NCBI RefSeq assembly: GCF_022869165.1 | Contig: NZ_CP094929.1 | Location: 806,001-870,000, forward strand | Length of the DNA: 64,000 nucleotides | Direction of reading: 5' to 3' | From: Sphaerochaeta associata | GTDB lineage: Bacteria > Spirochaetota > Spirochaetia > Sphaerochaetales > Sphaerochaetaceae | Program-made: the position numbers and the translations under genes | Part shown: in pieces, positions 1 through 64,000 of the stretch | Position numbering within the stretch: the first letter of the stretch is position 1 | Layout of the letters: each line of letters opens with the position of its first letter | The notes under the pieces: model-generated | Databases searched by the model: none | What the model was told of the DNA's origin: nothing | The model's input: only the letters and a program-made list of their open reading frames with translations

Positions 1-1223
1 TCCATCTCAGCTCCGTCATAATCTGTTACTGCTGCTTTGATCGTAGCAGTATAGAGTGTCTCGTAGAGCAGGTCTGAATCAGGATTGAATGATGCGGTTT
101 TGGTGGCTACATCATAGGAGAGAACTCCAGAGATTTCGCTTCCGCCAGTACTCACAATGAAATTTGCTGGGATGACCACAGAATCAGCATTCATTATCTC
201 ATTGAATGAGACTTCAATGTTGGTGGTGATTGCCACTCCGGCGGCTTCATCGATGGGGAAGGTTGAGGCGACGAAAGGATGGGCATTGACCGTAATCATC
301 TTCGATCCTTCTACCAGCGATCCATCATTTGCCGTTGCTTTGACGATAACAGTCCCTTCCGTCAAGCCGAGCAGTAATCCATCCAAGTCAATGGATGCAG
401 TTCCTGTGCCTGCTGCTACCGACCACGTTACACTTGTATCATCGGCAGTAAGCGGTGCAACTGTACTGGACATTTGCAATGTTTCATTCTGGATGACAAA
501 TTCGCTGTTCTCTGCGGAGGTAACCGTGATGGAGGCAACCATCAATTCACCTTGCCTTACTTGCAATTCCACGGTAGGAACGGCCAGGTCATTGGCGTTG
601 GTTGCACCTACAGGGAGATCTCCCCAGACTGCGTTGAAGGTGTATGTTGCTGCGACAGCAGGGTTGTACGTATCCGTATCCAACCAGGTCAACGGGACAT
701 TTTTCACTTCCGTATTTTCCAAAGTCACAGAGATCTGAGTCGGCAATACTGCAAGTACTGCAGATGCATCGGTATATTGCACATTATTGTTGGCTATATC
801 ACCTGTTTGTGTCAGGGTGATTGCCGCGAACGATGCCATCGGGGAAGGCAGTGCGGTATTGGCAGTGACAGTCACCACAAGAGAGCCGGTGATTGCGGAG
901 CCATCGTTGGCAGTCGCGATAACGCTAACCGTTCCCTCCTCTGTAGCAGTCAGCAACCCGGTTGCACTGATGGTGGCCAAGCCTGTTCCAGCCTGTACCG
1001 ACCATGTGAAAGTCTGATCGAGTGCATCATTTGGCAGGACTACTGCACTCATCTGCAGCGTAGATCCGTCAACTACGGTGATTGCATCACCAGCTCCGCT
1101 TACTGTGATACTGGCCACATTGATCGGCGGTGTGATTTTTTCTGAACATCCCACCAAGAATGAGAAGCTTAGGAGTATCACAAAGGTGGTAACAATTCTT
1201 AGATATTTCATTTTCGTACTCAT
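1..1223 (-). CDS. Ig-like repeat lipoprotein, 3' end cut by window edge
   Basis: An open minus-strand frame runs without a stop from ATG 1223 to the window edge, about 407 codons. GGAGG lies 7 bases before the ATG. The N-terminus is a lipoprotein signal with lipobox L-V-G-C near residue 25. Then comes a Big_2-like Ig domain (about 35-120, ending in a GLLTATEEGTVSVIATAND-type strand), a middle Ig-like domain (about 125-225), a second Big_2-like domain (about 228-310), and a domain resembling the SbsA/Big_5 Ig fold (motif FNEIMNAD, from about 315) that continues off the window. Such proteins are usually surface-anchored and act in adhesion or envelope architecture; the exact role is unknown. 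The plus-strand frames here are antisense shadows. The gene is sure, the function general. Confidence 0.85.
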   Translation of the reverse strand, partial: MSTKMKYLRIVTTFVILLSFSFLVGCSEKITPPINVASITVSGAGDAITVVDGSTLQMSAVVLPNDALDQTFTWSVQAGTGLATISATGLLTATEEGTVSVIATANDGSAITGSLVVTVTANTALPSPMASFAAITLTQTGDIANNNVQYTDASAVLAVLPTQISVTLENTEVKNVPLTWLDTDTYNPAVAATYTFNAVWGDLPVGATNANDLAVPTVELQVRQGELMVASITVTSAENSEFVIQNETLQMSSTVAPLTADDTSVTWSVAAGTGTASIDLDGLLLGLTEGTVIVKATANDGSLVEGSKMITVNAHPFVASTFPIDEAAGVAITTNIEVSFNEIMNADSVVIPANFIVSTGGSEISGVLSYDVATKTASFNPDSDLLYETLYTATIKAAVTDYDGAEM

Positions 1224-1367
1224 GAACAACCTCCAGATTATTTATGTTTCGTAATGAACATGACGTAGCACTTTGTCTGTGCTGATTTGGAGTCATCAAG
1301 AGATGTTACGTACCACCTTTCTCCAGAAAGTGTATGCGTTATTGATTCCTTGTAGGCTCGTTGATGG

Positions 1368-1402
1368 ATCAGCCACCCGGGATGTGAACCCGGTCAGCTG
1401 AT
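1368..1402. repeat. Imperfect inverted repeat between two envelope genes
   Basis: The arms ATCAGC (1368-1373) and GCTGAT (1397-1402) flank an inner pair CCGGG (1377-1381) and CCCGG (1389-1393). A small symmetric internal loop separates the two stems. No U-tract follows on either strand, so this may be an operator or mRNA structure rather than a terminator. The role is unknown. Confidence 0.4.
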
Positions 1403-1417
1403 ATCACAATCGAACAG

Positions 1418-1456
1418 TAAAAACAGGCTCTATCAAGGCTTACACACTTGGTAGAG
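1418..1456 (-). terminator. Rho-independent terminator of the 1473-2024 gene
   Basis: Stem arms CTCTATCAAG (1428-1437) and CTTGGTAGAG (1447-1456) pair with one G-U wobble. On the minus strand the stem is followed within a few bases by five Ts (A-run 1419-1423). It lies just past the stop of the minus-strand barrel gene. Confidence 0.7.
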
Positions 1457-1472
1457 TCACTGGATCCTTATG

Positions 1473-2024
1473 TTAGAATCGCAATTTTGCACCAACTCCG
1501 ATGAGACAAGTGTCTTTCAGATATTGCTTGTCCAGCGTCGAGATATTGTTGAAGAAGTCGTTGACATCCGGGATCAAGAGCGTAATGCCAGGTCCGACAG
1601 AGAGCCAATCAGTTATGTTGATATCGAAGCCTGCACGGAAATTGTAGGCGAAGTTGCTCGTCCCGCTTTCCGAAGCGTCATCGGTAAAGGCCAACAAATA
1701 CCCTGGGCCCGTTGCGAAATAAGGTTCAATGATACCAAGGGGGGCGCGCAGCACCACTTCTGCCACCAACGAGAGATACTCTTGACCTCTGGAGTATCCG
1801 GTTACAGAAAATCCAAGCCAAGGCTTCACGTTCAATTGGAAGCGGAGTGCAGGCACATAGGCGTTGAAGTTCTGCTCCTGAAGATCGGCATACGAATAGT
1901 TCATGATTACCCCGATATCAAATTTACTTGGTGCGTATTCTTCTTCTGCGGCTTCTTCTGCGCTGAGAAAGCCTGCAAAAACAACCATGACTGCGAGAAT
2001 GAGAACGAGTAATTTTTTGTGCAT
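1473..2024 (-). CDS. Small outer-membrane beta-barrel-like protein
   Basis: This 183-residue exported protein starts at ATG 2024, behind GGGAGG with good spacing; an upstream in-frame start nine codons earlier lacks such a site. A signal peptide (K-K, then hydrophobic residues 4-20, then S-A-E-E-A) precedes an acidic linker. The rest alternates amphipathic strands with turns and ends in G-A-K-L-R-F. A C-terminal Phe is typical of outer-membrane barrels recognised by BamA. No specific family is recognised. It is probably a structural or pore-forming outer-membrane protein of a diderm. It stands alone with its own terminator. Confidence 0.7.
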   Translation of the reverse strand: MHKKLLVLILAVMVVFAGFLSAEEAAEEEYAPSKFDIGVIMNYSYADLQEQNFNAYVPALRFQLNVKPWLGFSVTGYSRGQEYLSLVAEVVLRAPLGIIEPYFATGPGYLLAFTDDASESGTSNFAYNFRAGFDINITDWLSVGPGITLLIPDVNDFFNNISTLDKQYLKDTCLIGVGAKLRF

Positions 2025-2638
2025 ATCAAACCTCCCGGGTGTTGACAACATTCTGGAAATATCCAGATTATTTGTTTGCCATATAGTTGTTTGCTATAGA
2101 TTTTGGGAAACTCAAGGTGTTTGGAACCGAACCTCTGCAGTCTAGCGCGCATCTCCGTTCTTTCTATCGGGGGGGTGGGTGACACTGCATGCTCCAGATC
2201 ATCAAGCCAATTATGTACTGAATATAAAGTAGAAGAGGATGATGCTGGAACTTGGGTAATGACCGGCGGTTCCTACGTTCCTGATGAAAACTGTGCCAGA
2301 GTGTTGGCTGCAAGGACCTTTGCCTTGGATACAAAACTGTTGGTATTTGTGTTCGTGGCTTCTGATTGTCTGTTCCCAGGTAAGGGTTGGTAATCAGATG
2401 CTATGGGAGGAATCCGTATGATTTAAAGACTCCTTCTCAACTACAATAGTATAACAATAGACTGATATTGTCAATCAAATACCATCAATAAACAATAATA
2501 AATATCAAATATCATTAAAAAACATTTCTAAAAGTGCATAATCATCAAATACAAGCTAATTTAGACAATTACAAATAAATTTAACAATTTAGATGATAGT
2601 AGTTGATTGTTTGCAAATCATAGCTGATACTGTACACT
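2025..2638. other. Intergenic region with AT-rich half
   Basis: No convincing gene is seen here. The left part holds the 5' region of the minus-strand barrel gene, with a small hairpin CTGGA/TCCAG at 2053-2066. From about 2430 to 2638 the sequence becomes strongly AT-rich, rich in ATCAAAT- and ATTTA-like words, just before the excisionase-type gene. A 96-codon plus-strand frame at 2103-2393 has no recognisable start signal or protein-like composition. Confidence 0.5.
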
Positions 2639-2851
2639 ATGTTACCAATAAAAGATGAAGTGTTAACCCTGCAAGAGTGTTCTGCCTATCTCAAGATAGC
2701 AGAGTCCACTATTTATGTGCTCGCGCGTAAAGGTAAAATCCCTTGCCAGAAAGTTGGAAGAAACTGGCGTTTCAGCAAATATGCATTGGATCGCTGGTTG
2801 AGAGGAGAGGACTTCTTGAACCCTATTGAGGTAAATTCTTCAAGTAGATAG
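2639..2851 (+). CDS. Excisionase-family HTH DNA-binding protein
   Basis: The 70-residue protein is essentially one winged helix-turn-helix of the MerR/excisionase HTH_17 type. The order is L-T-L-Q-E-C-S-A-Y-L-K-I, then S-T-I-Y-V-L-A-R-K-G-K-I-P, then the wing V-G-R-N-W-R-F-S-K, then W-L-R. Stand-alone members occur in phages, plasmids and conjugative elements as directionality factors, or as small chromosomal regulators. No integrase or recombinase is nearby. The preceding AT-rich 200 bases differ from the rest of the window, so this may be a remnant of a mobile element. A weak hairpin CCCTATT/AATAGGG follows at 2861-2877. Confidence 0.75.
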   Translation: MLPIKDEVLTLQECSAYLKIAESTIYVLARKGKIPCQKVGRNWRFSKYALDRWLRGEDFLNPIEVNSSSR

Positions 2852-2973
2852 ATGTATATTCCCTATTAAAAATAGGGACTCGACAAGAGCCCCCCTATTC
2901 GTAGGACATCCAGATGGTGCATGCAGTTCGTAGTCTGCAGCACTCTGAGAAATACTTTGTATGTGTGCATGGA

Positions 2974-3756
2974 CTATTGAGCCAGGTACGAGATTGCTAC
3001 GCTTGCACTCAAGGCTCTTCCTTGGGCATCAAATATGTCCAACAATCGTATATCGACGGATATGTAGGCAACTTTCATGAACTGGACTGGACGTAATCTC
3101 AACCCCATATTGAGCATTCCGCGGGATTGTGCATTGCCTCCACTGGGGGATGCGCTGTACGAGGCGTTGCCAAAGTCAACCAAGAAGTCGATTTTGCGGT
3201 TGAGTGCTTCAGGCATGAATGGCGTTTGGTACCCCACTCCAAAATCAATATTGCTTGTTAATGGCCCATCGAAGGTATAGCCGATCAGAAGGGTTGTCTT
3301 TGAAGGCCATTCGATGAAGGTGCTGTTGAATGTCGATGCCAAATAGAGTTGTGCCGCCAGGTTGGTTGTAGTGGTAGCGTTCAGCAGCTGTCCAACCACA
3401 CCGAATGTCAGGGAACTGTTCTGTCCCCGTGCAATTCTCCACTTTCCACCGAGCAACAGGTCAACCTGATCAGAAATATCCACTGCCAGGCTCATTTCCA
3501 GGTTTCCTGCAAATCCCATTTGGATGTACGGGACGTGCGCATAGGAGCCGGCGAAGATTCCTGAGTAGCCAGTCGTGATGGATGTTCGTTTCCCACTCCA
3601 GGCTGTTTCTGCGCTGGGAATGACGATGTATCCGTTCGAACCACTGATGGTGGCATTGCCTGCATCTGATACTTGACCGGAAGGAAGATCGAGCGCAGGC
3701 AAACATGCCATCGCCAACAGTAATAGGCTTACTGATAGATATCTTTTTATCTGCAT
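2974..3756 (-). CDS. Exported beta-barrel-like envelope protein
   Basis: A 260-residue protein starts at ATG 3756 with GGAGG 7 bases upstream. A signal peptide (residues 1-21, M-Q-I-K-R then hydrophobic, cut near P-A-L-D) is followed by a G-S-N-G-Y-I-V-I-P-S motif seen in spirochaetal and YjbH-like outer-membrane proteins. Repeated glycine- and serine-rich amphipathic strands fill the rest. It is probably an outer-membrane or outer-membrane-associated protein; the ligand is unknown. It lies in a run of separately expressed minus-strand envelope genes. Confidence 0.65.
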   Translation of the reverse strand: MQIKRYLSVSLLLLAMACLPALDLPSGQVSDAGNATISGSNGYIVIPSAETAWSGKRTSITTGYSGIFAGSYAHVPYIQMGFAGNLEMSLAVDISDQVDLLLGGKWRIARGQNSSLTFGVVGQLLNATTTTNLAAQLYLASTFNSTFIEWPSKTTLLIGYTFDGPLTSNIDFGVGYQTPFMPEALNRKIDFLVDFGNASYSASPSGGNAQSRGMLNMGLRLRPVQFMKVAYISVDIRLLDIFDAQGRALSASVAISYLAQ

Positions 3757-3794
3757 TGTATTCCTCCAGACTAATACCGATTTTTCATAGGGTA

Positions 3795-4001
3795 TTAGGA
3801 TCTTCCACTCATCAGGAGTATCAGGCTGGTTACTACTGCTGCAGCTCCACCAATGAAATACCAGAGAGTGTCTTTTGTTAAGCCCATTCCTAAAAAGGTG
3901 CGTACTGAGTCACCCAATGAACGGGTGGCGAATATACCACCGACCACAAGTGCCAATCCCCCGAAGAACAAGATGATTCCGATAATTTTTGAGACGCCCA
4001 T
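3795..4001 (-). CDS. DUF3185-like small membrane protein
   Basis: The 68-residue protein starts at ATG 4001 with GGAGAAAG upstream; a 12-codon longer frame lacks a ribosome site. Two hydrophobic helices (about residues 5-24 and 46-64) flank a polar middle with S-L-G-D-S-V-R-T-F-L-G. The second helix begins after L-W-Y-F-I-G-G-A. This layout matches DUF3185, a family of two-helix inner-membrane proteins of unknown function. It is expressed on its own. The family call is from pattern only. Confidence 0.65.
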   Translation of the reverse strand: MGVSKIIGIILFFGGLALVVGGIFATRSLGDSVRTFLGMGLTKDTLWYFIGGAAAVVTSLILLMSGRS

Positions 4002-4328
4002 AATTCTTTCTCCAATGTTTGGATTCCGATTACACATCAGAACCTACAGTCTGATTACTACCTACAACCGGGGAGTGTGAAATGATTGGTTCATAAGCCA
4101 AGGATTCAGTATCCCGTAGTTTGATTATAGGCTCGGGCAAAGCAGTCGTCTGTTCGCAAACGAACATAGGATAAGAAATATTGAAATCTTTTGGAATATT
4201 GCTGATGTATGATTGCTCGGGTGTTGATTTTGCAAGGACAAGAGACATCCAATCCCATGTCGGCTAGGAAGTAAGAAGGCTTTCCTGAAATACAAAAGAG
4301 CCGCTGGATATTCAGCGGCTCTCTTAAG
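4002..4328. other. Intergenic region before tRNA-Cys
   Basis: About 330 bases hold no credible coding frame. They should contain the promoter of the DUF3185-like gene, on the minus strand, and the terminator of the tRNA at the right end. No repeat or known RNA is seen. Confidence 0.4.
4294..4322 (-). terminator. Terminator of tRNA-Cys
   Basis: Perfect ten-base arms AGAGCCGCTG (4297-4306) and CAGCGGCTCT (4313-4322) enclose a six-base loop. On the minus strand the stem is followed by TTTT. It lies just 3' of the tRNA gene. Confidence 0.85.
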
Positions 4329-4400
4329 AGGTGCCAATCGGATTCGAACCGATGCATCAAGGTTTTGCAGACCTTTCCCTTACCGCTTGGGTATGGCACC
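4329..4400 (-). tRNA. tRNA-Cys (GCA)
   Basis: On the minus strand the sequence folds as a cloverleaf. The acceptor pair is GGTGCCA/TGGCACC, the anticodon loop is CTGCAAA with anticodon GCA, and the T arm is ATCGG-TTCGAAT-CCGAT. The discriminator is U and CCA is not encoded, so the tail would be added after transcription. A strong terminator follows immediately. Confidence 0.95.
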
Positions 4401-4482
4401 ATGCGTTAGGCAATGTTGACCATACCAGTTTTCTTTTCGATAATCAAGGGGGAATAGTGAGGATTCTTTACAAGGAGTAATG

Positions 4483-5061
4483 ATGATGAGACGAATGCTG
4501 CTTCTCTTATGCTTGGGCTTTGCCTACTTGGCTCCACTTTCTGCGATTGGCAGCGAGCGGCATCTGAACACCAGCTTCGCAACAGGTGTGCATTACGGCT
4601 CGGCTTTAGGCACCGATGTATCCTACGGTCTGGACATAGCCTATTTCTTGTACACACCCTACCAAGGAACCGGTATGGTGACCAAGGTATCCACAACGTT
4701 CGCAGACTCGGTTACCCGTATGGCGTTCTTCATAGGCCCGGCTTTTCGCTCGGTTTTGGCCGGGGGAGTGGAGGGGCATGTTTCCGTAGGGCTATCCTTC
4801 AATGAGATCGAACAACAGGTGCCCGGAGGCAGTGATGAGGTTCAGCTTGGGCTTGGCCTGGATGCCGGCTCACGCTTCAGGCTCGGCAGTTCCGGCTCGC
4901 TGGATGTGGCCCTTGTTGCAGGTTTCTTTTCCGATGTTTCGCTTCTCCGTTTTCTGGATGGAAAGCGAATAGGAGGGTGGGCTGGCAATATCGTCCCCTA
5001 TGTCGGATTCTCGTTTTCCTCCATCACCCACTATGGATTTCCTTCCTACACCATATATTGA
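4483..5061 (+). CDS. Small exported beta-barrel-like protein
   Basis: About 192 residues. Three ATG codons stand in a row (4480, 4483, 4486) behind AAGGAG at 4472-4477; spacing favours the second or third. A signal peptide (M-R-R-M, then leucine-rich, ending L-S-A-I-G) precedes a glycine-rich protein of alternating hydrophobic strands with aromatic girdles. It ends in P-S-Y-T-I-Y, an aromatic terminus as in outer-membrane barrels. No family is recognised. It is probably an outer-membrane protein and is read away from the tRNA. Confidence 0.65.
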   Translation: MMRRMLLLLCLGFAYLAPLSAIGSERHLNTSFATGVHYGSALGTDVSYGLDIAYFLYTPYQGTGMVTKVSTTFADSVTRMAFFIGPAFRSVLAGGVEGHVSVGLSFNEIEQQVPGGSDEVQLGLGLDAGSRFRLGSSGSLDVALVAGFFSDVSLLRFLDGKRIGGWAGNIVPYVGFSFSSITHYGFPSYTIY

Positions 5062-5103
5062 ACCTTCTTGAACGTTTTTCTTACATTCTTTCAGATAATC
5101 ACG

Positions 5104-5133
5104 TTGACATCTGAATGTTTTTGATTGTATTAT
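5104..5133 (+). promoter_or_regulatory. Sigma-70-like promoter of the DeoR operon
   Basis: TTGACA (5104-5109) and TATTAT (5128-5133) are separated by 18 bases, about 40 bases before the regulator start. It is the only strong promoter seen before the three-gene operon. Confidence 0.65.
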
Positions 5134-5179
5134 GAAGCTGTAACGGGTAAAAAGTACAAAAACATTCAAGGAAGTGTTC

Positions 5180-5959
5180 ATGTCAACCATTCCTGCCAGC
5201 AGACAGCAGTACATTCTCAACCTGATCAAGACCGAAGGTACGGTCACCGTCAGTCAGCTGGCCGAAGAGCTTGGAGTGAGTGAACTTACCATCCGCCGCG
5301 ACCTCGACCAGCTTGAGAAGAAAGGGCTTGTGGAGCGGACCCACGGGGGTGCGACAGCCAGAAGAAACCTTCCTGTCGAGCCCGATTACCTGCAAAAGGC
5401 ATCAGAGTTCCCCAAAGAGAAGGAAGTCATCGGACAGACCGTGGCAGCCATGGTCGAAGAGGGCGACACTCTGTACATCAACAGCGGGTCGACCACGTTC
5501 GAAGTAATCCGTGCGGTGGTTGCCCTCCAAAAGAAAGTGACCATCGTCACCAACAACATCGATGCCATTTGGCTGTGCAAGGAGAGCGAGCACATCCGTC
5601 TCATTCTTGCAGGCGGCGTGTATAGAAGTCGAAGCCACTCTGTTTCAGGCTCCCTTTCATCGTTTCTGGTCAACCAGGTCTATGCGAACAAGGCAATCAT
5701 CGGTGTCGACGGTTTTTCGCCCTCGGCAGGCCTTACCACCCCCATTCTGGAGGAGGCCGAGACCACCCGTGCCATGATCGAGCACACCGTAGGAACGGTG
5801 ATCGTAGTGGCGGCAGCGAACAAGATCGGGGTGGTGTCGAATTTCAAGACAGTAGGTCTTGATCAGGTCGATGTTCTGGTCACCGATGAGAAGGGCGGCG
5901 AGATAGTCAAGCAAATGGAGATCCCTGAGGGTCTTGCAATACAAATAGCAACTACATAG
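5180..5959 (+). CDS. DeoR-family transcriptional regulator
   Basis: The 259-residue repressor starts best at ATG 5180, behind AAGGAAG; a GTG two codons upstream is also in frame. The N-terminal DeoR winged helix (about residues 4-58) shows R-Q-Q-Y-I-L, then V-S-Q-L-A-E-E-L-G-V-S, then T-I-R-R-D-L-D-Q-L-E. H-G-G-A follows at the domain boundary. The C-terminal DeoRC sensor domain (about 75-230) carries S-G-S-T-T and a late G-V-D-G-F motif, typical of regulators that sense phosphorylated sugars. It lies 18 bases before the dehydrogenase gene and probably controls this operon. The inducer cannot be read from sequence. Confidence 0.9.
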   Translation: MSTIPASRQQYILNLIKTEGTVTVSQLAEELGVSELTIRRDLDQLEKKGLVERTHGGATARRNLPVEPDYLQKASEFPKEKEVIGQTVAAMVEEGDTLYINSGSTTFEVIRAVVALQKKVTIVTNNIDAIWLCKESEHIRLILAGGVYRSRSHSVSGSLSSFLVNQVYANKAIIGVDGFSPSAGLTTPILEEAETTRAMIEHTVGTVIVVAAANKIGVVSNFKTVGLDQVDVLVTDEKGGEIVKQMEIPEGLAIQIATT

Positions 5960-5977
5960 GTGTAGGAGGAGTACCGA

Positions 5978-7120
5978 ATGAAGTATATGGATGAGTATGC
6001 CGAGCAGTATAAGGATTGCGCTTGGGTCAGCTTTGAGGAACTTGAGGCTTTCATGGAAGAAGCCCTGGTTCACGCAGGAGTTCCTGCCGCTGATGCAAAG
6101 ATCATCGGCGATGTCCTCATCGAGAGTGACAAGCGGGGAATCGACAGCCATGGAATCGGGCGCTTGAAGCCGATTTACATCGACCGCATCGATATGGGCA
6201 TTATGAATCCTGTCACCGAGATCGAGGTGATCAAGGACCAGGATGCCACCGTCGTACTGGATGCACACAACGGCATGGGCCACGTCGCAGGCTACCGTGC
6301 AATGGAAATGGCCATTGAGAAGGCAAAGAAGTATGGTTTGGGCATGGTTGTGGTACGCAACTCCAACCACTACGGTATTGCAGGCTACTTCGCCACCATG
6401 GCGACCAAGGCCGGCATGCTGGGTATCACCGGTACCAACGCACGTCCCTCCATTGCTCCGACCCACGGTGTTGAGAACATGCTGGGAACCAATCCCCTGA
6501 CGTTCGGTCTGCCTACCGACGAAGAGTTCCCCTTTGTCCTCGACTGCGCCACAAGCGTTTCGCAAAGAGGCAAGATCGAGGTATATGGAAGAGCAGGCAA
6601 GGACCTTCCTCCGGGTTGGGTTCTTGACAACGAAGGGAAGACCAGGACCGATACGCAGCAGGTACTCGAAGACCTGACGACCGGCAAGGCCGCCCTTACT
6701 CCGCTTGGAGGCATCGGCGAGGTTACCGGCGGCTACAAGGGCTTTGGGTATGCAACCGTGGTAGAGATCCTCTCCGCCGCCTTGCAGGACGGTGCCTGGA
6801 TGAAGGCGCTCAACGGTTTTGACGAGAACCACAAGCCGATCCCGTATCCGCTGGGGCACTTCTTCATCGCCATCGATCCCGAGCACTTCATGGGTCTGAA
6901 CACCTTCAAGCGCATTGCAGGCACCATCTGCCGTGAGCTGCGTGAGAGCAAGAAGGCACCGGGTGAGGATTACATTTTCACCGCAGGTGAGAAGGAGTAC
7001 CTCTCCTACCAGTTCCGCAAGGAGCACGGCTGTCCCGTTCCTCCTTCCCTGCAGAAGGTCATGGTAACCCTGCGCGATCGGTACAAGATGAATTACAAGT
7101 GGGATTTTGAGAAGAAATAA
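5978..7120 (+). CDS. Malate/L-lactate dehydrogenase-type oxidoreductase (Ldh_2 family)
   Basis: This 380-residue NAD(P)-dependent 2-hydroxyacid dehydrogenase has the non-Rossmann Ldh_2 fold. The start has TAGGAGGAG upstream. Family motifs include D-S-H-G-I-G-R-L at 56-62 (catalytic His about 58) and R-N-S-N-H-Y-G at 127-133. Substrates in this family include malate, lactate, ureidoglycolate and 2,3-diketogulonate. The next gene encodes malic enzyme, so malate/oxaloacetate is the most economical guess. Together they could convert a 2-hydroxy or 2-oxo diacid to pyruvate with cofactor exchange. It is co-transcribed with the DeoR regulator. Residues at 160-180 keep the G-T-N-P-L-T-F-G-L-P signature. 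Confidence 0.85.
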   Translation: MKYMDEYAEQYKDCAWVSFEELEAFMEEALVHAGVPAADAKIIGDVLIESDKRGIDSHGIGRLKPIYIDRIDMGIMNPVTEIEVIKDQDATVVLDAHNGMGHVAGYRAMEMAIEKAKKYGLGMVVVRNSNHYGIAGYFATMATKAGMLGITGTNARPSIAPTHGVENMLGTNPLTFGLPTDEEFPFVLDCATSVSQRGKIEVYGRAGKDLPPGWVLDNEGKTRTDTQQVLEDLTTGKAALTPLGGIGEVTGGYKGFGYATVVEILSAALQDGAWMKALNGFDENHKPIPYPLGHFFIAIDPEHFMGLNTFKRIAGTICRELRESKKAPGEDYIFTAGEKEYLSYQFRKEHGCPVPPSLQKVMVTLRDRYKMNYKWDFEKK

Positions 7121-7139
7121 GGAAAAGGAGAAATACAAA

Positions 7140-8429
7140 ATGCAAGACGATTTGACCAAGCGCGCGCTTGATTACCACATGATGGATGGAGTCCCGGGAA
7201 AGGTCTCGGTTGTTCCTTCCAAACCCTGCCAGACAGCTGCCGATCTCGGCCTGGCCTACACCCCCGGTGTTGCAAAGCCTGTTTTGGCCATCGAGGCCAA
7301 CCCCGAGGATGCCTACAAGTACACCTCCAAGGGAAACCTGGTTGCCGTCATTTCCAACGGGACTGCCATCCTCGGTCTCGGTGACCGCGGGGCCCTGGCA
7401 AGCAAGCCTGTCATGGAGGGCAAGGGAGTCCTGTTCAAGAGATTTGCAGACATCGATGTGTTCGACATCGAGCTGGATGAGAAAGATCCCGATAAGATCA
7501 TCGCCATGGTCAAGGCAATGAGCCCGACCTTTGGTGGTGTGAACCTCGAGGACATCAAGGGCCCTGAATGCTTCAAGATCGAGCAGGAGCTGATCAAGCA
7601 GTGCAACATCCCCATTTTCCACGACGACCAGCATGGAACCGCCATCATCGCAACCGCAGGCCTGATGAACAGTTGTGAAATCATAGGGAAAAAGATTGAG
7701 GACATCAAGATTGTTGTCAATGGAGCCGGGGCTGCCGGCATCAGCTGTGCAAAGATGTTTGTTGCAGCCGGCGTGAAGCGCGAGCATGTCACCATGCTTG
7801 ACAGCAAGGGTGTTGTCTACAAGGGTAGGACAGCCGGAATGACACCCGAGAAACAGGAGTTCGCCACCGAAGGCAGTGCACGCACCCTCGCCGATGCAAT
7901 GGTGGGAGCCGATGTATTCATGGGCCTCTCCGTCGCCGACTGTGTAACGCCTGAGATGCTGCTCTCCATGGCCGCCGACCCTGTGGTCTTCGCCATGTCC
8001 AATCCCAATCCTGAGATCGGCTACGAGCTGGCCATGGCCACCCGCAGCGACCTGATCATGGCAACCGGAAGAAGCGACTATCCGAACCAGATCAACAACG
8101 TCCTTGGCTTCCCCTTCATCTTCCGCGGTGCTCTGGATGTACGTTCGGTCATCATCAGCGAAGGCATGAAGATGGCGGCTGCCAAGGCTCTGGCCGCCCT
8201 TGCCAAGGAGCCGGTACCGGCTTCGGTCGAGAAGGCATACGGTGGACAGAAGTTCAGCTTCGGCCGCAACTACATTGTTCCCAAGCCGTTCGATCCCCGT
8301 GTCATCGAATGGGAAGCCGTAGCTGTTGCCAAGGCTGCCTGTGAAGAAGGACTTGCCTCCAAGCCCATCACCGATTGGGAAGCCTATAGGGCATCGTTGG
8401 TGAAGCGGATGGAGAAGTACTGGAAGTAA
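7140..8429 (+). CDS. NAD(P)-dependent malic enzyme
   Basis: The 429-residue protein starts at ATG 7140 with AAAAGGAG upstream; an 11-codon in-frame extension overlaps the previous gene and is unlikely. It catalyses oxidative decarboxylation of malate to pyruvate. The N-terminal malic domain carries L-A-Y-T-P-G-V-A at 38-45 and G-L-G-D-R-G-A-L-A at 79-87. A D-D-Q-H-G-T motif precedes the C-terminal NAD-binding Rossmann domain, whose G-A-G-A-A-G loop starts near residue 195. The length fits the short bacterial class without a phosphotransacetylase tail. It is the last gene of the DeoR operon and is followed by a terminator. Confidence 0.93.
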   Translation: MQDDLTKRALDYHMMDGVPGKVSVVPSKPCQTAADLGLAYTPGVAKPVLAIEANPEDAYKYTSKGNLVAVISNGTAILGLGDRGALASKPVMEGKGVLFKRFADIDVFDIELDEKDPDKIIAMVKAMSPTFGGVNLEDIKGPECFKIEQELIKQCNIPIFHDDQHGTAIIATAGLMNSCEIIGKKIEDIKIVVNGAGAAGISCAKMFVAAGVKREHVTMLDSKGVVYKGRTAGMTPEKQEFATEGSARTLADAMVGADVFMGLSVADCVTPEMLLSMAADPVVFAMSNPNPEIGYELAMATRSDLIMATGRSDYPNQINNVLGFPFIFRGALDVRSVIISEGMKMAAAKALAALAKEPVPASVEKAYGGQKFSFGRNYIVPKPFDPRVIEWEAVAVAKAACEEGLASKPITDWEAYRASLVKRMEKYWK

Positions 8430-8457
8430 CCATTATTCTCATGTGTCTACGAGGAAG

Positions 8458-8488
8458 GCCGTCCTGTTGAGCAGGGCGGCTTTCTCTC
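8458..8488 (+). terminator. Terminator after malic enzyme
   Basis: Arms GCCGTCCTG (8458-8466) and CAGGGCGGC (8472-8480) form a stem with one G-U wobble and a five-base loop, followed by TTTCTCTCGTT. It ends the DeoR-dehydrogenase-malic enzyme operon. Confidence 0.75.
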
Positions 8489-8555
8489 GTTATAAGGGAT
8501 AATTCTTGCCAAGTACGCTGCCAATTCACTAGGATTGGATGTTAGGAGGCCTCCA

Positions 8556-9074
8556 ATGCACCTTATCGAATGCTCCCGATCCTATGCCGACCAGATCCTG
8601 GCCATGTACAACGATGTCATCAAGACTTCCACTGCCATGTTTGAAACCCATGAGCGTAATCAGGCATACATGAGCACCTGGTTCGATGCAAAGGAGCAGA
8701 GTGGATATCCCGTCATCGGCCTGGTGGATGATCAGGATGTCTTACTTGCTTTCGGGACCTACGGCTCCTTCAGGTCAAGTTCCGGGTATCTGTATACCAT
8801 CGAGCACTCAATCCATGTTCGCAAGGAACATCGAGGCAAGGGCCTTGGGAAGATCATTCTCACTGCCTTGATCGAGAAAGCCATCGAACAGCAGTACCAC
8901 TGCATGGTCGGAGCGATTGATTCAGAGAATACCGCATCCATCCATCTGCACGAAAAGGCCGGGTTCGAATCTATCGGTGTGGTCAAGGAAGCAGGGTACA
9001 AGTTCGGTACATACAGAAGCCTGGTCCTGATGCAGCTGCTTCTCCCGACACCTGAGAATCCGAAGGGAATATAA
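8556..9074 (+). CDS. GNAT acetyltransferase, phosphinothricin N-acetyltransferase-like
   Basis: The 172-residue protein starts at ATG 8556 behind TTAGGAGG; an earlier in-frame ATG lacks a ribosome site. One GNAT domain spans most of it. The acetyl-CoA pyrophosphate loop reads R-K-E-H-R-G-K-G-L-G-K at about 89-99. The later H-E-K-A-G-F-E motif and layout match the Pat/YncA subfamily, which acetylates amino-acid-like amines (phosphinothricin, methionine sulfoximine). The natural substrate is unknown. It stands alone after a terminator. Confidence 0.85.
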   Translation: MHLIECSRSYADQILAMYNDVIKTSTAMFETHERNQAYMSTWFDAKEQSGYPVIGLVDDQDVLLAFGTYGSFRSSSGYLYTIEHSIHVRKEHRGKGLGKIILTALIEKAIEQQYHCMVGAIDSENTASIHLHEKAGFESIGVVKEAGYKFGTYRSLVLMQLLLPTPENPKGI

Positions 9075-9147
9075 GCTTCAAGAAGTATTCCTCCTGTTTT
9101 ATAAACAGAAGCCAAGTCTCATCGGGTTATAGGAATCTTCTTTTGAG

Positions 9148-9176
9148 TTGAAAAGATAGAAAGGTTAGTATATAAT
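9148..9176 (+). promoter_or_regulatory. Sigma-70-like promoter
   Basis: TTGAAA (9148-9153) and a perfect TATAAT (9171-9176) with a 17-base spacer lie about 45 bases before the AlbA_2 gene start. Confidence 0.7.
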
Positions 9177-9220
9177 AGAAAAAGTTAGATAAGAAAAGAT
9201 TAATAAAAGGTGTAGACAGG

Positions 9221-10507
9221 ATGTATGTAGAATCTGAAACTCTGGAATTGAAACGTGAGTTAACTGATGATTCACTTAAAACAATAGTGGCATTTGCCAA
9301 TACAAAAGGTGGAACTATTATTTACGGAGTCAATGATGATTCTTCTTTGGTTGGAACTTTGCCCATTGATTTGGTGCTTCCTCGATTGACCAATATGATT
9401 CGAGATTCAATAGTCCCTGATATTACGCGGTTTGTTTCCTATAACCAAAAGCAAATCGATTCAACCATAATACTTGAAGTGAGAGTAAGCAGGGGTACTC
9501 AGCGTCCTTACGCATTGAAACATAAGGGGTTAAGCCCTCGAGGTGTATTTGTTCGACAAGGCTCTTCCACTGTTATGGCTAGTATGGATACAATACGAAT
9601 GATGATTATAGAAACAGATCACCGACGATACGAGCTCGAGGTTTCAGCAAATCAAGCGCTTACATTTTTACAGGCAACCCGGTTGTTTGCAGAACGCCGT
9701 ATTCCTTTCGAAGAAACTCATCAGAAAACCCTTCATATCCGAGATGGGGAGGGTCGCTTTACAAATCTTGGGTTGCTGCTCTCCGATCAATGCGAACATA
9801 CGACGAAAGTGGCAATTTTCCAAGGCACTGATTTTTCTATTTTTAGGGATAGAAGAGAATTTTCAGGTTCATTGCTCACACAGCTTCAGGAAGTAGGAGA
9901 ATATGTACAACAGTACAACAGGATTCGTTCGGAATTTCCTGGGCTTATCCGCATTGATAGCTATGACTATCCACCATTAGCGCTTCGTGAAGCTCTCCTT
10001 AATTGCTATGTGCACCGCGAATACGCCAGCAGCGCAGCAACTCTTCTTCATGTGTTTGACGATCGATTGGAATATATCACGTTTGGTGGGCTGGTGTCTG
10101 ACGTGAGCCTGGAAGACTTGAAGTTGGGTATTTCCCTAAGCCGGAATGAGTACCTAGCACGTGTCCTGCATCTTTTGGGAATAATTGAAGCCTATGGTAC
10201 AGGCTTTCCTCGTATCTTCGAACAGTATGCAAAGTCATCATGTAAACCGGTAATAGAAACAAGCCCGAATGCTTTTAAAGTAACGCTCCCTAATAGGAAC
10301 TACTTGGTAGAACATGTTGGAGAGAGTGAAGGGCTGTATGAAGCCTATCAGTACATCAAAAGCAAAGGGAGCATTCAAAGAAAAGACCTACAAACTTTTC
10401 TTGGTATTTCCCAAACCCAGGCAGGGGTCCTACTCAAGCGATTACTCGATAAGAATATGATTTTTGTTCTTGGGAAGGGAAAGCTTACTAAATATATTGC
10501 GCATTAA
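9221..10507 (+). CDS. AlbA_2/Schlafen-type putative regulator with HATPase-like domain
   Basis: This 428-residue protein opens with an AlbA_2 (divergent AAA_4/Schlafen) domain, residues about 1-115. Its marks are E-S-E-T-L-E-L-K-R-E, then I-V-A-F-A-N-T-K-G-G-T and Y-G-V-N-D-D. The middle contains the HATPase_c_4-like core, with A-L-R-E-A-L-L-N-C-Y-V-H-R-E-Y near 263-277 and F-D-D-R-L-E about 290. The C-terminus (about 370-428) looks like a winged helix. Such proteins are annotated as putative transcriptional regulators and often sit in defence or mobile regions; biochemical roles are poorly known. The gene reads lower in G+C than its neighbours. A broken homologue lies at 50425-51840. Confidence 0.85.
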   Translation: MYVESETLELKRELTDDSLKTIVAFANTKGGTIIYGVNDDSSLVGTLPIDLVLPRLTNMIRDSIVPDITRFVSYNQKQIDSTIILEVRVSRGTQRPYALKHKGLSPRGVFVRQGSSTVMASMDTIRMMIIETDHRRYELEVSANQALTFLQATRLFAERRIPFEETHQKTLHIRDGEGRFTNLGLLLSDQCEHTTKVAIFQGTDFSIFRDRREFSGSLLTQLQEVGEYVQQYNRIRSEFPGLIRIDSYDYPPLALREALLNCYVHREYASSAATLLHVFDDRLEYITFGGLVSDVSLEDLKLGISLSRNEYLARVLHLLGIIEAYGTGFPRIFEQYAKSSCKPVIETSPNAFKVTLPNRNYLVEHVGESEGLYEAYQYIKSKGSIQRKDLQTFLGISQTQAGVLLKRLLDKNMIFVLGKGKLTKYIAH

Positions 10508-10524
10508 TGTACCGTAGGTGATGC

Positions 10525-10566
10525 ACAAAAAGAGAAGCCAGTGATGTTTCCCGCAACACTGGCTTC
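10525..10566 (-). terminator. Terminator of the small secreted-peptide gene
   Basis: Perfect arms GAAGCCAGTG (10534-10543) and CACTGGCTTC (10557-10566) are followed on the minus strand by TCTCTTTTTG. Confidence 0.8.
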
Positions 10567-10613
10567 TAACTATATGCAAGCTTGTCTGTCCGGACGCGCT
10601 TTCTGAGAACTCT

Positions 10614-10850
10614 TTAATTGGCAACTACAAACAGTGTCCTCTCCATTCCCTGCTCGTACATCGAGTAGGTGAAGTTGTATGCGTTGGAGGCAACCAGAAA
10701 TCCGAACTCATCGGCGATGAAGGTGGTTCTTTCGGGAACGTAGGCGGCCAGTCTCAAGACCGTGGTTTCATTCGTGCCTGCAGCAAAGAGGGAGGAAGAG
10801 AGCAGGGCCATCAGGATGATGGTTGTTATAATGGTTGCTAACTTCTTCAT
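10614..10850 (-). CDS. Small secreted protein of unknown function
   Basis: The 78-residue product has a clear signal peptide: K-K, then hydrophobic residues 5-20, then S-L-F-A-A with cleavage near 23. The mature peptide is about 55 residues, contains no cysteine and ends F-V-V-A-N. No family is recognised. AAGGAG lies before the ATG, a consensus promoter sits at 10884-10912 and a strong terminator follows, so the gene is a complete transcription unit despite its size. It could be a periplasmic factor, a short envelope protein or a fragment of a once larger exported protein; the sequence does not decide. Confidence 0.7.
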   Translation of the reverse strand: MKKLATIITTIILMALLSSSLFAAGTNETTVLRLAAYVPERTTFIADEFGFLVASNAYNFTYSMYEQGMERTLFVVAN

Positions 10851-11212
10851 CTGTTCTCTCCTTTTTACCGTTGTTGCACTTGAAGAATACGTAAGATGTG
10901 AGAAGATGTCAATATAGTAAATGATATAATTTATTATATTGAAAGAAATTAGAGAATGTCATATGTAAGAAGAAGCGATATATAACATCTACCAGCAACA
11001 TCTCACATATCACAAGTTTTAACCGGTTTAGTAATCGGCCTGCATCACTTGTGACAGAGAGAAATCGCAGGAATTTGAAGGCAATTGAGGAAGTGATGGA
11101 AAAGATGCCTATGGCACACCCTCAGCTGTGACAAGAGACATGAACGAAGTAAGGTGCTGCTTCTGACAGGAGAGCGGTGGAAGATGTGATATGAACTTCT
11201 ACCATTTCCAGA
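10851..11212. other. Intergenic region
   Basis: No convincing gene is seen. The left end holds the promoter for the small secreted protein. An AT-rich inverted repeat with arms TCAATATA (10909-10916) and TATATTGA (10935-10942) overlaps its -35 side. The remainder has no recognised RNA or repeat. Confidence 0.45.
10884..10912 (-). promoter_or_regulatory. Sigma-70-like promoter of small secreted-peptide gene
   Basis: On the minus strand TTGACA (10912-10907) and TATTCT (10889-10884) are separated by 17 bases, with the ribosome site about 20 bases downstream. Confidence 0.65.
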
Positions 11213-11242
11213 CAAAAAGAAACCTGCCGATAAGGCAGGCTT
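11213..11242 (-). terminator. Terminator of the 11264-11863 gene
   Basis: Arms AACCTGCC (11221-11228) and GGCAGGC (11234-11240) form a short GC-rich stem. On the minus strand it is followed by TTTCTTTTTG. Confidence 0.8.
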
Positions 11243-11263
11243 CACGTCACTGGTTTGTGCTTT

Positions 11264-11863
11264 TTACTGGATACCCAACAAATCCTTGATCTGGGCCTTG
11301 GCTTGGGTCAGGATATTGGTGTACTGGTCGTCAAGCTGGGAGAGTTGTTTGTCCAGCAGCTTCATGAACTCCGGGTCCTGTTCGGGCCTGAGGGTGAAGT
11401 TGGGACCGTACTGCTTGCGCAGCTGAGCCTCTTTCTGTTGGAGAGCGGGAGCAAACTGCTGTTTCATCCGCTCAACCAAGTCCTCTTGGTTCTCCAAGTA
11501 TTGGCTGAAAAATCCTTCAAGCTGCCCAAGCAGCTGCTCAAGCTGCTCGTTGCCCTCTCCAAGAATCATGCCAAGGTCGAGGACCTTCGCAAAGTTCTCC
11601 TTGAACGCAGTATTTCTGGGAAGTGCAAGATTGGAAAGCATGGTGAGAGCCATTCCTTCCTTGAATGCTTCCTTCTCCTCTGCGGGAACAGCATCATACT
11701 GTTTCTTGGTGCCTTCCTTGGTTGCATCTATATGGCTGAGGAAGGTTCCTGCCAGCTGTCTTCCTTCCTTGACCTTCAGGTCCCGCTTGATCTTCACTGG
11801 GTCCACCTGGAGTTTTTCTGTCTTTTCCAGCGCAAGTTCCCATGCAGATTTTATGATTGCCAT
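11264..11863 (-). CDS. Conserved-looking helical cytoplasmic protein
   Basis: The 199-residue protein has no signal peptide or membrane segment. It is almost entirely helix-forming and charged, with long Gln/Glu/Lys-rich stretches from about 95 to 195 that suggest coiled coil. The opening A-I-I-K-S-A-W-E-L-A-L-E-K-T-E-K resembles hypothetical proteins I associate with other spirochaetes, but I cannot assign a family. GAGGAG precedes the ATG and the gene has its own terminator. Function is unknown. Confidence 0.7.
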   Translation of the reverse strand: MAIIKSAWELALEKTEKLQVDPVKIKRDLKVKEGRQLAGTFLSHIDATKEGTKKQYDAVPAEEKEAFKEGMALTMLSNLALPRNTAFKENFAKVLDLGMILGEGNEQLEQLLGQLEGFFSQYLENQEDLVERMKQQFAPALQQKEAQLRKQYGPNFTLRPEQDPEFMKLLDKQLSQLDDQYTNILTQAKAQIKDLLGIQ

Positions 11864-11943
11864 AGTCGACTCCTCATTACTTTACCAAAGATAGTACAGT
11901 TCGCTGTCTTGGACAAGTCTTGGTTTGGTGATAGTCTCGAGCC

Positions 11944-12597
11944 ATGGAACTGGAACTTACCATTATGTACATCTTCGACCTGTTCGGAACCTTCATCTTC
12001 GCCATAACCGGGGCTGTAAAGGGTGTACGCTGTAAACTCGACATCCTTGGGGTGGTGGTGTTCGCCTGCACCGTCGGTTGCGGTGGCGGCATGTTTCGCG
12101 ACATGCTCATCGGGGCAACCCCGGTTGCCGCACTGACCGACAGTGCCTATATTCTCACCTGTGTAGGCACCGGGCTGGCAGTCTTTTTCCTTGCTCCGAA
12201 ATTTGTCGGGAAGTGGAGGGTCATTCTCTTTGCCGATTCCCTTGGCTTGGGAGTCTTTACCGCCCTGGGGGTGGCAAAAGGGGCCATGTACGGCATAGGC
12301 CCGGTAGGGCAGGTGCTCTGCGGTGTCTTCTCAGCCGTAGGAGGTGGAGTGGTCCGAGACATCATGAGCCGTTCGGTACCAACCGTCCTGACCAGTGACT
12401 TTTATGCCACCGCATCGTTGATCGGAGGCATACTCTATCTGATTCTTGAAATGACAGACTTGGGGATTTTTCCCAAATTTCTGATCGCCAGCAGCACGGT
12501 GTTCATCATCCGCCTGATCGCGATCAAATACCGGTTTCACCTGCCTGTTGCCGATACCGCCCTGCCGGTGGACGACTACTTGACCATGCAAAAATGA
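11944..12597 (+). CDS. TRIC-family (UPF0126) cation channel-like membrane protein
   Basis: The 217-residue inner-membrane protein has about seven helices in two tandem repeats. Each repeat carries the family signature: G-G-G-M-F-R-D-M-L near residues 45-53 and G-G-G-V-V-R-D-I-M near 132-140. TRIC proteins form trimeric potassium channels; bacterial members such as YicG are otherwise poorly characterised. The start at 11944 lacks a clear ribosome site, and ATG 11965 (M-Y-I-F-D-L-F-G) is an alternative that keeps the first helix intact. It is followed by alaX after 15 bases, so the two probably share a transcript. Confidence 0.88.
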   Translation: MELELTIMYIFDLFGTFIFAITGAVKGVRCKLDILGVVVFACTVGCGGGMFRDMLIGATPVAALTDSAYILTCVGTGLAVFFLAPKFVGKWRVILFADSLGLGVFTALGVAKGAMYGIGPVGQVLCGVFSAVGGGVVRDIMSRSVPTVLTSDFYATASLIGGILYLILEMTDLGIFPKFLIASSTVFIIRLIAIKYRFHLPVADTALPVDDYLTMQK

Positions 12598-12612
12598 ATT
12601 GGAAGGAAATAC

Positions 12613-13797
12613 ATGCACTCATATCCACTGTATTACGAAAAGCCCTATCAGAAAACGCATACAGCTGCCATTGTCGACATCGTTGACAACACACTTGTTC
12701 TGGACTCCACCATCTGCTACCCCGAAGGCGGAGGGCAGAGTGGTGACATCGGCTTAATTTCAGGTGTTCAACTCGTGAACACAACCAAGGACGATGATCA
12801 TACCATATACCACCATGTAGTAGAGCAAAAGTTCAGTGTTGGAGAGAAGGTAACCATCGAGCTTGACTGGGATCATCGCTACCACTTTATGCAGATGCAC
12901 ACCGCTCAACACGTGGCCAGCGGTCTTTTATTCACTCGTTTTGGCATCCAGACGGTAAGCGTCCACCAAGGCGAACGCGTTCTCACCATCGAAACCGATG
13001 CAGCGGGTGTGGAAGAAGCAACATGCTTTGAACTGGAGGATTTGGTGAATGCAGTGGTGCGTCAGAACCATCCTGTGCACTACGAAGTACATACCCAAAG
13101 CTCGGCGCAGAATCTGGGACTGAGAAGATCGATCAAGGTGGAGGGAGATGGAGTGCGTCTGGTTGTCGTCGACGATGTCGATACGGTGGCCTGCGGAGGG
13201 CTGCATGCAGCCAGCACTGCTGAAATAGAACTTTTCCACTACTATGGACAGGAGAAAATCCGCGGCCACATCCGCCTTATTTTCACCGTGGGGAAAGTCG
13301 CCCGAGAAGAGATTCGCAGGGCGGAGGCGGCGGCCAGGGAGCTGGGTGTGCTCTTTTCTTCCCCTCTGGATGGCTTGGTTGATGTCGCAAGAACTGCAGT
13401 TGCCTCAGCTGCCTTGGTAAAAAGCGAACTGAGAAAGGCACAACAGGCAATTGCCTCCCTTCTGCTCGGTTCCTTGGTGGAGAAAGCCGATAGGGTAGGC
13501 ATGGTGCCGGTGGTCTACTGGAATGTTCCTGAAGAAATGGATATGAAGGATATCGCCCAAGCCTTGGTGGAACATGAGGATTTGCTCCTTTGTGCAGCCA
13601 AGGAAGTTGAGGGAGGAGTGCTGTGGTTGATCGGCGTCCAGGGGAAGGCTTCGGCAGTGCTGGACTTCAACACAGGCAAAAGCTCATTGCTTTCAGCCAT
13701 TGAAGGCAAGGGAGGAGGCAAAGCCCCGCTTTTCCAAGGGTCGGCGCAAGCCTGTAGCACAACCTTTTTCTCTGCATGCAAGGATCTCATACAATGA
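12613..13797 (+). CDS. alaX: Alanyl-tRNA editing protein, long form with DHHA1 domain
   Basis: The 394-residue trans-editing enzyme hydrolyses mischarged Ser- or Gly-tRNA-Ala. An AlaRS-like second additional domain carries P-E-G-G-G-Q-S-G-D at 37-45, the zinc pair H96-T-A-Q-H100, and the second pair C194-G-G-L-H198. The C-terminal DHHA1 domain (about 245-394) ends with G-G-G-K-A-P-L-F-Q-G-S-A. The aminoacylation domain of AlaRS is absent. GGAAGGAAAT lies before the start. The stop overlaps the next gene by ATGA. Confidence 0.92.
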   Translation: MHSYPLYYEKPYQKTHTAAIVDIVDNTLVLDSTICYPEGGGQSGDIGLISGVQLVNTTKDDDHTIYHHVVEQKFSVGEKVTIELDWDHRYHFMQMHTAQHVASGLLFTRFGIQTVSVHQGERVLTIETDAAGVEEATCFELEDLVNAVVRQNHPVHYEVHTQSSAQNLGLRRSIKVEGDGVRLVVVDDVDTVACGGLHAASTAEIELFHYYGQEKIRGHIRLIFTVGKVAREEIRRAEAAARELGVLFSSPLDGLVDVARTAVASAALVKSELRKAQQAIASLLLGSLVEKADRVGMVPVVYWNVPEEMDMKDIAQALVEHEDLLLCAAKEVEGGVLWLIGVQGKASAVLDFNTGKSSLLSAIEGKGGGKAPLFQGSAQACSTTFFSACKDLIQ

Positions 13798-14420
13798 CAT
13801 TGAAAGAACGAGTCAAAGCACTCTTTTCAAAGGAGACCTATCTGTTGGCGGATGGGTCCCTCGATACCAAGAAGCTGTTCAAGCGCACCTTGGTCCTCAT
13901 GCTCTTCATATTTTCACTCTACTTCATCGGCTTTCAGTTCTACCAACGACTTGGGTGGGACCAGAATGCTGTGGTTCAGCGGTTCATCACAGACTTTGGC
14001 GTCTCAGGGGTGGCCCTGTACGTCTATATCGTCGACCTCTTCGTCCTGCCCTTGTCGGTGGACCTGATGTGGCCTTTTGTGATGGAGTGGCATCCGCTTT
14101 TAGCGATTGTGGTGATGGGAACCGCCTCGGTGGCAGGAGCCTTCAGTGCCTATCTGTTCGGCCGTCTGATGGGTCTCATTCCCCTGTTCAAGAGATGGGT
14201 GCTGAAGCAGTCGGGTACGCACACCGAGCAGCTGATCACCAAGTACGGCATCTGGGCGATTGTCATCAGCGGCCTGACACCCTTGCCGTTTTCCACCATC
14301 TGCACCGTTGCAGGCATCGTAGAGCTCAAAGTCCACCATGTCCTGCTCTCCAGCCTCATCCGCTATGTGCGAATGGCGCTTTACTACCTGATTTTCGCCG
14401 GCTTGATCGTTATCGGCTGA
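13794..14420 (+). CDS. VTT/DedA-like integral membrane protein
   Basis: The 208-residue protein starts at ATG 13794, which overlaps the alaX stop as ATGA, with AAGGA upstream. Helices lie at about 30-52, 70-92, 97-130, 155-180 and 187-207. The loop G-R-L-M-G, then the P-L-P-F-S-T segment and V-A-G-I-V-E, fit the SNARE-associated/VTT superfamily. DedA members are flippases or transporters for undecaprenyl phosphate or phosphatidylethanolamine; the subfamily here is not certain. Its 3' end overlaps purB, which converges from the other strand, by 11 bases. Confidence 0.72.
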   Translation: MTLKERVKALFSKETYLLADGSLDTKKLFKRTLVLMLFIFSLYFIGFQFYQRLGWDQNAVVQRFITDFGVSGVALYVYIVDLFVLPLSVDLMWPFVMEWHPLLAIVVMGTASVAGAFSAYLFGRLMGLIPLFKRWVLKQSGTHTEQLITKYGIWAIVISGLTPLPFSTICTVAGIVELKVHHVLLSSLIRYVRMALYYLIFAGLIVIG

Positions 14421-15813
14421 GCGCTTCCCTGATTTCCTCGATCACCTTGCGGGTGCGCTCTGCGCTGTCCCCGGTGTAATCCTTGGCATCGAGCAGGACT
14501 TCGATGGCTTCTTTTTGAAGAAAGGAACGGACCGTCTTGTCTTCGCAGAGCATCTGCTTGAGAGTGTTGGGCTTGCCGGCCTGTACTTCGGCCCATGCCT
14601 TGAGACTGTGCTCGCGGATAAGCTCGTGCATTTCCTGACGGTTTGCCCCTCTTTTACCCAGCTCCATCAGAAGTCGCTCGCTTGCGGCAAAAATGCCGTA
14701 GGAAGCCAGGTTGCGCTCGATGCCGGCAATATGGACCTGCATACCCTGCACCACCTTGACTGCGGTGCTGAGAATCTCATCGACTGATAAGAAGAGTTCG
14801 GGCAGCACCAGACGACGGTTGGCGCTGTCGTCGAGGGTGCGTTCGAGCAAGGTGGAGGCGGCATTCTGCCAGAGAACACCCTGCTGTGCTTCCACGAAAC
14901 GACAGAGACTGTCGATTTTTTCACTGTTGATCGGATTGCGCTTGAACGGCATGGCCGAAGAACCTACCTGCTTGGAACCGAAGGGCTCGCTCCACTCTCC
15001 GATCGGAGGGCTTTGCAGCAGACGGAAATCGATGAAGAACTTGTACAAGGTTGCACACAGGGATGAGAGGGCTTGTCCGATCCTGAGGTCCTGCTTTCGG
15101 GTATAGACCTGGGTTGCAGCCGTATAGGCGTTCAAGCCAAGGTCCTGCATCACCATAGCCTCAAGTTGCGAGGCGGTGATGCCGGTTCCTTTGAGCAATT
15201 CCGTATAACTTGCACTGGTTCCCACCGCACCTTTCATGCCCTTGCCCCGGATCGAGGCCTGGATGCGAATCAGGTCCTCCAGGTCCTCGCCGAGGTCCTG
15301 GGCGGTCTGTGCCAGGCGATAACCGACAGTGGTGGGTTCTGCCGGCTGAATATGGGTGAAGGCCATGCAAGGTTGGTCTGCATAGGCCTCCATTTTGTTG
15401 ATGAACGTTTCAAGCAGTGTTTTTGTCTGGATGATTACGAGCCCTAGAGCTTCCCTCAGGCGCAGGGCATCCATATTGTCCAGAATGTCCATGCTGGTGG
15501 CCCCGAGGTGGATGATCGCTCCGGCATTCGGACACTGCTCGGCATAGGTCTTGATCTCAGCCATCAGGTCATGGCGGATTTCGGCTTCAATCGCTGTAGC
15601 CCGCTCGATGTCGATGTTGTCCTGGTTTGCAATCAGCTCATCAAGCTGCTGTTGCGATACCAACCCTGCTTCAGCCTGAGCCTTGGCCAAGGCCACCCAG
15701 ATGCGCCGCAGCAGCTTGCGTTTATGCTCTTCACTGAAAATGGTTCGCATCTGCTCGCCGGCATAACGCCAGCTGAAAGGGGAAAGGTAGGTGTCATGGG
15801 AAAAGCTTTGCAT
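14410..15813 (-). CDS. purB: Adenylosuccinate lyase
   Basis: The 467-residue enzyme cleaves SAICAR and adenylosuccinate in purine synthesis. The fumarase/aspartase signature reads G-S-S-A-M-P-F-K-R-N-P near 290-300. The catalytic T-S-M-D region (H-L-G-A-T-S-M-D-I, about 103-111) and the H-I-Q-P-A-E-P-T-T segment near 157 are present. Length matches the longer eukaryote-like PurB class. It lies 47 bases after potD on the same strand and may be co-transcribed with it. purA is elsewhere, at 26986-28257. Confidence 0.93.
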   Translation of the reverse strand: MQSFSHDTYLSPFSWRYAGEQMRTIFSEEHKRKLLRRIWVALAKAQAEAGLVSQQQLDELIANQDNIDIERATAIEAEIRHDLMAEIKTYAEQCPNAGAIIHLGATSMDILDNMDALRLREALGLVIIQTKTLLETFINKMEAYADQPCMAFTHIQPAEPTTVGYRLAQTAQDLGEDLEDLIRIQASIRGKGMKGAVGTSASYTELLKGTGITASQLEAMVMQDLGLNAYTAATQVYTRKQDLRIGQALSSLCATLYKFFIDFRLLQSPPIGEWSEPFGSKQVGSSAMPFKRNPINSEKIDSLCRFVEAQQGVLWQNAASTLLERTLDDSANRRLVLPELFLSVDEILSTAVKVVQGMQVHIAGIERNLASYGIFAASERLLMELGKRGANRQEMHELIREHSLKAWAEVQAGKPNTLKQMLCEDKTVRSFLQKEAIEVLLDAKDYTGDSAERTRKVIEEIREALSR

Positions 15814-15860
15814 TCAGACCTCCGCTTACCCATGACTGTACCCTCTATCGTAATACTAGG

Positions 15861-16934
15861 TCAATTGACGTAACGGATGGTCTCCCATGCCTTGTTGTAC
15901 ATCTCAAGGTTCGGACCAAGGTCGTCCTTCAGCTCGTAGTTCTCAAGCATCTCGACGGTGTAGAACGGAGTGGTGGTCCGATACTTCTCAGCTTCGGTAT
16001 TCACCGAGGCGGGGAAGTGGAAGCGGTCGAGGAACTGGGCATAGTTCTCCGGCTTGTGGATGTAGTTGATGAACTCAAGGGCAAGGTCGTAGTTCCTGGC
16101 TCCCTTGGGAATGCACATGGAGTCGAAGTACATCGGACCGCCGTCGATGGGGAGGAAGAAGTCGATGTCGGCCCACTGGCTCTCGGGGATCTCTTCGAAA
16201 ATCGCCTCGGCATAGCCGTGGGAGACCCAGTACTCGCCAGAGGCGAAGGACTTGGCAAACCCTTCTGCATCGAACTTGACCAGATTCGGCTTCCACTTGT
16301 CGTTGACAAGCTTGCGTGCTGCTTCCAGTTCTGCGGGATTTGTAGTGTTGACCGAGTAACCCAAATATGCCAACGCATCGCCCAGGACTTCACGCATATC
16401 GTCCATCATGACCATACGGCCGGCAAGCCGGGTGTCACCAAAAATATTCCAGGTCTTCTCGTACTCCTTGACCATCTTGGTGTTGACTGCGATGCCAGTG
16501 GCTCCGAGGTAGTAGGGGACCGAGTACTCCATCTTCGGGTCATAGTAGGCCTTGGAGAGGGCGAAATCGGTGATGTACTGGAGGTTGGGCATTTTGGAAA
16601 CGTCCAATTTTTCCAGCATGTTCAGGTTTTTCATGATCGAGACATAGTCGCCCGAGGGGAAGATTACGTCATAGCCTGCACTGCCACTGGCCATCAACTT
16701 TGCGAACATCTCCTCATTGGAGGCAAAGTAGTCCAGAACCACGTCCACCCCAAACTCCTTCTCAAACGATTCAACGACCGAGTCGGGAGTATAGTAGGAC
16801 CAGTTGTACACATACAGTTTTTTACTGCCGGTGGTGTTGTTCTCCGTTGTCTTGGAACAACCGAGGAAGAGAAGACTGCCCAGGACAACCAGGGCTATAG
16901 CGAGGATGAGGTGCTTGGTGGTAGGTTTGCTCAC
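15861..16934 (-). CDS. potD: Spermidine/putrescine-type ABC substrate-binding lipoprotein
   Basis: The 357-residue lipoprotein starts at GTG 16934, with AGGAGG seven bases upstream. The frame is open about 100 codons further, but that extension has no start signal and non-protein-like composition. Lipobox L-F-L-G-C is at residues 21-25. Mature features of PotD/PotF binding proteins follow: L-Y-V-Y-N-W-S-Y-Y-T-P near the start, Y-D-V-I-F-P-S-G-D-Y, then Y-L-G-A-T-G-I-A-V-N. It would capture polyamines outside the inner membrane. No potA, potB or potC lies nearby, so the permease must be encoded elsewhere. purB follows on the same strand. Confidence 0.88.
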   Translation of the reverse strand: MSKPTTKHLILAIALVVLGSLLFLGCSKTTENNTTGSKKLYVYNWSYYTPDSVVESFEKEFGVDVVLDYFASNEEMFAKLMASGSAGYDVIFPSGDYVSIMKNLNMLEKLDVSKMPNLQYITDFALSKAYYDPKMEYSVPYYLGATGIAVNTKMVKEYEKTWNIFGDTRLAGRMVMMDDMREVLGDALAYLGYSVNTTNPAELEAARKLVNDKWKPNLVKFDAEGFAKSFASGEYWVSHGYAEAIFEEIPESQWADIDFFLPIDGGPMYFDSMCIPKGARNYDLALEFINYIHKPENYAQFLDRFHFPASVNTEAEKYRTTTPFYTVEMLENYELKDDLGPNLEMYNKAWETIRYVN

Positions 16935-17262
16935 GGCTAAACCTCCTGTACTATGGTGATGTCTGCCCGTCCAGGTCAACATACGCCATTCCCTGGATCG
17001 GTGATAGTTGTGAAGCCTTGCAAAACAAGGCCCAATAAAGATTTCTAGGCTGGAGTGGCAAGGAGAAGATAAGATTTGGAACTGGTGATGTGGCGCATCG
17101 GCATCTCCTCTGAATTCAGCCCCATAATTGGGTATTTCTGCAAGTAGGTCAATAACTTTACGCTTCAAAACGAAAAATTGGCAAAATAATTTTTCCAACG
17201 AGCCGCTCATTTCGGGTGTTGCATAAACACTCTTTATCACCGATACTTGCTCTCCAAGAACT
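16935..17262. other. Divergent intergenic region between potD and PHP gene
   Basis: About 330 bases serve divergent genes. A hairpin GCCTTG/CAAGGC (17015-17031) would lie in the potD leader. No riboswitch that I can recognise and no coding frame with a start signal is seen. Confidence 0.4.
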
Positions 17263-18081
17263 ATGAAAGCACAAACCTATTCCCAGGAGGTGGTTAACCT
17301 CCATACCCATAGCTTTTATTGCGGACACGGAAGCGGTCAGATACGCGAATATGCTCAAGCGGCCGTCGAACATGGCCTCAAGGTGCTGGGTTTCACCGAG
17401 CACTGCCCCGTACCCGACTCGCGCTGGGCCAGGACCCGTATGGATTATGAACAGATGCCTCTCTATGAGCAGGACGTTCGTGATGCACGGCAGAATACTC
17501 CGCTCACGGTACTCACCGCATATGAATGTGACTACCTTCCTCAGTACCAAAGCTACTATGAAGAGCTGAAAGCAAAAACCGACTACCTCATTTGTTCCAT
17601 TCATGACCTTAGCTTTGACATGGATCGTGAGTACTCGGTGTTTTGGAACACCTTGACAAAGGAGGACCTTGCTCTCTATACCGACCTCTATTGCAAGGCC
17701 TTGCAGTCGGGGCTCTTCCTCTTTGGTGCACACCCTGATGTCTTTGCCTACAACTACCATGTTTGGGATGATGAGGCAAAAGCGTGTTCGAAAGCAATTA
17801 TCGAGTGCGCCGCAAGTTCGGGTGTCGCCTTGGAGATCAACTCCAACGGCATGCGCAAGCGCAAGGTCAAGACAGCACAGGGCGAACGCTATGCCTACCC
17901 GATCCTTCCCTTTTGGCAGTTGGCAAGTGAATATCCCGTTACAGTGGTAACCAACAGTGATGCACATAAGCCCAGTGAAATCTGGGCCGGCCTCGACAAG
18001 GTGGTTTCATTCTCTCAGGAGGCAGGAATTACCTTGGCCGACTACACGCTGCAGAATGGCGTAGTTTCCCTGGGTACATGA
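17263..18081 (+). CDS. PHP-domain phosphoesterase, histidinol-phosphatase (HisK)-like
   Basis: The 272-residue protein is a single PHP barrel. Metal ligands are visible: N-L-H-T-H near 12-16, the C-G-H-G turn, G-F-T-E-H-C-P at about 43-49, C-S-I-H-D, G-A-H-P-D, E-I-N-S-N-G and N-S-D-A-H-K-P near 229-235. This arrangement fits HisJ/HisK-type histidinol-phosphate phosphatases. The his operon already encodes a HisB with its own phosphatase domain, so this enzyme may be a backup or may act on another phosphate ester. The ribosome site before ATG is weak. It is a single gene, divergent from potD. Confidence 0.85.
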   Translation: MKAQTYSQEVVNLHTHSFYCGHGSGQIREYAQAAVEHGLKVLGFTEHCPVPDSRWARTRMDYEQMPLYEQDVRDARQNTPLTVLTAYECDYLPQYQSYYEELKAKTDYLICSIHDLSFDMDREYSVFWNTLTKEDLALYTDLYCKALQSGLFLFGAHPDVFAYNYHVWDDEAKACSKAIIECAASSGVALEINSNGMRKRKVKTAQGERYAYPILPFWQLASEYPVTVVTNSDAHKPSEIWAGLDKVVSFSQEAGITLADYTLQNGVVSLGT

Positions 18082-18113
18082 AAAAGGGACAGGGGGCACA
18101 CTCCCCCTGTCCC
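18080..18113 (-). terminator. Terminator of the osmoprotectant operon
   Basis: Arms GGGACAGGGGG (18086-18096) and CCCCCTGTCCC (18103-18113) pair perfectly. On the minus strand the stem runs into five Ts. A second hairpin with arms AATACG and CGTATT sits at 18118-18139, next to the stop codon. Confidence 0.85.
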
Positions 18114-18139
18114 GGCATAATACGATGGACATCCACGTA

Positions 18140-19036
18140 TTATACGAGGTTCAGTGATGTAAGGAACTCTTTTGCCACCTGCTCCACGGCTTTCCCTTCC
18201 ACGTCGACAAGATAGTTGAGTTCAGTCATCGTTGCATCGTCAAGCTTGCCTGCAAGCATGTTCAGTACACTCTTCAGCTCGGGGTGCTTGTCCAGGACCT
18301 CCTTGCGTACAATCGGTGCGGCATGGTAGGGAGGGAAGAATCCAAGGTCGTCCTCAAGAATCTTCAGGCTGTACTGCTTGATCGGGCCGTCGGTGGCAAA
18401 AGCGTCGGTGACATCCATGTCGCCGCGTCCGATGGCCTGGTACTTGAGCGAGGCGTTGAGCTTCATCGGTTCGCCCTTGAAATTGAGGCCGTACATCTCA
18501 ACCAGTCCGTCAAAGCCGTCCTGCCGGTCGAAGAACTCATGTTCTGCACCGAATACCATTTCACCGGCATACGGGATCAGGTCGCTGTAGGTTTCCACCC
18601 CGTACTTCTCATAGACTTCAGGCGTAACGGCAAGGGTATAGGTATTGTTGAACCCAAACGGTTCGAGCCATACGATATCCCACTGCTTCACAAACTCTTC
18701 ACTTACGATTCTATAGGACTCATCGGGATCGTTGACCACATCCATTTTCAGGTGGGCGGTCAGACCGGTGCCGGTATATTCGGGATAGAGGTCGATCTGG
18801 TTGTTCTTGATCGCATTGAAGTTGACGAATGTACCGCCGAGGTTGAGTTTTCGGTTCACCTTCAAGTCGGTGTGTGTCTCTACAAGCTGAGAGAGCATTT
18901 CTGCAATGACGATGTTCTCGCCGAAGTCCTTCGATCCGATGGTGATGCTGTCATTCTTGGCGCAACCGGTGAAAAACAGGATTGCGGCCAAGGCCAGGGT
19001 CAGTACAATGGTGATTTTGGTTCTTTTCTTATGCAT
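18140..19036 (-). CDS. Osmoprotectant ABC transporter, substrate-binding lipoprotein
   Basis: About 298 residues. ATG 19036 lies 11 bases after AAGGAG; an in-frame TTG nine bases earlier is too close to the ribosome site. Lipobox F-F-T-G-C is near residue 25. The OpuAC/QAT domain shows I-T-I-G-S-K-D-F-G-E, then Y-P-E-Y-T-G-T-G-L, then D-A-F-A-T-D-G. These are features of glycine betaine, choline and carnitine binding proteins of the OpuC/OsmF group. It is the last gene of a four-gene ABC operon. The exact ligand is uncertain. Confidence 0.9.
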   Translation of the reverse strand: MHKKRTKITIVLTLALAAILFFTGCAKNDSITIGSKDFGENIVIAEMLSQLVETHTDLKVNRKLNLGGTFVNFNAIKNNQIDLYPEYTGTGLTAHLKMDVVNDPDESYRIVSEEFVKQWDIVWLEPFGFNNTYTLAVTPEVYEKYGVETYSDLIPYAGEMVFGAEHEFFDRQDGFDGLVEMYGLNFKGEPMKLNASLKYQAIGRGDMDVTDAFATDGPIKQYSLKILEDDLGFFPPYHAAPIVRKEVLDKHPELKSVLNMLAGKLDDATMTELNYLVDVEGKAVEQVAKEFLTSLNLV

Positions 19037-19051
19037 ATTTCTCAATACTCC

Positions 19052-19651
19052 TTAACGTGCGTGTTTTTGTAATCGTTTCTCGGCTTTTCCCATGCCCCAA
19101 TCGAAGATGAGGGCGATGACGACCACCGGAATTGCTCCAAGCAGAATCCTGTCCATATTGCGCTGTTGGATTCCACGGTAGATGATGTATCCCAACCCTC
19201 CGCTTCCGATGAGCACCCCCATCACGGCGATGGAGAGTGAATTGACCAAGGCTACCTTAAGGCCGCCGAAGATCATGGGAATGGAGAGGGGAATCTCGAC
19301 CTTCACCAACCGCTGCTGCCGACTCATTCCCATGCCTCGTGCAGCATCGATGATGTAGGGAGGCAGTTCGGTCAGTGAGGTATAGGTGTTGCGGATGATG
19401 GGAAGCAGGGCATACAGCACCAGTGCCACTCCCATGGTGAGGTCTCCGAGTCCGAAGATGATCATCAACAGGGCCAGCAAGGCAAGCGAAGGTATGGTCT
19501 GGATGATCTCGGCAATGCCGATGATGTACCTTCCCACCCTCGGTTTCCAATAGGAGAGGACTCCCAATGCGATGCCGATGATGGCTGCGAAGACCATCGA
19601 AATTGCTACTATGGTCAGGTGTTCTGCGATTGCAGTCATAAGCTCATTCAT
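19052..19651 (-). CDS. Osmoprotectant ABC transporter permease
   Basis: The 199-residue inner-membrane permease has about five helices. The BPD_transp_1 EAA loop reads A-A-R-G-M-G-M-S-R-Q-Q-R-L-V-K-V-E-I-P near 103-121. The short single-domain form matches OpuCB/OpuCD-type subunits. It overlaps the preceding permease by four bases and pairs with it as the heterodimeric channel of the quaternary-amine importer. Confidence 0.92.
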   Translation of the reverse strand: MNELMTAIAEHLTIVAISMVFAAIIGIALGVLSYWKPRVGRYIIGIAEIIQTIPSLALLALLMIIFGLGDLTMGVALVLYALLPIIRNTYTSLTELPPYIIDAARGMGMSRQQRLVKVEIPLSIPMIFGGLKVALVNSLSIAVMGVLIGSGGLGYIIYRGIQQRNMDRILLGAIPVVVIALIFDWGMGKAEKRLQKHAR

Positions 19652-20289
19652 GCGTTCCTCCTGAGCCCGCGCGGGGTGATGAGCTTTTGTACGAGGCCGA
19701 TGAGGGCGCTGAAAGCAAAAGCCAGGATGGCGGAAGGTATGGCACCGGCCAGGATGTAGTCGGTGTTGTACGTGGCCAGACCCGTCCAGATCCAGTCACC
19801 CAAACCACCTGCTCCGATCATGCCGGCCAAGGTTGCCCAACTGACGATGTATACTGCCGAAATGCGGATTCCGCTGACAATGGTGGGAAGGGCCAGGGGA
19901 AGCTCGACCTTGAAGAGTACTTGTCTCTTGGACATCCCGATTCCCTTGGCGGCATCCTTGTACGCGGGCTGTACCTCGGTGATGCCGGTATAGGTGTTCC
20001 TGAGGATGGGGAGTATCGAATAGATGGTCAGGACAGCCAACGCCGGCAGGGTGCCGATGCCCATGATGATCAGGGCGAAGCCCAACATGACCAGGCCCGG
20101 TATGGTTTGCACCGTTCCTGCAAGGGCGAGGAAATAGGGCGCAATTTTCTTATGTCTGGTTAAAAGAACTCCTGATGGTATGGCAATAGCCATTCCCAAG
20201 CCTACTGCGATGAGGACCAAGGCTATGTGTTGTCCGAGGCTTGCAAACATCGCTTCTGAATTTTTTGAAAAGAAGGTGATCATTCTCAT
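19648..20289 (-). CDS. Osmoprotectant ABC transporter permease
   Basis: The 213-residue permease is paralogous to the next one. The EAA loop reads A-A-K-G-I-G-M-S-K-R-Q-V-L-F-K-V-E-L-P near 117-135. An N-terminal amphipathic stretch precedes about five helices. It overlaps both the ATPase gene and the downstream permease gene by four bases, so translation is coupled along the operon. Confidence 0.92.
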   Translation of the reverse strand: MRMITFFSKNSEAMFASLGQHIALVLIAVGLGMAIAIPSGVLLTRHKKIAPYFLALAGTVQTIPGLVMLGFALIIMGIGTLPALAVLTIYSILPILRNTYTGITEVQPAYKDAAKGIGMSKRQVLFKVELPLALPTIVSGIRISAVYIVSWATLAGMIGAGGLGDWIWTGLATYNTDYILAGAIPSAILAFAFSALIGLVQKLITPRGLRRNA

Positions 20290-21413
20290 GCCGACAAGTC
20301 CCCCCAGAGGGCCTCACCCATTGCCTTGGCGGTGCTGGTTCTTGTAATGATTCCCGCCACCGTCCTGTTGTCGTTGAGTACAACCACGTAGTTGGAAGAG
20401 GATGAGAGCAGCTTGTCCAGTGCTTCTTTCGCATCGTCCTTACGGCCGACGGTCATGGTGTCGGTGTTGATCAGCTCTGCGATCGAACGACCGGCCTTGC
20501 CGCGGGCCTTGATGTCCTCGATGGATACCGTTCCGAGATAGGTCTCATCATCGTCGATAACGACCAGGCTGTTTATTTCGCGCTTGCTCATCATCTCGAT
20601 GGACTCGAGCGTTTTACTATGCTTGTAGACCTTGTAGACTTTCTTTTTCATGAACTCCTCTGCAAGCAAGGGAGCCGTGGGGGTGTCTTGGTCCATATGT
20701 TTGCCCATGAAGCTCTTGATGACCGGGCTTGCAGGGTGCTGGAGCATCTCCTCGGGGCTAGCCATCTGCAGGATTTTGCCTTTATCCATGAAAATGATGG
20801 TGTCGGCTAGTCTGAGTGCCTCATCCATGTCATGGGTGACGAAGACAATGGTCTTTTTCAGCTTCTTCTGGATCCGCTTAACTTCTTCCTGAAGCGAATC
20901 GCGGGTGACAGGGTCCAGGGCTCCGAAAGGCTCATCCATCAGGACAATCGGAGGGGAGGCCGCCAAAGCCCTCAGTACTCCGATGCGCTGCTGCTGCCCG
21001 CCTGAGAGTTCGGACGGATATTTATGGGCGTTCTCCTCATAGGGCATATCAACAAGGGAGAGAAGGTCGCGGACGATTGTATCGCACTCTTCCTTTGAGT
21101 AGCCCAACAGCTTGGGAACCACGCTGATGTTCTGGCTGACGGTCATGTTCGGAAACAATCCTATTTGCTGGATGACATAGCCGATCTGACGGCGCAGCTG
21201 TACGGCATTCTGCTTGGTTACATCCTTGCCGTCGATGAAGACCGTACCGGCCTTGGGTTCGATCAAGCGGTTGATGGTTCTCAGCGTAGTGGTCTTGCCG
21301 CATCCGCTGGGACCGATTAAGACAACGAATTCTCCGGTTTTGATGGTAAAGCTCAAATCGTGAAGAATTGTCTTGGACCCATATCGTTTGGTCACATTCC
21401 TAAATTCAATCAT
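20286..21413 (-). CDS. Osmoprotectant ABC transporter ATPase with CBS pair
   Basis: The 375-residue ATPase is the first gene of the operon and has GAGGAGC before the ATG. Walker A is G-P-S-G-C-G-K-T-T at 34-42, the signature L-S-G-G-Q-Q-Q at 136-142 and Walker B about 156-161. Residues about 250-370 form two CBS motifs, with S-L-V-V-I-D-D-D and Y-V-V-V-L-N-D-N strands. In OpuA- and OpuC-type importers this pair senses ionic strength or cyclic-di-AMP and gates transport. This fits an osmotically controlled importer of glycine betaine-like solutes. Confidence 0.92.
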   Translation of the reverse strand: MIEFRNVTKRYGSKTILHDLSFTIKTGEFVVLIGPSGCGKTTTLRTINRLIEPKAGTVFIDGKDVTKQNAVQLRRQIGYVIQQIGLFPNMTVSQNISVVPKLLGYSKEECDTIVRDLLSLVDMPYEENAHKYPSELSGGQQQRIGVLRALAASPPIVLMDEPFGALDPVTRDSLQEEVKRIQKKLKKTIVFVTHDMDEALRLADTIIFMDKGKILQMASPEEMLQHPASPVIKSFMGKHMDQDTPTAPLLAEEFMKKKVYKVYKHSKTLESIEMMSKREINSLVVIDDDETYLGTVSIEDIKARGKAGRSIAELINTDTMTVGRKDDAKEALDKLLSSSSNYVVVLNDNRTVAGIITRTSTAKAMGEALWGDLSA

Positions 21414-21580
21414 TGTGTGTTGCTCCTCGTATAACAGTGATGTCTATTCTGTGCAAGATTAAGACAACCTAATAGTAATATATAAGTTGTCAGTTAGGCA
21501 ACCCAATGCAAAAAATAGTGCATGTTTCAACTGAAACCTACAAATAGATGCTGTATTTAAAGATTCAACAATCAGAGGAC

Positions 21581-21592
21581 AACAATATTGTT
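21581..21592. promoter_or_regulatory. Palindrome upstream of the osmoprotectant operon
   Basis: AACAATATTGTT is a perfect 12-base palindrome, inside a wider GACAACA (21578-21584) / TGTTGTC (21603-21609) pair. It lies between the NifX terminator and the ABC operon start. It may be an operator; the regulator is unknown. Confidence 0.3.
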
Positions 21593-21616
21593 CACATCAC
21601 AATGTTGTCAGTTCGC

Positions 21617-21641
21617 AAAAAAAAACCCAGCCGAAGCTGGG
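21617..21641 (-). terminator. Terminator of the MinD/NifX operon
   Basis: CCCAGC (21626-21631) and GCTGGG (21636-21641) enclose a CGAA loop. On the minus strand nine Ts follow (A-run 21617-21625). Confidence 0.88.
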
Positions 21642-21663
21642 AGAAGAAAAAATATTGTGGTAC

Positions 21664-22023
21664 TTATTCACCGCACTCATCATGATGGGCATGTTCATGG
21701 CAGATGCTGCCGGTACTTGCAAGTGATCCTGCAAGGTAGGCTTTTACTGCTTCCTCGCTCTTGCCTTGGGCACCCAGAATCACCTCGATGTTGTGCTCAT
21801 TGAAGATATCGACGGCGCCTCCCCCCATACCCCCGCTGATGATGGTGTTCACACCCATCTCGTGCAGGAAATTGGGAAGAAAACCAGGACGATGCCCTGG
21901 ATTCGGTACACTGCTGTGGTCGATGATCCTTCCTTCCTTGGTATCGAATACTTCAAATGTCTCACAGTGACCGAAATGTCCGCACACCATCTTGTTCTCA
22001 CTTGCTACTGCTACTTTCAACAT
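21664..22023 (-). CDS. NifX/NifB-type metal-cluster-binding protein with His/Cys tail
   Basis: The 119-residue protein is a dinitrogenase iron-molybdenum cofactor-binding (NifX/NifB C-domain-like) fold. It opens L-K-V-A-V-A-S-E-N, then C-G-H-F-G-H-C-E-T-F. A G-G-M-G-G-G-A motif lies near 64-70. The last dozen residues, C-H-E-H-A-H-H-D-E-C, form a His/Cys-rich tail likely to bind metal. Relatives include the orange protein (ORP), which carries a Mo-Cu-S cluster in Desulfovibrio. No nif genes are present here. It is the last gene of the seven-gene operon, 26 bases after the MBL gene. Confidence 0.85.
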   Translation of the reverse strand: MLKVAVASENKMVCGHFGHCETFEVFDTKEGRIIDHSSVPNPGHRPGFLPNFLHEMGVNTIISGGMGGGAVDIFNEHNIEVILGAQGKSEEAVKAYLAGSLASTGSICHEHAHHDECGE

Positions 22024-22048
22024 ATAAAACTCCTGATATAGTAAGATA

Positions 22049-22873
22049 TTAAAGACTTAAGATATCCCCACCGGCAAGATAGCGAACCTTTTCTCCCATC
22101 AAACCGCGTAACGCAGCATAGTTTTCCTCACCCGTACAGTGACAGGTATAAAAGGTCGCCTTGCTTGCAAGCAGAACCGAGGCGATATGCTCGAGCACCT
22201 CCGGCTTTTCCGGCTCGCCGGTACGATGGTTGTAGAGATGGAAGCCTCCGATGACATGGGTCGGGTGAAAACCCCGGTGATCGTGGTATGACTTCAGGAT
22301 ATTGAGGATCCCACGGTGAGAGCATCCGGTTACCAGAAGCCTGACATCACCTTCTTGAATGGAGAGGTATTGCTCATGGGTAAAGTTGTCCACCGTATAG
22401 GTCTCTCCTTCCTTTCTGAAGAGACTCTGATTTCCCGAAGGAACGGAATCGGTACCATCCACCTTGGAAAATAAGGTGATATCACCGCTGATGGGAGTAA
22501 ATGCGGAGGTGAACATAAATCGATTGCTGCCAAAAAGGGTGGGATCGACGCCGATGTAATGGTACTCGCCCTCGGCACGCTCGCTGTAATAGGGGCCGAA
22601 GGCCTCCTTTCTCACATACAGGGGGGCATGGGTGTTCTTGGTAAAGAACGTTTTCAAACCTCCGCTATGGTCATAGTGGCCGTGAGAGAGCACCGCAGCA
22701 TCAACCCGTTGAAGATCAATGCCTAGTTTTTCTGCATTGACGGCGAAGAGCTCGCTCGCCCCGCTGTCGAAAAGTATGGTCTTGCCTGCTGCTTCGATGT
22801 AGAGACTTAATCCATGCTCAAATCCTAAAGCGCTGCATGTGGTGGTATTTTCCACCAAGGTTGTAATCTTCAT
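22049..22873 (-). CDS. Metallo-beta-lactamase-fold hydrolase
   Basis: The 274-residue protein starts at ATG 22873, overlapping the upstream stop as ATGA. The metal site reads S-H-G-H-Y-D-H-S-G-G (H64, H66, D68, H69), with later ligands in G-C-S-H-R-G and a G-G-F-H-L segment. It resembles the archaeal and bacterial group annotated as dihydropteroate/beta-RFA-P synthase-like MBL proteins. That group is often found beside MinD/ferredoxin and NifX-like genes in anaerobes. The reaction here is unknown. Confidence 0.85.
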   Translation of the reverse strand: MKITTLVENTTTCSALGFEHGLSLYIEAAGKTILFDSGASELFAVNAEKLGIDLQRVDAAVLSHGHYDHSGGLKTFFTKNTHAPLYVRKEAFGPYYSERAEGEYHYIGVDPTLFGSNRFMFTSAFTPISGDITLFSKVDGTDSVPSGNQSLFRKEGETYTVDNFTHEQYLSIQEGDVRLLVTGCSHRGILNILKSYHDHRGFHPTHVIGGFHLYNHRTGEPEKPEVLEHIASVLLASKATFYTCHCTGEENYAALRGLMGEKVRYLAGGDILSL

Positions 22874-23745
22874 TGCCTTACGTGCTCCTTCCATACTTGG
22901 AGTGTTTTACTATAGATGCTCTTGAGTGCATTCGATGCCGGACTGTTCAGGCAGGCTGGATTCTCACCTTTGTTCAGTGCTGCAATGACCTGCCCGTCGT
23001 AGGGAATCTTTCCGAGGAAGGGAATGCCCTCCTTGAAACAAAATACCTCGATTTCCCCGCAGATTGTTGGATTCATATCGTATTTGTTCACCACCACTGC
23101 TACCGGGACCTGCAGCTGCCGGGCACTGGAAATAACCCGCTTCAGATCCGAGAAAGCACTGACCGAGGGTTCGGCGACCATGAGGGCCAAATCCACACCA
23201 GCAAGCGATGCAATGACCGGACACCCGATGCCCGGACTTCCATCAAGGATTGCCACCTCTGTTTCCTGGGTATTGTCCCTCAATTGTTTTTTTACTTCGC
23301 TTACCAGCTTGCCGGTGGTTCCGCTTCCCATGGTCAGGGTGGCTGTCGAGAAACGCTCTTCGCCCCGTTCGTACAGCTTCAGTTCTCCTACCTTGACCGG
23401 TTTGGTGGAAATCGCACCTACAGGACACACATGCAGGCAGTAGGTACAGCCCTCGCATGCAATCGGGTCGATTCGATACGTCGGACCTGGGATGACGGCA
23501 TCGAAGCGGCATACTGCAAAACATCGGCTACAGGCGGTACAGAGGTCGCTGTCGATCATCGCCTTGGGCAGACCGAAATAATCGGATGCCTGTTCTTTTG
23601 TAAAGCTTCCCATGACCAAGTGAAGGTTGGGTGCATCGACATCGCAGTCAGCGTAGGCCTTGGCCTGGGAGAGGGCGATGAAGGTGCTGGCAACGGTGGT
23701 TTTTCCGGTTCCCCCCTTACCGCTGAGAATGAGTATCTGATGCAT
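22870..23745 (-). CDS. MinD/Mrp-type ATPase with inserted 2[4Fe-4S] ferredoxin domain
   Basis: The 291-residue protein starts at ATG 23745, six bases after AAGGAGG, inside the previous gene (29-base overlap). The deviant Walker A is S-G-K-G-G-T-G-K-T-T at 8-17. A bacterial ferredoxin domain is inserted at about 65-112, with cysteines 69, 72, 75, 79 and 97, 100, 103, 107, enough for two [4Fe-4S] clusters. L-D-G-S-P-G-I-G-C follows as switch II. Paired paralogues of this kind are the partners of NifX-like proteins in the ORP complex of sulfate reducers. It may load or move a metal cluster. Confidence 0.88.
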   Translation of the reverse strand: MHQILILSGKGGTGKTTVASTFIALSQAKAYADCDVDAPNLHLVMGSFTKEQASDYFGLPKAMIDSDLCTACSRCFAVCRFDAVIPGPTYRIDPIACEGCTYCLHVCPVGAISTKPVKVGELKLYERGEERFSTATLTMGSGTTGKLVSEVKKQLRDNTQETEVAILDGSPGIGCPVIASLAGVDLALMVAEPSVSAFSDLKRVISSARQLQVPVAVVVNKYDMNPTICGEIEVFCFKEGIPFLGKIPYDGQVIAALNKGENPACLNSPASNALKSIYSKTLQVWKEHVRQ

Positions 23746-24574
23746 CTTCAACCTCCTTCAGCAACAGGGAGAAATAGGTGTGATACTTCTCACTCTCCTG
23801 ACTTGCCACCAATCCATCACTCGTAAGACGGGCCAGGTCTTGGTCATAGGGGAGGGAGCCGAGAATCTGTAAATTATGTGTTTTTGCATACGCCAGTGAT
23901 GGATTCTCCCCGTCCTGAGTCTTGTTCAACAGTACTGCACAGGGTTTTTTCAACAGCATCACCAGCTCATGCACCATGGCAAGGTTGTGTGCACCAAAGA
24001 TGGTGGGTTCAGCGACCAGGAGGCAAAAATCGGCATGGGAAATGGTTTCCGTCACCAGGCAACCGCTGCCTGGAGGGCTGTCGATGATGGTGAGCCCGCT
24101 GTGTTTTTCCCTCATCAAGGCTTTGATGAGTGGGACGGCCGAGCTCTCTCCGATGCGCATCTCTGCAGAGAGAAATGTGATTGTACCGCTGTTTCCCTTA
24201 CGGACAACTCCCAGTGGTTTCTGAACCTCGGTCAACGCATGGTTGGGACAGAGATGCATGCACAAGCCGCAACTGTGGCAAATCTCATCAAAGATCAACA
24301 ATTGCTTGCCTATGACAGCCAAGGCATTGAAGGCGCAGGCTTTGCTGCAGATCCTGCAGCCATCGCAAAGATTCTGATCGACGACAGGCTTGCCTACGGT
24401 AATCACCTCTTCCTGTACGTAGGAAGGCTTGAGAAAGAGATGCCCATTCGGCTCTTCCACATCACAATCGATGTAGGTGGCCCGCTGCGCCACAGAAGCA
24501 AGATTGACGCTGACCAAGGTCTTCCCGGTGCCTCCCTTGCCGCTGAGCACCGCTATGGTGCGGTCAGTGGGCAT
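23717..24574 (-). CDS. MinD/Mrp-type ATPase with inserted 2[4Fe-4S] ferredoxin domain (paralogue)
   Basis: The 285-residue protein starts at ATG 24574, overlapping the upstream NifX-like stop by 11 bases; the ribosome site is weak, which suggests coupled translation. Walker A is S-G-K-G-G-T-G-K-T at 11-19. Ferredoxin cysteines are at 70, 73, 76, 80 and 99, 102, 105, 109. I-D-S-P-P-G-S-G-C is the switch II region. It is a diverged tandem paralogue of the next gene, and the two likely form a heterodimer as in the orange-protein system. Confidence 0.88.
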   Translation of the reverse strand: MPTDRTIAVLSGKGGTGKTLVSVNLASVAQRATYIDCDVEEPNGHLFLKPSYVQEEVITVGKPVVDQNLCDGCRICSKACAFNALAVIGKQLLIFDEICHSCGLCMHLCPNHALTEVQKPLGVVRKGNSGTITFLSAEMRIGESSAVPLIKALMREKHSGLTIIDSPPGSGCLVTETISHADFCLLVAEPTIFGAHNLAMVHELVMLLKKPCAVLLNKTQDGENPSLAYAKTHNLQILGSLPYDQDLARLTSDGLVASQESEKYHTYFSLLLKEVEDASDTHSQR

Positions 24575-24926
24575 GATGAAATCCAGCATGGATGGCATCC
24601 AATTCAGCAAGCTTGTTCTCAAGCAGTGCACTGATATTGTCTGCGATGCTGAGGTTGAGAGCCTTAAGCAGGGATATGTCTGCGGCTTTCAGCACTTTTG
24701 CAGCATTTTCTCCCAAGCGAAAGGTTATGAGGGTGGTGATCTTCGCATCCACCAAATCCTGGGCCGCTTGGATGCCGGCTCCTCCAGGACTTTGTGCCGC
24801 CTCATTTACGATGAAGTTGCTCTTCTGATTCTCTGTATCAAAAATACAATAATAGGGTGCTCTTCCAAATGAGACGCACAGGGGGCTGTCTAATTTCTGC
24901 TCTTCTGCCGGTACTGCAACAATCAT
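24564..24926 (-). CDS. NifX/NifB-type metal-cluster-binding protein
   Basis: The 120-residue protein has the dinitrogenase cofactor-binding fold. It opens I-V-A-V-P-A-E-E-Q, then V-S-F-G-R-A-P-Y-Y, later S-P-G-G-A-G, and T-F-R-L-G-E-N-A near 88-95. It ends F-H-H-A-H, a short histidine tail. It is the second NifX-like gene of the operon and overlaps its neighbours on both sides. It may carry or chaperone a Mo-, Fe- or Cu-sulfur cluster handled by the two MinD/ferredoxin ATPases. Confidence 0.82.
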   Translation of the reverse strand: MIVAVPAEEQKLDSPLCVSFGRAPYYCIFDTENQKSNFIVNEAAQSPGGAGIQAAQDLVDAKITTLITFRLGENAAKVLKAADISLLKALNLSIADNISALLENKLAELDAIHAGFHHAH

Positions 24927-25303
24927 TGGTGATTCTCTCCTTCAATCTCTGTCATTCTGGATCTCCATCTGCAGCCACGGCCGCATCTGCCCAACCCTTG
25001 TCCATTGTGGTCATGCAGGCGATATTCACCGCCTTCGATGAAGAGCGGTTTGCCATCCACCAAGGAAGCAGCCAGTTTTTTCCGTGCAGTGTCATACATA
25101 CCTTGCACGGTGGTTCTCGCTACCTCCATTTGTTCGGAGCACTCCTGTTGAGTCATGCCTTCATGATCTATGAGACGGATGGTCTCATACTCATCGACGG
25201 ACATGACTACAGGCTGCCGTCCCTCGAGGTTCGAGCCTATCGGCCCGAACCTGGAGTTCGGAGGAAGCGAACAAACGCTTCGCCATTTGCGTGGTCTACT
25301 CAT
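24923..25303 (-). CDS. DUF134 family predicted DNA-binding regulator
   Basis: The 126-residue protein matches DUF134. It opens S-R-P-R-K-W-R-S-V-C, then F-G-P-I-G near 19-23, then a sigma-70 region-4-like helix-turn-helix: V-D-E-Y-E-T-I-R-L-I-D, M-T-Q-Q-E-C-S-E-Q-M-E, V-A-R-T-T-V-Q. Cysteines in C-G-R-G-C near 107-111 may bind metal. DUF134 genes usually precede NifX/MinD-type clusters in anaerobes. The promoter of this operon is built into two near-palindromes, so autoregulation is a reasonable inference. It overlaps DUF5320 and NifX-like genes by four bases each. Confidence 0.85.
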   Translation of the reverse strand: MSRPRKWRSVCSLPPNSRFGPIGSNLEGRQPVVMSVDEYETIRLIDHEGMTQQECSEQMEVARTTVQGMYDTARKKLAASLVDGKPLFIEGGEYRLHDHNGQGLGRCGRGCRWRSRMTEIEGENHQ

Positions 25304-25521
25304 GCTTTCTCCAATGCTTCAATACGTTTCAGCTCTTCTTGGAGCAATTGTTTTCTCTCTGCAAGCGTAATGGGGGAGGCAACAGCTGCGTAGAGGCCGC
25401 ATCCTCTGCCTGCGCGTCTTCCCATTCCATACCCAACTGCGGAGTAATTGTTGCAATTACCCATTCCTCTTCCTGTCATCGGACCAAATCCGGCAGGACC
25501 GGTTCCATCTCTTCGTGGCAT
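25300..25521 (-). CDS. DUF5320 family small protein
   Basis: The 73-residue protein opens with the family pattern P-R-R-D-G-T-G-P-A-G-F-G-P-M-T-G-R-G-M-G, continues through a Gly-rich segment with two cysteines, and ends in a charged helix, A-E-R-K-Q-L-L-Q-E-E-L-K-R-I-E. AAGGAGG lies before the start. DUF5320 proteins accompany DUF134 and NifX-like genes in strict anaerobes; their function is unknown. It is the first gene of the operon. Confidence 0.83.
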   Translation of the reverse strand: MPRRDGTGPAGFGPMTGRGMGNCNNYSAVGYGMGRRAGRGCGLYAAVASPITLAERKQLLQEELKRIEALEKA

Positions 25522-25545
25522 ATCGTGCCTCCTTGTACTAAGTAT

Positions 25546-25607
25546 GTTATTGACATATGTCAGTAACTAGCTTTACCGTACAAGGGTTTTCGGCATATGT
25601 CAATAAC
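25546..25607 (-). promoter_or_regulatory. Promoter with two 22-base near-palindromic operators
   Basis: The proximal site 25546-25567 is GTTATTGACAT-ATGTCAGTAAC, a palindrome with one mismatch. The distal site 25586-25607 matches its consensus at 19 of 22 positions, centred 40 bases away. On the minus strand TTGACA (25603-25598) lies in the distal site and TACGGT (25580-25575) follows after 17 bases, so the proximal site covers the expected start of transcription. This arrangement suits repression; the DUF134 protein is the obvious candidate. Confidence 0.65.
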
Positions 25608-25695
25608 TAAACAAAGAAAATTACCTTTTTTTGAAGCAGGAAGCGTATGCTGACGGAAGTATGGACTGGATGTGTTGGTCTGGAATGGAAGACTA

Positions 25696-25724
25696 TTGTT
25701 CAGCAGTCTTATCTGTGTTACAAT
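25696..25724 (+). promoter_or_regulatory. Promoter of the toxin-antitoxin pair
   Basis: TTGTTC (25696-25701) and TACAAT (25719-25724) with a 17-base spacer lie just before the antitoxin. TGTTACA and TATTACA in this stretch form an imperfect inverted repeat over the -10, a plausible autoregulatory site. Confidence 0.55.
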
Positions 25725-25750
25725 GTATTACATGAAGAAGGAGTACAATA

Positions 25751-25972
25751 ATGGGCTTATCAGTACGATTGAAGCAGGATGAGCTTGAGCTCATACAACG
25801 GTATGCAGAATTGAAAGGTTTAACTATCTCAGAGCTTGTCCGTCAATCAATCCTTGAGCGCATCGAAGACGAGTTTGACCTTAAGCTCTATGAAAAAGCA
25901 ATATCTGAATTCCACAATAACCCGGTAACCTACTCATTGGATGAGATTGAGCAAGAACTTGGTTTGCAATGA
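25751..25972 (+). CDS. RelB/DinJ-type ribbon-helix-helix antitoxin
   Basis: The 73-residue protein opens M-G-L-S-V-R-L-K-Q-D-E-L-E-L, then K-G-L-T-I-S-E-L-V-R-Q-S-I-L-E-R. This is the ribbon-helix-helix DNA-binding motif of RelB-like antitoxins. The C-terminal half (L-D-E-I-E-Q-E-L-G-L) would wrap the toxin. GAAGGAG lies 7 bases before ATG. The stop overlaps the toxin start as ATGA, the usual coupled arrangement. It should repress its own promoter with the toxin. Confidence 0.85.
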   Translation: MGLSVRLKQDELELIQRYAELKGLTISELVRQSILERIEDEFDLKLYEKAISEFHNNPVTYSLDEIEQELGLQ

Positions 25973-26238
25973 AATACCACGTAGAGTTTTCCAATGATGC
26001 GCGAAAAACATTGAAAAAAATGGATAAACATATCAGCCTGATGCTTGTTGCTTGGATTCGCAAACATTTGGAAGATTGCACAAATCCCTATCAAAGTGGT
26101 AAAAGCCTGACTGCCGATCGAAGTGGCCAATGGCGGTATCGAATAGGGGACTATCGACTGATTGCTGAAATCTTAGAAGATCGTGTGGTGATTCTTATTC
26201 TTCATGTAGGTCACCGCATAGATGTTTATACTCAGTAA
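25969..26238 (+). CDS. RelE/ParE-superfamily toxin
   Basis: The 89-residue protein has the RelE fold: K-Y-H-V-E-F-S-N-D-A-R-K-T-L-K-K-M at the start, G-K-S-L-T-A-D-R-S-G-Q-W-R-Y-R-I-G-D-Y-R near 44-63, and a final V-I-L-I-L-H-V-G-H-R. R61/R-I-G-D-Y-R-L and the late H-R are typical of RelE mRNA interferases. The ParE gyrase toxins share the fold, so the target is not settled. It is encoded four bases overlapping its antitoxin. Confidence 0.85.
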   Translation: MKYHVEFSNDARKTLKKMDKHISLMLVAWIRKHLEDCTNPYQSGKSLTADRSGQWRYRIGDYRLIAEILEDRVVILILHVGHRIDVYTQ

Positions 26239-26247
26239 CTTTTGCTT

Positions 26248-26925
26248 TCATCGAACGTTGCTGTTGAATGACCGGGCGATCTCGGGCAGATAGTGGTCAT
26301 GATTGACGAACAACTGACTGATCAGGATGCCCAGCCCTGTGATGTTCACACCCAGTCCGGCGACCCCGGTCCAGGCGGCCCACATTGGCGTGGTGGGAGG
26401 GTCGACTGAGTCGTTCTTGAGAAAGAGGGGGGTGAGCATCATGGTCAGGCCGGCGAGTTCAGTTATCAGGCCGGCTTGCATCCAGTCACTCTGCTTCTTC
26501 ATGGCACGCTCAAGCTCTGCAATCAATGAACGGGTATGCTGATCCAGCTCTTGTGTTTTCAGCACGTCGAAGAACTGCAGAACCTCGCTCTCTCTTCCCC
26601 AGCCTGTTTCCATGGTATAGGTCTGCCCCTTGTAGGTATACCTTGGAGAAACCTCATAAGCGCCGCCTCTTTGTCTGGGATGGTAGACGATTCTGTTCCA
26701 ATCGACGGCTATCAGGCTTTCCACGTCAACATTCGTTCGTGTGACCAGGAGCGCGTCATGGGGATAGACAATCTGATTCCCTTTCAGGTCCTCGAACAAC
26801 AACGCTTTGTCAGCCTCGTATCGGACGATCAGGCCGATATGCATCGAGCCGTCGGTGAGGACGACAAGATCGCTTGCCCAAAGAACGGACAAGGAAAGCA
26901 GACAACAGAGTAGAATGCGTTTCAT
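26248..26925 (-). CDS. Exported protein with C-terminal membrane helices, unknown function
   Basis: The 225-residue protein has a signal peptide (K-R-I-L-L-C-C-L-L then cut near W-A-S). A mature domain (about 20-145) of beta character follows, with V-L-T-D-G-S-M-H-I-G. Two hydrophobic segments lie at about 150-170 and 183-207. No family is recognised. It stands alone between the toxin gene and purA, both different in direction or function. Confidence 0.6.
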   Translation of the reverse strand: MKRILLCCLLSLSVLWASDLVVLTDGSMHIGLIVRYEADKALLFEDLKGNQIVYPHDALLVTRTNVDVESLIAVDWNRIVYHPRQRGGAYEVSPRYTYKGQTYTMETGWGRESEVLQFFDVLKTQELDQHTRSLIAELERAMKKQSDWMQAGLITELAGLTMMLTPLFLKNDSVDPPTTPMWAAWTGVAGLGVNITGLGILISQLFVNHDHYLPEIARSFNSNVR

Positions 26926-26944
26926 ACAGGTTCCTTCTGCAAAT

Positions 26945-26973
26945 AGGAGGCCCGCCGGATTCGGCAGGCCTCA
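26945..26973 (-). terminator. Probable terminator of purine operon
   Basis: AGGCCCGCC and GGCAGGCCT pair with one mismatch around a short loop, just after the purA stop. The U-tract is weak (CCTATTTGC), so the call is tentative. Confidence 0.4.
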
Positions 26974-26985
26974 TGATACATGGCA

Positions 26986-28257
26986 TTAAAGTATGATTAT
27001 CTGGTCTCGCTCGGGACCGACGGAGATGTACCTGATCGGGCATCCGACAAGCTCCCCGAGGCGCTTGCAGTATGCTTGGGCCTTCGGCGGCAGGTCTTCC
27101 CACTTCCGGGCTTCGGTGGTGGGAGTCATCCAACCATCGAACTCCTCGTAGATGGGCTCTGCTATCTCCTGCAGGGCCGTCTCGGGCAGATAGGTGATAA
27201 CCTCACCATTGACCCGGTAGGCTGTACAGACCTTGATCTTCTCAAAGGTATCGAGTACATCGAGCTTGGTAAGCGCAAGGCCGGTGAATCCGTTGATCCA
27301 GCAGGAGTAGTCGGCGGCCACGGCGTCGAACCAGCCGCAACGGCGGGGCCTGCCGGTGGTGGCTCCATACTCCCCGCCGATGGCTCTGAGTTTTTCAGCC
27401 GTCTCATCCAACAATTCAGTCATGAACGGACCGCCGCCCACACTGGTGGAGTAGACTTTTGTAACTCCGATGACATGGTCGATGCGTCGGGGGCCCAAGC
27501 CGCTTCCGACTGCCGCGCCACCGCTGGTGGGGCTGCTGCTGGTGGTATAGGGGTAGATGCCCCAGTCGAGGTCGCGCATTACGCCCAGTTGACCCTCAAG
27601 CAGGATGCTCTTGTTCTCTTCATACGCTTGGCGGACGACCGGCAGCGTGTCTATGAGCATATGGCCGAATCGTTCCTTCCACTTGGCGCAGAGATCCATC
27701 AATTCATCGACGGTATACTCGGCAAGTCCGAAGTAGGCCAGCTCACGGTTCTTCTGTGGGAGTGCCATCTCGATGCGGTTTCTCAATCGGTCGAAATCGA
27801 GCAGGTCGGCGGCCCTGATTCCCGAACGAGTCGCCTTGTCGCTGTAGCAGGGACCGATGCCGCGCTTGGTGGTGCCGATCTGCATTTTCTGGGTCTTCGA
27901 ACCCTCCTGGGCTCCATCGAGGGCCCGGTGATAGGGCATGATCAAATGGGCGCGTACATCGATGAACAGGTTGTTCACCTCCACGCCTTTTTGTGCAATG
28001 GAATCCAGTTCCTCGGCCATGGTTTCGAAGTTGACCACGGTTCCCGCTCCAACGATGTTCATCGTCTCGGGGTTGAAAATGCCTGAGGGTATGATATGCA
28101 GGGCGAACTTTCCCATCTCGTTGATGACGGTATGGCCTGCATTGTCCCCGCCTTGGTAGCGGATCACTAAATCTGAATTGACGGCCAGGTAGTCAACGAC
28201 ACGGCCTTTGCCTTCATCTCCCCACTGGGCTCCTACGATCGAAGTAACATTGCTCAT
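26986..28257 (-). CDS. purA: Adenylosuccinate synthetase
   Basis: The 423-residue enzyme makes adenylosuccinate from IMP, aspartate and GTP. It starts at ATG 28257, behind AAGGAGC; a longer in-frame reading has no start signal. The N-terminal motif V-G-A-Q-W-G-D-E-G-K-G-R at 7-18 carries the catalytic Asp. G-D-N-A-G-H-T-V near 37-44 carries the catalytic His. G-P-C-Y-S-D-K follows at about 130. The length is standard. It directly overlaps the phosphoribosyltransferase gene, forming an hpt-gpt-purA operon that links salvage to AMP synthesis. Confidence 0.95.
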   Translation of the reverse strand: MSNVTSIVGAQWGDEGKGRVVDYLAVNSDLVIRYQGGDNAGHTVINEMGKFALHIIPSGIFNPETMNIVGAGTVVNFETMAEELDSIAQKGVEVNNLFIDVRAHLIMPYHRALDGAQEGSKTQKMQIGTTKRGIGPCYSDKATRSGIRAADLLDFDRLRNRIEMALPQKNRELAYFGLAEYTVDELMDLCAKWKERFGHMLIDTLPVVRQAYEENKSILLEGQLGVMRDLDWGIYPYTTSSSPTSGGAAVGSGLGPRRIDHVIGVTKVYSTSVGGGPFMTELLDETAEKLRAIGGEYGATTGRPRRCGWFDAVAADYSCWINGFTGLALTKLDVLDTFEKIKVCTAYRVNGEVITYLPETALQEIAEPIYEEFDGWMTPTTEARKWEDLPPKAQAYCKRLGELVGCPIRYISVGPERDQIIIL

Positions 28258-28814
28258 CAATACAGCTCCTTGCCTTCTTTTGCAAATGACTGCAACATCA
28301 GCGCTTCTTTTTGGGTGTGGTCCTCGATCTCCTCGGCATCCCACGGGTATTTGATCCACAAATCAGCAAGCTCCATGCCTGCGAAATAGCGCTTGATTTC
28401 GGATGGGAATTCCACATCCTTCTCCTTGAGCTTGTTGTGCAGGACCAAAACAGCAATTTCTTCGGGATTGAACTTCAGAAGTTCTCCGACGCAGTATGCC
28501 AAGGTTGCCCGGGTATCGTCGACTTCGTCGATCAAGAGGACCTTCTTGCCGACCAGCTGTGATTGAACTTCATCGATCCACTGGATTTTGGTGGGGTGGT
28601 CCTTGTGCTTCTTGTCAATGCCATAGTAGGAGATGCCTACCGCGAAAATAGGGCGGTTGATGAAAGTCTTCATGATGCGTGCGGGAATGAAGCCGCCGCT
28701 TCCAATTGCAACGATTACATCGGGGTCGTAGCCGGATTCAAGCAACTCGAACGAGAGCTTTTTCACCAGCTTGTGTACCGAATTGTAACTGACGTAGAAC
28801 TTCTTGTCGTCCAT
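28257..28814 (-). CDS. Phosphoribosyltransferase, xanthine/guanine type
   Basis: The 185-residue PRTase-fold protein has the PRPP-binding loop V-L-L-I-D-E-V-D-D-T-R-A-T-L near 91-104, and V-A-I-G-S-G-G-F-I-P-A-R as the first loop (about 36-47). These fit a type I salvage enzyme; Gpt-like xanthine or hypoxanthine/guanine specificity is likely, but a second purine PRTase (hpt) lies upstream. Its stop codon overlaps the purA start by one base. Confidence 0.82.
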   Translation of the reverse strand: MDDKKFYVSYNSVHKLVKKLSFELLESGYDPDVIVAIGSGGFIPARIMKTFINRPIFAVGISYYGIDKKHKDHPTKIQWIDEVQSQLVGKKVLLIDEVDDTRATLAYCVGELLKFNPEEIAVLVLHNKLKEKDVEFPSEIKRYFAGMELADLWIKYPWDAEEIEDHTQKEALMLQSFAKEGKELY

Positions 28815-28824
28815 CTCTTACTCC

Positions 28825-29382
28825 TCAGGCTTGTGGATACATCTCTGCGATGTAGGGAAGGGTCCTGTGTTTTTCATTGTAGTCCAGGCCGTATCCGACA
28901 ACCCAGACATCGGGAATGGTGAACCCGATGTAATCGATGTCCACCGGTACAATGTGCCGATCGGGTTTATCCAACAGTACGGCTGTGCGAACCGATTTGG
29001 GATTGCGGGTCTTGAAATTGCGGATCAGGTAGTCAAGGGTGTTGCCGCTGTCCAGGATGTCCTCGATGATGAGCACATGCTTGTCTTCCATGTTCTCACG
29101 GGTGTCCATCAGCAGTCTGACATTGCCGCTGTGGTCTCCATGGTATGATGATAGTGCGATGAAATCGACGACATGCTCGACATTCAATTTACGGGCGAGG
29201 TCGGCGATGAATATGAAGGAGCCCTTGAGTACCCCCACCAGAATCAACTTGCCTTCGCTGTCCTTATAATCGGCACTGATCTGCCGGGCAAGCTCGTCAA
29301 CCCTGCGGTTGATCGTGTCTGCATCGATGAGAACACGGGCGAGATCCTCTGTCAAAGCAGGGATCGCGAGGGAATCTTTCAT
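28825..29382 (-). CDS. hpt: Hypoxanthine phosphoribosyltransferase
   Basis: The 185-residue enzyme converts hypoxanthine (and usually guanine) with PRPP to IMP or GMP. The first loop is V-L-K-G-S-F-I-F near 52-59, and the PRPP loop is V-L-I-I-E-D-I-L-D-S-G-N-T-L near 102-115. The base-binding D-V-W-V-V-G-Y-G-L-D-Y segment near 158-168 is intact. It is the first gene of the hpt-gpt-purA operon, ten bases before the second PRTase. Confidence 0.92.
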   Translation of the reverse strand: MKDSLAIPALTEDLARVLIDADTINRRVDELARQISADYKDSEGKLILVGVLKGSFIFIADLARKLNVEHVVDFIALSSYHGDHSGNVRLLMDTRENMEDKHVLIIEDILDSGNTLDYLIRNFKTRNPKSVRTAVLLDKPDRHIVPVDIDYIGFTIPDVWVVGYGLDYNEKHRTLPYIAEMYPQA

Positions 29383-29514
29383 TGGGCCTCCTCAACGCAA
29401 CAGATTGACTGTTGGAACATGTTCTGTATGTCAGTAGGAATATACGAAAAGTGGGACAGTGTCAATGTTGGCCGGGGCGGCTCGAAGGCCGTACTCCTGA
29501 AGGATTTTTGCTAC

Positions 29515-29544
29515 TTGACCACACTATTGCGGCAATATTACACT
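29515..29544 (+). promoter_or_regulatory. Probable promoter for flavin reductase-like gene
   Basis: TTGACC (29515-29520) and TACACT (29539-29544) are 18 bases apart, 25 bases before the start codon. Weak -10, so moderate confidence. Confidence 0.45.
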
Positions 29545-29569
29545 GAAAGCAGAGAAAAGGAGGCCCATC

Positions 29570-30085
29570 ATGTATGTTGACGTTCCTGTAGAACTTCTGC
29601 AAATGAATCCCTTTACCGCCATCGGAAAAGACGGGTTTCTTATTACCGCAGGCAGCAGTGAGAAATTCAACACCATGACTGCCTCCTGGGGGTCGATGGG
29701 AGTCCTGTGGGGGAGAAACATCCTTACCCTCTATGTCAGATCGAGTCGATACACCCATGAGTTCCTTGAGCAAAGCGAAGGTTTCACCGTCTCATTCTTC
29801 CCCCCGGAAATGAAGGACCGATTGCTCTGGTGCGGTCAGCACAGCGGACGGGACCATGACAAAATTGCGCAAACCGGCTTGAAAATCAATTACTTGACAG
29901 GACCGAAAGGAACCGAGCGTGTAACCTTCAAGCAGGCTTCGTTGGTTTTCTCTTGTACGAAAGCCGCCGTATTGCCGCTCGCCAAGGAGTCATTCCTCCT
30001 TCCTGAAATTGATTCGTTCTATAAGGATGGCGACTTCCATACGATATACATTGGATTTATTGACAGTATTCTTTCCAACCAATAG
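29570..30085 (+). CDS. Flavin reductase-like FMN-binding split-barrel protein
   Basis: The 171-residue protein starts at ATG 29570 with AAAAGGAGG upstream. It has the flavin reductase-like split barrel. F-L-I-T-A-G near 24-29, then N-T-M-T-A-S-W-G-S-M-G near 34-44, and R-S-S-R-Y-T-H-E-F near 57-65 bind FMN in this family. Members reduce flavin or simply carry FMN in electron transfer in anaerobes. It is divergent from hpt and lies 80 bases before the fused E1 gene. Confidence 0.82.
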   Translation: MYVDVPVELLQMNPFTAIGKDGFLITAGSSEKFNTMTASWGSMGVLWGRNILTLYVRSSRYTHEFLEQSEGFTVSFFPPEMKDRLLWCGQHSGRDHDKIAQTGLKINYLTGPKGTERVTFKQASLVFSCTKAAVLPLAKESFLLPEIDSFYKDGDFHTIYIGFIDSILSNQ

Positions 30086-30165
30086 GATGGAACGACTACC
30101 AGAGAAGGCCACGAACCCGGAATAGCTTGGAAAGGCAGGACTGCATATCCTGCCGGGGAGCATAC

Positions 30166-32142
30166 ATGAACCTTTCAAAAGAACAGGCGCAGTCTGCGCT
30201 CTCGATGATGGTGCGTTCACGCCATTTCGAGGAGTGTATCGATGACTTCTTCAAACGCAAGGAGATGCACGGAACAACCCACCTGTCCATCGGGCAGGAG
30301 GCCTGTCAGGCAGGTCTCTCCCTGGCACTCGACCAAGGTGATTGGATCGTTCCAACCCATCGATGCCATGGTCACACCATAGCCCGGGGGGCCAACGAGC
30401 GCAAAATGTTCAGTGAGATGTTCGGTTCGGCAGACGGCATCTGCAAGGGGCTCGGCGGTTCGATGCACATGACTGATGTGCAGACTTGGAATGCAGGTTC
30501 CTCGGCGGTGGTCGGCAGCGGGGTGAACCTTGCCGCAGGACTTGCCTTCGCTTTGAAAATGCAGAAAAGCCAAGCCATCAGCGTGGCAATTTTCGGAGAC
30601 GGGGCCACAAGCCGCGGCTCTGTGCACGAGAGCATGAATCTTGCTTCGGTCTGGTCGCTTCCCATTCTGTTCTTCTGTGAAAACAACGATTATGGCATGA
30701 GCGCCGCTGCAAGCCGCATGGTCTCCACCTCCTCCATTGCAAGTCGTGCCGATGCTTACTCCATCAGTCATGCAACCGTAGACGGCAATGATGTGGAAGC
30801 AGTCTATGCTGCCGCACAGAAGGCAGTAACATACATCCGCACCACCGGCAAGCCGTATTTTTTGGAAGTGAAGACCTATCGATGCTGCGGGCACTCAAAA
30901 AGCGACCCCTGCATCTACCGCAGTCGGGAGGAAGAGGCGGCTTGGAGTGAACGCGACCCGATTTTCCTTTTCTCCCGCAGGATGGTCGAAAGCGGCCTCT
31001 ATAGCGAGGAGGATGTCTCCCGTCTCATTCTGGAAGCACGCAAACACATCGACGAGGCTGCCGTGGATGCTGCGGCAATTCGCAATCAACGAATCAGCCT
31101 CGATCAGGCGATGGAATACCTCTTCGCCCCTGAGGAGGAAGAGGTTTACAAGGTATGTCAGTCGACGACACGAATGAGCTACCGTGAAGCCATACGCCAA
31201 GCCCTGGACGAGGAGATGAGCCGCGACAAGGCGGTGCATCTCATCGGTGAGGACATCGGCCTGTACGGCGGTTGTTTCAAGGTCACCGGAGACCTGTATG
31301 CAAAGCATGGGGCGCAGATGCATGAAACACCAGTCAGCGAGGAAGCCTTCACCGGACTTGCCGTCGGGGCTTCTTTACTTGGGCTTCGGCCGGTGGTTGA
31401 GATCATGTACGGCGACTTTTCCACCCTTGCAAGCGATCCGATCATCAACCATGCAGCCAAGATCCGGTTTATGAGTGCGGGCCAGCTGTCGTGTCCGATG
31501 GTGCTTCGCTCCCCGATCGGCAGCGGGACCGGCCACGGCGCTCAACACACCCAGTGTCTGGAGGCGATGTTTGCCAATATTCCAGGTCTGATCATTGTCG
31601 CACCTTCGTGCCCGGGTGATGCAAAAGCCCTGCTCAAGAGTGCAATACGAAGCAACAACCCGGTGCTTTATTTTGAACACAAGCATCTATACAACAACCT
31701 GGGACCGGTAGGGGACGAGCAGTATTTGCTGCCCATCGGCAAGGCCATCACCAAGAAGCGTGGCAAGGATGTGACCATTGTCTCCTACAGCCATGCAGTC
31801 ACCACATGCCTTGAAGCCTCGGTCCGGCTGAGTCTGCAGGATGAGATTGAGGCCGAGGTCATAGATTTGGTCACACTCAAGCCGATGGACACCCAGACAA
31901 TCCTGCGCTCTGTTAAAAAGACCGGCAGGTTGTTGGTGGTCCATGACAGCCCCGAATACGGTGGATACGGTGCCGAGGTCATCGCCTGTGTAACCAGTGA
32001 CAGCGAAGCCTTGGCCGGTTTGCAGGCGACACCGAAGCGACTATGCGGCAAGGAGCTTCCCATTCCGTTCGCACCTGAATTGGAAACGGAGGTAATTCCT
32101 TCCACAGAAGAGGTCATGCAGGCGGTTCGTTCGCTTTTCTAG
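30166..32142 (+). CDS. Fused E1 alpha-beta of 2-oxoacid/acetoin dehydrogenase type
   Basis: The 658-residue protein starts at ATG 30166, behind GGGGAG. Residues about 1-320 are a thiamine-diphosphate E1 alpha domain. The ThDP motif begins G-D-G-A-T-S-R-G at 144-151 and ends E-N-N at 172-174. K-G-L-G-G-S-M-H is at 94-101. Residues about 335-650 are the E1 beta domain (M-S-Y-R-E-A-I-R, then G-E-D-I-G near 360, and G-H-G-A-Q-H-T-Q near 455). Alpha and beta are usually separate genes. No E2 or E3 gene is adjacent. The substrate could be pyruvate, acetoin or a branched oxoacid. Confidence 0.85.
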   Translation: MNLSKEQAQSALSMMVRSRHFEECIDDFFKRKEMHGTTHLSIGQEACQAGLSLALDQGDWIVPTHRCHGHTIARGANERKMFSEMFGSADGICKGLGGSMHMTDVQTWNAGSSAVVGSGVNLAAGLAFALKMQKSQAISVAIFGDGATSRGSVHESMNLASVWSLPILFFCENNDYGMSAAASRMVSTSSIASRADAYSISHATVDGNDVEAVYAAAQKAVTYIRTTGKPYFLEVKTYRCCGHSKSDPCIYRSREEEAAWSERDPIFLFSRRMVESGLYSEEDVSRLILEARKHIDEAAVDAAAIRNQRISLDQAMEYLFAPEEEEVYKVCQSTTRMSYREAIRQALDEEMSRDKAVHLIGEDIGLYGGCFKVTGDLYAKHGAQMHETPVSEEAFTGLAVGASLLGLRPVVEIMYGDFSTLASDPIINHAAKIRFMSAGQLSCPMVLRSPIGSGTGHGAQHTQCLEAMFANIPGLIIVAPSCPGDAKALLKSAIRSNNPVLYFEHKHLYNNLGPVGDEQYLLPIGKAITKKRGKDVTIVSYSHAVTTCLEASVRLSLQDEIEAEVIDLVTLKPMDTQTILRSVKKTGRLLVVHDSPEYGGYGAEVIACVTSDSEALAGLQATPKRLCGKELPIPFAPELETEVIPSTEEVMQAVRSLF

Positions 32143-32176
32143 GCTGGATAGACTTTCCTTTTTTTCCTGTAGACGC

Positions 32177-32215
32177 TAGAATACAAGCCACTTGCTCTAC
32201 GCCTCGGCGTAGAGC
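32177..32215 (+). promoter_or_regulatory. -10 element and 5' stem-loop upstream of pheS
   Basis: A TAGAAT element (32177-32182) is followed, at about the expected start of transcription, by a perfect ten-base stem: GCTCTACGCC (32194-32203) and GGCGTAGAGC (32206-32215). No U-tract follows. It would place a stable hairpin at the 5' end of pheST mRNA. The -35 is poor. Role inferred. Confidence 0.4.
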
Positions 32216-32238
32216 GTATCTACAGGAGTAAGAACAGC

Positions 32239-33777
32239 ATGGATATCGATGTAAAGAACCTGCATCCACTGGAAGTCCGCCTGCTCAGGCATGTCGACCT
32301 GAACGAGCAGATCACAGCCGAGCGCATCATCGACGAACTCGGTTACAACGTGGGGCAGTGCAACCAGGCGTTCAGCTGGTTGAGCGCAAAGGGCTACCTG
32401 GTCGAAACGAGCCGTGAAACACGCGTCATGTATGAACTGACTGAATTCGGACGAGAACAGCAGCAAAAGGGAACTCCCGCCCAGCGCATCTTTACCTTTA
32501 TCAAGGCTGAGGGACCTCAGGCGCTGCCTGAGCTTGCCTTGGCCCTGCAGCTGGAAAAGAGTGAGATCGGATCAGCCTTCGGCCAGCTTTCCAAGGCCGG
32601 TTATGCAAGCATGAATGAAGAGAACAAGGCCCAGGCTCTCTCAGAGGAGCTTGGCGGTGAGTTTGTACTTATCACCGAGCTGCTCCGTCTCGGTCTTGCG
32701 GGCGAGCTTTCAGAAGCAGATCTGAGTGAGGCGCAGAAATCCGCCATGGCCAAGATTGCCAAAAAGCGGGGTGCGGCCAATTCGCCGTTCAAAGTCATAG
32801 AACGGGAATATATCGGGTTTGCATTGACAGCTGAGGGAAAGAGCGCTAAAGAGGCCATCCTGAAAGCACATATCACCGGCGAAGAGCTGGGACTGGTTAC
32901 CAGTGAGATGTTGAGCACCGGCAGTTGGAAAGAAGGATCGTTCCGTCCCTACGGACTCAATGCTCCCACCAGTCGTCTGATCCCGGGCCGGCACAATCCC
33001 TACGGCAATTACCTGCAGTGGGTGAAGGACAAGCTGTGCAGTCTGGGTTTCGAAGAGTTCGATGGACCGCTGGTTGAGAACGAATTCTGGAACGGTGATG
33101 CCCTGTTCATGCCGCAGTTCCACAGCGCACGCGACATTCACGATGTGTATTACGTCAAAGATCCGGTGCATTGCAAGGAGATAGAGGAGCCGTGGCTCAG
33201 TCAGGTTGCCAAAACCCATGAGGATGGATGGACAACCGGCAGCCGGGGTTGGAGGTACAGCTTCGATCACGAGTTTACCCGCCGTCAGGTGCTCCGCAGC
33301 CAAGGCACCGTCCTGTCCGCCCATCAGCTTCCCAAGGCCAAGGTTCCCGGCAAGTACTTCGGGGTGGCCCGTTGCTTCCGCTACGACCAGGTCGACGCCA
33401 CCCACGGGGCCGACTTCTACCAGACCGAAGGAATTGTACTGGGTGAGGATGTGAATCTGAAGACCCTGCTCGGACTGCTGAAAATGTTCGCCGAAGAGAT
33501 TGCTGGAGCCGAGGAAGTCAAGTATGTTCCCGGCTACTTCCCCTTTACCGAACCCTCGATCGAGGTGCACATCAAGCATCCGGTGCTTGGTTGGTTCGAG
33601 CTTGGCGGCAGTGGTATTTTCCGCCCCGAGGTCACCAAGGCACTGGGAATTGATGTACCGGTACTCGCATGGGGCTTGGGCATCGACCGCATGGCTCTTA
33701 TGCATCTGGGTCTGAATGACCTGCGCGAGCTCTTTACCCCGAACATCGAGTCGGTTCGCATGAGGAGAGGAAACTAA
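32239..33777 (+). CDS. pheS: Phenylalanyl-tRNA synthetase alpha subunit, archaeal type
   Basis: The 512-residue catalytic subunit charges tRNA-Phe as an alpha2-beta2 enzyme. It is longer than the usual bacterial PheS (about 340). Three small winged helices fill the first half, with I-D-E-L-G-Y-N-V-G-Q near 33-42. The class II core in the C-terminal half holds Q-F-H-S-A-R-D near 294-300, F-R-Y-D-Q-V-D-A-T-H near 386-395, and motif 3 W-G-L-G-I-D-R-M-A-L near 480-489. ACAGGAG lies before the start. This archaeal/eukaryotic form is characteristic of spirochaetes. The stop overlaps the pheT start by one base. Confidence 0.95.
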   Translation: MDIDVKNLHPLEVRLLRHVDLNEQITAERIIDELGYNVGQCNQAFSWLSAKGYLVETSRETRVMYELTEFGREQQQKGTPAQRIFTFIKAEGPQALPELALALQLEKSEIGSAFGQLSKAGYASMNEENKAQALSEELGGEFVLITELLRLGLAGELSEADLSEAQKSAMAKIAKKRGAANSPFKVIEREYIGFALTAEGKSAKEAILKAHITGEELGLVTSEMLSTGSWKEGSFRPYGLNAPTSRLIPGRHNPYGNYLQWVKDKLCSLGFEEFDGPLVENEFWNGDALFMPQFHSARDIHDVYYVKDPVHCKEIEEPWLSQVAKTHEDGWTTGSRGWRYSFDHEFTRRQVLRSQGTVLSAHQLPKAKVPGKYFGVARCFRYDQVDATHGADFYQTEGIVLGEDVNLKTLLGLLKMFAEEIAGAEEVKYVPGYFPFTEPSIEVHIKHPVLGWFELGGSGIFRPEVTKALGIDVPVLAWGLGIDRMALMHLGLNDLRELFTPNIESVRMRRGN

Positions 33778-35474
33778 TGCCAAAGATTGAAACCACCAGC
33801 AGGCTCTTTTTCAGCTTGCTGGGAAAAACACTGAGTGATAGTGAGCTGGAAGCACAATTCCCGGTTGCCAAGGCGGAGTTGGACGGCCATGAGGAAGATG
33901 TGCTGAAAATCGAGCTCAACGATACCAACCGCCCTGACTTGTGGTCTGCGGCCGGCATCGCACGCCTGTTGAAGTCCTACGAAAAAGAAGAAGTCATGCT
34001 CTATGATTTCTTCTCCACTGCAGACGAAACCTTCGACAGCGAAGGCCGTTCCCTGGTCGTCGACGCTTCGGTCAAGGAAGTGCGACCGTTCTCCATCGGG
34101 TTTGCCGCACGCGGACACAAGGTGAGCGAGGACGACCTTGAGGCCCTGATCCAGAGCCAGGAGAAGCTGTGCTCCAACTTTGGGCGCAAGCGTAAGACCA
34201 TTGCCATGGGAATCTACCGCTCCGATCTGATCAAGTACCCTGTTCACTACCGTGGCGCCGATCCCGATGCCACCTCCTTCATTCCCTTGGGAATGGATAA
34301 GGAGTTGACCTTGCGTCAAATCTGCAGCGAACATCCCAAGGGAAAAGAGTACGGTCATATTGTCAGCGACCATGCGCTCTTCCCCTTCCTGCACGACGAC
34401 AACAACGATGTGCTCTCCTTCCCTCCGGTCATCAACAGCGACCGCATCGGGGCTGTCGAAGTAGGGGATGAGAACCTCTTCCTCGAACTCTCGGGTATGG
34501 ACTTGAAGGACCTGCTGCTTGCAGCCTCGATCATGGCCTGTGATATGAGTGACATGGGCTTTGAGATCCTTCCCGTCAAGGTCATCCTGGGCGAAGAGAC
34601 TGAGTTCGGCAGTGAGATCACCGTTCCGTATTACTTCCAGGAGCCCGTCTCCTGCACGATGGCCCAGATTCATAAGACGCTGGGCGTGAAGCTCGGCAGT
34701 GATGAAGTGATTGCATCGCTGAAGCGTATGGGAATGCATGCCATCTGCGACAGTGATGTCGTCTATGCAACGGTGGCCGAGTATCGCAACGATTTTCTGC
34801 ATCCTGCTGATTTGATCGAGGATGTGATGATCGGCTACGGGCTGAATAATTTTGCACCCGAGATGCCCCAGGACTTCACCGTCGGTCGCCTCAGTCCTGC
34901 CGAGGAGATGGGCCGCAAGGTAAAAGACCTGATGGTCGGCCTGGGCTTTCAGGAGATGATGTACAACTACCTCGGTTCCAAACGCGAGTATGTGGACAAC
35001 ATGTCCTACCCTCAGGAGAAGTGCATCTTCATCTCCAATCCGATGAGTGAGAACTATGAGGTGGTGCGCCCCTCGATCATTCCTTCATTGTTGGAGAGTG
35101 AAAGTGTCAGCGCCCATGCCCCGTTCCCGCACAAGATCTTCGAGGTAGGCAAGGTAGCCTTCCGCGATGAACATGACAACAGTGGAACGACCACCCGCAA
35201 CACCCTCGGCTTCCTGGCCAGCGACAGCGTGATGGGATACAACGACGTCTCATCGTTGGTCAATACGCTTCTCTACTTCCTGGGAAAGGAGTTTAGCCTC
35301 GCATCCCTTGAAGGAGACGGCAGGTTCATCGACGGCCGCTGTGCGCGCATCATGGTCGGACAGATCGAGGTCGGTGTCTTTGGTGAGATTCATCCCCAGG
35401 TTCTGGAAAATTGGGGCAGCACCATGCCCACCATCGCCTGTGAGATTGATTTGGATCTGGTGATGGCGAACTAG
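33777..35474 (+). CDS. pheT: Phenylalanyl-tRNA synthetase beta subunit, archaeal type
   Basis: The 565-residue beta subunit is shorter than bacterial PheT (about 800), lacking the N-terminal tRNA-binding EMAP-like region and the C-terminal RNP domain. It opens M-P-K-I-E-T and has the B3/B4 editing region in the first half, the B5 domain near 285-350 (V-K-L-G-S-D, then H-P-A-D-L-I-E-D-V), and the catalytic-like core after 390. It pairs with the preceding archaeal-type pheS. A terminator follows. Confidence 0.94.
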   Translation: MPKIETTSRLFFSLLGKTLSDSELEAQFPVAKAELDGHEEDVLKIELNDTNRPDLWSAAGIARLLKSYEKEEVMLYDFFSTADETFDSEGRSLVVDASVKEVRPFSIGFAARGHKVSEDDLEALIQSQEKLCSNFGRKRKTIAMGIYRSDLIKYPVHYRGADPDATSFIPLGMDKELTLRQICSEHPKGKEYGHIVSDHALFPFLHDDNNDVLSFPPVINSDRIGAVEVGDENLFLELSGMDLKDLLLAASIMACDMSDMGFEILPVKVILGEETEFGSEITVPYYFQEPVSCTMAQIHKTLGVKLGSDEVIASLKRMGMHAICDSDVVYATVAEYRNDFLHPADLIEDVMIGYGLNNFAPEMPQDFTVGRLSPAEEMGRKVKDLMVGLGFQEMMYNYLGSKREYVDNMSYPQEKCIFISNPMSENYEVVRPSIIPSLLESESVSAHAPFPHKIFEVGKVAFRDEHDNSGTTTRNTLGFLASDSVMGYNDVSSLVNTLLYFLGKEFSLASLEGDGRFIDGRCARIMVGQIEVGVFGEIHPQVLENWGSTMPTIACEIDLDLVMAN

Positions 35475-35496
35475 GCAGGTTCTTTATTATCAATGC

Positions 35497-35525
35497 GGGC
35501 TGCAGGATTTCCTGCAGCTTTTTTT
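35497..35525 (+). terminator. Terminator of pheST
   Basis: GCTGCAGG (35499-35506) and CCTGCAGC (35511-35518) pair around ATTT, followed by seven Ts. It separates pheT from the converging Mrp operon. Confidence 0.88.
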
Positions 35526-35528
35526 ATG

Positions 35529-37250
35529 CTACAAGAGCATGATCAGGAGAGCGGCGATAGCCGAGGCGAAGCCCAAAAAGAGGTCGGTGAAGGAACCGCG
35601 CAGTGCCTTGATCCGGTGCAGCACCTTCGCCCCCGGTTTGCTGACTGCCACAGCAAACAGCAGAATCCCTCCAAGGAGTGTGTACAAGGTCTTGAGCATA
35701 TTCGGTGTGTTGAAAAAGAAGTCATGCCCATAGCCCAAGGCTTGTTTCTGACCGAGCAGCGTCCCGATGAATGCCATCACCTGAGGAGCAAAAACTCCGG
35801 TGAGAACGCACATGACAGCCAGCATCAGGAGCCCCAGGTGCAAAGAAACGGGAAATCGGGGCAGGCTGCCTTGCATGATCGGCTCAAGGGGCTGCCTGGA
35901 AGGCAGAAAGATACGGGAGAGCTTGATGAAGGAAGCCACCGTTGCGGCCCCTGCAATGCTGAGGATGACATATTGCCATCCACCCTTGAGGGAGTAGGTG
36001 AGCAGCGTCTTGCTGAAGAACCCATTGAACGGGGGAAGGGCTGTGATGGAGAGGGCTGCAATGAAATAACAGAGCATGGTCAACGGCAGCTTCTCTCCTT
36101 CCTCACGCAACCGATAGTTTGCTCCTCTGAGTGTATAGACATTACGGTTGCCACCGCTGTCGGTAGCGGTTCCGATCGAGAGAAAGAGCAGAGCCTTGAA
36201 GAGAGCGTGGCAGAAAGCATGGAAGAAGGATGCTGCGAGCAACAACGAACCTGCTCTCGTTTCCAAGCCGTAGTGAAGCGCCAGACCCCAGGCACTGACC
36301 ACATACCCTATCTGGCTGATCGAGTGGTAGGCAAGCAGCTGTTTCGCATCGCTCTGGGCAAGGGCGAAAAGAACCGCCAGCAGGGCGGTGATGGTCCCTG
36401 CCCAACTGAGCGGAAGGCTCATTGCACCAGAGAGAGGGGAGAGTGAGAATACGCGAATCAACGCAAAGAGAGGAATCTTCAGCAAGACGCCTGAAAGCAT
36501 GGCCGAGACTGCATGGGGAGCCTTGGAGTGGGCATCGATGAGCCATAGCGAGAGGGGCATCACGGCAACCCGTAAGAGTATGGGAACTACCAACAGCACG
36601 AGACAGAGGAGGGCGGTTTTCTGTGCCTCCGGTCCAAGGCCGGCAAGTCCTTGGGCAATTCCTTCGTAGCTGAGTGAGCCGGAAAGACGATAGAGGCCGA
36701 ATGTACCCAGCAGGAAGAAGACCATCGCCGATGAGGAGATCATGAGGTAGGAGAAGGAGGCATACACGGCATGGCCCTTTTGGCTGCTTGCTATCAATAC
36801 ATAGGCGGCAACACCCATCACCTCAAGACATACAAACAGGTTGAACAAGTCGCTTGTCATGGCGATGGCGCTGATCGCTGCATTCTGGATGAGAATCAGG
36901 GCGGTGAAGGAGGAGTGTCCCGGCCCCACCTTGCGTGAGTAGATCCAAGAAGGAATGGTGACGGAGGCGGCGAGGAGAATCATGAGCATCGACAATCCGT
37001 CGAAGCTGAAGGTTATTCCGATAATGCCTCTATAGGAACCCGCCACTGCATCGATGCTTCCCGTTTCCTGCAATACCGGATAGAGAGAGAGGACAATAAT
37101 GACAGGAAAGGCCAAGCCGATGATGACTCCCACGTATTCGGCAAGCCTGCGTACCTTCGTAGGAAAGAAGCTCTTGCAAACCAGAATCAAGGCTGCACCT
37201 AGCAAAGGGAGGTAGATGGGAGAAAACATCAGGTTTGCATTACTCAGCAT
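35529..37250 (-). CDS. MrpD/NuoN-like antiporter subunit
   Basis: The 573-residue protein has about 14-16 membrane helices of the proton-translocating antiporter type. The helix-5 glutamate lies in V-C-L-E-V-M-G near 133-139, and the channel lysine in A-H-S-K-A-P-H-A near 243-250. It is the second of two adjacent MrpD-like genes. In Mrp complexes these move sodium or protons. MrpA, which would normally be the largest subunit, is missing. It is the last gene of the operon. Confidence 0.85.
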   Translation of the reverse strand: MLSNANLMFSPIYLPLLGAALILVCKSFFPTKVRRLAEYVGVIIGLAFPVIIVLSLYPVLQETGSIDAVAGSYRGIIGITFSFDGLSMLMILLAASVTIPSWIYSRKVGPGHSSFTALILIQNAAISAIAMTSDLFNLFVCLEVMGVAAYVLIASSQKGHAVYASFSYLMISSSAMVFFLLGTFGLYRLSGSLSYEGIAQGLAGLGPEAQKTALLCLVLLVVPILLRVAVMPLSLWLIDAHSKAPHAVSAMLSGVLLKIPLFALIRVFSLSPLSGAMSLPLSWAGTITALLAVLFALAQSDAKQLLAYHSISQIGYVVSAWGLALHYGLETRAGSLLLAASFFHAFCHALFKALLFLSIGTATDSGGNRNVYTLRGANYRLREEGEKLPLTMLCYFIAALSITALPPFNGFFSKTLLTYSLKGGWQYVILSIAGAATVASFIKLSRIFLPSRQPLEPIMQGSLPRFPVSLHLGLLMLAVMCVLTGVFAPQVMAFIGTLLGQKQALGYGHDFFFNTPNMLKTLYTLLGGILLFAVAVSKPGAKVLHRIKALRGSFTDLFLGFASAIAALLIMLL

Positions 37251-37259
37251 GGATTCCCC

Positions 37260-38972
37260 CTACCACAAGAGATTTGCGGCCATGAATCCTATAGCCAGGG
37301 CATAGCCGAAAAAGAGATCGGCGAAACCAACCTCTTTGGATGAGAGCGGCCGGATAAGCTTTCTCACCCAGGCCGTCCGTGTCAGGACGATGCAGAGGAA
37401 CGCAAGACCGACCGTGACAAGGGTTTTTCCCAAGTCTTGATACGCGTAATACGCGATATACCCTCCCTTTGCCTCGGAGAGAGGGGTGAGAATATGAACA
37501 AGGAACCTTTGGATCCTCTCATAAAAGAACCCTCCAGCGAGGATCATAAGGGCAAGCAGGGCATAGGAAAGCTTCATTGTTTTCGATACGACACAGCTTT
37601 CATCAACGGCCAGGGCTTTTTTGGAAGGGAGAAACATGAGAGCCAATTTGCTGTAGGCAACGATGGTAAGAACCGATGTTATGGACAGCAGATGCACCGA
37701 GGCATGGTTCTTTGCAAGGTGCAGCATGGTGTTCTTTCCCATGAACCCGATCGTTGGCGGCAGGGCTGTCATGCTCAGGGTGGCAATGATGAAGCAGATG
37801 AAGGTAAGAGGGATTCGCTCTCCCCTCTGTCTGAGTGCCGCAATTGCTCCTCGTGCCTTGTTCAGGTCCTTTGTGCCAAGGACGTCGGTTGTGGTTCCGA
37901 CGGTCAGAAAGAGCAAAGATTTCGAGAGTGCATGGCAGAAGCCGTAGAGCAGGGCGATTCCAAGCAACAGGGCTCCTTTTTCGGTCTCTATGCCGGCCTT
38001 GACGGCCAGACCGTATGCACATACCACATAACCGATCTGGCTGATCGAACTGTAGGCCAACAGTCGTTTTGCCTGGTGTTCGAAGAGAGCGAGCAGGATG
38101 CCGACGACCGAAGAGATGCCTCCCGCCCAAGCCATGATGAATCCGATGCGCTGACTTCCCACCACCAAGAGCAGCAGCCGGACGAGGGCGAAGAGGGGAA
38201 TCTTGATCAGAACCCCCGAGAGCAGTGCCGATACTGCATGCGGAGCCTTGGAGTGGGCTCCGACCAACCAGCCGTGCAGGGGAAAGACTGCACTTCGCAG
38301 CAGTGTGGAGATGACGATGAGAACCAAGGAGAGCTGGGCCACCACCAGGTCGTTTCCTCCAAGGTTGTTCTTGGCTGCTACGATGGCTTCATAGGAGAGT
38401 GAGCCGGTGATACGGTAGAGTCCGAAAGTCCCAAGCAGGAAGAAAACCATGGCGGTTGCGCTGTATAGGAGGTAACTGAAGGAAGCCAAGGCTGAGCTGT
38501 CCTTCTCGCTTGAAGCCACCAATACATAGCTGGTGATGCCCATCACCTCCAGACAGACGAACAGGTTGAAGAGGTCGGCGGTAAGGCTGGTAGCGGCAAC
38601 TGCAGCACATTGTACGAAAAATACCACGCTGAAGGTGTTCTGTTTGGGGCCGGCGTGTCTGCTGTACAGCCAAACCGGAATGCTTACGAGCAGGTGCAAG
38701 GCGATCAAAAGATAGGAGAGTCCATCAAAGTGATAGTGGACGCCCAGACTCGTCTCCCAGGCCCCAATGACTGTCTCTACACTCTGATGGTCCCATACTG
38801 CGCCTCGCAATGCAAACAGGGCGAATGCCGGAAGCACCAGACCGATGAGAAAGCCAAGAAGCTCGAATGCCTTGCGCACGGTCTCGCCTGCGAACGCCTT
38901 GGCCGCAAGAATCAGGCTGGCGGCAAGCAAAGGGAGGTAGATGGGTGCGAGAAAGAGGGTGTCAATGCTCAT
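37260..38972 (-). CDS. MrpD/MrpA-like antiporter subunit
   Basis: The 570-residue protein starts at ATG 38972, overlapping mrpC by 11 bases; the longer frame upstream has no start signal. It shares the antiporter fold with its neighbour: V-C-L-E-V-M-G-I near 137-144, and A-H-S-K-A-P-H-A-V-S near 247-256. Many subunits of this type are called MnhD or MbhH. It and the next gene are tandem paralogues that probably form the two ion channels of the complex. Confidence 0.85.
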   Translation of the reverse strand: MSIDTLFLAPIYLPLLAASLILAAKAFAGETVRKAFELLGFLIGLVLPAFALFALRGAVWDHQSVETVIGAWETSLGVHYHFDGLSYLLIALHLLVSIPVWLYSRHAGPKQNTFSVVFFVQCAAVAATSLTADLFNLFVCLEVMGITSYVLVASSEKDSSALASFSYLLYSATAMVFFLLGTFGLYRITGSLSYEAIVAAKNNLGGNDLVVAQLSLVLIVISTLLRSAVFPLHGWLVGAHSKAPHAVSALLSGVLIKIPLFALVRLLLLVVGSQRIGFIMAWAGGISSVVGILLALFEHQAKRLLAYSSISQIGYVVCAYGLAVKAGIETEKGALLLGIALLYGFCHALSKSLLFLTVGTTTDVLGTKDLNKARGAIAALRQRGERIPLTFICFIIATLSMTALPPTIGFMGKNTMLHLAKNHASVHLLSITSVLTIVAYSKLALMFLPSKKALAVDESCVVSKTMKLSYALLALMILAGGFFYERIQRFLVHILTPLSEAKGGYIAYYAYQDLGKTLVTVGLAFLCIVLTRTAWVRKLIRPLSSKEVGFADLFFGYALAIGFMAANLLW

Positions 38973-39306
38973 CAGCCAACCTCTTGGTGATGACATCGAT
39001 ATCAAGTGATCCTGTGGCCTGGTAGAGGCGTACGGCAAGGGCGAGCGAGAGTGCCGATACACAGACCCCGATGACAATGGCTGTGAGCATGAGGGCCTGG
39101 GGAATCGGGTCGACCATGTGGATAATGCCATCATCAAGGATGGGGGCCTGGCTGCCGATCCTGCTCCCTTCCAGGATGAAGAGCAGAACGACTGCCGCAT
39201 TCATCAGATTCAATCCGAAGATTTTCTTGATGATGTTGCGCATTGCAACAATGGCGGAAAATCCAATCAAAAAGAGCAGGAAAATGAGGATTCGTTCAAT
39301 GATCAT
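38962..39306 (-). CDS. mrpC: MrpC/NuoK-like antiporter subunit
   Basis: The 114-residue protein has three helices, with the NuoK-like pattern G-L-N-L-M-N-A-A-V near 31-39 and D-P-I-P-Q-A-L-M-L-T-A-I-V-I-G-V near 66-81. It overlaps both neighbours. MrpC is the small subunit that packs between the MrpA/B and MrpD parts. Confidence 0.88.
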   Translation of the reverse strand: MIIERILIFLLFLIGFSAIVAMRNIIKKIFGLNLMNAAVVLLFILEGSRIGSQAPILDDGIIHMVDPIPQALMLTAIVIGVCVSALSLALAVRLYQATGSLDIDVITKRLADEH

Positions 39307-40027
39307 GGCTGCCTCCCATCATGGCGATGCACATGACGGCAATGCTCGTACCTACTTTCAATCCGATGATGATGTTCAGCAGTATGATGAAGTTCGGCGA
39401 GAGGTTCTGCACTGTCTTGACCGGGTTGCCGAAGAATCCGCTCTCAAAGAAGACTCCGCTGATCGAGGCGAGCATCAGAAAGAGGAAGGACAGGGACTCG
39501 ATGCGTGAAAGGACGATGGTATTGGTCAGCTTGGTTTTCAACTCGGTGCCCAATGCCAGAAAGACAATACCCGAGGCCAGTATGACCCCGCCCTGGAAGC
39601 CTCCTCCCGGTGAGATGTGACCGTACAACATAACATAGAACCCGAAGAGCAGGACAATGGGACCCAGTTTGGAAGCCACAACCTCGATGAGGTTTGTCCG
39701 AAGCGAATGCCGGGGAAGTTTTTCGGGTTCGAGGGAGAACTTGACAGCCTCTTCATCCATCTTGTGACGGCCCAAATTGATCAGGATCGACATGGTTCCG
39801 GTAATGGAAACGAGCAGTACCAGCGTCTCTCCCAGTGTATCCATGGCCCGGTAGCCGAGATAGATTGCACTTACGGTATTATCGGCGCCTGTGTCTGCTT
39901 TTGCATTGCCGAATAAATAGTCGCGCGCCTGAACCGGCCAGGGAGCATCGCTGAGTATCACCGGAAGGATGGCGAGTCCCAGGATGAGGATGGTCAGAAT
40001 GATTTTTGAATGCGTCAAAGCCTTCAT
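39296..40027 (-). CDS. mrpB: MrpB-like subunit with extra N-terminal membrane domain
   Basis: The 243-residue protein starts at ATG 40027, behind GGAGGAG. An N-terminal part (about 1-90) with Y-L-G-Y-R-A-M-D-T-L-G-E-T-L-V-L resembles the MbhE/MrpA C-terminal segment. The MnhB domain follows (about 105-240), with G-H-I-S-P-G-G-G-F-Q-G-G-V-I near 138-151. In standard Mrp systems these parts are spread over MrpA and MrpB; the layout here is like hydrogenase-associated Mbh modules. Confidence 0.85.
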   Translation of the reverse strand: MKALTHSKIILTILILGLAILPVILSDAPWPVQARDYLFGNAKADTGADNTVSAIYLGYRAMDTLGETLVLLVSITGTMSILINLGRHKMDEEAVKFSLEPEKLPRHSLRTNLIEVVASKLGPIVLLFGFYVMLYGHISPGGGFQGGVILASGIVFLALGTELKTKLTNTIVLSRIESLSFLFLMLASISGVFFESGFFGNPVKTVQNLSPNFIILLNIIIGLKVGTSIAVMCIAMMGGSHDH

Positions 40028-40269
40028 GACTCCTCCTTGTCCCGTCTTTGGGTATGACGAATGGCCCAAACGAAAATGACGGTCGATACACCGGCTCCGA
40101 CGGCCGCCTCGGTGATCGCCACATCAGGGGCCCGTAGAATCGTGAAAAGCAATGCGCTGAGCATGCTTATGGCTGAGAGAGCAATAACAGAGTGCAATAG
40201 ATCCTTGCTGGCCAAGGTGAAAATTCCCAAGACAAGAATGAGACTGAGAATGAGGATATACATGATCAT
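40024..40269 (-). CDS. MbhD/DUF4040-like subunit (MrpA C-terminal equivalent)
   Basis: The 81-residue, two- to three-helix protein carries A-P-D-V-A-I-T-E-A-A-V-G-A-G near 47-60, the DUF4040/MbhD signature that forms the C-terminal part of MrpA elsewhere. Here it is a separate gene overlapping the MrpB-like gene by four bases. Confidence 0.85.
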   Translation of the reverse strand: MIMYILILSLILVLGIFTLASKDLLHSVIALSAISMLSALLFTILRAPDVAITEAAVGAGVSTVIFVWAIRHTQRRDKEES

Positions 40270-40595
40270 AGGCTTTTATCCTCCTTTGCCATGGAGGATC
40301 GGTGCTTCTCGGCGTCCTCACTCTCCCAAATGAATCTGGCGACAATGGAGCTGCCGGTGGGAGCAGAGATGAGAAAGAACACGATGAGGATGATCAGGCG
40401 GGCGGTACTGGCCAGCGAGGGGGAGAGCAACAGCAAGGCAATCAGGTAGGAGAAGACCGCCGTCGTTGCGCACAACGAACCTGCATGGAGACGACTGTAT
40501 GGGTCCTTGAACCTGAAGAGACCGATCATACCCACAATGCCGAAGGCGGTTCCAATTAAAAATGCAATGAGGGAGAGGATTTCCCGTATGATCAT
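40266..40595 (-). CDS. mrpG: MrpG-like antiporter subunit
   Basis: The 109-residue protein has three helices and the MrpG pattern G-L-F-R-F-K-D-P-Y-S-R-L-H-A near 25-38, then S-A-P-T-G-S near 77-82. It overlaps its neighbours by four bases in a tightly coupled operon. Confidence 0.9.
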   Translation of the reverse strand: MIIREILSLIAFLIGTAFGIVGMIGLFRFKDPYSRLHAGSLCATTAVFSYLIALLLLSPSLASTARLIILIVFFLISAPTGSSIVARFIWESEDAEKHRSSMAKEDKSL

Positions 40596-40861
40596 CGTCC
40601 CTCCTTGCGGTGCTTGAGAAACCGCGTAATGGCCAGGAAGCCAAGAAAACCGAAGATATCATAGACCAAGGCTACATCGAGATAGAGTGTTCTACGATTT
40701 CGTATCCCCCACAGGATCAAGAGGGCCAACGAGACTGCAGAGAGTACATTGAGGGCGACAAGCCGGTCGCTTGAGGTGGGGCCGAGCATGAGTCGGATCA
40801 AGGTGATGAAGGCAAATACGAACAAGGCTGTCTGCATGCCTGAAAGAATGAAAGAACTCAT
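40592..40861 (-). CDS. mrpF: MrpF-like antiporter subunit
   Basis: The 89-residue protein starts at ATG 40861 as an ATGA overlap with mrpE; a GTG two codons earlier is less likely. Three helices, with R-L-M-L-G-P-T-S-S-D-R-L-V-A-L-N near 23-38, and D-V-A-L-V-Y near 63-68, match MrpF/MnhF. Confidence 0.9.
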   Translation of the reverse strand: MSSFILSGMQTALFVFAFITLIRLMLGPTSSDRLVALNVLSAVSLALLILWGIRNRRTLYLDVALVYDIFGFLGFLAITRFLKHRKEGR

Positions 40862-41370
40862 AGCCACGTCCTCCCCAAAGCGTGCTCCAGCTTTGTCTTG
40901 ACCGCCTCTCCCGCCGCTTTCGTATGCATGGTGGTACAGAGCAGCCAGTGTACCGTCAGGTGGTCGTCGTTGAGGTCCAGTGTCATGGTCCCCGGGGTGA
41001 AGGTGATTGCATTCGCCAGGACGGTCCTTGCGATGTCCGAGCGCAGGCGTGTTCGGAAATGAACGATGCGGGGGTTGGTGTTTCCGCTTATCACCGCTTT
41101 AACCACCGAGAAGCTGCTGACATACAAGGAGACGACCATCAGCAGGAGGAACCTGATGAGCGAGAGTGGCCTGGGGATGAAGAACCCCAAACCGGCCTCG
41201 TGCTCGGGTAAGAATATATGATAGGTGAGACTTGCAGTCAGAATGGAGGCTCCAAGACCAAAGAGCAAGGAAAATAGTCCCGGCTCCGTGGTGAAAAGAA
41301 GCCAAACAAGGAAAAGAAAGAGGGTGGTCAGTACAAAACGTATGAGGGCCCAGATTCTTCTACTGTTCAT
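40858..41370 (-). CDS. mrpE: MrpE-like antiporter subunit
   Basis: The 170-residue protein has two or three N-terminal helices, followed by a cytoplasmic domain with N-A-I-T-F-T-P-G-T-M-T-L-D near 121-133, the MrpE signature. It is the first structural subunit after the two sensor-like genes. Confidence 0.9.
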   Translation of the reverse strand: MNSRRIWALIRFVLTTLFLFLVWLLFTTEPGLFSLLFGLGASILTASLTYHIFLPEHEAGLGFFIPRPLSLIRFLLLMVVSLYVSSFSVVKAVISGNTNPRIVHFRTRLRSDIARTVLANAITFTPGTMTLDLNDDHLTVHWLLCTTMHTKAAGEAVKTKLEHALGRTWL

Positions 41371-41372
41371 CT

Positions 41373-41825
41373 TTACTCCTTGTCGGCGATGAGGGTGTGA
41401 AAGTCTATGCTGCTCTTGCTGGTTATCAGCGCTTCACGAAGATCACTTTGATGGAGCAAACGGGCAAGTTTGCTGAGAATCCTCAAATGAAAACTGGAGC
41501 TCTTTTGCGGGCCTACCAACAGGAAAACCAGAACGACCTGCTTGCCGTCCAGGGCCTTGAGGTCCAAGGAGGGTGTGAGGCGCATGGCTGCAAGCAGGGT
41601 CTTCTTCATCGAGGGGCAGCGGGCATGGGTGATGGCGCAGCCTTCTCCCATGCAGGTGGTATGAAAGCCCCCGTCTCTGAGACGCTCGACCAAGTTGTCG
41701 GGAGCTTGCTCGGGGTGCACTGCATGCAGTTGGTCGGTCAGGGTCTTGATGACTCCTTGGATGGTTTGTTCGCTTCGATCGAGCAGGATGCAACGCTGAT
41801 CGAGTAAATCCCTTATGTTCGCCAT
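41373..41825 (-). CDS. PTS EIIA (PtsN-like) domain protein
   Basis: The 150-residue protein is a single EIIA-2 (fructose/mannitol/PtsN) domain. The phosphorylatable histidine is probably H67 in C-A-I-T-H-A-R-C. V-V-L-V-F-L-L-V-G-P near 96-105 is the typical following strand. No other PTS genes are here. PtsN-like proteins control potassium transport in enterobacteria, which fits its place in an ion-antiporter operon. The partner phosphotransferase is not in the window. Confidence 0.83.
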   Translation of the reverse strand: MANIRDLLDQRCILLDRSEQTIQGVIKTLTDQLHAVHPEQAPDNLVERLRDGGFHTTCMGEGCAITHARCPSMKKTLLAAMRLTPSLDLKALDGKQVVLVFLLVGPQKSSSFHLRILSKLARLLHQSDLREALITSKSSIDFHTLIADKE

Positions 41826-41827
41826 GC

Positions 41828-42175
41828 CTATACCTCTTCCTCGTCTTGTACCAAACCAGCAGCCCAGTCAACCGGCAGGGTGAACATAATGCCGGTTCCA
41901 GGATTTTCCAATCCTCCCACCACTCCATCGACCAGATGTTTGGCCTTGCGTACCACCTCATCGTCCTTAACGACCGAGAGGATGGTTTTATTATAAGGTC
42001 TGTTGCCTTTCATAAAGTCTTTGAATCCTGCAAAAAGAGGTACTTCATACGTCAGGAAACGGCCCATTCCCTCGCTGTCGAGGATGGTGGAGCCGGTGAT
42101 GCCCGCTTCTACGTAGGCTTCAAGCACCTCTTCCAGATACTCTTCGTTGTTCAGGACGAATACCAGTAGTTTCAT
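41828..42175 (-). CDS. PII-like signalling protein
   Basis: The 115-residue protein has the PII-like beta-alpha-beta fold. It opens K-L-L-V-F-V-L-N-N-E-E-Y-L-E-E-V-L, with A-G-I-T-G-S-T-I-L-D-S-E-G-M-G-R near 24-39. The canonical PII uridylylation tyrosine loop is absent or changed. Similar proteins often precede cation antiporters or transporters. It is the first gene of the Mrp operon, two bases before the EIIA gene. It may sense a nucleotide and tune ion flux. Confidence 0.8.
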   Translation of the reverse strand: MKLLVFVLNNEEYLEEVLEAYVEAGITGSTILDSEGMGRFLTYEVPLFAGFKDFMKGNRPYNKTILSVVKDDEVVRKAKHLVDGVVGGLENPGTGIMFTLPVDWAAGLVQDEEEV

Positions 42176-42323
42176 CTATATCTCCAAGCAAGGATTGTGT
42201 TTGATGGTACCATAGGGTTTTAAGGCCGGTCAATGAATTCTATTATGCATAAAATGTGAATATCCATGCAGTTTCTCTGTTTGGGTATTGACAGGGAAGG
42301 GGAGGCAGCGGTAAGGTTTCGCC

Positions 42324-42377
42324 ATGAACAGAACCTTTTCACACGAGCACCATCATCACTTCTGCAACCAACCGTAG
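42324..42377 (+). CDS. hisL: Histidine operon leader peptide
   Basis: An 18-codon frame (M-N-R-T-F-S-H-E-H-H-H-H-F-C-N-Q-P-stop) has five His in a six-residue run. Purine-rich GGTAAGG precedes the ATG. It ends 31 bases before a terminator stem upstream of hisG. This is the classic layout for attenuation: with scarce His-tRNA the ribosome stalls at the His codons and the terminator is avoided. The peptide is short and has no other role. Confidence 0.85.
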   Translation: MNRTFSHEHHHHFCNQP

Positions 42378-42408
42378 ACAGGTGGGCTCTGATACCTATA
42401 GATACAGA

Positions 42409-42434
42409 CCTCCGCATGTCGCGGGGGTTTTTTT
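42409..42434 (+). terminator. Attenuator terminator of the his operon
   Basis: CCTCCGC (42409-42415) and GCGGGGG (42421-42427) pair with one G-U wobble, followed by seven Ts (42428-42434), between hisL and hisG. A competing antiterminator is not obvious; AGGT (42380-42383) with ACCT (42408-42411) is a weak candidate. Confidence 0.8.
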
Positions 42435-42455
42435 ATACCCTGAAAGGAGCAGTCA

Positions 42456-43319
42456 ATGGCACAAGTATTGAGAATCGCAATCCAGAAGAGTGGCAGGCTG
42501 AGTGAGAAATCACTGGAAATCATCAAAAAGTGCGGTATTAAGTTCGGTAGTGACGAGCGTGTTCTCAAGGAACAGGCTTCCAATTTTCCCCTGGAGTTCC
42601 TCTATGTCCGCGATGATGATATTCCTGCCTATATCCGTGACGGTGTGGCGGACATCGGCATAGTCGGACGCAACGAGTACGACGAACAGGCCATCGACCT
42701 GCAGGTGCTTACCGACCTCGGGTTTGCCAAATGTCGTCTCAGTATTGCTGTTCCCCAGGATATGCACTATACAGGCTTGATCAGCCTCGAGGGCAAGCGC
42801 ATCGCCACCAGCTACCCCAACATCCTCGGTGGTATATTGAAGGAGCAGGGGGTGAAGGCGAGCTTTGTGCAAGTCTCCGGTTCGGTGGAGGTGACACCTG
42901 CCGTCGGCATTGCCGATGCCATTTGCGACTTGGTTTCAACCGGAGCGACCCTTGCCATGAACGGGCTGAAGGAAGTTCAGGCCATCTACACCTCGACCGC
43001 TGTCATGATCGGGCGCAAGCAGATGGGAAGCAGTGAGAAAGAGGCGATTCTCCAGCGCCTTATGCTGCGCATCGATGCGGTGATGCGTGCCGCCTCCTTC
43101 AAATATGTAATCTTCAACCTGCCCGAGGAACACCTCGATCAGGTGGCTCGTATTGTCGGCGGTATGAAGAGCCCGACGGTCACGCGTCTGATGGAAGCGG
43201 GCTGGGTTTCAGTGCAGACCGTTGTTGCCGAAGATACGTTCTGGGATGTGTTCGAGCAGCTCAAGGCTCTCGGAGCCCAAGGAATTCTGGTGACTCCGAT
43301 TGAGAAAATGACCGAGTAG
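42456..43319 (+). CDS. hisG: ATP phosphoribosyltransferase, long form
   Basis: The 287-residue enzyme commits ATP and PRPP to histidine synthesis. The length shows the long form with a C-terminal ACT-like feedback domain (about 215-287), so HisZ is not needed. The core reads R-I-A-I-Q-K-S-G-R-L near 6-15 and D-L-V-S-T-G-A-T-L near 160-168 (PRPP loop). AAAGGAG precedes the start. It is the first structural gene after the attenuator, ten bases before hisD. Confidence 0.95.
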   Translation: MAQVLRIAIQKSGRLSEKSLEIIKKCGIKFGSDERVLKEQASNFPLEFLYVRDDDIPAYIRDGVADIGIVGRNEYDEQAIDLQVLTDLGFAKCRLSIAVPQDMHYTGLISLEGKRIATSYPNILGGILKEQGVKASFVQVSGSVEVTPAVGIADAICDLVSTGATLAMNGLKEVQAIYTSTAVMIGRKQMGSSEKEAILQRLMLRIDAVMRAASFKYVIFNLPEEHLDQVARIVGGMKSPTVTRLMEAGWVSVQTVVAEDTFWDVFEQLKALGAQGILVTPIEKMTE

Positions 43320-43328
43320 GGGGAATGT

Positions 43329-44645
43329 ATGGCCTATCTTGCACGATTCTATGACCCACAGGACGAAGAGCTGCCCAACCTGCTCGCCCGTAACACAATA
43401 AACAGCGAGGGCCTGACCGAGCGGGTGAGCGCCATTCTAGCGGCGGTGAAGGAGGAGGGCGATGCAGCCCTGCTGCGATTTGCAAAGCAGTTCGACAAAG
43501 CCTCTTTATCCGAGCTTCGGGTACGTGAAACTGAGATTCTGGAGGCAAAGGGCAAGATATCCGATGATTTGAAACGGGCTCTTGCGGTGGCCTACAACAA
43601 CATTTTCTCCTTCCATACCGAGCAGCTTCCCCAGGCGGAGAAGCTTTCAGTAAGGCCTGGAGTCGAGCTTTCACGCAAGATAGTCCCCATACAACGGGTG
43701 GGTCTCTACATCCCCGGTGGTACGGCACCCTTGTTTTCCACCACGTTGATGCTGGCAATTCCAGCCCAAGTGGCTCACTGTCCTTCGGTGGTGCTCTGTA
43801 CTCCCCCGGACAAGGATGGGAACATCCATCCTGCCATTCTGTATGCAGCCTCCCTGTGCGGAGTGAAGGAAATCTACAAGGTAGGCGGCGCCCAGGCAAT
43901 CGGTGCCATGGCATACGGGACACAGAGCATCAAGGCGGTGGATAAGATTTTCGGACCGGGCAACCAGTATGTCACCGAGGCAAAGATTCAGGTAAGCAGC
44001 AGCTGCTGTGCCATCGATATGCCAGCCGGTCCGAGTGAAGTCATGGTCATCGCATCTCCTGCGTCCAACCCGGACTATGTTGCCAGTGACTTGCTCAGCC
44101 AGGCCGAGCATGGACGTGACAGTCAGGCGATGCTGGTCGTCTGTGCAGGAGAAAAGGAGGGATTCGCTTTCCTGGACAAGGTCGAGCAGGCCATCGAAAG
44201 ACAATTGGCCGTCTTGGGCAGGCATGAGTATCTTTTGGCCAGTCTGCATAGCAGCCGTGCGTTCGTCCATCCTGATCCGAGGCGGTGCGCCGCCTTGGCC
44301 AACGCGTATGCAGCCGAGCACCTTATCATCAATATGGAGGATGAGCCTGCTGAAAAACAACTGTTGGATTGGATAGTCAATGCCGGTTCCATATTTTTAG
44401 GTCCCTACTCGTGTGAGAGTGCGGGCGACTATGCAAGCGGTACCAACCACACCTTGCCGACCAATGGCTGGGCGAGAAGTTACAGCGGGGTAAGCACCGA
44501 TTCTTATCTCAAGAAAATCACGGTGCAGAAGCTGAGCAAGGATGGGTTGGAAGACCTTGCTCCGACGTTATTGACGATGTCCGAAGCAGAGAAGCTGACT
44601 GCGCACCGTAATGCGGTTGCGATTCGATTGGGAGGAGAGAGATGA
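43329..44645 (+). CDS. hisD: Histidinol dehydrogenase
   Basis: The 438-residue enzyme oxidises histidinol to histidine in two NAD steps. G-P-G-N-Q-Y-V near 211-217, the zinc-site segment S-Q-A-E-H-G near 257-262, and T-N-H-T-L-P-T near 374-380 are family motifs. GGGGGAATG lies near the start. The stop overlaps hisC as ATGA. Confidence 0.95.
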   Translation: MAYLARFYDPQDEELPNLLARNTINSEGLTERVSAILAAVKEEGDAALLRFAKQFDKASLSELRVRETEILEAKGKISDDLKRALAVAYNNIFSFHTEQLPQAEKLSVRPGVELSRKIVPIQRVGLYIPGGTAPLFSTTLMLAIPAQVAHCPSVVLCTPPDKDGNIHPAILYAASLCGVKEIYKVGGAQAIGAMAYGTQSIKAVDKIFGPGNQYVTEAKIQVSSSCCAIDMPAGPSEVMVIASPASNPDYVASDLLSQAEHGRDSQAMLVVCAGEKEGFAFLDKVEQAIERQLAVLGRHEYLLASLHSSRAFVHPDPRRCAALANAYAAEHLIINMEDEPAEKQLLDWIVNAGSIFLGPYSCESAGDYASGTNHTLPTNGWARSYSGVSTDSYLKKITVQKLSKDGLEDLAPTLLTMSEAEKLTAHRNAVAIRLGGER

Positions 44646-45712
44646 GAGAGTTGCTCAGAGAGAATATTGCCACGCTGAGACCGTACAGCTGTGCACGCAA
44701 TGATTTCACCGGGGAGGCCGAGGTGTACCTCGACGCCAACGAGAACTGGCAGGACTTTGTCGGCAGGGAGGACGCAAACCGCTACCCCGATCCCATGGCC
44801 GTTCATGTGCGCAAGGCCCTTGAGGATGTGTTGGGTCTTCCGTTCGACCATACGGTCATAGGAAACGGCAGCGATGAGTTGATCGACAATCTGTTTCGCT
44901 GTTTCTGCCGCCCGCAAAAGGATACCGTCCTTCTGATGCCTCCCACCTATGGCGCCTATCGTGTGTTCGCCGACATCAACGATGTTCGGGTGGAAAATGT
45001 TCCCCTTACCCCTGACTTTCAAATCGACATGCCGGCCATTACGTCCTATCTGGCTGAAGAGAAGGGGCGAAGAACACAAGAATCCAGGCTGAAAATGCTC
45101 TTCATCTGCAGTCCGAACAATCCCAGCGGCAATGCCTTCCCCTTGGATGAGGTGCGCACAATCTGCTCCTTGTTCGATGGGATTGTTGTTGTCGATGAAG
45201 CTTATTTTGACTTCAACACTCAAGAGAGTGCAGTGAGCCTGCTTGATGAGTATGAGAATCTTGTAGTGTTGCGCACGCTTTCCAAGTGCTGGGCTTTGGC
45301 CAGCGCACGGGTCGGAGTGGCGATTGCAAGCAAAGAGATCATAGCTGTCATCAGGAGCATGAAGTATCCCTACAATGTGGGAGGTCCTTCGCAGGCCATT
45401 GCACTGAAGGCGCTTGAGCAGGCGGACCAAGTCCAGAAGGGGCTTGCTATGATTAAGAGGGAGCGGGAGCGCCTGAGTGTCGAGCTTGCCAAGTTGAGCT
45501 GTGTCGTCCAGGTATTCAAAAGCGACGCCAATTTCTTTCTGGTCCGCATGACCGATGCCGCCGGCATCTACCACTATCTGCTTGGCAAAGGTATTATAGT
45601 GCGTAACCGCAGCAAGGAGATGCACTGCGAAAATTGTTTGAGGATCACCATCGGCAGCGAGCACGAAAATGATGTGCTGCTCGCCGCCTTGAAGGAGTAC
45701 GACCATGCATGA
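44642..45712 (+). CDS. hisC: Histidinol-phosphate aminotransferase
   Basis: The 356-residue PLP enzyme transfers the amino group to imidazole acetol phosphate. N-E-N near 35 at the start, G-N-G-S-D-E near 76-81, S-P-N-N-P-S-G near 158-164, V-V-D-E-A-Y near 182-187, and the PLP lysine in T-L-S-K-C-W near 211-216 are clear. Its stop overlaps hisB by eight bases. Confidence 0.95.
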   Translation: MRELLRENIATLRPYSCARNDFTGEAEVYLDANENWQDFVGREDANRYPDPMAVHVRKALEDVLGLPFDHTVIGNGSDELIDNLFRCFCRPQKDTVLLMPPTYGAYRVFADINDVRVENVPLTPDFQIDMPAITSYLAEEKGRRTQESRLKMLFICSPNNPSGNAFPLDEVRTICSLFDGIVVVDEAYFDFNTQESAVSLLDEYENLVVLRTLSKCWALASARVGVAIASKEIIAVIRSMKYPYNVGGPSQAIALKALEQADQVQKGLAMIKRERERLSVELAKLSCVVQVFKSDANFFLVRMTDAAGIYHYLLGKGIIVRNRSKEMHCENCLRITIGSEHENDVLLAALKEYDHA

Positions 45713-46832
45713 ACGGGTGTTGTTTCTCGATCGTGACGGTATTATCGTCGAGGAAACCCAGGTCGACAGCCTGGAAAAAATCAGGTATATCCCCGGTGTG
45801 TTCTCCGCCCTGGCCAGACTCCGTTCCTCCGGGCTGTGGTATTTTGCCATGGTGAGCAACCAGGACGGGGTGGGCACCCCATCCTTTCCTCAGGAATCCT
45901 TTGACATCCCCCAACAGAGGATCCTGGAGACCTTGGCCGGGGAGGGCATTTCCTTCGATGCCCTGCATATTGATTTTTCCCTGCCTTCGGACAACTGCCC
46001 CGGAAGGAAGCCAAGGATCGGGATGCTTGGAGAGTACCAGGGTGAAAAATACGACCTTGAGCATTCGGTGGTGATAGGGGATCGACTGACCGATGTCCAG
46101 CTTGCCAGGAACCTCGGATGCAAGGCTGTCTGGTTTGCCTCTCCTTCCCGTGCCAACGAGCTGTCCGACGAACTGAAGGAGACTTGCATCCTCATCAGCG
46201 ACAATTGGGCCCGAGTTGCTTCGTTCTTGCTCGACGACAGCGCTCTGGCCCCCCGTATCGCCCGCATTGAGCGAAAGACAAAGGAGACCGAAATCGCCCT
46301 TGAGCTCAACCTCGATGGAGGAGGCCAGGGACATGTGCACACCCATATCCCCTTCTTCGACCATATGCTTGAGCAGGTGGTTCGCCACAGCGGCTGCAAT
46401 CTGGATTTGCACGCTCACGGGGATCTGGTTGTGGATGAGCATCACACCATCGAGGATGTGGGGCTTGCCCTGGGGCAGGCGTTTCGGCAGGCTTTGGGCG
46501 ACAAGCGTGGCATCAGCAGGTATGGGTTTGAGCTGCTTCCGATGGATGAGGTGCTTGCCCAGGTAGCCATCGATTTCTCTGCAAGGCCCTACCTGCAGTG
46601 GAAGGTCGACTTCAAGCGTGAGTATATCGGTACCTTCCCCACTGAGATGGTCGAGCATTTTTTCAAGTCGTTCAGTGACAGCGCACAGTGCAATCTCGCA
46701 CTTTCTGTAGGTGAGGGAAACGCCCATCACCAGTGCGAGGCTCTGTTCAAGGCGTTTGCCAGAGCGCTTAGGAAGGCGGTGCACCGCAATCCGTACTCCA
46801 TGGAACTGCCTTCCACCAAGGGGATGCTATGA
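45705..46832 (+). CDS. hisB: Bifunctional histidinol-phosphatase / imidazoleglycerol-phosphate dehydratase
   Basis: The 375-residue protein fuses an N-terminal HAD phosphatase (about 1-165) to an IGP dehydratase (about 180-375). HAD D9 and D11 (F-L-D-R-D-G) are intact. The zinc loop of E. coli HisB is C-x-H-x5-C-x-C; here the aligned segment I-D-F-S-L-P-S-D-N-C-P-G has D90, S92, C98 and G100, so three ligands are lost. The dehydratase keeps H-x-x-H-H-type metal motifs (F-F-D-H-M-L-E and D-E-H-H-T-I-E-D, later H-H-Q-C-E). The phosphatase may work weakly or without zinc. Confidence 0.92.
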   Translation: MHERVLFLDRDGIIVEETQVDSLEKIRYIPGVFSALARLRSSGLWYFAMVSNQDGVGTPSFPQESFDIPQQRILETLAGEGISFDALHIDFSLPSDNCPGRKPRIGMLGEYQGEKYDLEHSVVIGDRLTDVQLARNLGCKAVWFASPSRANELSDELKETCILISDNWARVASFLLDDSALAPRIARIERKTKETEIALELNLDGGGQGHVHTHIPFFDHMLEQVVRHSGCNLDLHAHGDLVVDEHHTIEDVGLALGQAFRQALGDKRGISRYGFELLPMDEVLAQVAIDFSARPYLQWKVDFKREYIGTFPTEMVEHFFKSFSDSAQCNLALSVGEGNAHHQCEALFKAFARALRKAVHRNPYSMELPSTKGML

Positions 46833-47422
46833 ACATAGCAATAGTCAAATATAATGCGGGCAACACCCGCTCGGTGCTCTGCGCCCTGAACCGGCTTGGG
46901 TATGAGGGCGTGGTTACCGATGATCGAACCACTTTGGAGAAAGCAGACCGGATCATTTTCCCCGGGGTGGGAGAGGCTTCCACCGCCATGGCATACCTAC
47001 GGGAAAAAGGTCTGGATCAGGTCTTGGTCAACCTCAGGCAGCCATTTTTGGGTATCTGCCTGGGCATGCAGCTGATGTGTGCCAACAGTGAAGAGAATGC
47101 TACGAAGGCTTTGGGGATTTTCGATGCTCCTGTGCTCAAGTTCCGTCTTGATCCCGAGTATAAAGTACCCCATATGGGTTGGAATACGCTCAGTTGCAAA
47201 GCAGATGAGCTCTTTTCGGGCTTGCCTCACACGAACTGGTGCTACTTCGTGCACAGCTACTACGTGCCTGTTTGCAGCAGTACCATCGCCTCCACAGAAT
47301 ATGGAGGACAGGCTTTCACTGCGATTCTCCACAAGGATAACTTCTATGGGTGTCAATTCCATCCTGAGAAGAGCGCAGAAAGCGGCGAGCGTATTCTGAG
47401 AAACTTTCTGGAGGTGCTGTGA
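46829..47422 (+). CDS. hisH: Imidazole glycerol phosphate synthase, glutaminase subunit
   Basis: The 197-residue class I glutaminase supplies ammonia to HisF. The nucleophile Cys is in G-I-C-L-G-M-Q near 75-81, and the His/Glu pair in Q-F-H-P-E-K near 177-182. The start overlaps hisB as ATGA; the stop overlaps hisA. Confidence 0.95.
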   Translation: MNIAIVKYNAGNTRSVLCALNRLGYEGVVTDDRTTLEKADRIIFPGVGEASTAMAYLREKGLDQVLVNLRQPFLGICLGMQLMCANSEENATKALGIFDAPVLKFRLDPEYKVPHMGWNTLSCKADELFSGLPHTNWCYFVHSYYVPVCSSTIASTEYGGQAFTAILHKDNFYGCQFHPEKSAESGERILRNFLEVL

Positions 47423-48156
47423 TGCAGCTGATTCCCGCCATTGACATCATCGAGGGTTCGGCGGTTCGTCTCAGCCAAGGGCTGTATGACTCCAAGAAGG
47501 TATATGCTTCCGACCCCTTGGAAATAGCCAAGCAATTTGAAGCTGCCAACATCAAGAGACTGCACTTGGTGGATTTGGACGGCGCAAAAGGCAAGGGTAT
47601 CGTGAATCTTCATATCCTTGAGCGCCTTGCCGCCCACACCTCCTTGATCATCGATTTCGGGGGTGGCATCAAGAGGACCGAGGACCTGCAGGCGGCCTTC
47701 GATGCGGGGGCGAGCATGGTGACCTGCGGTTCGATCGCCGTCAAGGATCCTTTGCTTGTACGTTCCTGGATCGAGGGCTTCGGCAGCAGCCGTTTGATTC
47801 TTGGTGCCGATGCCCGGGATGGCTTGATCCAGAGCAGCGGGTGGTTGGAGTCGAGTACTCTAGAGGTTGGTCCGTTCATCGATGCATATCTTGACTATGG
47901 CCTGGATACCGTCATTTGTACCGATATCTCCAAAGACGGCATGCTGCAAGGCCCTTCCTTGGAACTGTACAAGAAATTGCTCGGCTCTCGTCCGTCCTTG
48001 AAGCTCATCGCCTCCGGGGGTGTGGCTTCCCTGGGGGATCTGAAGGCATTGAAGGGAGCAGGTCTGTACGGTGCGATCATCGGCAAGGCTTTGTACGAAG
48101 GTAGGATAAGCTTGGAAGAACTTGCAGGATTCGGGGAGGAAGAGGATGCTGGCTAA
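47419..48156 (+). CDS. hisA: Phosphoribosylformimino-5-aminoimidazole carboxamide ribotide isomerase
   Basis: The 245-residue TIM barrel carries out the Amadori rearrangement. It opens I-P-A-I-D-I-I-E-G with the catalytic Asp8, and has G-G-G-I-K near 80-84, the later D-I-S-K-D-G-M-L-Q near 172-180 (second catalytic Asp), and A-S-G-G-V near 198-202. It overlaps hisF by 11 bases. Confidence 0.94.
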
Positions 48157-48925
48157 ACGGATAATACCCTGTCTCGATGTTCGGGATGGAAGAACGGTGA
48201 AAGGGGTCAACTTTGTCAACCTCAGGGACGCAGGGGACGCGGTGGAACTGGCCAAGGCGTACAGCCTCTGTGGTGCCGATGAGCTGACGTTTCTCGATAT
48301 CACGGCGACGGTGGAGGGCCGTTCGACCTTCTGCGCCCTGGTCGAGCGTATCGCACAGAACATCGCCATCCCCTTCACGGTCGGTGGGGGAATACGAAGT
48401 GCTGACGATGTTTCGGCTCTTTTGGATAGCGGGGCCGATAAGATTTCCATCAACAGCCAGGCGGTCGCCGACCCTGGCGTCATCGATTCGCTTGCCCTGC
48501 GTTTCGGTTCCCAGTGCGTGGTGTGTGCCATTGATGCCAGGCGCAATCCTGCCTTCGACACCCCAAACCAGGAAGGATGGGAAGTATATGTGCATGGCGG
48601 GCGCAAGCCTACCGGCATCGAGGTTATCTCCTGGGCCAAGCAGGCATACGGCAGGGGCGCAGGGGAGATTCTGCTTACCAGCATGGAGCACGACGGCACC
48701 AAGGGTGGGTTTGCCATCGACTTGACCCGCCGGGTCGCCCAGGCTGTGGGCATTCCTGTTATCGCCAGCGGCGGGGCGGGGTCCATGGAACATTTTGAAG
48801 CGGTATTCAAGGAAGGACAGGCTGATGCGGCTCTGGCGGCATCAATTTTTCATTTTCATGAAATAGATATCCCACAGCTGAAGATTTTTCTTGAGCAACG
48901 TGGTATAACTATGCGTACCCGCTAG
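48146..48925 (+). CDS. hisF: Imidazole glycerol phosphate synthase, cyclase subunit
   Basis: The 259-residue TIM barrel starts at ATG 48146, behind GGAGGAAGAGG. I-I-P-C-L-D-V near 6-12 holds the catalytic Asp, F-T-V-G-G-G-I near 79-85, and I-A-S-G-G-A-G near 207-213 are conserved. It forms a complex with HisH. hisIE follows after 16 bases. Confidence 0.95.
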
Positions 48926-48941
48926 TAAGGAGATTTCTATC

Positions 48942-49550
48942 ATGGGACTTGATTTTGAAAAACAGGGAGGCTTGATCCCTGCCATTGTACAGGATGCCGT
49001 AACACGCAAGGTCCTGATGCTTGGGTATATGAATGAAGAGGCACTGAAGCTGACACGCGACAAGAACCTGGTGACCTTCTATTCACGTAGCCGTCAGGCT
49101 CTGTGGACCAAGGGCGAGACCAGCGGCAACTATCTGCAGGTCCGTGAAATTCTTGAGGACTGCGACCACGATACCCTCTTGATCAAGGCGATTCCCACCG
49201 GTCCTGTCTGCCATACAGGAGCCGATACCTGCTTCGACGAGGTAAACGATCCCGAGCAGGTCTCCTCTACCGAATTCCTGTTCTATCTTGAGGAGGTTAT
49301 TCATGATCGGCGTGATTTCCCCCAGGAAGGTTCCTATACCAATCACTTGTTCAGTCGCGGGTTGAACAAGATTGCCCAAAAGGTCGGTGAGGAAGCTGTT
49401 GAATTGATCATCGAGAGCAAGGATGACAATAAGAATCTCTTCCTTGGTGAAGCTGCCGATTTGATGTACCACTTCCTGGTTCTCCTTACCCAGAAGAATG
49501 TACAATTTTCGGAGGTCATCGATGTGCTGAAGGGAAGACACAGCCGTTAA
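48942..49550 (+). CDS. hisIE: Phosphoribosyl-AMP cyclohydrolase / phosphoribosyl-ATP pyrophosphatase fusion
   Basis: The 202-residue protein joins HisI (about 1-105) to HisE (about 115-202). HisI zinc and magnesium ligands appear in D-C-D-H-D-T-L near 77-83 and C-H-T-G-A-D-T-C near 92-99. HisE shows K-V-G-E-E-A-V-E near 147-154. It completes the pathway and ends the operon. Confidence 0.95.
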   Translation: MGLDFEKQGGLIPAIVQDAVTRKVLMLGYMNEEALKLTRDKNLVTFYSRSRQALWTKGETSGNYLQVREILEDCDHDTLLIKAIPTGPVCHTGADTCFDEVNDPEQVSSTEFLFYLEEVIHDRRDFPQEGSYTNHLFSRGLNKIAQKVGEEAVELIIESKDDNKNLFLGEAADLMYHFLVLLTQKNVQFSEVIDVLKGRHSR

Positions 49551-49580
49551 GCAGCAGGACTGGCAAAACCATCAACTACG

Positions 49581-49660
49581 CATCACCTGCCTGAAAACGG
49601 CAGGTGATGTCGTTCAAACGAGGTATCAAGAAACCCAAAGGGGTCTTTTCTATACAGAAA
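49581..49660 (+). terminator. Probable terminator region of the his operon
   Basis: Perfect arms CATCACCTGCC (49581-49591) and GGCAGGTGATG (49599-49609) enclose seven bases but lack a U-tract. About 25 bases on, ACCC-AAA-GGGGT is followed by CTTTTC and may be a second, weaker stop. Confidence 0.45.
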
Positions 49661-49697
49661 CAGGTTTTGGTTCTAGAATTAGCTATCGGAGGTGATC

Positions 49698-50291
49698 ATG
49701 AGCATTTATGTCGTTCGTCATGCCGAGAAGCAGAGCGGTGATTTTCACCATGAAGGCTTGAAGTTCAATGATCAACCGATTACCAAGGCAGGGATGGAAA
49801 GCGCCCGTCGATTGGTGGCCTTCTTCTCTCCTATCGATATTGCTTCCATTCACGTCAGTGAGTACCTGAGAACCCAACAAACCATCGCTTTTGTTGCAGA
49901 ATCAAAAGGCTTGGTGCCTCTTGTTGACCGTAGGATCAATGAGATTGATATCGGTGTCATCGAAGAGATGACCGATACACAAGTTGAAGAGCAGTACCCT
50001 GATTTCTGGGCTGCCTACCACACTCGCGATCATGAGTTCCGCATGCCCGGCGGCGAAACCGGATATGAAGCACAAAAGCGTATCAGAAGTCTTTTCGACT
50101 CTTTGGATAGGACGAAGAACCATATCCTCTGCACTCACGAAGGCTTGACCCGAATCCTTCTCTGCTCGGTGTTGGGCCTTCCAGCATACCGAAGACACCT
50201 TTTCAGCATCGATTATGCATCGATTACCGTGTTTGAATACCTGCCGGACTTCCACTGTTGGACGGTACCGAAGGTGAATATGGTGCTTTGA
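49698..50291 (+). CDS. Histidine phosphatase family protein (phosphoglycerate mutase-like)
   Basis: The 197-residue protein starts at ATG 49698, six bases after GGAGG; a GTG two codons earlier is less well placed. The branch-1 catalytic motif V-V-R-H-A-E-K is at 5-11 and the second H in C-T-H-E-G-L near 148-153. These enzymes hydrolyse phosphate esters or act as mutases; substrate here is unknown. It is a single gene after the his operon. Confidence 0.85.
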   Translation: MSIYVVRHAEKQSGDFHHEGLKFNDQPITKAGMESARRLVAFFSPIDIASIHVSEYLRTQQTIAFVAESKGLVPLVDRRINEIDIGVIEEMTDTQVEEQYPDFWAAYHTRDHEFRMPGGETGYEAQKRIRSLFDSLDRTKNHILCTHEGLTRILLCSVLGLPAYRRHLFSIDYASITVFEYLPDFHCWTVPKVNMVL

Positions 50292-50424
50292 AGCAATCTG
50301 CGATGTATTATTGCAGTACTCGATAGGCAACTATCAGTGGTGAACCACATTTTCCGTGTGCCAATGTTGCTCATGGTTTTTTGTGTGTTAGTATACAAAG
50401 AAGTTAGTAAGGATAGTCTCGAAT

Positions 50425-51840
50425 ATGATTGATGAGTTGATTGCAGAGAGCACTGAATGTGATTTCAAAGTCGCACTTGAAACCAGAAAACCATAAAGTT
50501 GGTTGAAAAGTGTAAGCGCATACGCCAATTCCATTGGTGGTGTACTGTTTTTCGGTGTTGATAATGAGAAACAGGTAGTTGGTTTGCAAGACATCAAGCG
50601 TGATTCTGAAATCATCAGCAGGATGATTAAAGATCGTATAACGCCAATTCCCTTGTTTGAATTACTAGCGTCGAGAGATGGGGGTAAGGATATTCTTAGT
50701 CTGAAAGTGCATCCAGGAAGGTCCACTCCCTATTACTACAAAACGGATGGAGTCATGGAAGCATATATCAGAATTGGAAACGAAAGTGTGGTTGCCCCGG
50801 ATTATCTCCTCAATGAATTGATTTTGAAGGGTACCAACCGGTCGTTTGATGCAATGATTACTGATGCAAGGAAATCTGACTATAGCTTTACCCTGCTCGA
50901 AGCGACATACCTTGAACAAACCGGACTCCGTTTTGATGCATCAGATTACGTCTCATTCGGGCTTGCCGACAAGAAGGGGTTTCTCACGAATGCCGGCAAA
51001 CTTATGGCTGACCAATACATTGTTCTTAATTCAAGAGTGTTCTGTACCCGCTGGAACGGATTAGGCAAGGGTTCTATTTTTGATGATGCCCTCGATGCCA
51101 AGGAGTATGAGGGCAATCTCCTCAGTCTATTGCGTAACAGCAGTGATTTTGTCCGAAACAACTCAAAGGTCCGATTTGTCAAGGAGGCGCTGTATAGGAT
51201 CGATAAGCCGGATTATGCTGAAAGGGCTGTCACTGAAGCACTTGTCAATGCGTTGATTCACCGCGACTATATCATGCTTGGGAGTGAAGTTCACATCGAT
51301 GTATATGATGATCGTTTGGAAATACAATCCCCAGGTGGCATGTACTACGGGAGGGAGATTCAAGATTGCGACATTCGCTTCATTGGCAGTGCCAGGCGTA
51401 ATCCAATCCTGGCGGATTTGTTTCATCGAATGAAATTTATGGAACGAAGAGGTAGTGGGCTACCCAAGATTCTCAGTGAGACAGCCAAGCTGCCAGGGTA
51501 TACAGAAGGCATGAAACCAGTGTTCTTCTCAACTCCTTCTGATTTTCGAGTAGTTCTGAAAAATATCAACTACTTCTCAGAAACCATGCATGTGAAAGAA
51601 AAGGCGCAAGTCACCGAGCAAGTCACCGCGCAAGTCACCGCGCAAGATCCTCGGCAGAAGTTGCTCTTGGAGTTTTGTGCGATTCCCAGGACGAGAGAAG
51701 AAATGCAAGCATTCATCGGAATCGCACATCGCGAGTATTTCAGGTCATCGCTACTCAAGCCATTACTGAATTCAGGACGATTGAGGATGACAATTCCTGA
51801 CAAGCCAAACAGCCGTAACCAGAAGTACATTGCCTTTTGA
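50425..51840 (+). pseudogene. AlbA_2 putative regulator with in-frame stop
   Basis: ATG 50425 opens an N-terminus (I-D-E-L-I-A-E-S-T-E-C-D-F-K-V-A-L-E-T) that fits the start of AlbA_2 domains. TAA at 50494-50496 interrupts it. The same frame then reads W-L-K-S-V-S-A-Y-A-N-S-I-G-G-V-L-F-F-G-V and continues for about 445 codons, with L-V-N-A-L-I-H-R-D-Y and V-Y-D-D-R-L-E as in the HATPase-like part. The stop cuts the first domain, so the product is likely lost or starts late at TTG 50503. A tandem 12-base repeat at 51604-51645 encodes V-T-x-Q units. It is related to the intact gene at 9221-10507. Confidence 0.8.
51604..51645 (+). repeat. Tandem 12-base repeat encoding V-T-x-Q units
   Basis: Three near-identical units (GCGCAAGTCACC, GAGCAAGTCACC, GCGCAAGTCACC), followed by a partial fourth, encode A/E-Q-V-T repeats in the linker before the C-terminal winged helix. 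Slippage at such repeats would change linker length by four residues. Confidence 0.75.
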
Positions 51841-51948
51841 ACTATCGTCTTCGGTGATACAAGAAAGTATAGCGTCTCTTCCTGGCAGTATATGTTCATC
51901 CTGTACCGAAGGGTGGTGAGGAAACTGGTGTAAGGCTGTGTTCTGCTT

Positions 51949-53391
51949 CTACCAATTACACTGCTCGTGCTTCCTTCCCGACACCTTCTCGCAGATTGCC
52001 TTCACTTCGTCTGCAGCATCCTCGAGTCTTCCCCCAGAGCGGAGGCGGATAAGTTCTGCTGCAACTATTTCACTGTTCTTCGGGCTCAGTTCAAACCATG
52101 AGGCTGCAATGATACCGGCAAGAATCAAGAGGGCAGGGCCGCCGATGAAGAATAGGAAGAATCGCGACAATACCTGAGGTGTCTGCTCGGCATTGGATAC
52201 AAAGCCAACCATCTGCAGGAACAGGCCAATCAGGGGCATTACCAACGCACCCTGCACTAGCTTTCGTGTCAGGGTCATTGCACCTGAATACACCCCTGAG
52301 CGCTGGCTGCCGGTCATCAGTTCATCCACATCGATGACATTAGGCAGGATGGCGTAGGGAATGAATACGGCGGCAGAGGTTCCCAACCCGATTACTGCGC
52401 ACACCAAGGCAACCATCCAGACAGGCGAAGTCGGTGAGAGTGCCAACGTACAGAGCATGCCCGTCAGCCAGATGAGCAGGCCCATCCGGTAGGCAAGTCG
52501 CTTGCCCTTGCTGTTTGCAATGCGCACATACACCATGATCATGACCAATTGGACTACCATGAGCGTTCCCATTGCCACCGAGTAGAGGTTGGGACGTTTC
52601 AGGTAGTAGGTGAGGTAGTAGGTAAAGAGTGCCATGAGCAGGTCCATCGCACTGTAGGCAAACACGTACATCAGAATATGGATGCGGAAAGAACGGTTTC
52701 GGAAGATGGTGAAGAACTCCTTGAGGAAGTTTGCCGATACGCTCTGCTGCTTCACCTGTGGGTCCTCCCAGGTCCCGAAGTAGGTGACCAGCCAAGGCAG
52801 GGCGAAGAAGATGCCGAAGGCCACCGACATGTACACATATCCGGTTGAGGGGTGCCCTGCAGCCGAATCGATGATGAGTTTGGGTATGGTGGCTGCAAGC
52901 AGGGAGGAGAAGCCTGAGAAGAACAGACGGGCGCCGGAGAGCTTGTTGCGTGTTTTATAGTCGCCTGAAAGTTCGGCTGCGAGTGCTGAATAAGGAATCA
53001 TGACCATGGTGAAGACGGTGGCGAAAACTATGTATGCAAAGCTGTAGTAGAGAAACAGGGCAGCTTGGGTTTCAAAATTCATCGGCAGCCAGAGAAGGAT
53101 GAAGGAGAGCGTGATAGGAACGATGCCGGCCAGAAAGTAGACCCGCCGCCTTCCAAACCGCGACTTCGTCTTATCGGAAAGGTAGCCCATAAGGGGATCG
53201 GATACGGCGTCCCATACTTTTCCTATGCCGAAGACCAGGCCGGCCAATGCAGGGGAGAGTCCTACCACCTCGGTGAGGTAGAAGAGGAACAACATGCCCA
53301 CGATCATGAAGGCCCCGCCGCCGTAGATGTCTCCCAATCCATAGGAAACAAGGGTTTTAAACGTAACCATCCTCTCTTTCTTCTCCATCAC
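51949..53391 (-). CDS. GPH-family sugar:cation symporter
   Basis: The 480-residue protein has 12 helices of the MelB/GPH (glycoside-pentoside-hexuronide) type. It opens F-K-T-L-V-S-Y-G-L-G-D near 10-20, with K-V-W-D-A-V-S-D-P-L-M-G near 58-69 (cation-site Asp pair), and D-K-T-K-S-R-F-G-R-R near 73-82. It imports a sugar with Na+ or H+. Its start overlaps the GH31 stop as ATGA, so it is translated with the two hydrolase genes. YihO and YihP, sulfoquinovose importers, are of this family. Confidence 0.9.
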   Translation of the reverse strand: MMEKKERMVTFKTLVSYGLGDIYGGGAFMIVGMLFLFYLTEVVGLSPALAGLVFGIGKVWDAVSDPLMGYLSDKTKSRFGRRRVYFLAGIVPITLSFILLWLPMNFETQAALFLYYSFAYIVFATVFTMVMIPYSALAAELSGDYKTRNKLSGARLFFSGFSSLLAATIPKLIIDSAAGHPSTGYVYMSVAFGIFFALPWLVTYFGTWEDPQVKQQSVSANFLKEFFTIFRNRSFRIHILMYVFAYSAMDLLMALFTYYLTYYLKRPNLYSVAMGTLMVVQLVMIMVYVRIANSKGKRLAYRMGLLIWLTGMLCTLALSPTSPVWMVALVCAVIGLGTSAAVFIPYAILPNVIDVDELMTGSQRSGVYSGAMTLTRKLVQGALVMPLIGLFLQMVGFVSNAEQTPQVLSRFFLFFIGGPALLILAGIIAASWFELSPKNSEIVAAELIRLRSGGRLEDAADEVKAICEKVSGRKHEQCNW

Positions 53392-55391
53392 ATGCTCTCC
53401 TTCTGTGCAATCTCCCTGAATAGATTCAGGAAGGGACTTGTTGAACGTATGAAAACGGGAATAGAGCCGATGTCAGCTCTGATGGCATAGCGGCCTTCAT
53501 TGTACACTTGCCCGGTAAAGAAATGTATCCATTTCCCTTCAGGCAGCCATACACGCCTCTTTCTTGCTCCCTTTTTCAGAACAGGAGCAACCAACAGATC
53601 CTGTCCATAGAAGTACTGGCCTTGTGCTACGCGATGCTTTTGGACCAGGACCGGCATAATCGGGGGGATTCCCTCTTTTTGATACTGCTCGCTGACATGC
53701 TGATGATAGAACAGCAACGCTTGATGAATACGTGCCATCCTCGCAAAATGCGACAACATCTCTTGGTCATCGTCGAACTGGGCATTTACCCTTGGGTTGA
53801 TGCCTTCGTGTGTTCTCATCACAGCGGTGAATGCTGCTGTTTCACAGCTACGCATCAGCAGCTCCCGGCTTCGCTTGATCCAGGCAAATGAGAAGAACCC
53901 TCCGATATCGAAGTGCCAGTACCCGATGCCCGAAAGTGCAGAGGAGATGGCCGCCCGAACAACAGAAGGAAGGCCGCTGTCGGCAAGGAAGTTTACCGCT
54001 TGGTCTCCCGCCCAGAACAGCGGGACATTGTTGCTGCTGCCGGTAAAGCCTGAACGGCAGAAGTAGACGATTTCATTGCCTTTCCCTGCCTCCTGTACTG
54101 CCTGTGCGTTAAGCTGTGCCCAACGTACAGGGTATCTATTGTGCTCCAGATAGGGGTCCATGTTGTCGAAGAGTTCTCCATCAGGAGGAAGATACTCGCC
54201 GAAATCGGCCATCCAGCCATCAAGTCCGATGGCCAGCATGTTCTCCTTGATGATCTGCTTGTACCACAAGCATGCCGCAGGGTTGCACAGATCCACCAAG
54301 GCTACGGGAAAAGTCGTCGTACTGGTGATGTAGGGTAATGAAGAGTGTTTTTGGCGAATGAAATAGCCCTTGCGTTCTCCCTCTGCATACAAAGGTGCAT
54401 CTGTACTGAGGAAGGGGTTGTTGTATCCAAGAAACTTGACGCCCCGTTCGTGCAGTTCTTCGATGAAACGAGGAAGGTCGGGATAGAGCTGCTGGTCGTA
54501 CTGCCAATTCCAGAAGAGCTGTTTGCCATAAGGTGTAATGCGGACGCCCTGCCAATCCTGACACCAGATTGCGGTCACAGGTATGCCTGCATCGAGGGCC
54601 CGCTTGAGCTTCGCTTCCACGACGGATCGACCGCCCTGCAGACCAAGGATTATGCCGTCGAAGGCCCAGTCCGGCAGGATTTCCTGCCTGCCCAGAAGTG
54701 AACTCAAGGCTCCGACAGCCGTAGGAATTGAACCAGCCTGTCCAACGTAGATTGATGATGGGATGTCATGGCAGAGAAGTGTGCAGCTGTCTTTTTGTGA
54801 AAAGTCGAATCGGCAGAATGCCGTGGTCTGGATGAGCGCCCACCGCCCTGCAGCCGTAACAAAGCTTGGTTGGGGAAAGTAGGTGTGCTCTTGCGACCCT
54901 CCGCGTCCCGAGTGGAGGTTTGCAAGCACTTTTACATAATTGGGTCCCCTTCCGATACCCGGCTCCGACACCCAAAGCGGGAGGATTTTTCCCCGGAGGT
55001 CCAGATGGGAAAACTGCTCTCCACAGCCGAAAATAGGGTCTTCAGGGAGGAGAGGAAGCTGTATGTGAAAGCGGTTGGGAACCTCGGATGTAAGGACCGT
55101 GGGTATGATTCTCAGTCCGAAGGGCTCTTCATGGATTGTCAATTTCACCAGATCGCCAAAGGTTATGTGTATCGTGCCTTCTTTCGTTTTACTCTCGTCA
55201 ACGCTGAACCGAGAGGGTTCCTTCCACATAGAAAGACTTTCGTCTTTGATGTGGTACATCCCATGGGGCATGGTAATGGTGCAGCTGCCCTGTCCGATGC
55301 CGATGCATGGACTTTTCTTTGAATGTTGAAGCACAGGAACTTCGTTATGGGAGAGTATGAAGCTGTCTTGGTTGGTTTGGATGTCGATCAT
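53388..55391 (-). CDS. GH31 alpha-glycosidase, YihQ-like subgroup
   Basis: The 667-residue enzyme starts at ATG 55391, behind ACAGGAG. The GH31 nucleophile D396 is in G-W-M-A-D-F-G-E-Y-L-P and the acid/base D463 in W-A-G-D-Q. Both contexts match E. coli YihQ, a sulfoquinovosidase. From memory of YihQ, sulfonate-site residues Q262, Q288, R301, W304, Y508 align to Q252, Q278, Q291, W294 and F499. R301 and Y508, key to sulfonate binding, are therefore changed. No signal peptide; a cytoplasmic enzyme acting on an imported alpha-glycoside is likely. It overlaps the neighbouring genes by four bases on each side. Confidence 0.85.
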   Translation of the reverse strand: MIDIQTNQDSFILSHNEVPVLQHSKKSPCIGIGQGSCTITMPHGMYHIKDESLSMWKEPSRFSVDESKTKEGTIHITFGDLVKLTIHEEPFGLRIIPTVLTSEVPNRFHIQLPLLPEDPIFGCGEQFSHLDLRGKILPLWVSEPGIGRGPNYVKVLANLHSGRGGSQEHTYFPQPSFVTAAGRWALIQTTAFCRFDFSQKDSCTLLCHDIPSSIYVGQAGSIPTAVGALSSLLGRQEILPDWAFDGIILGLQGGRSVVEAKLKRALDAGIPVTAIWCQDWQGVRITPYGKQLFWNWQYDQQLYPDLPRFIEELHERGVKFLGYNNPFLSTDAPLYAEGERKGYFIRQKHSSLPYITSTTTFPVALVDLCNPAACLWYKQIIKENMLAIGLDGWMADFGEYLPPDGELFDNMDPYLEHNRYPVRWAQLNAQAVQEAGKGNEIVYFCRSGFTGSSNNVPLFWAGDQAVNFLADSGLPSVVRAAISSALSGIGYWHFDIGGFFSFAWIKRSRELLMRSCETAAFTAVMRTHEGINPRVNAQFDDDQEMLSHFARMARIHQALLFYHQHVSEQYQKEGIPPIMPVLVQKHRVAQGQYFYGQDLLVAPVLKKGARKRRVWLPEGKWIHFFTGQVYNEGRYAIRADIGSIPVFIRSTSPFLNLFREIAQKESM

Positions 55392-57565
55392 GGGAGCTCT
55401 CCTGTTTCCGAAAATACACGGGCTGTCAGGCAAAGCTCTTTGGGAGGTCGGCTGCCTTGATAGGTCGCCAGGAGCAGCGAGAAGTGTACCTGTTCTCCTG
55501 CATACGAGGGTGCAGAGGAGTGGAGGTGTTCTGCTGTGAGCAATGCGGCCGTTCTCCCCCATCCCGTGGTCCTGGCCGGATACGTGTATTGTTCTCCCCA
55601 ATAGGTGCCGAAAGGATTGGCCGTAATGGTCTGTTTTCCATCGGTGATGGTTTGCCGTACTGGGCAGAATGCAAAGCCATGCAGATGCTTATGGCTCTGT
55701 GCAATGAGAAGGCCTGAAGAGCCGTCGGAAAGGGCGATCCAACTGGGTGTGACATGGTTGTTGATCGAGCAAAGGCCTTTATTTCCGCCATAGGCATAGT
55801 AGTCCAAGGGGTAGCTGCTCACTGCTCCACCGAAATCCTCCTTCCAAACAGTGATGGTAGTGGTAAGGGGTATGGTTTCAAAGGCTATGATTTCACACGG
55901 GGCTACCTGCTTCCATCGCTCGTCCCAGGTTCGTCCCAACCTTTGGGCCTTTACGTTGTCATACCCGTGCTCTTTCGTGGACGGGTACTCGACCAGGCAA
56001 TCGAGACAGAGAACTTGTAATCGTTCATCTATTCTGGCCGTTCGTCTCCAATGTACAGATGCTGATTCTCCTGCTCCCAGCGAGATGGTGCCTTGGGCGA
56101 TCGAGGCATTGAAGGCAATGGAGGTACTGCGGTGCACAAGCTTGTCATACATAACCCAAGGTGCTTTGATGACATGACGTACATAGTGTGTTTGGAGCGT
56201 AAGCGCTCCATCGACACTTGGTTCCAAGTGCAGGGGATTACTCTTCCAATGAGGAATTTCGATGTCACCCGGAACTGAAGCACTGGATCCCATGACATGC
56301 TCAAGCAGTATCCTTGCTTGTGTAATGGCATCCTCTGCCAGCAAGGTGGCTGCTTGCAGGCGGTGAACATTCATCACCGGTGCAGACAGGCCGAAATGCG
56401 TGGTGCTCAAGACTTGTAGCCTGGTGCGCATGGTTTGCATGGCAAGCTTTTGGAGTGCTTGAGGAAGGACCGCGCTCCATTGGTGAAAATCATCCTGCGA
56501 GGAAGGATCGAGGTGATTGGATGCAATAACCCAGCTTTTTGCAGCACCCCAATAGGTGCGTCCTTGTGTCACCATCGTCCAGAGCACATGGTTTTCATAC
56601 TTTTCCGCCCAGGAGGCGAAGCCGTCGAAGGCCCCGTCGGCAAGGTCCTGAGCGAAGGTGATCGTCCCCGCATTCTCATGGTTTGCCAGATACTCACTCG
56701 GCTTGATGAATGATACATACCCAAGGCCTGCGATGCTTTTCACGAGGTGATACAACCCGGCGAACGAAGGGGCGGCAACGCTGAGGGGAGGGAGAAGGAA
56801 ACCCTCCCAGAATGTGTCATCGGCGTCCATATCCAAAAGAACGATGAGATCGGTAGGTTTTGCCAGGCTCAGCTGTTTCCTTCTGATGCGCTTGAGCATG
56901 CGGCGTGCACTTAAGCCATACTCGGCCAGGTCTCCTTGATTGATGGCAGGAAGCAGCCGCATCGACTCTCCTCTCTCCCCATCGACCAACAACAGGGGAT
57001 TATAGCGCTCCGCGATGCCAAGCTTTGGCACGAATGAGCCGAATCCGTTGAACGGGATGGCGCTGTAATAGACTGAGAGAGTCTCGATTCCCAGCTGCTT
57101 GTAGAGCTTGAGATGAGAGGGGGTGACCATGCACTCCTGGGGTCGGACAATGGAAGTGCAAGCACTGAACACATCAATGTTGCCCGATCCATCAGGAGCC
57201 TTCAACGCCCATTCGACAGCCAGTTTGAACTCTTCAGGGGTATGAGCACTCAACAGTCCGTTGTTCCAGGACATGAGATGGATCTCATCACGACCTGTTG
57301 CAACGCGGTCCTTGATGCGATTCAGTATATCAGGTGCATGACGGGGGATGATGTGACCAAGGGAGAACACATTGTCGAAATCCCAGGCACAGTGGACAGA
57401 AATGCCTTCTGTTTCCAGCTTCTCCAGATCGTCCAGGATTCCCCTGATGATGCGTATGTCCTTGCCGAATCCTTGTTCATCGGCTGTGTCCCCGCGATAG
57501 GAGTGGTAAAAGTTTACATGAAACCGAGGACAGAAGTAGATGGTACGTTCGTCTCTCGGTTTCAT
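55388..57565 (-). CDS. Large putative glycoside hydrolase, family unassigned
   Basis: The 725-residue protein starts at ATG 57565, five bases after GGAGG. The N-terminal third resembles the GH38/GH57/deacetylase (beta/alpha)7-barrel superfamily: F-C-P-R-F-H-V-N-F-Y-H-S-Y-R-G-D near 9-24, then C-A-W-D-F-D-N near 60-66, and V-L-L-D-M-D-A-D-D near 245-253. The C-terminal 350 residues look like a beta-sandwich. I do not recognise the family. It is the first gene of the operon with a GH31 enzyme and GPH symporter, so it probably acts on the same glycan. Cytoplasmic (no signal peptide). Confidence 0.65.
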   Translation of the reverse strand: MKPRDERTIYFCPRFHVNFYHSYRGDTADEQGFGKDIRIIRGILDDLEKLETEGISVHCAWDFDNVFSLGHIIPRHAPDILNRIKDRVATGRDEIHLMSWNNGLLSAHTPEEFKLAVEWALKAPDGSGNIDVFSACTSIVRPQECMVTPSHLKLYKQLGIETLSVYYSAIPFNGFGSFVPKLGIAERYNPLLLVDGERGESMRLLPAINQGDLAEYGLSARRMLKRIRRKQLSLAKPTDLIVLLDMDADDTFWEGFLLPPLSVAAPSFAGLYHLVKSIAGLGYVSFIKPSEYLANHENAGTITFAQDLADGAFDGFASWAEKYENHVLWTMVTQGRTYWGAAKSWVIASNHLDPSSQDDFHQWSAVLPQALQKLAMQTMRTRLQVLSTTHFGLSAPVMNVHRLQAATLLAEDAITQARILLEHVMGSSASVPGDIEIPHWKSNPLHLEPSVDGALTLQTHYVRHVIKAPWVMYDKLVHRSTSIAFNASIAQGTISLGAGESASVHWRRTARIDERLQVLCLDCLVEYPSTKEHGYDNVKAQRLGRTWDERWKQVAPCEIIAFETIPLTTTITVWKEDFGGAVSSYPLDYYAYGGNKGLCSINNHVTPSWIALSDGSSGLLIAQSHKHLHGFAFCPVRQTITDGKQTITANPFGTYWGEQYTYPARTTGWGRTAALLTAEHLHSSAPSYAGEQVHFSLLLATYQGSRPPKELCLTARVFSETGELP

Positions 57566-57601
57566 ACTGCCTCCATGGGAACACATCACTGACCATCTAC
57601 T

Positions 57602-57629
57602 ACTATAGCCGAGGATGTTGTGCTGTCAA
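57602..57629 (-). promoter_or_regulatory. Promoter of the glycoside operon
   Basis: On the minus strand TTGACA (57629-57624) and TATAGT (57607-57602) are 16 bases apart, about 35 bases before the 725-aa gene. It matches the sigma-70 consensus well. Confidence 0.65.
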
Positions 57630-57705
57630 AAGAAAAAAGGAGTTTTTCACCTTGGGGTTGCACAGCTTGACCGTACCGATTGGAAGCGTGGAGAGGCAGT
57701 TGAAA

Positions 57706-57739
57706 CTGAAAGTTGGTCTCCATGTCGACCAACTTTCAG
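57706..57739 (-). terminator. Inverted repeat after transglutaminase-like gene
   Basis: Perfect 12-base arms CTGAAAGTTGGT (57706-57717) and ACCAACTTTCAG (57728-57739) are followed on the minus strand only by TTTC. It probably ends the lipoprotein gene at 57748. Confidence 0.5.
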
Positions 57740-57747
57740 ATGGATAC

Positions 57748-58548
57748 CTAGAGGGAGCACAACGCTAGATTGGCTCCATCGTCGTAGTACACCACGCTAT
57801 AGGGAGCATTCTGGTACTCCTCATTGGGATTCGTTGCATCGAAGGAGACCCAAGCTCCAAAGAGATAGATTTCCGGCCGGTAGTGGATGTAGGTTTCAAC
57901 CGCTGCAGCCTGCATCTGGCAATCTGGGAAGTACAGGTTGTTTGCTTCTAGTTTAGTCGAAAGAGCTGCATATTCGGCAGGGCTCATCCCATAGTCGGCA
58001 CCGGGGCCCTGATCGAAGGACATTTCATCAGACATATACTTCTTCCATGCAGTGATGCGGATGTCGGTGCCCTCCTCCAGGCCATACTGGATGGCGATGG
58101 CGCAGAAGACTGCTGCATAGTCCCAGCAGACTCCATAGAGCTTGTACATCGATTCATCGGTCATGCTGCGGTCGCGGATCATCTCATCCACAGGATACAT
58201 CCCCGGCATGATGTAGTTCCAACGCATCGGATAGGAGACATCGGTCTGCGTATTGGGATCGGTGAGCTTCATCCTTTGTTCCTGCCAGCCCTTGATGGTG
58301 TTTCCCAAAGTTTGCTTGGATGCATCGTCGCTTATAGTGATAGCATCGAGATCGCTCTTGGGCAGACCGTAGGTATCGGCAAGGTATTGGATATCGTCAT
58401 CGGTGATAGAGGCATAGGGGGAGAAGGCCGGAAACTTGGGGGCGTTCTCATCGATCCGGCAACCGTTGTCCGGGCGGCACGAGATGAGAAGAGCGAGTAT
58501 GGTACATACGAGAACGAATGCAGGGCGCCGATTGTTGCTTCTGTTCAT
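57748..58548 (-). CDS. Transglutaminase-like lipoprotein
   Basis: The 266-residue protein starts best at ATG 58548; the ribosome site is weak and the frame is open upstream. Lipobox L-L-I-S-C ends at C24. A transglutaminase-like core follows: C141 in G-V-C-W-D-Y-A, H222 in Y-I-H-Y-R-P, and D237 in S-F-D-A-T-N form a probable Cys-His-Asp triad. In bacteria such folds are usually proteases or peptidoglycan-related hydrolases rather than crosslinkers. It is a single gene in the envelope. Confidence 0.75.
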   Translation of the reverse strand: MNRSNNRRPAFVLVCTILALLISCRPDNGCRIDENAPKFPAFSPYASITDDDIQYLADTYGLPKSDLDAITISDDASKQTLGNTIKGWQEQRMKLTDPNTQTDVSYPMRWNYIMPGMYPVDEMIRDRSMTDESMYKLYGVCWDYAAVFCAIAIQYGLEEGTDIRITAWKKYMSDEMSFDQGPGADYGMSPAEYAALSTKLEANNLYFPDCQMQAAAVETYIHYRPEIYLFGAWVSFDATNPNEEYQNAPYSVVYYDDGANLALCSL

Positions 58549-58725
58549 AAGGTGTCTCACTGTTCGGTTCGATGCCTGACTCCATCTACATAATAAACCG
58601 ATAGTGCAGGAAAGCAAAGAGAGCGCTGCTTGGTTTTTGGATGGCCCTCTTGTACGTATCACAGTATCTAACATCTGAGTGTGGAGAAACATGCCTGATG
58701 TGTATGTATGGAAGGGGTGGTTTGA

Positions 58726-58754
58726 TTGTTGATTGAGTGCTAAAAGGATACAAT
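58726..58754 (+). promoter_or_regulatory. Promoter of the flavodoxin gene
   Basis: TTGTTG (58726-58731) and TACAAT (58749-58754) with a 17-base spacer lie about 25 bases before ATG. Confidence 0.55.
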
Positions 58755-58777
58755 TGAACAAACGGAGGGTTAGTCGG

Positions 58778-59239
58778 ATGAAGGTTCTTGTCGTCTATGA
58801 TTCCATGTATGGCAATACTGAACAGATTGCAAAGGCAATAGGGTCTGCATGCAAGGCGAGCGTACTGCATGCGAGTGAAGTCAAAGTGGATCAATTGAGG
58901 GATCTCGATGTCCTGATCGTCGGCTCGGCGACTCAGGCCTTTCAACCCTTGAAAGCCATGAAAACGTTCCTCAAGGAAATTCCTCAGGGAGCACTGAAAA
59001 CCGTCAAGGTTGCATCCTTCGATACTAGGATGGATATTGCAGCGGAGAACAACCGACTGTTGACCGTCATGGCAAAGCTCTTCGGCTATGCCGCCGATCC
59101 GATCCTCTCTTCCCTGGTAAGAAAGGGAGGCGTGCGTACAGCCCCTTGCGAGGGCTTCATCGTCAACGACAAGGAAGGGCCGTTGAAGGACGGAGAGATT
59201 GAACGTGCACTGATGTGGGCAAAGCAGGTGATCTCGTGA
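58778..59239 (+). CDS. Flavodoxin domain protein
   Basis: The 153-residue protein starts at ATG 58778, behind GGAGGG. The FMN phosphate loop is Y-D-S-M-Y-G-N-T-E near 7-15, and V-G-S-A-T-Q-A near 49-55 contacts the ring. It is close in length to short-chain flavodoxins or flavodoxin-domain electron carriers. The alpha/beta hydrolase follows, with start and stop overlapping. The redox partner is unknown. Confidence 0.85.
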   Translation: MKVLVVYDSMYGNTEQIAKAIGSACKASVLHASEVKVDQLRDLDVLIVGSATQAFQPLKAMKTFLKEIPQGALKTVKVASFDTRMDIAAENNRLLTVMAKLFGYAADPILSSLVRKGGVRTAPCEGFIVNDKEGPLKDGEIERALMWAKQVIS

Positions 59240-60027
59240 AGAATCAAGGATATTTTCGCAGTGGTCTGCCGTACACCCGGATTGGAAACGGCGACAAGCC
59301 ATTGGTCGTCTTCGATGGTCTCACCTTCGAACACAAGCCTCAGTCACCGGCAATGGTGAAGATGTATTCGTTTCTTGACAAGGAGTACACCATCTACAGT
59401 GTGCTGAGAAAGCCCAATCTTCCCCAGCAGTATTCACTTGATGACATGGCAGATGACTATGCCGTTATGATCAGGGAGGAGTTCGGAAAGCCGGTGGATA
59501 TCATCGGCATTTCCACTGGAGGTTCGGTCGCACTGCACTTTGCTCTGTTGCACCCCGACTTGGTACGTCGTTTGGTTCTCCACTCAAGCGCACACTCGCT
59601 GAACGACAAGGCCAAGCAGCTTCAATTGGATATTGCGCAGCTTGCACAAGCAGGGCAGTGGAGAAAAGCTTGGAGCGTGCTCATTGCAACCGGCTTTCCC
59701 CAATCAGGGATTGCTTCCCACCTCTGTAAGCCATTGATAGGAATCATCGCTGTGTTGCTTTCGATGCATCATCCCAAAGACGCCAACGACCTGCTGGTGA
59801 CAGTGCAAGCCGAGGACAAGCATGCATTTCAGTCACAATTACATGAAATTTCCTGTCCGACTTTGGTGGCAGGCGGTGAGGATGACTACTTCTACAGTCC
59901 CGAGCTTTTCAAACAAACGGCTGCCGGTATTCCCAATGCCAGACTCTGCCTCTATGCAAATATGGGGCATCCAGCCGGGGGAAAGCAGTTCAGAGAGGAT
60001 GTGTTACGGTTCCTTCGAGAACGATAG
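59236..60027 (+). CDS. Alpha/beta hydrolase
   Basis: About 263 residues if read from GTG 59236 (GTGA overlap with the flavodoxin stop); ATG 59215, seven codons earlier, is possible. The nucleophile elbow is G-I-S-T-G-G near 89-94, the acid in G-G-E-D-D-Y near 218-223, and the His in M-G-H-P near 245-248. It fits the alpha/beta hydrolase fold 1; substrate is unknown. The last 24 bases overlap the converging lipoprotein gene. Confidence 0.82.
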   Translation: MKNQGYFRSGLPYTRIGNGDKPLVVFDGLTFEHKPQSPAMVKMYSFLDKEYTIYSVLRKPNLPQQYSLDDMADDYAVMIREEFGKPVDIIGISTGGSVALHFALLHPDLVRRLVLHSSAHSLNDKAKQLQLDIAQLAQAGQWRKAWSVLIATGFPQSGIASHLCKPLIGIIAVLLSMHHPKDANDLLVTVQAEDKHAFQSQLHEISCPTLVAGGEDDYFYSPELFKQTAAGIPNARLCLYANMGHPAGGKQFREDVLRFLRER

Positions 60028-61506
60028 AATTTTTATAGCTTTCAGTAATTCGACATCCACGCCTTGAGCGATGTTCAGGGCATGCTCTTTGGTCATGGGA
60101 ATTCGAATGGTGGGCTGAGCCCCTCCAATTCCATTCCTGCTGTCCAATTGGATTTTGTGATTCTCATCCAGTGATTGTCCGTTCGGCCAGTGAACAACAA
60201 GGCCTCCAGGCATGGCAGCTATGCCGGATGCAAGGCCGAATGAGCCATTGGTGCCCAAGAACCCCAAGACTTCTCCGTTTGGTAGATTTCGAATCCCCAT
60301 GGCAATGCCTTCACCCGAGCTGACACAGTGAGAATTCACCAAGGCGATGATGGGCCCTCTGTATTGTACTGCATTTGGTTCAATGAATACGGGCTGCTTC
60401 CCATTCTCCTCGCTGGAGGGCAGTAGTTCCCAAGTACCCGTTTCGGGGTTGTATGCATTCAGATATTCGTAGAAGGTTCGTTCGGAATAGAAGCAGCCGA
60501 GAAGATCGGCTGCCATCTGATCCATTCCTCCGATGTTGTTCCTGATATCGAGGATGATGCCTGTTGCTTTCTGCTCAACAGCCGTCGCTACAGCCTGTTC
60601 GAACAGAGTGACGGTAGAAAGGACTTTTCCTGTCATCTGAAGGTCGGCATCGAGCAATCCCCAGACTTTTATGTACGCAATATCGTGTGCCAACATCTCG
60701 GTTTCCACCATGGACCGGGGCATGGGTTCATCTGTTTCAATCTCCAGTATGGCTTTACGGATCCTATCTGAGACTACGCTATCGGGATAGCCTTTGCTCA
60801 AAGAGGCCCTGTTGTCATCGTAGGCTGAAACCTGCACGGTATGTATAGTGTCACCCTCGATTGAACGGAAGGTTGCTTGGTGCTGTTCACCTATTGGTGC
60901 GCGTACCAGATACTGTTGCTGTGCAAGATGCAAGTCTTCGCCGGTGGCGCAATTGCTGGTGAAGATGGGAAGGACAGCATCGATGGCAGCCGCAATGGGA
61001 ATGCCGTCCCAAGAGAGGATTTCACATCCTGCTCTCATCCCCGCATTCCAAGCTTCGCCTTGTTCCTCTACCCAGGTGGCGATGACGCTTGTGTCATCAA
61101 GATGCGCGATGGAAAATCCAAAGCCTCCGCCGATGTACTGGTCATCGATGGCTGCGATGTTGTTGATGCTTACGTGCCGGTCGGGGATTTTGTGCAGGTA
61201 GCTTCTGAGGGCAAGGTAGTAGGCGGGAAAATCCTGACTTGCTTGAGCTTCAATAATCTGTGGATTGTAGGTTTCAAAGAGAACATCCCAATCGATGCCC
61301 TTCCACTCGGTGAAGGCATACTCGGTCGCCAGTTGTCGGCTGAGGGTGCTGAAGGCTTCTTCCCATGAGAGCTCGCTGTAGTCGTTTGGCAGCTCTTCAT
61401 TGCCGATAGCAGATTCAACAGGCATGGATTTGCATGCTGTGACCAGGGCAAGAATCATCAAAAGTACGAGCGTCCCGTAATAGGACCTGCGATGTATGGT
61501 GAGCAT
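60004..61506 (-). CDS. S41-family peptidase-like lipoprotein
   Basis: The 500-residue protein starts at ATG 61506, behind GGGAGA. Lipobox A-L-V-T-A-C ends at C25. A PDZ-like segment, G-M-R-A-G-C-E-I-L-S-W-D-G near 156-168, precedes the S41/tricorn core with G-I-I-L-D-I-R-N-N-I-G-G near 316-327 and the likely nucleophile Ser in V-S-S-G-E-G (396-397). Likely an envelope protease; targets are unknown. Confidence 0.83.
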   Translation of the reverse strand: MLTIHRRSYYGTLVLLMILALVTACKSMPVESAIGNEELPNDYSELSWEEAFSTLSRQLATEYAFTEWKGIDWDVLFETYNPQIIEAQASQDFPAYYLALRSYLHKIPDRHVSINNIAAIDDQYIGGGFGFSIAHLDDTSVIATWVEEQGEAWNAGMRAGCEILSWDGIPIAAAIDAVLPIFTSNCATGEDLHLAQQQYLVRAPIGEQHQATFRSIEGDTIHTVQVSAYDDNRASLSKGYPDSVVSDRIRKAILEIETDEPMPRSMVETEMLAHDIAYIKVWGLLDADLQMTGKVLSTVTLFEQAVATAVEQKATGIILDIRNNIGGMDQMAADLLGCFYSERTFYEYLNAYNPETGTWELLPSSEENGKQPVFIEPNAVQYRGPIIALVNSHCVSSGEGIAMGIRNLPNGEVLGFLGTNGSFGLASGIAAMPGGLVVHWPNGQSLDENHKIQLDSRNGIGGAQPTIRIPMTKEHALNIAQGVDVELLKAIKILSFSKEP

Positions 61507-61652
61507 GGTATTCTCCCTGTGTAACAGGGGACAGTATATCACGAAGTATGCTCAAGGAGCTCATCGTTTGATTGCATTGTACATAAGCGGGTATTATCAT
61601 GCATATAAAAAGGTTACCTGAGGGGAAGCAGTTAATGCAAAGAGAGGCTTGT

Positions 61653-62369
61653 ATGAAAGTATTGGTACTTGGTGCGAGCGGGGCGACCGGAAAGTTGGTA
61701 GTATTTCAGTTGCTGCAACGCAGGATTGCAGTCAAGCAGGTGGTTCGTGAGCCTGCAGTTCTCCATCCGCTGATAATCGAAAATCCTTTGGTAGAGATTG
61801 AGCGTGGGAATATTGACTCGTTCAGTCAACAGAAAGTGCAGGAGCTCCTTGATGATTGTGGTGCAGCCGTCTGCTGTCTTGGTCACAGGACAACGATACG
61901 GGGAATCTTTGGAAAGCCACATAGACTGGTCATCCATGCTGTGCAGAAAGTAACTACAGCTATGGAAGCCCTTTCCTGTTCTCAGAAACTGATTCTTATG
62001 AGTACCACCGCCTACACCAACAAGCAGGACGGGGAGAAGAACAGGTTCGGAGAGGCACTGGTGCTCTCGATTCTGAAAGTGCTTTTACCTCCACACCGTG
62101 ACAACATGCTTGCTGCTGACTTTCTGGTGCACCGTATTGGAACGAGGGGGGCCTTCTCCTGGGTGGCGGTAAGGCCTGATACGCTCATCGATGCAGAGAA
62201 TCCCAGTGAGTATGAACTCTTTTCTCACACCAACCGAAGTCCTGTCTTCAATGCAGGAAAAACCAGCAGGATCAATGTAGCCGCCTGTATGGCGGAGCTC
62301 TTGACCGATGAGCAATTGTGGGAGCAGTGGAAGTACAAGACGCCGGTGCTCTATAATAAGCTTGGCTAG
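61653..62369 (+). CDS. NAD(P)-binding NmrA/SDR-like protein
   Basis: The 238-residue protein starts at ATG 61653, behind AGAGAGG; upstream in-frame ATGs are less well placed. A Rossmann loop G-A-S-G-A-T-G near 7-13 opens the protein, typical of atypical SDRs in the NmrA/HSCARG group. V-C-C-L-G-H-R near 71-77 and S-T-T-A-Y-T near 113-118 fit this fold, but a clear catalytic Tyr-x3-Lys is not seen. It may be a redox sensor or reductase. Confidence 0.82.
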   Translation: MKVLVLGASGATGKLVVFQLLQRRIAVKQVVREPAVLHPLIIENPLVEIERGNIDSFSQQKVQELLDDCGAAVCCLGHRTTIRGIFGKPHRLVIHAVQKVTTAMEALSCSQKLILMSTTAYTNKQDGEKNRFGEALVLSILKVLLPPHRDNMLAADFLVHRIGTRGAFSWVAVRPDTLIDAENPSEYELFSHTNRSPVFNAGKTSRINVAACMAELLTDEQLWEQWKYKTPVLYNKLG

Positions 62370-62385
62370 AGGGGGAATTACAGCG

Positions 62386-62976
62386 ATGGGAAACACTACA
62401 AAGCGTACCAAGAGTGAGGGAAGTGCGAAATCCTACCCCCTCAGCGGCGTGCAGGCGTTGCAGGTTCTGAGCATGTTGAAGCAGAGGCATCCTGAGCTTG
62501 AGAGTGAGATTTCTGAGCTCTCTTCTCGTGTGTTCAACGATATTTGCACCGAGGATGTTGCACAAGAGGTGTATTCCGCACTCAACTCCCTGGAAGCTCA
62601 TGATTGCTGGGAAGCGTCTGGCAGGCAGTGGGGTGGAGGGTATCGTGATGAGTATGAGGTTGCAGATGAAATGGTCAGTGAAGCCTTTTCCCCCTTTCTG
62701 TTTCAAATCAATACGTTTCATACCACCGGTGAATTTGCTTCAGAGTTGGCATACATTCAGGGCGTATTGATGGGCCTTTACCGGTTTCAAAAGGAAGCAA
62801 CCACCGACTTCAGCGACTATACCGAAGACTATCCTGAATCGTTTGCGACGGATATCCTCGGCGATTGGTGCAAGCGTCATCCGGATGACAGTTCGTCTCG
62901 GGAGCTGCTGCGTGTCTTTCTCAGCGACCAATGTCCCGATTGGGCTAAAGTCCTGCAAGCCATTCTCGCAAGGTGA
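62386..62976 (+). CDS. Hypothetical protein
   Basis: The 196-residue protein starts at ATG 62386, after a run of five Gs (GGGGGAATTACAGCG). It opens with a basic stretch, then a helical, acidic protein rich in Glu and Ser, with W-G-G-G-Y-R-D-E-Y near 85-93. No signal peptide, no membrane helix and no recognised family. It follows the NmrA-like gene after 16 bases and could be co-transcribed. Confidence 0.65.
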   Translation: MGNTTKRTKSEGSAKSYPLSGVQALQVLSMLKQRHPELESEISELSSRVFNDICTEDVAQEVYSALNSLEAHDCWEASGRQWGGGYRDEYEVADEMVSEAFSPFLFQINTFHTTGEFASELAYIQGVLMGLYRFQKEATTDFSDYTEDYPESFATDILGDWCKRHPDDSSSRELLRVFLSDQCPDWAKVLQAILAR

Positions 62977-63037
62977 TCGGCTTCATGCTAGCGGAGTTCG
63001 GTCCGAAGATAATGAAAGAAATATGATGTACAGACCA

Positions 63038-64000
63038 CTACAGCGTATTCAAATACCCATGTTCCATCAGGAGCTTTTGGAACGCTTTCTGGTTTCCTTT
63101 TCTCACCACCACTTTGTTGTCTTCAGCCCTGATCAACAGCTTCTTGAACGCCGGATCGGTGGCGAACATTCTCCGTATCTCAGGATCGTCGGGAAAGGTG
63201 TAGAGCAAGACCTGCTCCCCATGGCAGAACAACGTGGAACGTTTCTCAAGTGATGCAAAGAACTGCTTCCATCGATCAGAAGGATCCGGGTCGATGATCA
63301 GTTTGAATTTATCTATGCGGCTGACGATATCGGAGGAGGAAGAGCAACCTCTGATGAAAGAAGCCTCGGTAATCCTGAACCGTTCAACACCCAAGGGGAT
63401 ACCGATCTGTTCAAGGAACAACCTGCGCTCCAAGGACTTTCCCTTGAAGGTGACCAGCAATAGTTCCTTGTCGGTGATGGTCTCGAATACCTGCTTTTTG
63501 GGCTGGGGACGCTGCTCGACCATATTCATGCACCATGCTCCAAACTCAGTCAACCTGACACTGTCCAAGGCTTCATAGGGGGTGAGCGGGTGGAGTTTCT
63601 CATTCTTGGTGAGCAGGAGTGGCGGCTGTGTTTCCGTAATTTCGAGGATGCCCAGGGATGCAAGGAGATAGAGATAGGCGTTGAACAGCGGCCGTTCGAA
63701 CAAAGGTCTTTGCAATACCGTCGTTGGACGGAAACCCTTGTCGTCGTAAGACCCATACTCAGCGAATGGAAACTGAATTTTCTGTCCGCGGATGGATAGT
63801 GCAGTGTCCAGGACGTCCTCGTTGAAAAAACGCATGCGAAAGCCACGAACGGTGAATAATTGGAAGAGCTCTTCAACACTATACCAGCCATCATCCGGCT
63901 TCAAGCATGTAAGCATGTTCACCATCCCTTTTCGTGAAGCAAAGTCGATGGCAACTGAATGGGCGTAGTTCCAGTTAAGGCTGCATTGGTCAACCAGGGA
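63038..64000 (-). CDS. Hypothetical protein, 5' end beyond window edge
   Basis: An open minus frame runs from the right edge to a stop at 63038, about 320 codons within the window. An internal ATG at 63925 has no spaced ribosome site, and the upstream codons (S-L-V-D-Q-C-S-L-N-W-N-Y-A-H) look protein-like, so the true start probably lies outside. The visible part is a mixed alpha/beta protein with V-E-E-L-F-Q-L-F near the left of the ATG and a late acidic region. No family is recognised; helicase-adjacent winged-helix type domains are possible but unproven. Confidence 0.65.
   Translation of the reverse strand, partial: SLVDQCSLNWNYAHSVAIDFASRKGMVNMLTCLKPDDGWYSVEELFQLFTVRGFRMRFFNEDVLDTALSIRGQKIQFPFAEYGSYDDKGFRPTTVLQRPLFERPLFNAYLYLLASLGILEITETQPPLLLTKNEKLHPLTPYEALDSVRLTEFGAWCMNMVEQRPQPKKQVFETITDKELLLVTFKGKSLERRLFLEQIGIPLGVERFRITEASFIRGCSSSSDIVSRIDKFKLIIDPDPSDRWKQFFASLEKRSTLFCHGEQVLLYTFPDDPEIRRMFATDPAFKKLLIRAEDNKVVVRKGNQKAFQKLLMEHGYLNTL

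Follow-up and report, generated by a model that had tools for sequence, protein, structure and literature searches.

Three genes, referred to here as A, B and C, follow one another on the minus strand of the window (the whole 64,000-nucleotide stretch of Sphaerochaeta associata DNA that was analysed, contig NZ_CP094929.1, positions 806,001 to 870,000) in the order promoter, A, B, C (Table 1). A preliminary description of this DNA had presented them as a coupled operon with an ATGA at each joint. The overlapping frames and the one conserved promoter support the operon, and the A/B joint is indeed ATGA (4 nt overlap), but the joint between B and C is GTGA (4 nt overlap) if C starts at GTG 53391, or TGATG (1 nt overlap) if it starts at ATG 53388.

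Table 1. Features of the A-B-C operon and its upstream region, in window positions.
Feature	Position	Strand	Basis
Promoter, sigma-70-type, TTGACA-16-TATAGT	57602..57629	-	11/12 matches in promoter scan
Ribosome binding site of gene A, GGAGG	57570..57574	-	Sequence; GGAGG also kept in the aligned upstream regions
Gene A, 725 aa, ATG start, predicted GH57 fold	55388..57565	-	AlphaFold2 models, fold matches, invariant residues
Gene B, GH31, YihQ clade, 666-667 aa	53388..55391	-	Pfam, NCBIfam, residue alignment
Gene C, GPH cation symporter / MFS_2, 479-480 aa	51949..53391	-	PF13347, TIGR00792
Hairpin, CTGAAAGTTGGTC...GAGACCAACTTTCAG	57706..57739	-	Read from the sequence, between the transglutaminase-like gene and the promoter

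Promoter-like sites are not in excess over the whole region (3 versus 4.5 in shuffled sequences). The site upstream of A, which the preliminary description had proposed, is nevertheless retained in diverged orthologue upstream regions. Both hexamers are found upstream of the G018 and L010 orthologues, and in L011 as TTGACA...TATAGT, and the DNA flanking the promoter has otherwise diverged in all three. Five upstream regions were aligned (window, L009, L015, L010 and L011), of which the window and L009 are near-identical. The hairpin is absent from the terminator-scan output and may mark the transcript end of the upstream transglutaminase-like gene.

The neighbours of the operon in the window are his-operon, AlbA_2, transglutaminase-like and S41 genes; isomerase, kinase and aldolase genes were not found in this neighbourhood, as had been noted before. 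Downstream, positions 50503-51837 encode a protein with SLFN AlbA_2 and HATPase_c_4 domains and a Fic-like C-terminus, at the place of which G018 and L009 have ABC-exporter-like genes. Upstream, positions 60004-61542 encode an S41 peptidase with a Tricorn_C1 domain and an N-terminus that is probably lipoprotein-like. The L010 contig (MPPA01000043.1) is assigned to an archaeal Methanococcoides MAG. Its A gene is 74% identical to that of the window, and the AAA-type gene upstream is the same as in G018; the contig is probably a mis-binned piece of Sphaerochaeta DNA.

Sequence family and predicted fold of the first protein

The first protein had been called large and unassigned, and it matches no Pfam family at E<=1 and nothing significantly in NCBIfam, PDB sequences, PHROGs, plasmids or viral contigs. 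PF03065 (GH57) was not matched above its gathering score by A, and the best value among 19 homologues was an E of 0.062 in one of them; A has no match to PF01074 (GH38). When the A profile was compared by hhalign with profiles built from spirochaete proteins, the result was insignificant both for GH57 (E 0.065, probability <1%) and for GH38 (E 0.12 over 30 columns, probability <1%). The case named in the preliminary description as the one that would overturn it, an ordinary GH38 mannosidase, was rejected on the missing PF01074 match and the insignificant GH38 profile comparison. A true GH38 gene is present separately in the same genome, at 601 kb.

Homologues of A were found in 20 of the 393 sampled Spirochaetota genomes and in six contigs from a broader collection, genomes beyond Spirochaetota being scanned by peptide-pattern search only, and they range down to about 31% identity. 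Two architectures occur, a soluble one of about 700-845 aa with no hydrophobic N-terminus, and an N-terminally anchored one of about 975-990 aa with an extra C-terminal part. The longer, membrane-anchored proteins with the extra C-terminal domain (L047-L050, L053 and L054) have no GPH partner and are a possible extracytoplasmic version of the enzyme. One A-family gene (L056:8627-9562, in G095) lacks an inner segment of the conserved N-terminal domain and may be a decayed copy.

AlphaFold2 models were built on six sequences for the full length of A and for residues 1-431. Their confidence is moderate (pLDDT 71 and 77, respectively), and three conserved loops (169-177, 307-324 and 390-398) are rendered poorly. 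In the models a (beta/alpha)7 barrel and a helical bundle (about 1-430) are followed by a C-terminal beta-sandwich (about 442-725), an arrangement shared with the GH57 4-alpha-glucanotransferase 1k1x and the amylopullulanases 7e1y and 9ihu. The best Foldseek match of the full-length model was 1k1x (E 1.8e-14), with GH38 enzymes next. Over the full length the alignment to 1k1x (VIA-align) gave a Z of 24.5 and an rmsd of 12.6 over 449 residues, the rmsd presumably reflecting a different placement of the domains. The barrel and bundle of the full-length model aligned to 7e1y with Z 23.6 and rmsd 3.9 (354 residues), and the separate domain model aligned to 7e1y with Z 25.2 and rmsd 3.8 (349 residues) and to 1k1x with Z 24.2 and rmsd 4.1 (334 residues). 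GH38 enzymes, which also combine a barrel, a helical part and a beta-sandwich, matched at Z 13-19, the highest value being 18.9 for the separate domain model. The likeness of A to GH57 at the level of the predicted fold is therefore well supported, unlike that at the level of sequence.

GH57 enzymes carry a Glu on beta-4 and an Asp on beta-7 (PMC6037648). In the model of A, E144 stands after strand 139-141 (beta-4) and D247 is the end of strand 240-247 (beta-7), and both are invariant in the 19 homologues. The hhalign comparison with GH57, itself insignificant, placed M146 two positions after the nucleophile, which fits E144 at the nucleophile position. The GH38 zinc site consists of His, Asp, Asp and His; read from the sequence motifs, the putative counterparts in A would be H16, N18, E144 and H390. 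This reading gives H16-V-N18 where GH38 has H-x-D, and a candidate nucleophile that is Glu where GH38 has Asp; H390 is replaced by Asn in the anchored members.

The same kind of barrel is found outside glycosidases, and A could instead be another hydrolase on this scaffold, such as a deacetylase, or a catalytically dead protein that binds carbohydrate. CE4 and PuuE-type barrels do match A (Z 13-18), and A shows neither the GH57 nor the GH38 sequence signatures. These matches, however, cover only about 180-270 residues, whereas those to GH57 take in the helical bundle (316-364 residues) and those to GH38 reach residue 721, and the acidic set E144, D247, D249 and D250 does not vary even among strongly diverged members. 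We consider such a non-glycosidase role unlikely, and a CE4-type deacetylase in particular was rejected on its smaller coverage. Given the predicted GH57-like fold and the invariant Glu and Asp at beta-4 and beta-7, A most likely represents an undescribed family with the GH57 fold and works as a retaining glycosidase in the cytosol, its location, activity and catalytic residues being predictions. The earlier suggestion that the first protein is a hydrolase is on this evidence probable.

An altered GH31 of the YihQ clade and its transporter

Gene B is a GH31 by Pfam and scores 717.9 bits against the NCBIfam YihQ equivalog PRK10426 (cut-off 553), so that the label "YihQ-like" was right by homology, and its relation to YicI is distant (PRK10658, 192.8 bits, cut-off 606). 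It is about 40% identical to the sulfoquinovosidases YihQ and SftG and keeps their catalytic Asp pair (D405 and D472 in YihQ numbering, used throughout) as well as Q288 and W304. It differs from them by the substitutions R301Q, Y508F, T509F and N540I and by lying in an operon without sulfoglycolytic genes. R301, W304 and Y508 of YihQ reportedly contact the sulfonate (Speciale et al. 2016); Q301, W304 and F508 are common to B and its orthologues. As the sulfonate-holding positions are changed in B, the enzyme probably acts on a sugar other than sulfoquinovose and has probably lost sulfoquinovoside specificity, to judge from the residue alignment.

The three changes Q301, F508 and I540 occur together in the window clade and in L059 (G281) only, among 28 further spirochaete YihQ-clade GH31s. 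Many of these enzymes have Gln301 while retaining Y508 and N540. One example, L089:8498-10552, is a YihQ-clade GH31 in a cluster with transketolase, RpiB and fucose-isomerase-like genes, which possibly serves a different sulfosugar. Because Gln301 is found in such a sulfo-transketolase-like cluster, R301Q alone is not diagnostic and a sulfosugar substrate is still conceivable.

Gene C was described as a GPH symporter, in agreement with its score against PF13347 (MFS_2; 255.6 bits, cut-off 27); against TIGR00792 it scores 222.3 bits, just under the cut-off of 231.35. Its identity is 26% to YihO and 25% to YihP, and it forms a separate long branch in the tree. The preliminary description had seen in the operon the core of the E. 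coli yih locus. A YihQ-clade GH31 and a GPH transporter are both present, but the comparison was overstated, as C stands apart from YihO and YihP, isomerase, kinase, aldolase and mutarotase genes are missing, and the leading gene A is unrelated. The likeness to the yih locus comes from B alone. The idea that the whole operon derives from E. coli yih is not supported, since the conserved unit is A with a GPH gene, GH31 is part of it only in Sphaerochaeta, and a GH31-GPH pair without A occurs in G281. The E. coli yicJ-yicI pair, a GPH transporter with a GH31 alpha-xylosidase, follows the same logic of a GPH symporter that imports and a cytosolic GH31 that cleaves; it differs in that B is distant from YicI and A has no counterpart there.

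A second YihQ is encoded in the same genome (G000:C1:2684117-2686093; L016:8618-10624). It is 41% identical to B, keeps R301, W304 and Y508 and is surrounded by genes for an ABC transporter, a sulfoquinovose-isomerase-like protein, two transketolase halves and RpiB. A mannonate dehydratase and a fructuronate-reductase-like gene lie a few kb away. The cluster at 2.684 Mb is similar to the sulfo-transketolase pathway (PMC11659671), and transcription of that pathway by Sphaerochaetaceae has been seen in rumen microcosms (PMC13219744). Sulfoquinovose use is probably served by this separate cluster with its own canonical sulfoquinovosidase, which would account for the isomerase, kinase and aldolase that the operon lacks.

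The operon could alternatively be an accessory sulfosugar system, in which B would cut a sulfoquinovoside, a sulfofucoside or another sulfosugar, C would import it and the sulfo-transketolase genes at 2.68 Mb would degrade it. The high score of B to the YihQ model, the retained W304 and Q288 and the sulfo-transketolase-like cluster of this genome, a type of pathway that Sphaerochaetaceae express in the rumen, are consistent with this, as is a GPH 49% identical to C in a sulfo-transketolase-like cluster of G095 (L088). Such a role is nonetheless improbable, as the 2.68 Mb cluster has its own canonical YihQ and its own transporter, positions 301, 508 and 540 are all changed in B, and no sulfoglycolytic isomerase or transketolase was found next to B, be it in the window, G018, L011 or G281.

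Conserved neighbours and the proposed role of the operon

Among Spirochaetota loci with enough flank, a GPH gene lies beside A in 13 of 16 of the soluble type (the window, L009, L015, L011, L012, L013, L041, L042, L043, L045, L046, L051 and L052, of which the window and L009 are near-identical and hence not independent) versus none of the six anchored ones. The three soluble-type loci that have no adjoining GPH are L014, L040 and L044. Confident GPH genes number just four in the 3.55 Mb genome to which the window belongs, so this adjacency is far above chance, and it sets the A family apart from GH57. The arrangement varies, being head-to-tail, with GPH first, or divergent (L041). The constant unit is A with GPH, and GH31 joined it only in Sphaerochaeta.

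The search for the same trio in other spirochaetes, put forward in the preliminary description, recovered the order A-B-C in G018 (L015), L011 and L009/G012. It could be argued that the three genes are a chance neighbourhood of unrelated substrates, because most loci with A and GPH have no GH31, and in G281 a B-type GH31 and a GPH 60% identical to C stand together in the absence of A. This is very unlikely in view of the overlapping frames, the promoter conserved between diverged orthologues and the trio order, shared by at least three species with A proteins at 62-71% identity to that of the window.

The operon is best read, with a probability of roughly 0.6, as a self-contained unit for import and cleavage, and the transport-and-cleavage route suggested earlier is supported in so far as a GPH symporter, a YihQ-clade GH31 and a probable hydrolase are coupled. 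C would import a small glycoside or oligosaccharide, probably alpha-linked, in symport with a cation, and A and B would hydrolyse it in the cytosol. A would probably act as a retaining glycosidase with Glu144 as nucleophile and Asp247 as acid/base, from a family with the predicted GH57/GH38 architecture and detectable sequence similarity to neither. B would be a retaining GH31 alpha-glycosidase that descended from sulfoquinovosidases and whose sugar is probably other than sulfoquinovose. The freed sugars would enter general metabolism through genes elsewhere.

As to the substrate, A is clustered with mannonate dehydratase and D-mannonate oxidoreductase genes in L043, L044 and L052. In L052 the order is GPH, A, a sugar-epimerase-like gene (sugar 3-epimerase-like), FucI, D-mannonate oxidoreductase, mannonate dehydratase and LacI. 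The anchored A of L050 has a mannonate dehydratase and an MFS transporter of the D-galactonate type nearby. The mannonate-dehydratase neighbours in these four loci hint at a hexuronide, the favoured guess for the A family at large and a mere guess for the operon in the window. A more specific proposal would make A the founder of a new glycoside hydrolase family with the GH57/GH38 fold, its substrate being an alpha-linked hexuronide. In Sphaerochaeta it would work with a GH31 that switched from sulfoquinovosides to a carboxylated or neutral sugar, with the Gln of B in place of the sulfonate-binding Arg; we regard this as possible though doubtful.

The NCBI YihQ equivalog model, which gives B 718 bits, labels enzymes with altered sulfonate-binding residues, and this bears on surveys in which yihQ is taken as a sign of sulfoquinovose degradation. 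Gene A is a candidate new glycoside hydrolase family, in which the predicted catalytic fold is recognisable, the acidic residues are invariant and the transporter partner is fixed; it is from such cases that new families of these enzymes are discovered. If A is active, the GH57/GH38 fold group would extend beyond alpha-glucans and mannosides.
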